Source of the DNA: a virus
Direction: 5' to 3' (one strand)
Virus record (IMG/VR): IMGVR_UViG_3300020442_001684
Location: 1-23,534 of that record
Length of the DNA stretch: 23,534 bases
In this document: in pieces, positions 1 to 23,534 of the stretch
How the letters are laid out: each line of letters opens with the position of its first letter
Numbering within the stretch: position 1 is the stretch's first letter
Notes under the pieces: generated by a model
What the model was told of the DNA's origin: nothing
Seen by the model: the letters and a program-made list of their open reading frames with translations, nothing else
The model's database searches: none
Made by a program: the position numbers and the translations under genes

Positions 1-258
1 ACCAAATAACTGTAACACAAGACGAGGAGTTACAGGCGTACCTACTTCATTTGTCCAAAACTCGTCTTCTTTTTCTCTCCATATTCTACTACGATCTGTG
101 TCGCCTTCTAACATGTCTCTATCCCAACCAAAAACACTGGCTACGCCATCTTTTAATTTGTCAGCGAAACTTAGTTTTTCAAAGTTGTGATTCTCAACTA
201 AAATATCAGCAACGGTGCCTTTACCACTGCCGATTAATCCGCATATACCAATTATCAT
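1..258 (-). CDS. Deoxynucleoside monophosphate kinase (T4 gp1-like), 3' end cut off by window edge
   Basis: The gene starts at the ATG whose first base is 258 and runs off base 1, so 86 residues are visible. It begins MIIGICGLIGSGKGT, a P-loop (Walker A) with Lys13, followed by FADKLKDGVASVFGWDRDML. This N-terminus resembles the P-loop dNMP kinases of marine T4-like phages, which phosphorylate dNMPs to dNDPs for phage DNA synthesis in the host cytoplasm. A GGAG ribosome site lies about 7 bases before the ATG. No promoter was recognised in the 52 bases between it and the gp13-like gene upstream, so it may be read through from that gene. The lid and base-binding regions are outside the window, so substrate specificity cannot be judged. 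It could be another small P-loop kinase, but the overall pattern favours dNMP kinase. Confidence 0.82.
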   Translation of the reverse strand, partial: MIIGICGLIGSGKGTVADILVENHNFEKLSFADKLKDGVASVFGWDRDMLEGDTDRSRIWREKEDEFWTNEVGTPVTPRLVLQLFG

Positions 259-310
259 TGATACTCCAATCTTTTAATTTAGTTAATAATATTAGGAATT
301 TTAGGTAAAG

Positions 311-1051
311 TCAACCAATAATTACACCAAGTCCAGCTTGACCTTCTGCATAGTACTTGAGATCATCTTCTAGTTTGTCTATGGCTGTAAGTGCATCATT
401 ACGCAATGCATCAGCATTAAGACTTGTTCCGCCTTGTGGTCCAGCAATGGTGTTAAACTTGCCTCTAGCTTCAGCAAGCATTAGTTTTGCTTGTGCTAGT
501 GCATACTCTTTTATCCATGGTAGACTGTAAGGATCTGTTAATAGTTCTTCGTCACTTCTATGCTTGTAAACATGAATATAAACTGTATCGTCTGCTTTTA
601 TTTTTCTATGTAATAATAGTTTCTTTGTAACTGTGTTCCAAGTAAATGTATATTCACCACCAAACATTTTAGCCAAATGTTCTCTGTGTTGTGCTAGTGC
701 ATCATAAATGCCCAAGCCACCAGCTCTACCACTGTACAATAAAAAGTTATTTAGATACGCAGTTTCAAATGGTTCAATATCACCACTGCTAGCACTATTA
801 AGTGTTCCACTGCTACGTCTATAAACATCTTTTACTTCTATGACATCATTATCAAGGGTATACTCAGCAACCTCTTTGATAAGGTCTAGTTTTACAAATG
901 CTTCTTCCAACGCATTTTCACTACGTTGTCTATATTTTTCAAAACTTTTTTTGATAGATAACTCATAGTGTTCAGGGTCAAGTTCTACGTCAACCATTTG
1001 ACCACCAAGTCTAAGTTCTATCTCTTTTGTTAATTCATCTACCTGTGCCAT
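311..1051 (-). CDS. Neck protein, T4 gp13-like
   Basis: This 246-residue protein is probably the gp13-type head completion or neck protein, which caps the portal after DNA packaging so that a tail can join. T4 gp13 is somewhat longer, about 309 residues. Seen here: an N-terminal helix with a LGGQMVDVELDPEHYELSI segment, typical of phage connector proteins, a central beta-rich part (residues about 60-165), and a C-terminus with SLPWIKEYALAQAKLMLAEA, KFNTIAGPQGGTSLNADAL and a final helix IDKLEDDLKYYAEG. The last part aligns well, from memory, with the T4 gp13 end (WLKEY, a GGVTLNG segment, then EIEKLEDEL). The ATG has no Shine-Dalgarno sequence but sits 5 bases after a GATAAATA late promoter. 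The gp14-like and gp15-like genes lie nearby on the other strand, which supports the call. Confidence 0.75.
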   Translation of the reverse strand: MAQVDELTKEIELRLGGQMVDVELDPEHYELSIKKSFEKYRQRSENALEEAFVKLDLIKEVAEYTLDNDVIEVKDVYRRSSGTLNSASSGDIEPFETAYLNNFLLYSGRAGGLGIYDALAQHREHLAKMFGGEYTFTWNTVTKKLLLHRKIKADDTVYIHVYKHRSDEELLTDPYSLPWIKEYALAQAKLMLAEARGKFNTIAGPQGGTSLNADALRNDALTAIDKLEDDLKYYAEGQAGLGVIIG

Positions 1052-1056
1052 ACTAA

Positions 1057-1064
1057 TATTTATC
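1057..1064 (-). promoter_or_regulatory. Late (T4 gp55-type) promoter for the gp13-like gene
   Basis: The minus strand reads GATAAATA, then TTAGT, then the ATG at 1051. It differs from the T4 late element TATAAATA only in the first base. T4 late transcripts start about 6 bases after the element, which here is the ATG itself. The TAA stop of the upstream metallopeptidase gene (1060-1062) lies inside the element. Confidence 0.65.
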
Positions 1065-1752
1065 CGTTATAGTAATCCGCAGTATACTTGAGCAGTTGCT
1101 TTAGTTCTTTGCTATTAGGCTCAAAAACTTGTCTATATCTAGCATAGCTGGGCAAGTCATCTTTATGTGCTTCTGGATTGCGTAACACCTGTTCAGGATT
1201 TTGTGTGTCTTTTATTTCGCTAGCAAGATCACTAGCATATGCCATAAGTTCATGTGGATCACGCAAATATTCACGCATCCAATCCATTTGATTACCAGTC
1301 TTATTTGCTAGTTCAGTTCCTTTTTGGTGACCACTTTTAATTTTGTTTACACGATCCATTCCTATTTTAGCATATTGATTCCAATGAATAGTTTCATGTG
1401 CTAGCATACGCATTACAAGTTGTTTGAAAGTTTTTGGACCATATTTGCCTTCTAAGTTTTTTGTAAACAAATATACTTGCATAAACTTACCATCTTTGTC
1501 TATGCCAGCTTCTGCACTGATCCATTCGTTTGGATCTTTGCGTTCTTGGTCTGTAGCAATAAATTCTATTGGTAAATTGTCGTAATTGTTTTGATTGAGT
1601 ATTTCTTCTAGTTCGTCGATGTCATCTACATCTCCGTTACTATCTAATACTTGTTGATACTCTTCGATACTGTCGTCAATAATTTGCTCTACCTGACTCA
1701 TAAATTCCTTGTCAGGTTCAACCCGTGCTTCGACTAGTTCATGTAATCTCAT
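1060..1752 (-). CDS. Putative zinc metallopeptidase with N-terminal capsid-targeting-like sequence
   Basis: This 230-residue protein has an HExxH zinc motif, H119-E-T-I-H123, in the context MRMLAHETIHWNQYAK. A possible third ligand is E168 in DPHELMAYA, about 45 residues later, giving a gluzincin-like arrangement. The first nine residues, MRLHELVEA, contain LVE followed by A. That fits the (L/I)-x-E cut site of the T4 prohead protease gp21 and resembles the capsid-targeting peptides of T4 internal proteins. The sequence therefore suggests a peptidase packed into the head and trimmed on maturation. Its substrate is unknown. Residues 20-60 are acidic. It has no Shine-Dalgarno sequence and starts 5 bases after an AATAAATA element. 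No exact family is recognised. The fold is judged from motifs only, but the HExxH plus HExxAYA pair is seldom accidental. Confidence 0.6.
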   Translation of the reverse strand: MRLHELVEARVEPDKEFMSQVEQIIDDSIEEYQQVLDSNGDVDDIDELEEILNQNNYDNLPIEFIATDQERKDPNEWISAEAGIDKDGKFMQVYLFTKNLEGKYGPKTFKQLVMRMLAHETIHWNQYAKIGMDRVNKIKSGHQKGTELANKTGNQMDWMREYLRDPHELMAYASDLASEIKDTQNPEQVLRNPEAHKDDLPSYARYRQVFEPNSKELKQLLKYTADYYNG

Positions 1753-1757
1753 ACAAG

Positions 1758-1765
1758 TATTTATT
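1758..1765 (-). promoter_or_regulatory. Late promoter for the metallopeptidase gene
   Basis: The minus strand reads AATAAATA, then CTTGT, then the ATG at 1752. This is one base from the T4 late consensus and has the same 5-base spacing as at the gp13-like gene. The TAA stop of the upstream 411-residue gene (1761-1763) is embedded in it. Confidence 0.6.
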
Positions 1766-2996
1766 TGAAGGCTTTTAAGATTATAGTATCTGCGTTAAAC
1801 CGACCGTTAAGTTTGGTCTCTGTAGTTTTAAGATAACCATATTGTGCATTTATCTTGTGTTTGGTTATCTTTTTCCACATGGGTAAAACTTCATTAGGTT
1901 TCCTAATAGTTTTCTGTGTGCTTCTTGCTTCATCAAAGAATTGTAATGTTGTGCCTTTGACTTTTAAATCAGCATGTTCTTGTGCATAGTAGATTCCTAT
2001 TTTACGATTCTTTGTATTGAAAACAACAACACATTTACTGTCAATTATCTCACTTGGATTAATGCTTGCTATTCCAAAATCTCCATCACTTGGTTTGAAT
2101 TTAAGTTTCTTAACAAGCTCTTGAGCACTCTTTACCTTAGGCTTTCTAACTGCTCGATTTTGTTTTTGCTCAGCTTTCATAATTTCAATAGCATCAAACA
2201 ACCGCTTGTAAAAGTCTGTAAGCTCTTTTATCTGAGGCTTACTATAATTTTCATAACCTTCTGCTAGTTGAGATTGCATTTCATCACGTTGTTTTGCAGG
2301 AGGTAAGCTATTAAGCTCTTGTAGTTCTTCATAAGCACCTTTGAACCAGTTCGTTACAAAACGTAAATGTCCGAGATTGATTTGTTTTTTCTTAAACAAT
2401 TTAAGTGGTATTTTGTCTTTTAGTGGATTTGCTTTGCTGTCACACATCCAATCATCTATCCACTGATCCAAATCTTCTGTTTTTTCTTCAGCCGCTTCTT
2501 GTAGTCTTTCTTGGATACTAGGCACATGAATATTTTTCTTTTTCTTATCATCTGCTTTTTTCTCTTCAACTATAGTTTTTCCTTTTTCAATAAGCTCAGC
2601 AATTTTAGGCTTGATGTAATCTGTCATAGGGTGTATATCACCACTAGTTCCAGGACATGATTGCCAGTATTCTTGTTCTTTTTCGTTGTAGTCAGGACAG
2701 CCATCTAAGAGCATACGACAATAGATTCCTACTAATCCTTCAAACTTTGCCGCCTTTTTAGCATTAGATATTTCAGTTTTTGTATACCCATTTTCTTTCA
2801 TCCAAGTATACATATGTTCAATATTATCTGTGTGTTTGTAATTCATATAGTAAAAATCGTTGTTATGACGTTTAAGACTATGGAATTTTGCACCGTCTAG
2901 TTTTTCCCAACCTTCAAAACCAGGTGCTTGTAATCCTTTTACTTTACGCCTTGCAAGTTTTACTTTAGCTTTTTTTCTAGCCTTTGGAAGTGCCAT
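1761..2996 (-). CDS. Conserved Lys-rich protein of unknown function (411 aa)
   Basis: The first 20 residues are very basic (MALPKARKKAKVKLARRKVK). They are followed by a compact domain with EGWEKLDGAKFHSLKRHN, an aromatic FYYMNYKH stretch, and EGLVGIYCRMLLDGCPDYNEKE. A charged helical region (about 135-170) leads to IQERLQEAAEEKTEDLDQWIDDW. The C-terminal third (about 290-411) is rich in beta strands, for example CVVVFNTKNRKIGIYYAQ and GTTLQFFDEARSTQKTIR. I recall similar uncharacterised proteins in marine T4-like phages but cannot verify this. The basic N-terminus suggests nucleic acid binding, which is inference only. Unlike its downstream neighbours it has a good ribosome site (GAGAGG, 7-8 bases before the ATG) and a sigma70-like promoter, so it may be expressed early. 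Confidence 0.6.
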   Translation of the reverse strand: MALPKARKKAKVKLARRKVKGLQAPGFEGWEKLDGAKFHSLKRHNNDFYYMNYKHTDNIEHMYTWMKENGYTKTEISNAKKAAKFEGLVGIYCRMLLDGCPDYNEKEQEYWQSCPGTSGDIHPMTDYIKPKIAELIEKGKTIVEEKKADDKKKKNIHVPSIQERLQEAAEEKTEDLDQWIDDWMCDSKANPLKDKIPLKLFKKKQINLGHLRFVTNWFKGAYEELQELNSLPPAKQRDEMQSQLAEGYENYSKPQIKELTDFYKRLFDAIEIMKAEQKQNRAVRKPKVKSAQELVKKLKFKPSDGDFGIASINPSEIIDSKCVVVFNTKNRKIGIYYAQEHADLKVKGTTLQFFDEARSTQKTIRKPNEVLPMWKKITKHKINAQYGYLKTTETKLNGRFNADTIILKAFK

Positions 2997-3028
2997 AGTT
3001 GTCCTCTCTGTTTGTGCCTTTACACACT

Positions 3029-3056
3029 AATTTAGCATCTTTTGTAAATTTGTCAA
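3029..3056 (-). promoter_or_regulatory. Sigma70-like promoter for the 411-residue protein gene
   Basis: On the minus strand a perfect -35 TTGACA (3056-3051) is followed, after 16 bases, by TAAATT (3034-3029). The -10 matches TATAAT at 4 of 6 bases. The gene's ATG is about 32 bases further on, with a GAGAGG ribosome site between. This suggests use of the host RNA polymerase before late modification. The weak -10 lowers confidence. Confidence 0.45.
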
Positions 3057-3069
3057 CCTTAAAGGTATC

Positions 3070-3077
3070 GATAAATA
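3070..3077 (+). promoter_or_regulatory. Late promoter for the gp14-like, gp15-like, fibre and Nudix gene cluster
   Basis: GATAAATA is followed by ACTGT and the ATG at 3083. The spacing is the same 5 bases as at two minus-strand genes nearby. No Shine-Dalgarno sequence fits between the element and the ATG. It lies back to back with the sigma70-like promoter of the divergent gene. Confidence 0.65.
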
Positions 3078-3082
3078 ACTGT

Positions 3083-4171
3083 ATGCCACGTTTAAGTTTA
3101 TACAAACCGACCAAAACTAATGATTATCACTACATGGATCGCAATATCCGTGAGCAGTTTAGTATTGGCGGAACAGGAGTACATGTACACAAATATTTAG
3201 GTCCGGCAGTGACAGCAGACAAAAATGATCCAAGTCAGCCTAATTATATTGATGGTAGAGAAGTTGATCCACTTAGTGGCGAAGTCATCAACGTCGAAGG
3301 TATCATTAATGAAACAAAAGTACAAGACTTGCTGTTTATGGAAAACAGAGATAGAAAATACGACAAAGACATTTATGAACTAAGAGGTGTTTACAATGTA
3401 CAAGACACTGATTTTGATCTAACACAGTTTGGATTATTCCTCAGTAACGATATGTTGTACATGACATTTCACATGAATGAGATGGTCGAAGTAATGGGCA
3501 GAAGACTAATGCCTGGAGATGTATTAGAACTGCCACATCTACGTGATGCACTTTTATTAAATGCTGATAAAAATGCAATTAACAAATATTATGTGGTCAA
3601 TGATGCTAACAGAGGTGCAGAAGGTTTCAGTCAAACATGGTATCCACATATTTGGAGAGTGAAACTAAGTCCGCTAACAGACAGCCAGGAATACTACGAT
3701 ATACTTGGAGATGGAAGCGAAAACAGTCTTAAGAGTGACCTCAGTACATACAAAGCTGAATACAATATTAGCAATGCTATTGTAGAAGCCGCAGATGCTG
3801 AAGATCCGACTGGTACATCAATGACTGAACACTTGTTTGGTTATGATTATGCAACCAGTGGCGGTTTAGTAAATCAACAAAACAGTTACAATCATGGCGA
3901 GAGTATTGCAAGTGGTGATCAATTTCCTAGTAGTCCTACTGAAGGTGAATATTTTATAAGAACTGACTTTAATCCTAATAGACTATTTGTGAGAAGAGGA
4001 AGTCGATGGCATAGACTTTACGATAATATTACTGATCAAACTTGGACAGATAAAACTTATAATGCTAGTGATTACATCAACAATAATAGAACCACAGTAG
4101 TAGATGACCAGGAATTTAACGAGCAAACTCCATTAAGTGAAGTAATAAAACCACAAGCGGATAATACATAA
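3083..4171 (+). CDS. Neck or virion structural protein, T4 gp14-like
   Basis: The start chosen is MPRLSLYKPTKTNDYHYMD at 3083, giving 362 residues. The open frame reaches back to 2999, but that would run through both divergent promoters. The middle (about 105-190) contains QFGLFLSNDMLYMTFHMNEM, GRRLMPGDVLELPHLRDAL and ANRGAEGFSQTWYPHIWRV. This resembles, from memory, the order of motifs in T4 gp14 (an FG..V.D.VT.S.N segment, then G..P..GDLIYFP). gp14 joins gp13 on the completed head and receives the tail. The C-terminal third looks like an added module, with FPSSPTEGEYFIRTDF and LFVRRGSRWHRLYD (about 275-312). It is followed directly by the gp15-like gene (TAATG, 1-base overlap), as expected for neck genes. 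Other marine T4-like structural proteins share this pattern, so the gp14 label is tentative. Confidence 0.6.
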   Translation: MPRLSLYKPTKTNDYHYMDRNIREQFSIGGTGVHVHKYLGPAVTADKNDPSQPNYIDGREVDPLSGEVINVEGIINETKVQDLLFMENRDRKYDKDIYELRGVYNVQDTDFDLTQFGLFLSNDMLYMTFHMNEMVEVMGRRLMPGDVLELPHLRDALLLNADKNAINKYYVVNDANRGAEGFSQTWYPHIWRVKLSPLTDSQEYYDILGDGSENSLKSDLSTYKAEYNISNAIVEAADAEDPTGTSMTEHLFGYDYATSGGLVNQQNSYNHGESIASGDQFPSSPTEGEYFIRTDFNPNRLFVRRGSRWHRLYDNITDQTWTDKTYNASDYINNNRTTVVDDQEFNEQTPLSEVIKPQADNT

Positions 4172-5574
4172 TGGCATATGAGACATCAAAACTTACAGCG
4201 GTACCTTACTTCTACGACAAACAACTTCGTAGATATATCCAGCAGTTCATAAGGATATTTGCAGGCTTTCAAGTTGCTATGCACAGTGACGCAGAAGGTA
4301 ATACAGTTTATCAAACAGCACCTGTACGTTATGGTGATGTAAGCAGAATGGCGGCTCACATTGTGAGAGAGAATAGTGAAAACATGGTACAAACAACTCC
4401 GTTTATTAGTTGTCATGTCACTGGTTTAGAAACTGCGCCTGACAGAAGAACATTTGCACAATACGAGGAAAGTTTACCAGTTTACGAAAAGAAGTTCAAC
4501 GAGTCTACAGGTGCATATGAAAATGAACAAGGCAGAGCATATAGTATAAAAAGACATCAACCTGTTCCATATAATTTAACAATGCAAGTTGATATATGGA
4601 CTTCAAATACAGAACAAAAATTACAACTACTAGAGCAAATACTTGTATTGTTTAATCCTACACTGAATATTCATACCAGTAATAATGCATTGGATTGGAG
4701 TACACTAAGTTATGTAGAACTTATAGCTAGTACATGGAGTATGAGAGCGATACCAAGTGGAGTTGATGACATTATAGATATCAGTACAATGACATTTACA
4801 ATGCCTGTGTTGATTAATCCGCCAGCAAAAGTTACAAAACAAACAATTATTCATACTATCATTGACAACATCAATGACACAGACGAAGCTGGACTAGAAG
4901 CTCTAAGAGCCGGAAACAGTTATGTTCCATTGTTTACAAGTTATAAAGTTGTAACCCTAGACAATTATAAAATGCGTTTTACAATGGATGCCAGTGGTAA
5001 TGGAACTGCACAATTATTGAGTGAGAGTGGCACCAACAGTGATGCAAACGGAATATTAAATTGGGCAGAAGTGTTTAAACCTTTTGGAGAATTCAGAGAT
5101 AGCATTAGTCAACTTAGATTAAAACAAACAGACAATCCTGGTGTAACAGCTGGTGATATAGTGGGTAACATTACTGTTAATGCAGGAAATGTAAACTTAC
5201 TTGATGTTGTGATGGATACAAATACATTTCCTTCTATGACACAAACTGCCGTTGATGCAGTGGTTGATCCGCAAGCTAATCAACCTGGAGACGGTACAAT
5301 ATCAGCCGCACAAGACGGTGATAGATACTTGCTAACAAAAGATGTGGCAGGCGGAGCAGGCTGGCTTGGCAGTGGTGCAAAGAAACATGATATAATACAG
5401 TATAGTGTAGGCACAAATCAATGGAATATTTCATTTGATGCTATTGCAAACGGAAGTGCTGAACAATTTGTCACAAATACAACAACATTAGATAGATTAA
5501 AATATAACGGTGTTGAATGGGTAAATGCATTTGAAGGAACTTATAATCCTGGATTTTGGAGAGTATACTTATGA
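4171..5574 (+). CDS. Tail sheath stabiliser / tail completion protein, T4 gp15-like, with extra C-terminal domain
   Basis: This is a 467-residue protein. The first 230 residues match the T4 gp15 pattern: PYFYDKQLRRYIQQFIRIF (T4 has YFYNSSFRRY), APVRYGDVSRM, a central PYNLTMQVDIWTSNTEQKLQLLEQILVLFNPTLNIH (quoted in part; T4 has YELSIFTRYEDDMFQIVEQILPYFQPHFN), and a closing TMTFTMPVLINPPAKV. gp15 caps the tail tube and sheath and joins them to the neck. T4 gp15 is only about 270 residues. The remaining 200 or so residues are extra, and the last 100 (GDRYLLTKD, GWLGSGAKKHDIIQYS, then GFWRVYL) resemble DUF2793-type modules of phage fibre proteins. The gene is coupled by TAATG to the gp14-like gene and by ATGA to the fibre gene. 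No strong ribosome site is visible, consistent with coupled translation. Confidence 0.78.
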   Translation: MAYETSKLTAVPYFYDKQLRRYIQQFIRIFAGFQVAMHSDAEGNTVYQTAPVRYGDVSRMAAHIVRENSENMVQTTPFISCHVTGLETAPDRRTFAQYEESLPVYEKKFNESTGAYENEQGRAYSIKRHQPVPYNLTMQVDIWTSNTEQKLQLLEQILVLFNPTLNIHTSNNALDWSTLSYVELIASTWSMRAIPSGVDDIIDISTMTFTMPVLINPPAKVTKQTIIHTIIDNINDTDEAGLEALRAGNSYVPLFTSYKVVTLDNYKMRFTMDASGNGTAQLLSESGTNSDANGILNWAEVFKPFGEFRDSISQLRLKQTDNPGVTAGDIVGNITVNAGNVNLLDVVMDTNTFPSMTQTAVDAVVDPQANQPGDGTISAAQDGDRYLLTKDVAGGAGWLGSGAKKHDIIQYSVGTNQWNISFDAIANGSAEQFVTNTTTLDRLKYNGVEWVNAFEGTYNPGFWRVYL

Positions 5575-7751
5575 GCAGAGCAAAAGATCTAAGAGAACTA
5601 CCTCAAAAGATTGATGTAATAGGTACAGGTGGGAGTCAAGAGATCGATATCACATCAGAAGGCATTGTAGATATTAATGCAAACAATGGTAATGTTGAGC
5701 TAACTTGTGTTGGTGGAATTGTTAAACTAACTGGTGATACAGGTCCTATGACATTTGATAATACATGGAACTCTGGAACTTCAAACGGACACTTTACTTT
5801 TAATGGTAGTGGTGGTTCAAAAGTTATGATTAATACAACCGATCCAGGGTATCCAGATTATGCTGATACGCTAACAGTAGCAAATAATACTTCTAACGGT
5901 GATCGTGCAGGTATCAGTATAAGAAGCGGAGATGCAGGTCAAAGTGCAATTTACTTCAGTGATGCTATTGGTACTGCGGGAGGAACATATCAGAGCAGTA
6001 TCTGGCACGATCATAGTCTTGATGAATTTAATTTTTATACGAACAACAAAATAAAATTTTATACTGGCGCTTTAGAAAAAGTAAGAATTGAAGTTGACGG
6101 TGATGTTGGTATTGGCAACACTGATCCAAAATCAAAATTACATGTATCAGGCACACAAGGTATGCCAAATAGTAATTTAGCAGGAATGTTATTACTAAGG
6201 GCAGACGGAAGTACACATGGTATGACAATGGGTGTTAATAATAATGCTCCTTGGGGAAGTTTTATACAAGCACAAGATCAAACAAGTAACACAACCAATT
6301 ATCCTTTGTCTCTTCAACCAGCTGGAGGTATTGTTGGTGTTGGAACTGACGCTCCTAATACAACAGATTCTGGATACAATAGTGGAGCATTACATGTTCA
6401 TGCTCCTGCTGGTAGCGGATCACAAATAAGATTGACCAATACAGCTACGGGAACTGGAACAAGTAGTGGTTTTATGATATCAAAATGGAGTGATCAACAC
6501 ACCTACATAACAAACTTTGATGATGGTAAAGATGTTAGATTTACAATTAGTAATAGTTCAGGTACATTGGATTCTAGAGTTCTTTGCCTTAAAGCTGATG
6601 CTACCTACGGAAAAGTAGGAATAGGAACCGACTCTCCAGAAGTTGTTTTGGAAGTAAATGGTGATCAGGCTTACGATGCCACTGATAACACAGTTGTATT
6701 TGGAGGTCGTTCAGGCGGTGGTAATGGTAACAATAGAAGATTTAATTTAGCGGCATATTCCTCAGGCGGAACATATGGCGGCGGTATTAAAATCCAAACC
6801 AGAGATAGTGCAAATCTTTTCTACAACAGGATGACAATAGATCACAATGGTTATGTTGGAATTGGTACAGAATCACCACAAAGAATGTTACATATTGCAG
6901 ACGGAGCCGCAACGGGTTTACATATTACAAATGATCAAAGTGGACATTCAAGCACTGAAGGTTTTAGTCAATATATCAGAGATGACAATCAAGACATTGA
7001 ATTTGTGCAAAGAGGCAACAAGAGATTGGTCTTTTACACAAACAACACAGGTCTGATGGCAATGAAGCATGATACCGCCACTGGGTCTTATCCATATATA
7101 AGCATAGGACAGAATCTTAACAAAGCTGACAAAATGTTGCATTTATATGGAGTCAATCCTGGTGTAATGGTAGAAGGAAACAGTAGTGGATATACAGAAG
7201 GATGCTTTATTCAAAAATGTGATGACAGCTATCGCGGCGGCGGAATGTACATGTACAACGGTAATGGTGGTAGTACAGATAACGAATGGTTTGTAGGTCG
7301 TGTATATGCCTCCAGTGCTGATTGGCGTGTTTGTTTCAAATCTGGTCCAAGCGGTGTAGGACAAGACACAGCCCAAACTTCTTATACTAAATTACACATA
7401 TATCAGAATGGTAATTACTACTTCAGTGGTTCTAATGTCTCAGATGAAAGAATAAAGCAAGATATTGTTGCAGAAACAGATCAACTAACAAATGTTCTAG
7501 CATTAAAACCTAAAACTTTTAAATTTAAACCTGAAGTAGATGTTAACGGAGATGCTTTAGAAGGCGCAGAAGCCAGCAATACTAAGCATGGACTGATTGC
7601 CCAAGATGTGCTAGAAGTACTACCTAATTTAGTGACAGGTGATGCATCAAACGAAGACGAGAGACTAGGTGTTGATTATGCCGCTCTTACCAGTGTATTA
7701 GTAAAAGCTATACAAGAACTAGAAGCTAGAATAACAGCATTAGAAAGTTGA
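5571..7751 (+). CDS. Tail fibre or spike with C-terminal S74 intramolecular chaperone
   Basis: This is a 726-residue protein starting at the ATG at 5571 (overlapping the previous stop as ATGA). A GGAGAG ribosome site lies about 8 bases upstream. It opens with short beta repeats (residues about 10-60: IDITSEGIVDINANNGNVEL). Four VGIGT.xP-type repeats follow near bases 6103, 6332, 6613 and 6855, a spacing of about 80-95 residues, typical of trimeric fibres. The C-terminus is a peptidase S74 (endosialidase-type) chaperone: SDERIKQDI, ALKPKTFKF, HGLIAQDVLEVLPNLV, DYAALTSVLVKAIQELEARI. By family precedent the chaperone cuts itself off between Ser624 and Asp625 after guiding trimer formation, releasing about 102 residues. 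Its place after the gp15-like gene suggests a virion fibre, but its attachment site on the particle is unknown. The receptor-binding part is probably residues 150-600. Confidence 0.85.
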   Translation: MSRAKDLRELPQKIDVIGTGGSQEIDITSEGIVDINANNGNVELTCVGGIVKLTGDTGPMTFDNTWNSGTSNGHFTFNGSGGSKVMINTTDPGYPDYADTLTVANNTSNGDRAGISIRSGDAGQSAIYFSDAIGTAGGTYQSSIWHDHSLDEFNFYTNNKIKFYTGALEKVRIEVDGDVGIGNTDPKSKLHVSGTQGMPNSNLAGMLLLRADGSTHGMTMGVNNNAPWGSFIQAQDQTSNTTNYPLSLQPAGGIVGVGTDAPNTTDSGYNSGALHVHAPAGSGSQIRLTNTATGTGTSSGFMISKWSDQHTYITNFDDGKDVRFTISNSSGTLDSRVLCLKADATYGKVGIGTDSPEVVLEVNGDQAYDATDNTVVFGGRSGGGNGNNRRFNLAAYSSGGTYGGGIKIQTRDSANLFYNRMTIDHNGYVGIGTESPQRMLHIADGAATGLHITNDQSGHSSTEGFSQYIRDDNQDIEFVQRGNKRLVFYTNNTGLMAMKHDTATGSYPYISIGQNLNKADKMLHLYGVNPGVMVEGNSSGYTEGCFIQKCDDSYRGGGMYMYNGNGGSTDNEWFVGRVYASSADWRVCFKSGPSGVGQDTAQTSYTKLHIYQNGNYYFSGSNVSDERIKQDIVAETDQLTNVLALKPKTFKFKPEVDVNGDALEGAEASNTKHGLIAQDVLEVLPNLVTGDASNEDERLGVDYAALTSVLVKAIQELEARITALES
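7440..7751 (+). other. S74 self-cleaving chaperone domain of the tail fibre
   Basis: The domain starts at the Ser624-Asp625 pair in VSDERIKQDI, the expected self-cleavage point in endosialidase-type chaperones. It ends in the coiled coil VKAIQELEARITALES. About 102 residues would be released after folding of the fibre trimer. Confidence 0.75.
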
Positions 7752-7752
7752 T

Positions 7753-8211
7753 ATGATACAAGCAAGTGGTTGTTGTTTTCTTGCCTTGGATACTGGCAGG
7801 ATCATGTTGCAACAAAGAAGTAAAAAAAGCAGTCACCCATTAACTTGGAGTTTTTGGGGAGGTAAAGCTGACAAAAAAGAACGTCCTATAGAAACATTAT
7901 TAAGAGAATGCAAAGAAGAAATGGGACCACTTCCTGACATTGCAAAAGTTCATCCATTACATACTTTTTTGAGTGATGATAAAAAGTTTACCTACAATAC
8001 ATTTTGCGTAACAGTGTTTGAAGAATTTATTCCTAGTTGTAATTATGAAAGCAGTGGATATTCATGGGTAAGCATAAACTGTTGGCCCAAACCTTTACAC
8101 AGAGGTGCAAGAGTTGTGCTATCAAATAAACAACTTGTAGATAAACTTGTAACCATTTATGAACGTGAAAAAGATCAAACAGATTTACCAAATTGGTTAG
8201 ACAGTTTTTAA
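7753..8211 (+). CDS. Nudix hydrolase
   Basis: This 152-residue protein has a complete Nudix box at residues 37-59: G37, E43, R51-E52, E55-E56 and G58 in GKADKKERPIETLLRECKEE. The box coordinates Mg2+ for cleavage of nucleoside diphosphates linked to another group. The domain starts at residue 1 (ASGCCFLALDTGRIMLQQRS). PLTWSFWGGKA just before the box is usual for the family. I recall similar Nudix proteins in T4-like cyanophages. The substrate cannot be read from sequence: oxidised nucleotides, nucleotide sugars or capped RNA are all possible. It follows the fibre gene by one base with only a weak ribosome site, so translation is probably coupled. Its stop shares the TTAA at 8208-8211 with the stop of the convergent SGNH gene. 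Confidence 0.85.
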   Translation: MIQASGCCFLALDTGRIMLQQRSKKSSHPLTWSFWGGKADKKERPIETLLRECKEEMGPLPDIAKVHPLHTFLSDDKKFTYNTFCVTVFEEFIPSCNYESSGYSWVSINCWPKPLHRGARVVLSNKQLVDKLVTIYEREKDQTDLPNWLDSF

Positions 8212-8900
8212 AATATGTCCTTTACAAAATCTGTTGTCAAATCAATTATTGTAGTTTTTCTTAAAAAATAATCTGTAAATTTATTAGCCAGCACTATATG
8301 ATTCTCTGGACTTAAATGACAATCTTTAATGTCTTTTTTATTAATTTTGTCCAGCCATTTTTGTTTGTTTTCCCAGCCACCGTGTTCTTGTGCATCAATA
8401 TCATACAAAGATCCTTCATTGCAATTATGTAGGTGATTCCATTCAAAACACGGAATAACAACCAATTTAACATTTTTCCTTTGGGCAAATATATGACACC
8501 ACGCTATCATATTTTCCAAACTTATCTTCCAATCTTCTTCATTATCATGTAGATAAGTGTAATAGTATTCAATTGCCTTTTCTTGCTGTTTGGAAATTAA
8601 TTTATTGTACACAGCATTATGATTAGCAATCTGTGGGTGTTCAGCAAAAAACCAATTTCTAGTCGCACTAGTTGTTACAACTACCATATAATCATTTGCA
8701 CTGATGTGTGGACTATTTTTAATTATTTCATGACACAAGTAATTATTAGAACAACCATATTGTCCAATAACAGATACATGTTTAGTTTGTAAATTTTTTC
8801 CAAGTATATAGGGCCATGCTTTTTGTTCGTCAATCCATTTCATTGTAGTCATATTAGGTAAAACAAAACTATCGCCTACAACCCATAAATTAGCTGTCAT
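8208..8900 (-). CDS. SGNH/GDSL-like hydrolase
   Basis: The start chosen is MTANLWVVGDSFVLPN at 8900, giving 230 residues. It has AAGGTGA about 8 bases upstream. The longer frame to 8921 would add only seven residues and lacks a site. GDS with Ser11 sits at the N-terminus as in SGNH esterases. Near the C-terminus DCHLSPENHIVLANKF fits the family's Asp and His block, and GCSNNYLCHEI (about 48-58) could hold the Gly and Asn blocks. Such enzymes remove or move acyl groups on sugars and glycans. As the last gene of an ADP-heptose-like operon, overlapping the cupin gene by 11 bases, it may deacylate or acylate a glycan. This is inferred from context. The catalytic blocks II and III are not certain. 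Confidence 0.6.
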   Translation of the reverse strand: MTANLWVVGDSFVLPNMTTMKWIDEQKAWPYILGKNLQTKHVSVIGQYGCSNNYLCHEIIKNSPHISANDYMVVVTTSATRNWFFAEHPQIANHNAVYNKLISKQQEKAIEYYYTYLHDNEEDWKISLENMIAWCHIFAQRKNVKLVVIPCFEWNHLHNCNEGSLYDIDAQEHGGWENKQKWLDKINKKDIKDCHLSPENHIVLANKFTDYFLRKTTIIDLTTDFVKDIF

Positions 8901-9261
8901 TCTGGCTGTCACCTTTACCAATTCTAAAATTATCTTCTACACTATCAGGAGTACTTACTTCTATCAATACACAATCATTTTCCATAGCAATCAATTGATG
9001 AGGAATCATTGGTTTGTTACGCCAAGTATCACCAGTTTTAAGAACTTGAGTCATTGTTTCTGCTGTATTTGTATCCATTAAATGTAGCATAAAACTTCCT
9101 TTTAGTACATACCAACTTTCATCTTTTTCTTTATGAAAGTGCATACTAAACTTTGCACCTTTGCGATCAAAGAACAATAGTTTTCCGCAATACTTTTCGT
9201 TGGTTGCCCATATTAACTCTCGGCCCCAACCTTTTTCTTGTACGCCATCAAGTTGTGTCAT
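8890..9261 (-). CDS. Single-domain cupin, sugar isomerase-like
   Basis: This 123-residue protein shows cupin motif 1 as H41-F-H43, E48 and G55 in SMHFHKEKDESWYVLKG. Motif 2 is around GDTWRNKPMIPHQLIA with G77 and H88. These residues normally bind one divalent metal. The opening GWGRELIWATNEKYCGKLLFF resembles the start of cupin-type mannose-6-phosphate isomerases and small sugar cupins encoded beside nucleotide-sugar genes. It overlaps the hldE-like gene by 14 bases and has an AAGGAT ribosome site inside that gene. The place in the operon suggests isomerisation or epimerisation of a phosphorylated sugar. It might substitute for a missing heptose-pathway step, but that is speculation. Confidence 0.7.
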   Translation of the reverse strand: MTQLDGVQEKGWGRELIWATNEKYCGKLLFFDRKGAKFSMHFHKEKDESWYVLKGSFMLHLMDTNTAETMTQVLKTGDTWRNKPMIPHQLIAMENDCVLIEVSTPDSVEDNFRIGKGDSQNDS

Positions 9262-10399
9262 TGTTTATCCTTTGTATTGTATTTGTAGTACTGTAATTTT
9301 TTATTGATGGTATGATTACTACTTCAGCAAGTTCATTTCCTACAACTGTATCAACAGTGTAATCGCCACCTTTAGTAATTATGTCCGGTTTTACATTTTT
9401 GATTAATTGCTCTGGTGTATCTTCATCAAATAAAATTACTTCATCAACAAAATCCAAACTCTCTAATAGTACTTTTCGATCAGTTTCATTGTTTACAGGT
9501 CTATCATTCCCTTTTATTCTTTTAATACTACGGTCTGTATTTAAACCAACTACCAACCAATCGCCTATGTCTTTGCTTGCTCGAAGCATTTCTATATGCC
9601 CTCTGTGTACAATATCAAAACAACCATTGGTAAAAACTTTGGTTTGTTCTATATCACCTTTTTTAAGTATGTAAGTGCCTTGATGTTTTACGCTCTCTGT
9701 ACTAGCATTGACAGCCATTTGTAAACATTTCTCATGACTATAGTTTTTAGTTAACGCATATACAAAAGCGGCTATAAAACAATCACCAGCACCTGTAACA
9801 TCTGACACTTCCACTTGTTGCACTGGAATATCATAATGTTTGCCTTCAATAGAAGCATGTACAGTTTGACCTGCATTTGTAGTAATAATATTGCCATGCC
9901 ATTTATCAAATTCAAAGTCAGACATTTCTTTATGATTAGGTTTTACTAGCCATGCATCTGTGTATTCAGTTGCATTACGTTTAGGATCTACAATAACTTT
10001 AGATCCATGACTATTAATGTATGCAATAATTTCTTTAGCATTATCTAACACACCTTTGTTGTAATCACTTAGTATTACATAATCAAAGGATCTAAAATCA
10101 CTACACAATACATTTCTTAGCACAGATACTCCATCACCTTTTTTATCATCATCTAAACGTGTTACATAATGCCCATCACAAATAATTCTAGTCTTTGTAC
10201 TATAAGGTTGCTTTGTTTCAAACAAACTAACATCTACACCAAGACTTTTTAAGTTTTCATACACCAATGATGCACCACCCATTGTTGTTTTTTCTTCTTT
10301 GAATGTGACCACAGGCACAGGAGCTTCTGGACTAATTCTTGTGCTAGTTCCGTAAATATATTTGTCTTGTATTACATCACCAATTATACATACTTTCAT
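9248..10399 (-). CDS. hldE: Bifunctional heptose kinase / nucleotidyltransferase, HldE (RfaE)-like
   Basis: This is a 383-residue fusion. Residues 1-245 are a PfkB/RfaE sugar kinase: IIGDVIQDKYIYG, RISPEAPVPVV, GGASL, ILSDYNKGVL, then the anion hole and catalytic base in DVTGAGDCF (GAGD 203-206). Residues 254-383 are the cytidylyltransferase-fold half: FTNGCFDIVHRGHI with HRGH 265-268, IKGNDRPVNNETDR, PDIITKGGDY and YSTTNTIQRI. In bacteria HldE phosphorylates D-glycero-D-manno-heptose 7-phosphate and transfers AMP to the 1-phosphate, giving an ADP-heptose for LPS core. E. coli HldE has about 477 residues. This one is shorter because of losses inside the kinase half and in the linker, yet the key motifs remain. 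It follows hldD with a 4-base overlap and a GAGG site. Another heptose or sugar substrate is possible. Confidence 0.85.
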   Translation of the reverse strand: MKVCIIGDVIQDKYIYGTSTRISPEAPVPVVTFKEEKTTMGGASLVYENLKSLGVDVSLFETKQPYSTKTRIICDGHYVTRLDDDKKGDGVSVLRNVLCSDFRSFDYVILSDYNKGVLDNAKEIIAYINSHGSKVIVDPKRNATEYTDAWLVKPNHKEMSDFEFDKWHGNIITTNAGQTVHASIEGKHYDIPVQQVEVSDVTGAGDCFIAAFVYALTKNYSHEKCLQMAVNASTESVKHQGTYILKKGDIEQTKVFTNGCFDIVHRGHIEMLRASKDIGDWLVVGLNTDRSIKRIKGNDRPVNNETDRKVLLESLDFVDEVILFDEDTPEQLIKNVKPDIITKGGDYTVDTVVGNELAEVVIIPSIKNYSTTNTIQRINNDTT

Positions 10400-11265
10400 A
10401 AATTTGCCTCAACAAATTCGTCTGGAGATATAAATTGATGATTTATAAGAGTATTCAATTTACTATTATCACTACAAGTATACATTTGATAAATGCCCTT
10501 TAGATCATCTGGTACTGGTATATATTCTATACTTGCATTGTAATGACTAGCAATAAGTTTTGCCCAGTACTCAAAAGTATATGTAGTACCTGTACCCAAG
10601 TTACAAATAAAACTTTGGTCATGTTGCAAGCACTCATACATGATATGCACTACATCTTCAACACAAACAAAGTCACGTTGCACATTATTACTGCCTTCAA
10701 ATAGTTTTATTACGCCTGTTTCTTTTGCTTGATTAATAAAATTTGTATATGGACTTCCCATTCCTATAGCCTGTTTGTGGCTTTCTCTATTTCCGTATAC
10801 ATTAAAGAATCTCCAACTTTGTATCTTGTTTACAATGCTATTTCTAATAATGTTATCACAAATAAGTTTGCTACTAGCATACAAATTTTTAGGAGCCTCG
10901 TTTGCTGGATCTTCTTGTGTATCTGTGTTATCTCCGTATACACTTGCACTGCTGGCAAAAACTAAAGTGTTACATTTTTCTAATAGTTGTCTAGTATAGA
11001 TAACATTACTAGAATATATTTTATCCCAATCAGTTTCTTTTGTACTACTGTTGGCACCCATATGCCAGACTATGTCGCTTCTATCTATGTTTATATCCAG
11101 CAATTCGTTTGGACTTATTAAGTCTATAAAGCTAAGTCCTGCAATATTTTTTGTCTTGTACATAGACAACGTGTCCACCAATAACACATCTGTGTGTCCT
11201 TGTTTGTTTAGATGTGCAACTAGATTACTGCCTATAAACCCAGCCGCACCCGTGACGATATGCAT
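10396..11265 (-). CDS. hldD: ADP-heptose 6-epimerase-like SDR, HldD (RfaD)-like
   Basis: This 289-residue short-chain dehydrogenase/epimerase has the NAD(P)-binding loop VTGAAGFIGSN at 4-14. Catalytic residues appear as Ser in ASSASVYG (104-111), and Tyr129 and Lys133 in YASSK. Matches specific to HldD rather than general sugar epimerases are GANSSTKETDWD, RFFNVYGNRESHK (Lys164 aligns with the HldD substrate-site Lys), LFEGSNNVQRDFV, NLGTG and IEYIPVPDDLKGIYQMYT. HldD turns ADP-D-glycero-heptose into the L-glycero form. It is the first gene of a four-gene operon and has a strong AGGAG ribosome site and a near-consensus promoter. The next gene supplies its expected substrate. It is slightly shorter than E. 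coli HldD (310). Confidence 0.87.
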   Translation of the reverse strand: MHIVTGAAGFIGSNLVAHLNKQGHTDVLLVDTLSMYKTKNIAGLSFIDLISPNELLDINIDRSDIVWHMGANSSTKETDWDKIYSSNVIYTRQLLEKCNTLVFASSASVYGDNTDTQEDPANEAPKNLYASSKLICDNIIRNSIVNKIQSWRFFNVYGNRESHKQAIGMGSPYTNFINQAKETGVIKLFEGSNNVQRDFVCVEDVVHIMYECLQHDQSFICNLGTGTTYTFEYWAKLIASHYNASIEYIPVPDDLKGIYQMYTCSDNSKLNTLINHQFISPDEFVEANL

Positions 11266-11286
11266 TGTTGACTCCTATTTTGTACT

Positions 11287-11315
11287 AGTATATAGTAAAA
11301 AATCTTTCGTGTCAA
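11287..11315 (-). promoter_or_regulatory. Strong sigma70-type promoter for the heptose operon
   Basis: On the minus strand TTGACA (11315-11310) and TATACT (11292-11287) are separated by exactly 17 bases. The -35 is perfect and the -10 matches 5 of 6. The hldD ATG follows about 22 bases downstream with AGGAG between. It implies transcription by unmodified host polymerase, hence early or middle expression. Confidence 0.8.
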
Positions 11316-11322
11316 GATTAAC

Positions 11323-11330
11323 TATAAATA
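11323..11330 (+). promoter_or_regulatory. Late promoter for the small ORF, ALA synthase and bilin reductase cluster
   Basis: TATAAATA is a perfect match to the T4 late element. It is followed by TAACT and the ATG at 11336, the same 5-base spacing seen at three other genes in the window. It lies back to back with the sigma70-type promoter of hldD, so the two clusters would be switched at different times. Confidence 0.7.
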
Positions 11331-11335
11331 TAACT

Positions 11336-11521
11336 ATGTTAAAGTACATTAAGGAATGGATCAAAGATTACAACGAAGCTACAAATGAGTTTCATAAAAT
11401 GGGCTTTTTTACGTTAGGCACATGGTTTGGTTCATATACATATTTAGATAAAGAGATGTACAACGAATATCATGATAGACAAAGACAGATTTCAGAACGT
11501 AATAACCAATCTGAAAGGTAG
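11336..11521 (+). CDS. Small protein of unknown function (61 aa) ahead of ALA synthase
   Basis: This short frame starts at the ATG placed 5 bases after a perfect TATAAATA late element. It begins [19 protein letters not shown], an apparently amphipathic helix. A short hydrophobic stretch ([16 protein letters not shown], about 22-37) is too short and polar for a clear membrane segment. A charged tail [18 protein letters not shown] follows. Its last 50 bases overlap the start of the ALA synthase gene in another frame. No Shine-Dalgarno sequence precedes it, as in the other late genes of this window. I recognise no family. The promoter placement is the main reason to regard it as real. A role as a membrane-associated or partner peptide for ALA synthase is only a guess. 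Confidence 0.55.
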
Positions 11522-12656
11522 TGGTAATTATAGAGTATTCAATGACATACTCAGAGAACGTGGAGAATATCCACAGGCAATTTACTACGGGCCTTACAAT
11601 ATTAAAAATATTGTTAATTGGTGTAGCAACGATTACTTGGGCATGGGTCAACACAAAGTTGTGTTAGACGCAATGCATACTGCATTGGATCAGACAGGAG
11701 CAGGTAGTGGTGGCACAAGAAACATTGGCGGTACTAGTCATTACCATGTTGCATTAGAACACGAACTGTCGAAATTACACAATAAACCGTCGTCTTTGTT
11801 ATACTCCAGTGCATATGTTGCCAACGAATGGACACTTATAGCACTCAGTAAAATTATAAATGATATTGAATTTGTAAGTGACAGCAAGAATCATGCAAGT
11901 CTTATACAGGGTATCAGACATAGTGGTGCACCAAAACACATATTTGAACACAACGACATGGATAGTTTAGAACAAGCACTAGCACAAGTAGAAGGTACAG
12001 CCTGTATTGTGTTTGAAAGTGTATACAGTATGGATGGATATACCAGCAAAGCAAAAGAAATAATTGACCTTGCTGAAGAATATCAAGCTATAACTTATTG
12101 TGATGAAGTACATGCTGTTGGTCTATACGGTGATACAGGTGCAGGTTATTTAGAACTACTAGGATTACAGGACAAAATAGATTTTGTAAATGGCACATTG
12201 GGTAAAGCATTTGGTTGCCAAGGTGGATATGTTGCAGGAGATGATGTTGCCATAGATGCAATTAGAAGTGTAGCAAGTGGCTTTATTTTTACTACAAGTA
12301 TGAGTCCAGTGATATGTGCCGGAGCATTAAGCAGTATAAAATATTTGCGTAGTGAACATGGTGTTGAATTAAGACAACAACATCAAAATCGTGCTAATAG
12401 ATTGAAGAAAATACTTAGACACAAAAATATAAACATGATCGAAAATGAAACACATATTGTTCCAGTGCTGATAGGCAATGCAGTACGTTGTAAACAAATA
12501 AGCGACACACTGTTAAATGATCACAACATTTATGTACAGCCTATTAACTATCCAACAGTACCAGAAGGCACCGAACGTCTGAGATTTGCACCAACGCCAA
12601 TGCACAGTAACGCAATGATTTCAGATCTTGCAGAACGATTAGAGGAAGTATTATGA
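11472..12656 (+). CDS. hemA: 5-aminolevulinate synthase (ALAS, Shemin pathway)
   Basis: This 394-residue PLP enzyme condenses glycine with succinyl-CoA to 5-aminolevulinate, the first committed step of heme synthesis in alphaproteobacteria. The N-terminus [15 protein letters not shown] and GNYRVF with Arg21 agree with ALAS. So do [26 protein letters not shown] (Thr82, Asn84), His141, [10 protein letters not shown] (Asp211, His214), [16 protein letters not shown] with the PLP lysine Lys245, and the end [20 protein letters not shown] and the C-terminal motif separate it from the related AONS and KBL enzymes. The length is close to bacterial ALAS (about 400). No heme-regulatory CP motif was seen. 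It lacks a good ribosome site. The next gene begins inside its stop (ATGA). Phage-borne ALAS has been reported from aquatic viruses, to my knowledge. Confidence 0.92.
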
Positions 12657-13324
12657 GCGAAATATGGGATAAACTTATAGCATGTGAACAAAAGATAATT
12701 GAAAAGTGTGCTAGTTTAGGAGAAGAACAATTCGATGATCCTGAGTTTGATTGGCTAAACAGAGTATTCAAAGGTGAACATTTTAGACGAGCTCATATAG
12801 ACAGTGTTGATGCTAGAGCTACAAAGGGCTTGTACATGACTCATATTTGCGTGTTTCCTAACTTTGATAACGATGCACCTATATACGGATTTGATATTAT
12901 TGCAGGTAAAAAGAAAGTTACTGGTGCTTTCCATGACTATTCACCTACCGTAGATTGGAATCATCCTATGTGTAACTTGTTTAGAGATTGTGTGCAACAT
13001 TTAGAATGGCGTAAAGAACGTGAATTACCAGACTGGGCTAAAGCAATATTTTCAGGTAATATGGTAGCTGTAGGTAATGTAAACACTGCTGAAGAAATGG
13101 ATCAAGTTGTTCAGGTTGCATTAGATAATCTAGATATGTATTTTGAAGAATTACCAAAATATACTAATACTAATTACAATACTTCCTTAATAAAGGATCA
13201 ACAGAATAGATACTGTCATTATCAAAAACAAAACCCCCATACACCAAGAGTAATGGAAACACTTGGACTAGATCCAAATGATGTAAAACATTTTATACAG
13301 GATTGTTTATTTCCAGAAGTTTAA
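12653..13324 (+). CDS. Ferredoxin-dependent bilin reductase (PcyA/PcyX-like)
   Basis: This 223-residue protein would reduce biliverdin IXalpha to an open-chain pigment using electrons from ferredoxin, without metal or cofactor. The diagnostic core is [23 protein letters not shown]. Its His64 and Asp81 are 17 residues apart, the same spacing as His88 and Asp105 of cyanobacterial PcyA. Other family signs are the stretch [18 protein letters not shown] and the end [20 protein letters not shown] with FIQDCLFPE. The form with both His and Asp, in a non-cyanobacterial phage beside ALAS, points to the viral PcyX group, which makes phycoerythrobilin. PcyA, PebS and PcyX cannot be told apart firmly here. 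It is coupled to hemA by ATGA and has a GAGGAAG site. Its stop shares TTAA with the convergent gene. Confidence 0.87.
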
Positions 13325-14385
13325 TCTTTGTTTTGAAACTCTGGTTTTTTTGGTCCTTTTGGATGACCATCTATAGTTGTAGGATCAAAATCTTCTGATT
13401 CTTCAGGCGGAGGCGGTGTTTTATCTTCATCTATTTTCATATCATACAGTTGATCCAATGTTAAAGTTAACCATTCCTGTTTATCTATATTCCATAATAC
13501 AACTTTGTTATCTCGCTTATATCTTAGATTGTATGGTTCCCAATGTACCTTATCCCATTCGGGTTCATGTGGTATTTTATCAGGCATTAGTGTAACTAAT
13601 ACATTTCTTACTAGATTAGGATCATCGAACTCATCTGGTCTACTATCAATTTTAGGATCAATTTTATATGTGACTTTAGCTGTAAATCTTGTCAACTTAT
13701 CCATAATCCAAAGTTGATCCGGATACCAGTATCTTAAATGCATGTTCCACATGTGATGAATTCTCCTTATGTTAAAATGTCTCCATTCTTGTCTATCATT
13801 GTCGAAAGCAAACATCCATGGATCACTATCATATATATTATTTTTAGGATTATTATCTCCATGAGGTATCAAATCATGTCGCAAAGTAATTACTTGACTT
13901 TTGACAGTTTGCGGAGGTTGATTTATTCTTAGGTCACTACCTGGTAGATCAATATGTTCATTTTCTTTACTGTCAGGTTCTATTCCGCCTATATCAGTGT
14001 AAACTATATCCTGTTCTAACAAATAAATCATATGATTTTTCATCTTATTAATGTCTTCTTCAAAAACATATTCTTCTGCATGTTCAGGATATTTCTTAGC
14101 CCATTCACAATCTGATATTGTGTGTTGGTCAATATACATCTGTCTATAATAATTGTTTATGAATCCGTCAAATAATATATCTACAGGACTAAACCAATCT
14201 TTATCCCAAGGAGGTCCTTCCTCACGTTCATCCCATTTTAACTCAGTCCAATGATACTTTTTAAATTTAGGATCCGGATTGTCTGGGTGTATATGTTTTG
14301 GATTTTCATATTCTTTGGCAAAAACTTCATAGGGCGTGGGATCAGTCCACACCGGTCCGTTTATTTCTCTAGGATCTTTGCTCAT
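13321..14385 (-). CDS. Protein of unknown function with an internal duplication (354 aa)
   Basis: No family is recognised. The protein is acidic and rich in Trp, Tyr, His and Pro, with a Pro-rich tail (DKTPPPPEESEDFD, about 321-334). Two segments resemble each other: residues 164-213 (VITLRHDLIPH, then DNDRQEWRHFNIRRIHHM) and residues 261-316 (VLVTLMPDKIPH, then NIDKQEWLTLTLDQLYDM). They share the order TL..D.IPH, a Trp or Tyr stretch, and D.QEW followed by a helix, which indicates a duplicated domain of about 55 residues. The N-terminal 130 residues look different and are rich in Trp and Pro. It is the last gene of the glycosyltransferase and carbamoyltransferase operon, with an ATGA overlap, and may act on the same glycan. 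A structural role is also possible. It has no signal peptide or membrane helix. Confidence 0.7.
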   Translation of the reverse strand: MSKDPREINGPVWTDPTPYEVFAKEYENPKHIHPDNPDPKFKKYHWTELKWDEREEGPPWDKDWFSPVDILFDGFINNYYRQMYIDQHTISDCEWAKKYPEHAEEYVFEEDINKMKNHMIYLLEQDIVYTDIGGIEPDSKENEHIDLPGSDLRINQPPQTVKSQVITLRHDLIPHGDNNPKNNIYDSDPWMFAFDNDRQEWRHFNIRRIHHMWNMHLRYWYPDQLWIMDKLTRFTAKVTYKIDPKIDSRPDEFDDPNLVRNVLVTLMPDKIPHEPEWDKVHWEPYNLRYKRDNKVVLWNIDKQEWLTLTLDQLYDMKIDEDKTPPPPEESEDFDPTTIDGHPKGPKKPEFQNKD

Positions 14386-16235
14386 TTGTTGTCCACTTTA
14401 ATTAGTTTTCCGTATTCAGGCAAATACAAATACTCAATATCACTATTTGCTAGTGTTCTTACTGCATCATCTAATGTTTCTACCAATGGCTCTCCACCTA
14501 AGTTAAAACTTGTGTTAAAAATAATTGGACAATCTGTCTGCTTGTACCATTCTTTAATCAAGTTATAATAGTTGGCATTTTCTTCTTCAGTAACAGTTTG
14601 TATCCTACATGTTCCGTCCACATGTATAATACTTGGTATTTTATCTTCAATTCCAGGCTGACAATTTACCGCATACATCATGTGTGGGGTATCTTCCATA
14701 CCTTTTAAATCGAACCATTCGTGTACATGTTCTTTGAGTATAGTACCTGCAAAAGGTCTGAAATATTCTCTCTTTTTAATTTTATTAACATGATCTTTAC
14801 CGTTAGGATCTGTTGGATCGTATAGTATACTTCTGTTTCCTAATGCTCTTGGTCCGTTTTCACAACCACCTTGAAATATAGTTACAATGTTTCTATCCTT
14901 GATTAATTTAACAATATCCTCTTTTGAAGCATCTTTAATTTTTGCTTCGTATAGATTACACACCTTATCCATATCATCTGTTGTATAATTGTAGGTTTGA
15001 CCCAAGTAAATATTTTTATCTAAATCTATAAATTTTTCTGTGTGTTCTAAATGGGCAAACAATGCCGCTCCAATGGCTGTACCAGCATCATTGCTAATAG
15101 GTTCTACATAAAGTTTTATTCCTAACTCATTTAATTTGTCTAAGTAAAAGTAATTTGCTACACAATTTAAACCATATCCACCTGATATTACTACGTTTTT
15201 ACTATCACACATTTCAGATGCTTTTATTATCATTTCCAACATTTGTTCCTGTGTTTCAGTTTGTACTGCATATGCTAAATCTTTTGCTAACTGATGATCA
15301 TAATGATACTTTCCTTCTGCTACATTAACATCAGCATAATCTTTGATAAGATTTTGATTTATAAATGCACCATTGGGATAATTAGGCACAACAATATTTC
15401 TATTAGACGTGGGCCAATACTTGCTTTGTTTATCCATGTACAAAGGATCTATTTTATCATTTGGTTTTCCATATGGAGATAGTCCCATTGTTTTTCCTGC
15501 TTCAATGGCTTGCCAACCACAAAATTCAGTTACAGCCTCATATATTTTAACAGTACCTGCATGATCGTTGAGATATGCTTTATGATCGTTAAGACCTTCT
15601 CTTCTCATAAATCCAGTAGCCTCAGATTCAAATGTAGATGATATAATCGGATCTCTCGATCCAAGACATTTAAACTTTGTTATTATAGGATTTTTTGCTT
15701 CCTTATTACCTTTGAATATTGTTTCTACTTCCCATCCTATTGTGTTCTTTCCACCATTTGGACCTATTCCATCTTTAATAGGTAAAAAGCTACCAGCACC
15801 ATCAACAATTAAAATTGCGGCTTCATCAAAATCACTTTTACTAAAAGCGGTAAAGGCATGTAATTTATGATGCTCCATACCATAATCTGTAATTTGCGGA
15901 TGTTCGTCAGCAATATCAACATCATATGTCGTATTTTCAATAAGTCCTAGTTTTCTTAAAAGACCAGCATAAACATTTTCTCCAGTAAATTCTGTTCTCG
16001 AATCTTCTCCTGAACCTACACGAGCAGGCTGTGTATGTGCAAATCCAACTGCATCTAATTTGTCAGTGTATTTTAAAACTTCTATTATACTTCTATAAGG
16101 TGCTCCGTCATATTTTTTCCTTGTATAACGTTCTTCTTCTGTGCAAAATACAATTTTGCCATTTTTAAGCAAACAGACACCTGCGTTGTGTCCTCTGGTA
16201 AGTCCTAATATCCATGTATCTTTTTGTTCGTTCAT
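14382..16235 (-). CDS. Carbamoyltransferase, NodU/CmcH (TobZ-type) family
   Basis: This 617-residue enzyme is full length for the family. The N-terminal part is a Kae1-like carbamoyladenylate domain: ILGLTRGHNAGVCLLKNGKI (9-28), CTEEERYTRKKYDG, the metal-site pattern EHHKLHAFTAFS (121-132), ILIVDGAGS (141-149), and VISGGYGLNCVANYF. The C-terminal domain has GGCENGPRALGNRSI (456-470), REYFRPFAGTIL, and CPIIFNTSFNLGGEPLV. Such enzymes make carbamoyl-AMP from carbamoyl phosphate and ATP and put the carbamoyl group on a sugar or antibiotic hydroxyl. The acceptor cannot be read from sequence. It is coupled by ATGA to the GT9-like gene upstream and to the 354-residue gene downstream, so a glycan acceptor is the natural inference. 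Related genes are known in marine phages, to my recollection. Confidence 0.9.
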   Translation of the reverse strand: MNEQKDTWILGLTRGHNAGVCLLKNGKIVFCTEEERYTRKKYDGAPYRSIIEVLKYTDKLDAVGFAHTQPARVGSGEDSRTEFTGENVYAGLLRKLGLIENTTYDVDIADEHPQITDYGMEHHKLHAFTAFSKSDFDEAAILIVDGAGSFLPIKDGIGPNGGKNTIGWEVETIFKGNKEAKNPIITKFKCLGSRDPIISSTFESEATGFMRREGLNDHKAYLNDHAGTVKIYEAVTEFCGWQAIEAGKTMGLSPYGKPNDKIDPLYMDKQSKYWPTSNRNIVVPNYPNGAFINQNLIKDYADVNVAEGKYHYDHQLAKDLAYAVQTETQEQMLEMIIKASEMCDSKNVVISGGYGLNCVANYFYLDKLNELGIKLYVEPISNDAGTAIGAALFAHLEHTEKFIDLDKNIYLGQTYNYTTDDMDKVCNLYEAKIKDASKEDIVKLIKDRNIVTIFQGGCENGPRALGNRSILYDPTDPNGKDHVNKIKKREYFRPFAGTILKEHVHEWFDLKGMEDTPHMMYAVNCQPGIEDKIPSIIHVDGTCRIQTVTEEENANYYNLIKEWYKQTDCPIIFNTSFNLGGEPLVETLDDAVRTLANSDIEYLYLPEYGKLIKVDNK

Positions 16236-17185
16236 TTCTTTGCTTTTACTCCGGTCATTGTTTTGACAGATTTAACAATTCTATCAATGCACTTGTACTT
16301 GTCTTTAAAAGTTAAACATCTATCATTATTACGTTCTACATGATCATCATACGTTAGTCTAATTGGACTATACATTCTTTTATCTTCATCATAATCAATT
16401 ATATCAACTTTACTGTTATCAGGATAACTTGTATTAATTGGGTAAGTACTTCCTATAATAACTGTACTGGTTGTTTTGGTTGCTACTGCCATATGTTGTC
16501 CGACGCTGTCTATACCAACAAAATGATCTGCCGCATCAATTACACTTGCCCACTGTCTTAGTTCTAATTTAGGTGTTCCAACTGGATCAGGACAACCTCT
16601 GGATTTCCAATCCATTGCAAACTCGGACATAAGAATCACTGCATAATCATTTTTTTGCAATTTTTTTACAAGTTCCACAGTATCCATTATATCTAAACTT
16701 CTTCCACCACTATCATGCACATAACCTTTTTGTTCAACTGCACCTCTACCAAAAGGTTGTAGTACTAATGCTTTGTCTTTTTTAGTTTTTTCTTTCACAT
16801 CAGCTACAAGATGATATGCATTTACTTCTTCATTGCTACTCAAATACATGCTGGGCAAAGGAACTTCTCGTATACCTTTGTTGTTGATTTCTATGTCGTA
16901 TGCTTGAGCTAGACTACACTGCTGATTGTAATATTCCCATATTCTGTATGGTTCAGTGCTAACACATTTTCTGTGTTTGATTTTTTCTTCAAATAAATTA
17001 GGAACGTCCATTGTAAATGAACGCTTGTGCAATAACGGATGGCCTCTTACTAGGTCAAACCATGACTCTAATATTACAATAAAATCGTCTTCTGGATTTT
17101 CTTTATGATAAAGTTCGAGTGCTGGTATGGCACACAGTACTCTTCCAGCGCCGCCATTTAAGAAAAAGGCTGTATGTTTTTTCAT
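16232..17185 (-). CDS. Glycosyltransferase family 9-like (heptosyltransferase-like)
   Basis: This is a 317-residue GT-B type protein. The N-terminus FFLNGGAGRVLCAIPALELY (7-26) corresponds to the G.GD.L...P....L loop of ADP-heptose:LPS heptosyltransferases. The C-terminal nucleotide-sugar half has ALVLQPFGRGA (139-149), RQWASVIDAADHFVGIDSVG with Asp225, QHMAVATKTTSTVIIGSTYP with His231, all in GT9 order (D..G..H.A.....V.I.G.T.P). GT9 enzymes move heptose from ADP-heptose to a growing glycan. The nearby hldD and hldE-like genes would provide the donor. It opens an operon with the carbamoyltransferase and has both a sigma70-type promoter and a GAGGT ribosome site. Overall similarity to classical WaaC/WaaF is loose, so donor and acceptor are uncertain. 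The end KAKK overlaps the next start. Confidence 0.7.
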   Translation of the reverse strand: MKKHTAFFLNGGAGRVLCAIPALELYHKENPEDDFIVILESWFDLVRGHPLLHKRSFTMDVPNLFEEKIKHRKCVSTEPYRIWEYYNQQCSLAQAYDIEINNKGIREVPLPSMYLSSNEEVNAYHLVADVKEKTKKDKALVLQPFGRGAVEQKGYVHDSGGRSLDIMDTVELVKKLQKNDYAVILMSEFAMDWKSRGCPDPVGTPKLELRQWASVIDAADHFVGIDSVGQHMAVATKTTSTVIIGSTYPINTSYPDNSKVDIIDYDEDKRMYSPIRLTYDDHVERNNDRCLTFKDKYKCIDRIVKSVKTMTGVKAKK

Positions 17186-17192
17186 GTGACCT

Positions 17193-17200
17193 CATTTATA
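17193..17200 (-). promoter_or_regulatory. Possible late promoter before the GT9-like gene
   Basis: The minus strand reads TATAAATG, one base from the late element, and it overlaps the gene's GAGGT ribosome site (17195-17191). The ATG is 7 bases on. Transcripts starting here would lack that ribosome site. It could be a chance match in AT-rich DNA. Confidence 0.35.
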
Positions 17201-17215
17201 TAGTTTTTCAGTATT

Positions 17216-17244
17216 ATGATATACTATATATGCTTGGTTGTCAA
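17216..17244 (-). promoter_or_regulatory. Sigma70-type promoter for the GT9 / carbamoyltransferase operon
   Basis: TTGACA (17244-17239) and TATCAT (17221-17216) on the minus strand are 17 bases apart. The -35 is perfect and the -10 matches 5 of 6. The -35 begins within a few bases of the TAG stop of the upstream 229-residue gene. The spacing to the ATG leaves room for the GAGGT ribosome site. Confidence 0.75.
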
Positions 17245-17247
17245 CTA

Positions 17248-17937
17248 CTAATCTGCGTAGGTTTTTCCTCTAGCCAAACTAACTAAATCAGGAAATTCAA
17301 TTTCATTCAGTCTAGGATGTGTTATTGCTAAATCAGTATCAATAATTTCGTAAATTTCTAATAGATTTTTATACTTTTGTTTTGCAGTATCACTTACTGC
17401 ATTATCATACAACTTTCTATATTGTTCCATGTAAATTTCAGCAGAAGTTTGGATACTTTCTGTAGTTGCCCATTGCTCAGTTCTTACAAAATTAATTTTA
17501 CCATCTGAATCAATGGTTGTGTTTTCATATGCAAAAGTATGTCTTGTATTGTCATTTACAGGATTTCTATACTGCATTGTATATGTGCTACCGTCTGACA
17601 ATGTAATTTCTTTTATTGTAGTTGTTTGCCATTCGTTAGTATGTCCTCGACAGTCCATCATCATATCCATAAGAATAATATCATCTGCATTATCTTTATC
17701 TAGGATATGCCATGTACCGCCTTCTGGTGCAGTTTGATCAATATCATCTACACTGCTAATATCTAAATCTTCATCATCTGCAGGTACTCTACTGATATCG
17801 TAGGTTCCGTCAGGTAAAATATTAATCAAAATTTGATTTGGACCTACATAACTACCCGTAACATCTTTCAAATCATCTGCTTCAACACTAGGATTCAAGT
17901 ATTGTTTTCTGCTTTTATATGTAAAACTTGTTGCCAT
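17248..17937 (-). CDS. Unknown protein downstream of tail fibre genes (229 aa)
   Basis: No family is recognised. The N-terminus is MATSFTYKSRKQYLNPSVEA. An acidic stretch with DEDLDISSVDDIDQ (about 55-68) follows, then a beta-rich middle (EITLSDGSTYTMQYRNPVND; FAYENTTIDSDGKINFVRTE). The last 60 residues look helical (MEQYRKLYDNAVSD, KQKYKNLLEIYEIIDT) and end ITHPRLNEIEFPDLVSLARG. It has a good GGAGAG ribosome site and follows the Gly/Cys-rich gene by 12 bases, so it belongs to the fibre transcript. Likely roles, inferred from position only, are a minor tail structural protein or a fibre assembly helper. There is no signal peptide or transmembrane helix. A sigma70-type promoter for the following operon begins right after its stop. 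Confidence 0.65.
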   Translation of the reverse strand: MATSFTYKSRKQYLNPSVEADDLKDVTGSYVGPNQILINILPDGTYDISRVPADDEDLDISSVDDIDQTAPEGGTWHILDKDNADDIILMDMMMDCRGHTNEWQTTTIKEITLSDGSTYTMQYRNPVNDNTRHTFAYENTTIDSDGKINFVRTEQWATTESIQTSAEIYMEQYRKLYDNAVSDTAKQKYKNLLEIYEIIDTDLAITHPRLNEIEFPDLVSLARGKTYAD

Positions 17938-17949
17938 TTCTATTCTCTC

Positions 17950-18915
17950 CTAGGTATCGTAACTTATTAAAATAACGCCTTGTGAACCGCATCCGCCAAA
18001 ACAACATCCGCCACCACAAGCACCGCCGGTTGTTGCACCACCTCCTGGGGTAAATCCGTTACATCCACAATATGCCCATTGTCCATTTGCCGCACAACAT
18101 TCGTTTTGGAAACCACCAGCATAACTGGCTCCTCCGCCACCTCTAGTGCAACTTATATTACATGTTCCACCTAATCTACTAAATCCCAATGCTCCTCGTC
18201 TACTAATAAACGTTTCATTGGCATTACTTGTTCCTGATGCCGCACAACCTGAACTACAGCAAGTATTATTTGGAGCGAAAAAAGTATCTACTGCACTTCC
18301 ACTGTTACCGTTAGATCCTCCGCCTGCGAAATTTTGAAATGGATTACCAAATTGATCTTGTCCACCTTGTTGCATGGTTGTATTTGTATTCTGCCAACCC
18401 GTAGCACTTGTACCTGAACCAGCAGTTCCGGCACCGCCGCCACCTGCATTAAAATCATATTCTTCGTTTATACTTTGCATATAACTTGGTGTACCACCAT
18501 AGTTACAACATGAACATCCTCCTTGTCCACCGCCTATGCAAGTACATCTAGGACCTGAACAATCATCAATTCTACTAAATTGTCCTGGTGAACCATCACT
18601 ACTGTAAGAACTACAATAACATGCACATGCACAGAAACAAGTTGTTATACTACTACCACAACTCCATGGGCTCCATTGCATTACACCGTAGTTGGCTCCG
18701 CCGCCTCCTCGGCAACCCCATTCACAACAACAGCTATTAGCACCGCCGCCGCCCATGCCCCATAACTCATTTGTCCAAGTTGTAGCACTGTTTGGAATAC
18801 AGTAGCAACATGCACCGCAACAAGACCATGTATATAGCTGACCAGCAGTTCCGTGAGTAACTCTGTCCATTGTTATGCCAGTACCAGCTCCGAAAAAATC
18901 TTTAATACTTGCCAT
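17950..18915 (-). CDS. Gly/Cys-rich presumed tail-fibre tip adhesin (gp38-like position)
   Basis: This 321-residue protein has about 71 Gly and 34 Cys by hand count. After MASIKDFFGAGTGITMDR come Cys clusters: SCCGACCYC (32-40), SCCCEWGC, CFCACACYC, CTCIGGGQGGCSCC. A Cys-free Gly/Asn/Ser middle follows (about 150-215), then further Cys/Gly clusters up to GGACGGGCCFGGC. The last residues GSQGVILISYDT resemble the closing beta strand of glycine-rich phage fibre ends. In T-even phages such as T2 and S16, gp38 follows the long-fibre gene, caps it, and binds the receptor through packed polyglycine helices. This gene also follows the giant fibre gene directly. Cys richness on this scale is not part of that known family. 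A perfect TATAAATA late element and an AAGGAAAG ribosome site precede it. Disulfides or metal binding are both open. Confidence 0.65.
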   Translation of the reverse strand: MASIKDFFGAGTGITMDRVTHGTAGQLYTWSCCGACCYCIPNSATTWTNELWGMGGGGANSCCCEWGCRGGGGANYGVMQWSPWSCGSSITTCFCACACYCSSYSSDGSPGQFSRIDDCSGPRCTCIGGGQGGCSCCNYGGTPSYMQSINEEYDFNAGGGGAGTAGSGTSATGWQNTNTTMQQGGQDQFGNPFQNFAGGGSNGNSGSAVDTFFAPNNTCCSSGCAASGTSNANETFISRRGALGFSRLGGTCNISCTRGGGGASYAGGFQNECCAANGQWAYCGCNGFTPGGGATTGGACGGGCCFGGCGSQGVILISYDT

Positions 18916-18942
18916 TTTCTTTCCTTAATCCTTTGTTATACT

Positions 18943-18950
18943 TATTTATA
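18943..18950 (-). promoter_or_regulatory. Late promoter for the Gly/Cys-rich gene
   Basis: The minus strand reads TATAAATA, a perfect match to the T4 late element, 27 bases before the ATG. AAGGAAAG lies between as a ribosome site. Unlike the four promoters with 5-base spacing, this one would give an mRNA with a normal short leader. Confidence 0.7.
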
Positions 18951-18962
18951 CAATTCTAAATA

Positions 18963-21900
18963 TTATACCAAATTGGTAATACGCCAACCATTTGTAGCAT
19001 CCATATACACAAGCTCTAGTGCAGTTTCACTGTAATCAATCTCTAAATCTTCTTCTTTACCGTGTATTATATTACCGTTTCTAGCTACTGTAATCTTATT
19101 GGTATCCGCTGAACCAGTAGCGTCAATTATCATCAAGAAGTCTCCTACACTCGGACTTGCTGGTAAGGTTGCTTGAACGGAACTGCTAGTATCTACTAGA
19201 TATGCTTTTCCTTTAACCGCGTTAAAGTTTGCAGTCTTAACTTCATATTGGTATCCACCTGAAGCATCTGCCCATTCTGGTATTCCACTACCGCTGACTG
19301 TTAATGATTGTTCAGCTGAACCAATACCTAGTCTTGTTAGTTTTCCACTTGCGTTTCTATAGTATACATCTCCTGTTGCATCACTACCCAAATTTGTTGT
19401 TACTGTACTGATTGCCGCACCATCTCCTAGTGTACCGCTTGTTACTGTACCAATAGTTGTTATGTTGGCACCAGTTACACCATCAACATAAGTTTTAACA
19501 GCTTGTTCTGTCGGAACAGCGGTGTTACTGTTACCACTTAATGTTCCATCACTACTAAATTCATTGATACTTTCACCTAATTGAGCACCAATACTACCCA
19601 ATCTCAAACTTGTAAGACCTGCTAGATCAAATGCACTTGCATCCAATGTAGCTCTACCTGTAGCTTGGTCAACTCTAAAATAACTACCAACTCTAAAATT
19701 ACCATCTTGGTCTGTGCTTACATAATAAACACGACCTGGATATGTCTCTGTCACTTCGTTACCTTGTGAAGCCGCTTGAGTTGGTTCACCTGGATAGTTG
19801 GTTGTTGTTCTACCACCAGTACCAATACTCAAGAAGTCATGTCCTGTTAATCGTACTTGGCTATAACCGTATCTAATTTTAAATTTTTGTCCATAATAAG
19901 TTGCACTTGTATTTTGTTTTTCTGTAGCTAGTGTAACAGTACAGGTACCTTTAAGTACTGGGTCTTGTGTTTGGTTAAAACCAGTAACTGCGGTAATGAT
20001 ATACGTTAATGAATCAGCACCATATCTAGGAGCTTCTGTAATATCTGAATTATCAGTAGGATTATATGTATGACCAGTTATAAACTCGATACTAGCACCT
20101 GCTCTAGGTTCTTCTGGAAGTCCAGCTAGAACTAATGCAAATCCAAATTGACCTTGGTTTGCATTTCCTGTATTAACAAGGTCGGCACTCTGACCATCTT
20201 GTGCAGTGATGGTTGAGTTATTAGCATATGGATATCTGGTTACACCTGTAAATCTTTCTCTGAATGCATCTGCTGTACTGTGTTGTGTTGTAGTTGTATA
20301 ATCAATTACAATATTCTGATGTGTTGAGCTAATATTATTAGCGGTTGAACTAATATAAGTGTGTGCATATTGCTGTCCAACAGGCGAAGCTCCAACATTT
20401 ACTGTAATTGTTGTTGCCGCAACATCAATAATTTTAACATACCAACTTGTATTTGCAGGATCACTGCTTCTCGGATATGTATGATTTGTTGCATTACTAT
20501 CTTGTGTACAAGTAAAAGTAATACTGTCAGTATCAATGTGTACAAAATCACCTGCTACTAAATTGTGTGATCCAATTGTTAAAACTAAAACACCTGTAGC
20601 TGGATCATATACTCCATTACTTGATGTATATGGAGTTGTGCCACCCATTCCAGGATGATTTACACAAACTGCATACAAGTCAGCTGTAGCACCTACTACC
20701 CGAACTTCTCTTTGTGTCGCGGCATTGAATCCTGTATTGTATGCGGCTAAGTTTGCCTGCAAGACCCCATCTAAATAATATTCTACAGCATTACCTGATA
20801 GCCCTGTTGCGGCATCTTTTGTTGGATTATATTCTGTTCCACCGTTGTGTGTTCCATCTGGCGTAGTACTAAAATACAATGGATGATTATTGTTACTTAA
20901 ATCATTTTGCTCAAAGATATACATTCTATGCTTTGTATCCATCTTTAATGTTGGCAATTCTTGCCCATCAAACCAAAATTTGTTGCCAGAGCCGTCATTT
21001 TGTACGTGAACTTTAATTGATTGTCCTGTATATCCTCTTTGAATGTCATTGAGTACCAGTCTATGTTTGGTTGCTGGATTTAAATTTGTTTGAATATTTG
21101 CAACTGTTGATGTTGTTTTAAATTTAAGTATGTTACCACCACCAAATGCTGTGCCTGTTAGCACTCTTTCAGCAGTACCACCACTTACATAGGCACTAAA
21201 TCCTGTACCGTCTAGTGTCGTTGTTAATCCTGCATCTGTATAAAGTTCAACTGTATTAGCTGTAACATTGTTTGCATAATAGCTGTTTCCGTTCAACTGT
21301 GTCATACCAACAACACCACTTATATTTTGTACTAAATCTCCGTTTGAATATCCATGCCCTGTCATTGTTACAACAACTGGATTGGCTCTTGTAGCATCAG
21401 ATATTGTTTCTGTTACTACACCCCAGCCTGCAACATTCCTTGTATCAAAATAATTTGTTAAATCTGCATTGGTACATATTCTAAATGTAGTTGAATCAAC
21501 TACATCTGCATACCAAGTTCTGTTGTACATGCTTGCTGTACCATGACTTCCTAGTAGTTCTTGCCATGCTACAGGAGTAACACCACTGAATGCAATCATA
21601 TCACCTTCTGCAAGTCCATGAGCACCACTTGTTACAACTGTACATTGTTGTTCATTTGATACACTTGAAACTGCTACGCTTGTGTCAGTGCCAATTGTAA
21701 TTACGTCTCCTACTGTAAATCCATCTGGTGTGTTAAGTGTACTTGCTTGATACTCAACTGTATCACCGTACATGTAACCACTCAGTGGTACTTCATTTGC
21801 ATCAAAGCCAATACTGATAGCACCATATGTACCATAACTGTTATTACCATTCAATGCACGAATCTTACCACCGCCTGTACATACATAGCCCATGTCACAA

Positions 21901-23534
21901 TAGTATGTAAAGCAAGAAACAATCTCACTTAATCCATAATCTTTTACCCAAAAACCTATACCACCGTCATGTACTTGGGTGTATGTGTGAAAAACCATAC
22001 TGCCGGCTGTGCCTGAAGCAACAACTGATCCATCAATGATAGCACCTACACCACCTGTTGAGAAAGCACTAGATTCTTTAATGTATGGTGATTTCAGTAT
22101 TGTTGCACCTGGTTTAAGTCTCAAATATACACCACCAATAGTTGCATCATTTGGATCTGTTGGTGTGGTTGTACCAAGACTAAATCCAGTTAAACCTTTC
22201 ATCAAAATACCTTCGATCATTACACCACTGTCAAGGTAAAACATTGTTTCATTCTCGTTTGGTATTCCGTTATCACCGTTACCAGCCGCTGGTTGAATAA
22301 TACAGTTACGTTGTCCATCTCCAACAATAGTAACATTAGCTGGTACTGTAATTGGAAGAACTTCATTATATGTTCCGTCTTTGATAAAGATTGTAGCTGG
22401 TGTTCTGTTTACCGTATCTGCCGCAATATATTCACAAGCATATTTTACACTTGCAAAAGCATAGTCAATTGCTTGTCCATGATTTACATCATCAGCACTA
22501 CTGGTGGAATCTTCTGCTACATAATAAATTTTATCATTTGCACCTGCAAACTGCCAACTGTATGTTGACCCATCTGGTGTTTGTAGATACTTACCTGCAT
22601 TGCCAGCCGTGTTTGGAAGCACATAACTAGCACCTGCAACAAATTCTTCCCAATAATTGTTTGTGTTTAAATCTACAAAAAAGTCTGCGCCTGCTGTGTG
22701 ATCTACTAGACAAATATATGTACTAACACTTTGTTTTACGATATCATCTTTTAGATATGCTGTAGCTGTGGTCCAGTTACCCATGTAACGTATGCCACTA
22801 TTAAATTTTTGCCATTTGCCTGCGGCTAAATCTGTTGCAAAAGTTCCTGAAGTATGTCCTTCTAATACAATATATGAGTTACCGCCATAGATAACAACAT
22901 CATTTATAGCGTAGTCAGTTGCAGTTGACCAATCACCTCTAGAATTTACACCTGTGCTAAATGCTTGCCATTGAGCTACTTGAGTATCAGGTTGTTGACC
23001 TGTATTATCTTGCAATGCTTTATAAACATTACCACCGTAACGAACAGTCTGTCCAATCAAATAAGCTGTACCGCTATTCCATACTCCTTGGAAATCATTA
23101 CCACTTAAAAAATTCTCAAAATATACAGTATTAGTAGGAAGATTACCTGTACTATTTGCTATACAACGATAGATATTGGCTCCATATGCTACCAAATCTC
23201 CTGGCTGATAAGCAGTTCCAGAATTGTAAACACCTTCTGCACTTATGCCTTCAACAAACTTATCCCAATAAGTTGTCAGTGTAGGAAGATTTGCTGTAGT
23301 ATCTTGTTTTGCAATATAGACCTGTGAACCGTACTTGACAAGATCATTCTTTTGATATCCTTTTGCACCATCAAAATCACCTTCCCATTGTATACCATCT
23401 GCAAACTGACTCCAGTATGTTGCATTCGGAGGGGTTTGTCCTTGTGCATCTAGTATACAAATATATACTTTACCACCATGGGTAACACCATCGCCTACAC
23501 GATATTGCGTTGCATTATCATAAACTTGTCTAAA
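18963..23534 (-). CDS. Giant tail fibre protein, 5' end outside the window (1523 residues visible)
   Basis: The frame stays open to the window edge, and the repeats continue across it, so base 23195 is not the start. Visible parts in order: six repeats of about 50 residues (1-303), a linker, and a beta-helix-like region (about 340-480: ATIFIKDGTYNEVLPITVPA, NVTIVGDG). Then come FCCH-type modules common in phage fibres (MTGHGYSNGDLVQNISGV; LNGNSYYANNVTANTVEL) and a cupredoxin-like module with HPLYFSTTPDGTHNGG and CVNHPGMGG. A conserved C-terminal part includes DQDGNFRVGSYFRVDQATGR, AVPTEQAVKTYVDG and the final ATLPASPSVGDFLMI. This modular build is typical of long fibres of marine T4-like phages. 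It is directly followed by the presumed adhesin gene. The protein attaches to the baseplate through the N-terminus, which is not seen here. Confidence 0.85.
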   Translation of the reverse strand, partial: FRQVYDNATQYRVGDGVTHGGKVYICILDAQGQTPPNATYWSQFADGIQWEGDFDGAKGYQKNDLVKYGSQVYIAKQDTTANLPTLTTYWDKFVEGISAEGVYNSGTAYQPGDLVAYGANIYRCIANSTGNLPTNTVYFENFLSGNDFQGVWNSGTAYLIGQTVRYGGNVYKALQDNTGQQPDTQVAQWQAFSTGVNSRGDWSTATDYAINDVVIYGGNSYIVLEGHTSGTFATDLAAGKWQKFNSGIRYMGNWTTATAYLKDDIVKQSVSTYICLVDHTAGADFFVDLNTNNYWEEFVAGASYVLPNTAGNAGKYLQTPDGSTYSWQFAGANDKIYYVAEDSTSSADDVNHGQAIDYAFASVKYACEYIAADTVNRTPATIFIKDGTYNEVLPITVPANVTIVGDGQRNCIIQPAAGNGDNGIPNENETMFYLDSGVMIEGILMKGLTGFSLGTTTPTDPNDATIGGVYLRLKPGATILKSPYIKESSAFSTGGVGAIIDGSVVASGTAGSMVFHTYTQVHDGGIGFWVKDYGLSEIVSCFTYYCDMGYVCTGGGKIRALNGNNSYGTYGAISIGFDANEVPLSGYMYGDTVEYQASTLNTPDGFTVGDVITIGTDTSVAVSSVSNEQQCTVVTSGAHGLAEGDMIAFSGVTPVAWQELLGSHGTASMYNRTWYADVVDSTTFRICTNADLTNYFDTRNVAGWGVVTETISDATRANPVVVTMTGHGYSNGDLVQNISGVVGMTQLNGNSYYANNVTANTVELYTDAGLTTTLDGTGFSAYVSGGTAERVLTGTAFGGGNILKFKTTSTVANIQTNLNPATKHRLVLNDIQRGYTGQSIKVHVQNDGSGNKFWFDGQELPTLKMDTKHRMYIFEQNDLSNNNHPLYFSTTPDGTHNGGTEYNPTKDAATGLSGNAVEYYLDGVLQANLAAYNTGFNAATQREVRVVGATADLYAVCVNHPGMGGTTPYTSSNGVYDPATGVLVLTIGSHNLVAGDFVHIDTDSITFTCTQDSNATNHTYPRSSDPANTSWYVKIIDVAATTITVNVGASPVGQQYAHTYISSTANNISSTHQNIVIDYTTTTQHSTADAFRERFTGVTRYPYANNSTITAQDGQSADLVNTGNANQGQFGFALVLAGLPEEPRAGASIEFITGHTYNPTDNSDITEAPRYGADSLTYIITAVTGFNQTQDPVLKGTCTVTLATEKQNTSATYYGQKFKIRYGYSQVRLTGHDFLSIGTGGRTTTNYPGEPTQAASQGNEVTETYPGRVYYVSTDQDGNFRVGSYFRVDQATGRATLDASAFDLAGLTSLRLGSIGAQLGESINEFSSDGTLSGNSNTAVPTEQAVKTYVDGVTGANITTIGTVTSGTLGDGAAISTVTTNLGSDATGDVYYRNASGKLTRLGIGSAEQSLTVSGSGIPEWADASGGYQYEVKTANFNAVKGKAYLVDTSSSVQATLPASPSVGDFLMIIDATGSADTNKITVARNGNIIHGKEEDLEIDYSETALELVYMDATNGWRITNLV
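20635..21020 (-). other. Cupredoxin-like module within the giant tail fibre
   Basis: The segment from about GNKFWFDGQELPTLKMD to CVNHPGMGG has the order of a type I copper domain. A His lies in NNNHPLYFST (bases 20868-20888), and a Cys, His and Met in VCVNHPGMGG (about 20641-20670; Cys +3 His, +6 Met). Plastocyanin uses Cys, +3 His, +8 Met, so the Met spacing is shorter here. Similar segments are common in marine phage fibres as I recall. Copper binding is not shown. Confidence 0.5.
22626..23534 (-). repeat. Six tandem protein repeats of about 50 residues, carbohydrate-binding-module-like
   Basis: Repeat units, from the window edge inward, occupy about 23534-23388, 23387-23241, 23240-23094, 23093-22944, 22943-22788 and 22787-22626. 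The shared pattern is G.W...T.Y..GD.V.YGG..Y.......T...P......W..F..G, with a Trp or Tyr at the start and the end. It resembles short chitin/cellulose-binding modules (CBM5/12 type) that are often repeated in phage fibres. The last unit is the most divergent. More units may lie beyond the window. Confidence 0.75.

Follow-up and report, generated by a model that had tools for sequence, protein, structure and literature searches.

An alaS-pcyX gene pair of PA5oct-like phages as a probable re-arranged part of the viral tetrapyrrole cassette

Phage genes for 5-aminolevulinate synthase (alaS) have been reported alone, in three-gene cassettes (together with hemO and pcyA/X) and in broken cassettes, and the viral enzyme (vAlaS) was studied there by complementation and enzyme assays, with the AlaS, HemO and PcyA of the freshwater homologue CB_2 found to be active (Wegner et al. 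2024, PMC11480375). As phage alaS had thus already been linked in print to bilin genes, along with proof of activity, the gene pair described here (found in a 23,534-nt viral stretch, hereafter the window) belongs to a known kind, of which it shows a re-arranged form, and its exact gene order may already figure among the supplementary listings of that article. The cassettes resemble our locus in their enzymes, in a viral AlaS clade lying next to alphaproteobacterial AlaS, and in missing the equivalents of His342 and Cys400 of the Rhodobacter capsulatus enzyme (RcA). The main text of that study presents full cassettes, broken ones (hemO and pcyA/X together, with alaS nearby) and alaS alone, whereas in the window alaS overlaps pcyX and hemO appears displaced; moreover, gp13 had grouped the contigs of that study with pelagimyophages, while the window phage seems to be PA5oct-like. 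The PcyX of oceanic phages (5OWG, EBK42635; Mosig EXVC030M gene 53) is about half identical to the window reductase and has the same fold, the equivalent of Asp55 and the His/Asp pair, but is preceded by hemO and not by alaS. The hemO-pcyA-alaS island of Bradyrhizobium ORS278 (cited in PMC11480375) unites the three functions of the phage set in one unit; it is, however, bacterial, its PcyA makes phycocyanobilin (PCB) and a phytochrome lies adjacent, whereas no phytochrome was seen at the window. As a side observation, a Mosig gene annotated as 'putative ferrochelatase' (EXVC030M, L155:8354-9124) seems to bear more resemblance to a 2OG-Fe(II) oxygenase-type protein, which makes its annotation look doubtful.

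In the window, alaS (11472-12656, plus strand, 394 aa) is joined to the gene for a PcyX-type ferredoxin-dependent bilin reductase (FDBR; 12653-13324, plus strand, 223 aa) by an ATGA stop/start overlap (12653-12656). The ALA synthase identity put forward in the initial annotation is borne out by the NCBIfam model 5aminolev_synth (TIGR01821: 546 bits, cut-off 339) and by the nearest structures, which are ALAS enzymes (7x98 and 2bwn). The alternative that the first protein is an AONS or KBL, or else a decayed enzyme, draws on common superfamily membership and on the fact that the models for bioF (AONS) and glycine C-acetyltransferase (KBL) also match; both matches, however, fall under their cut-offs (308 bits against 426 and 302 bits against 460, respectively), and the tree, which the initial annotation had named as a check, places the protein inside the single clade that all phage AlaS form (support 99), adjoining alphaproteobacterial AlaS. 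Decay is likewise contradicted by low dN/dS and by intact catalytic residues: the equivalents of RcA K248 (K245 in the window protein), D214, H217, T83, N85, T365 and R374 are all present, as is the previously highlighted 10-residue stretch at 211-220, and 12 of the 13 active-site positions examined do not vary among the phage and bacterial AlaS in the comparison, the exception being a lysine that differs within either group. We therefore regard this alternative as extremely improbable.

The phage AlaS clade also takes in a few sequences from bacterial bins. Phage-type AlaS was observed in the bins G047 (L251, L252, L263-L265) and L248-L250, the former also holding three bilin reductases; these are probably mis-binned phage contigs, and the published 'Rhodobacter-like bin' exception may reflect the same mis-binning. 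Among isolated phages no full-length AlaS was found, the matches being AONS/KBL-like at below 37% identity. With respect to regulation, His342 of the R. capsulatus enzyme has been named part of a heme feedback site (Wegner et al. 2024, PMC11480375); the window protein has R339 at this position and terminates before the place of Cys400. Since 27 of the 28 bacterial AlaS compared also lack His342 (a single one carries it), such evidence does not make escape from feedback a trait peculiar to phages, and this weakens the published inference that its absence makes viral AlaS special.

The second protein matches the Fe_bilin_red family, in agreement with its earlier description as a PcyX-like reductase. 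PcyX (5OWG) is its best phmmer match (8.5e-63), followed by PcyA, and ranks first by fold among the structures matched by the predicted model (AlphaFold, pLDDT 88), namely PcyX, PcyA, PebA and PebS. The residues H64 and D81, noted previously, align with PcyA His88 and Asp105 and are invariant among 90 representative viral FDBRs, while D50 aligns with Asp55 of Mosig PcyX and with PcyA Glu76. In an FDBR tree built without alphaproteobacterial PcyA such as that of Bradyrhizobium, and hence not informative on the split inside the AX lineage, the reductase groups with phage PcyX, separate from cyanophage PcyA. To judge by these likenesses, the product would most likely be phycoerythrobilin. A PcyA-like activity, yielding phycocyanobilin or another bilin, is in our view unlikely: the window protein and its clade carry Asp at position 50, which has been termed a PcyX-specific residue (PMC11480375), and the protein is 48% identical to Mosig PcyX. 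It nevertheless belongs to an FDBR family within the PcyA/PcyX branch, position 50 is Glu in 20 of the 90 representatives (Asp in 61), and the E/D residue is no proof of product, for the related freshwater phage enzyme of CB_2, placed near PcyX, was found to act as a PcyA (PMC11480375); FDBR regiospecificity is also said to be hard to predict from sequence (PMC13193486). Searches of 385 alphaproteobacterial genomes for FDBRs gave matches in two genomes only, and the phage contigs searched held neither a ferredoxin as electron donor nor a bilin acceptor of the phycobiliprotein family.

The gene pair is not confined to the window, as alaS stands directly before pcyX in 28 other viral contigs. 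The ATGA coupling, already pointed out in the initial annotation, is kept in 27 of the 27 relatives whose junction sequence was read out, which is far beyond chance. Both genes are under purifying selection (dN 0.03-0.13, dS 0.6-1.2, dN/dS ~0.04-0.14 for either one). Within the window's FDBR clade (15 representatives, support 100), 11 further genes are partnered by alaS and three nested ones are preceded by hemO, which indicates that the upstream partner of pcyX has been exchanged; alaS occupies the place where hemO normally precedes pcyX.

No hemO is present within the 23.5-kb window, and accordingly none is adjacent to pcyX, a circumstance that the initial annotation had singled out as the least explained part of the pairing. 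It is probably a product of the short window. A heme oxygenase search recovered hemO in G003 and G022, and a search with the found hemO as query added G028 and G029; these four long contigs, in which alaS, pcyX and hemO all occur in one genome, carry an intact orphan hemO (i.e. one with no pcyX beside it) at ~24, 19, 38 and 32 kb from the pair (G003, G022, G028 and G029, respectively). The G003 gene is an intact frame of 177 aa with a GDLSGGQ signature, and the orphan genes form a single clade (support 99). By nucleotide alignment, the right end of the window corresponds to position 20573 in G003 and 50071 in G022, with hemO at 32994 and 54033 (~12 and ~4 kb further on); from this synteny, the hemO of the window phage would lie ~4-12 kb beyond the right end. 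The strongest counter-example is G002, which has 31 kb on the hemO side without the gene, though distances in relatives reach 38 kb; the clade contigs lacking hemO are fragments. A phage devoid of heme oxygenase that reduces host-made biliverdin would fit the content of the window itself, but seems very unlikely given that hemO was found in four contigs of the same clade, always of the one orphan lineage, and that synteny puts it 4-12 kb past the window edge. The apparent gap is probably closed by hemO elsewhere in close relatives.

Upstream of the pair, the initial annotation had set the module start at 11336, which is instead the start of a separate small ORF (11336-11521, plus strand, 61 aa) that overlaps the alaS start by 50 nt. 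This ORF is a real gene under strong purifying selection: across 10 relatives its dN is much lower than its dS, and the indels in a 13-row alignment are in frame. Its product has no Pfam or NCBIfam family and no function assigned; it is predicted to fold as a helix-hairpin-helix, for which no significant fold match was obtained, and the gene is possibly leaderless. The motif TATAAATA (11323-11330, plus strand), just outside the originally delimited range (11336-13324), had been read as a perfect late element. Its conservation at the site stands: it is kept in 19 of the 22 loci compared (window included; some are near-duplicates), these being all 19 that share the upstream arrangement, and in every relative so arranged it lies five bases ahead of the ATG of the 61-aa gene. 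Its frequency offers no such support, as we found 2 copies in the window (3.5 expected, i.e. no more than chance) and 4 before genes in the 198-kb relative G022 (2.7 expected, not enriched); a promoter claim from motif frequency was dropped because of this missing excess. Being conserved locally yet not enriched genome-wide, the motif may be a T4-type late promoter. In the sub-group L018-L020 (80% identical) a different upstream frame replaces the 61-aa gene, and in L018 (5588-6004) a DUF454 membrane-protein gene with an ATGA overlap with alaS stands in its place. In Avibacterium, iron restriction was reported to raise the expression of DUF454 (PMC7970244), a weak hint at iron economy.

The phage origin of the fragment, proposed previously, is supported, and protein similarities place the phage in the PA5oct-like jumbo lineage and not with the Mosig-type pelagimyophages. 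Its neck and sheath-stabiliser proteins are nearest to those of PA5oct-like phages and of Sinorhizobium phage Phosso (only 21-25% to Mosig), and the terminase of G022, the longest relative (a 198-kb fragment, against the more than 200 kb expected of a jumbo-phage genome), is 57% identical to that of PA5oct and 34% to that of Mosig. The PA5oct-like jumbo phages (Arenbergviridae) and Phosso share with the window the order of neck, sheath-stabiliser, structural protein and NUDIX genes, but no bilin reductase or true AlaS match is reported for these isolates. The pair is flanked (8208-11265 and 14382-17185, minus strand) by genes for an HldE-like kinase/cytidylyltransferase, an epimerase, a cupin, a carbamoyltransferase and a glycosyltransferase 9, and this sugar-nucleotide and glycosyltransferase setting suggests surface-glycan changes. 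A block comprising a 237-aa gene of unknown function, the cupin, HldE-like and epimerase genes, alaS and pcyX is inverted between the window (8861-13324) and G022 (33446-37812), with the flanks in place. Further along, adjoining the tail-fibre genes, lies a 321-aa protein (17950-18915, minus strand) with 34 Cys and 71 Gly and no Pfam match.

Taken together, we consider it likely that the pair represents two genes of the phage tetrapyrrole cassette already described (alaS, hemO and pcyX), re-arranged in a jumbo-phage lineage. Phage AlaS would make ALA, which host enzymes would carry on to heme; phage HemO, encoded elsewhere in the genome, would open the heme to biliverdin IXalpha and free its iron; and PcyX, with host ferredoxin, would reduce the biliverdin, most likely to phycoerythrobilin. 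For this scheme, gene identity, catalytic residues, purifying selection, linkage and the hemO of four relatives were obtained in the present analysis, and the activities of AlaS and HemO and the product of PcyX are taken from the literature on homologues. The two genes would be expressed together late, and the benefit may be a tetrapyrrole flux that is kept up along with controlled heme turnover, in which bilin formation would render heme cleavage irreversible while iron is freed. Since nothing would be gained by building heme solely to recover its iron, a phage alaS speaks for an ongoing tetrapyrrole flux or for the bilin itself; that heme is boosted late in infection and diverted to a bilin with a non-photosynthetic role, as proposed earlier, is plausible.

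It is also possible, though doubtful, that alaS contributes to the heme supply of the infected cell in general (respiration, B12), with its coupling to pcyX a mere neighbourhood effect in an auxiliary-gene hotspot and the bilin branch separate. Tetrapyrrole supply was proposed as the main benefit by Wegner et al. (PMC11480375), most of the distant vAlaS loci (70-74%) lack a pcyX beside alaS, and the pair has glycan genes on either side and is part of the block inverted in G022; against this, the ATGA overlap is found in every checked case of the window's clade, and hemO and pcyX occur elsewhere in several contigs in which the two genes are not adjacent. A more far-reaching version of the re-arranged cassette, to which we give little credence, would have the whole de novo route to a bilin operate in jumbo phages whose hosts are non-photosynthetic, with alaS and pcyX as one late operon, hemO controlled separately and the 61-aa protein as a new partner (regulator or carrier) in tetrapyrrole flux. 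With the re-arranged cassette as the preferred reading, viral tetrapyrrole genes now extend to the PA5oct-like phage lineage, and alaS overlapping pcyX provides a clean natural arrangement in which to ask whether phages make heme for bilin.
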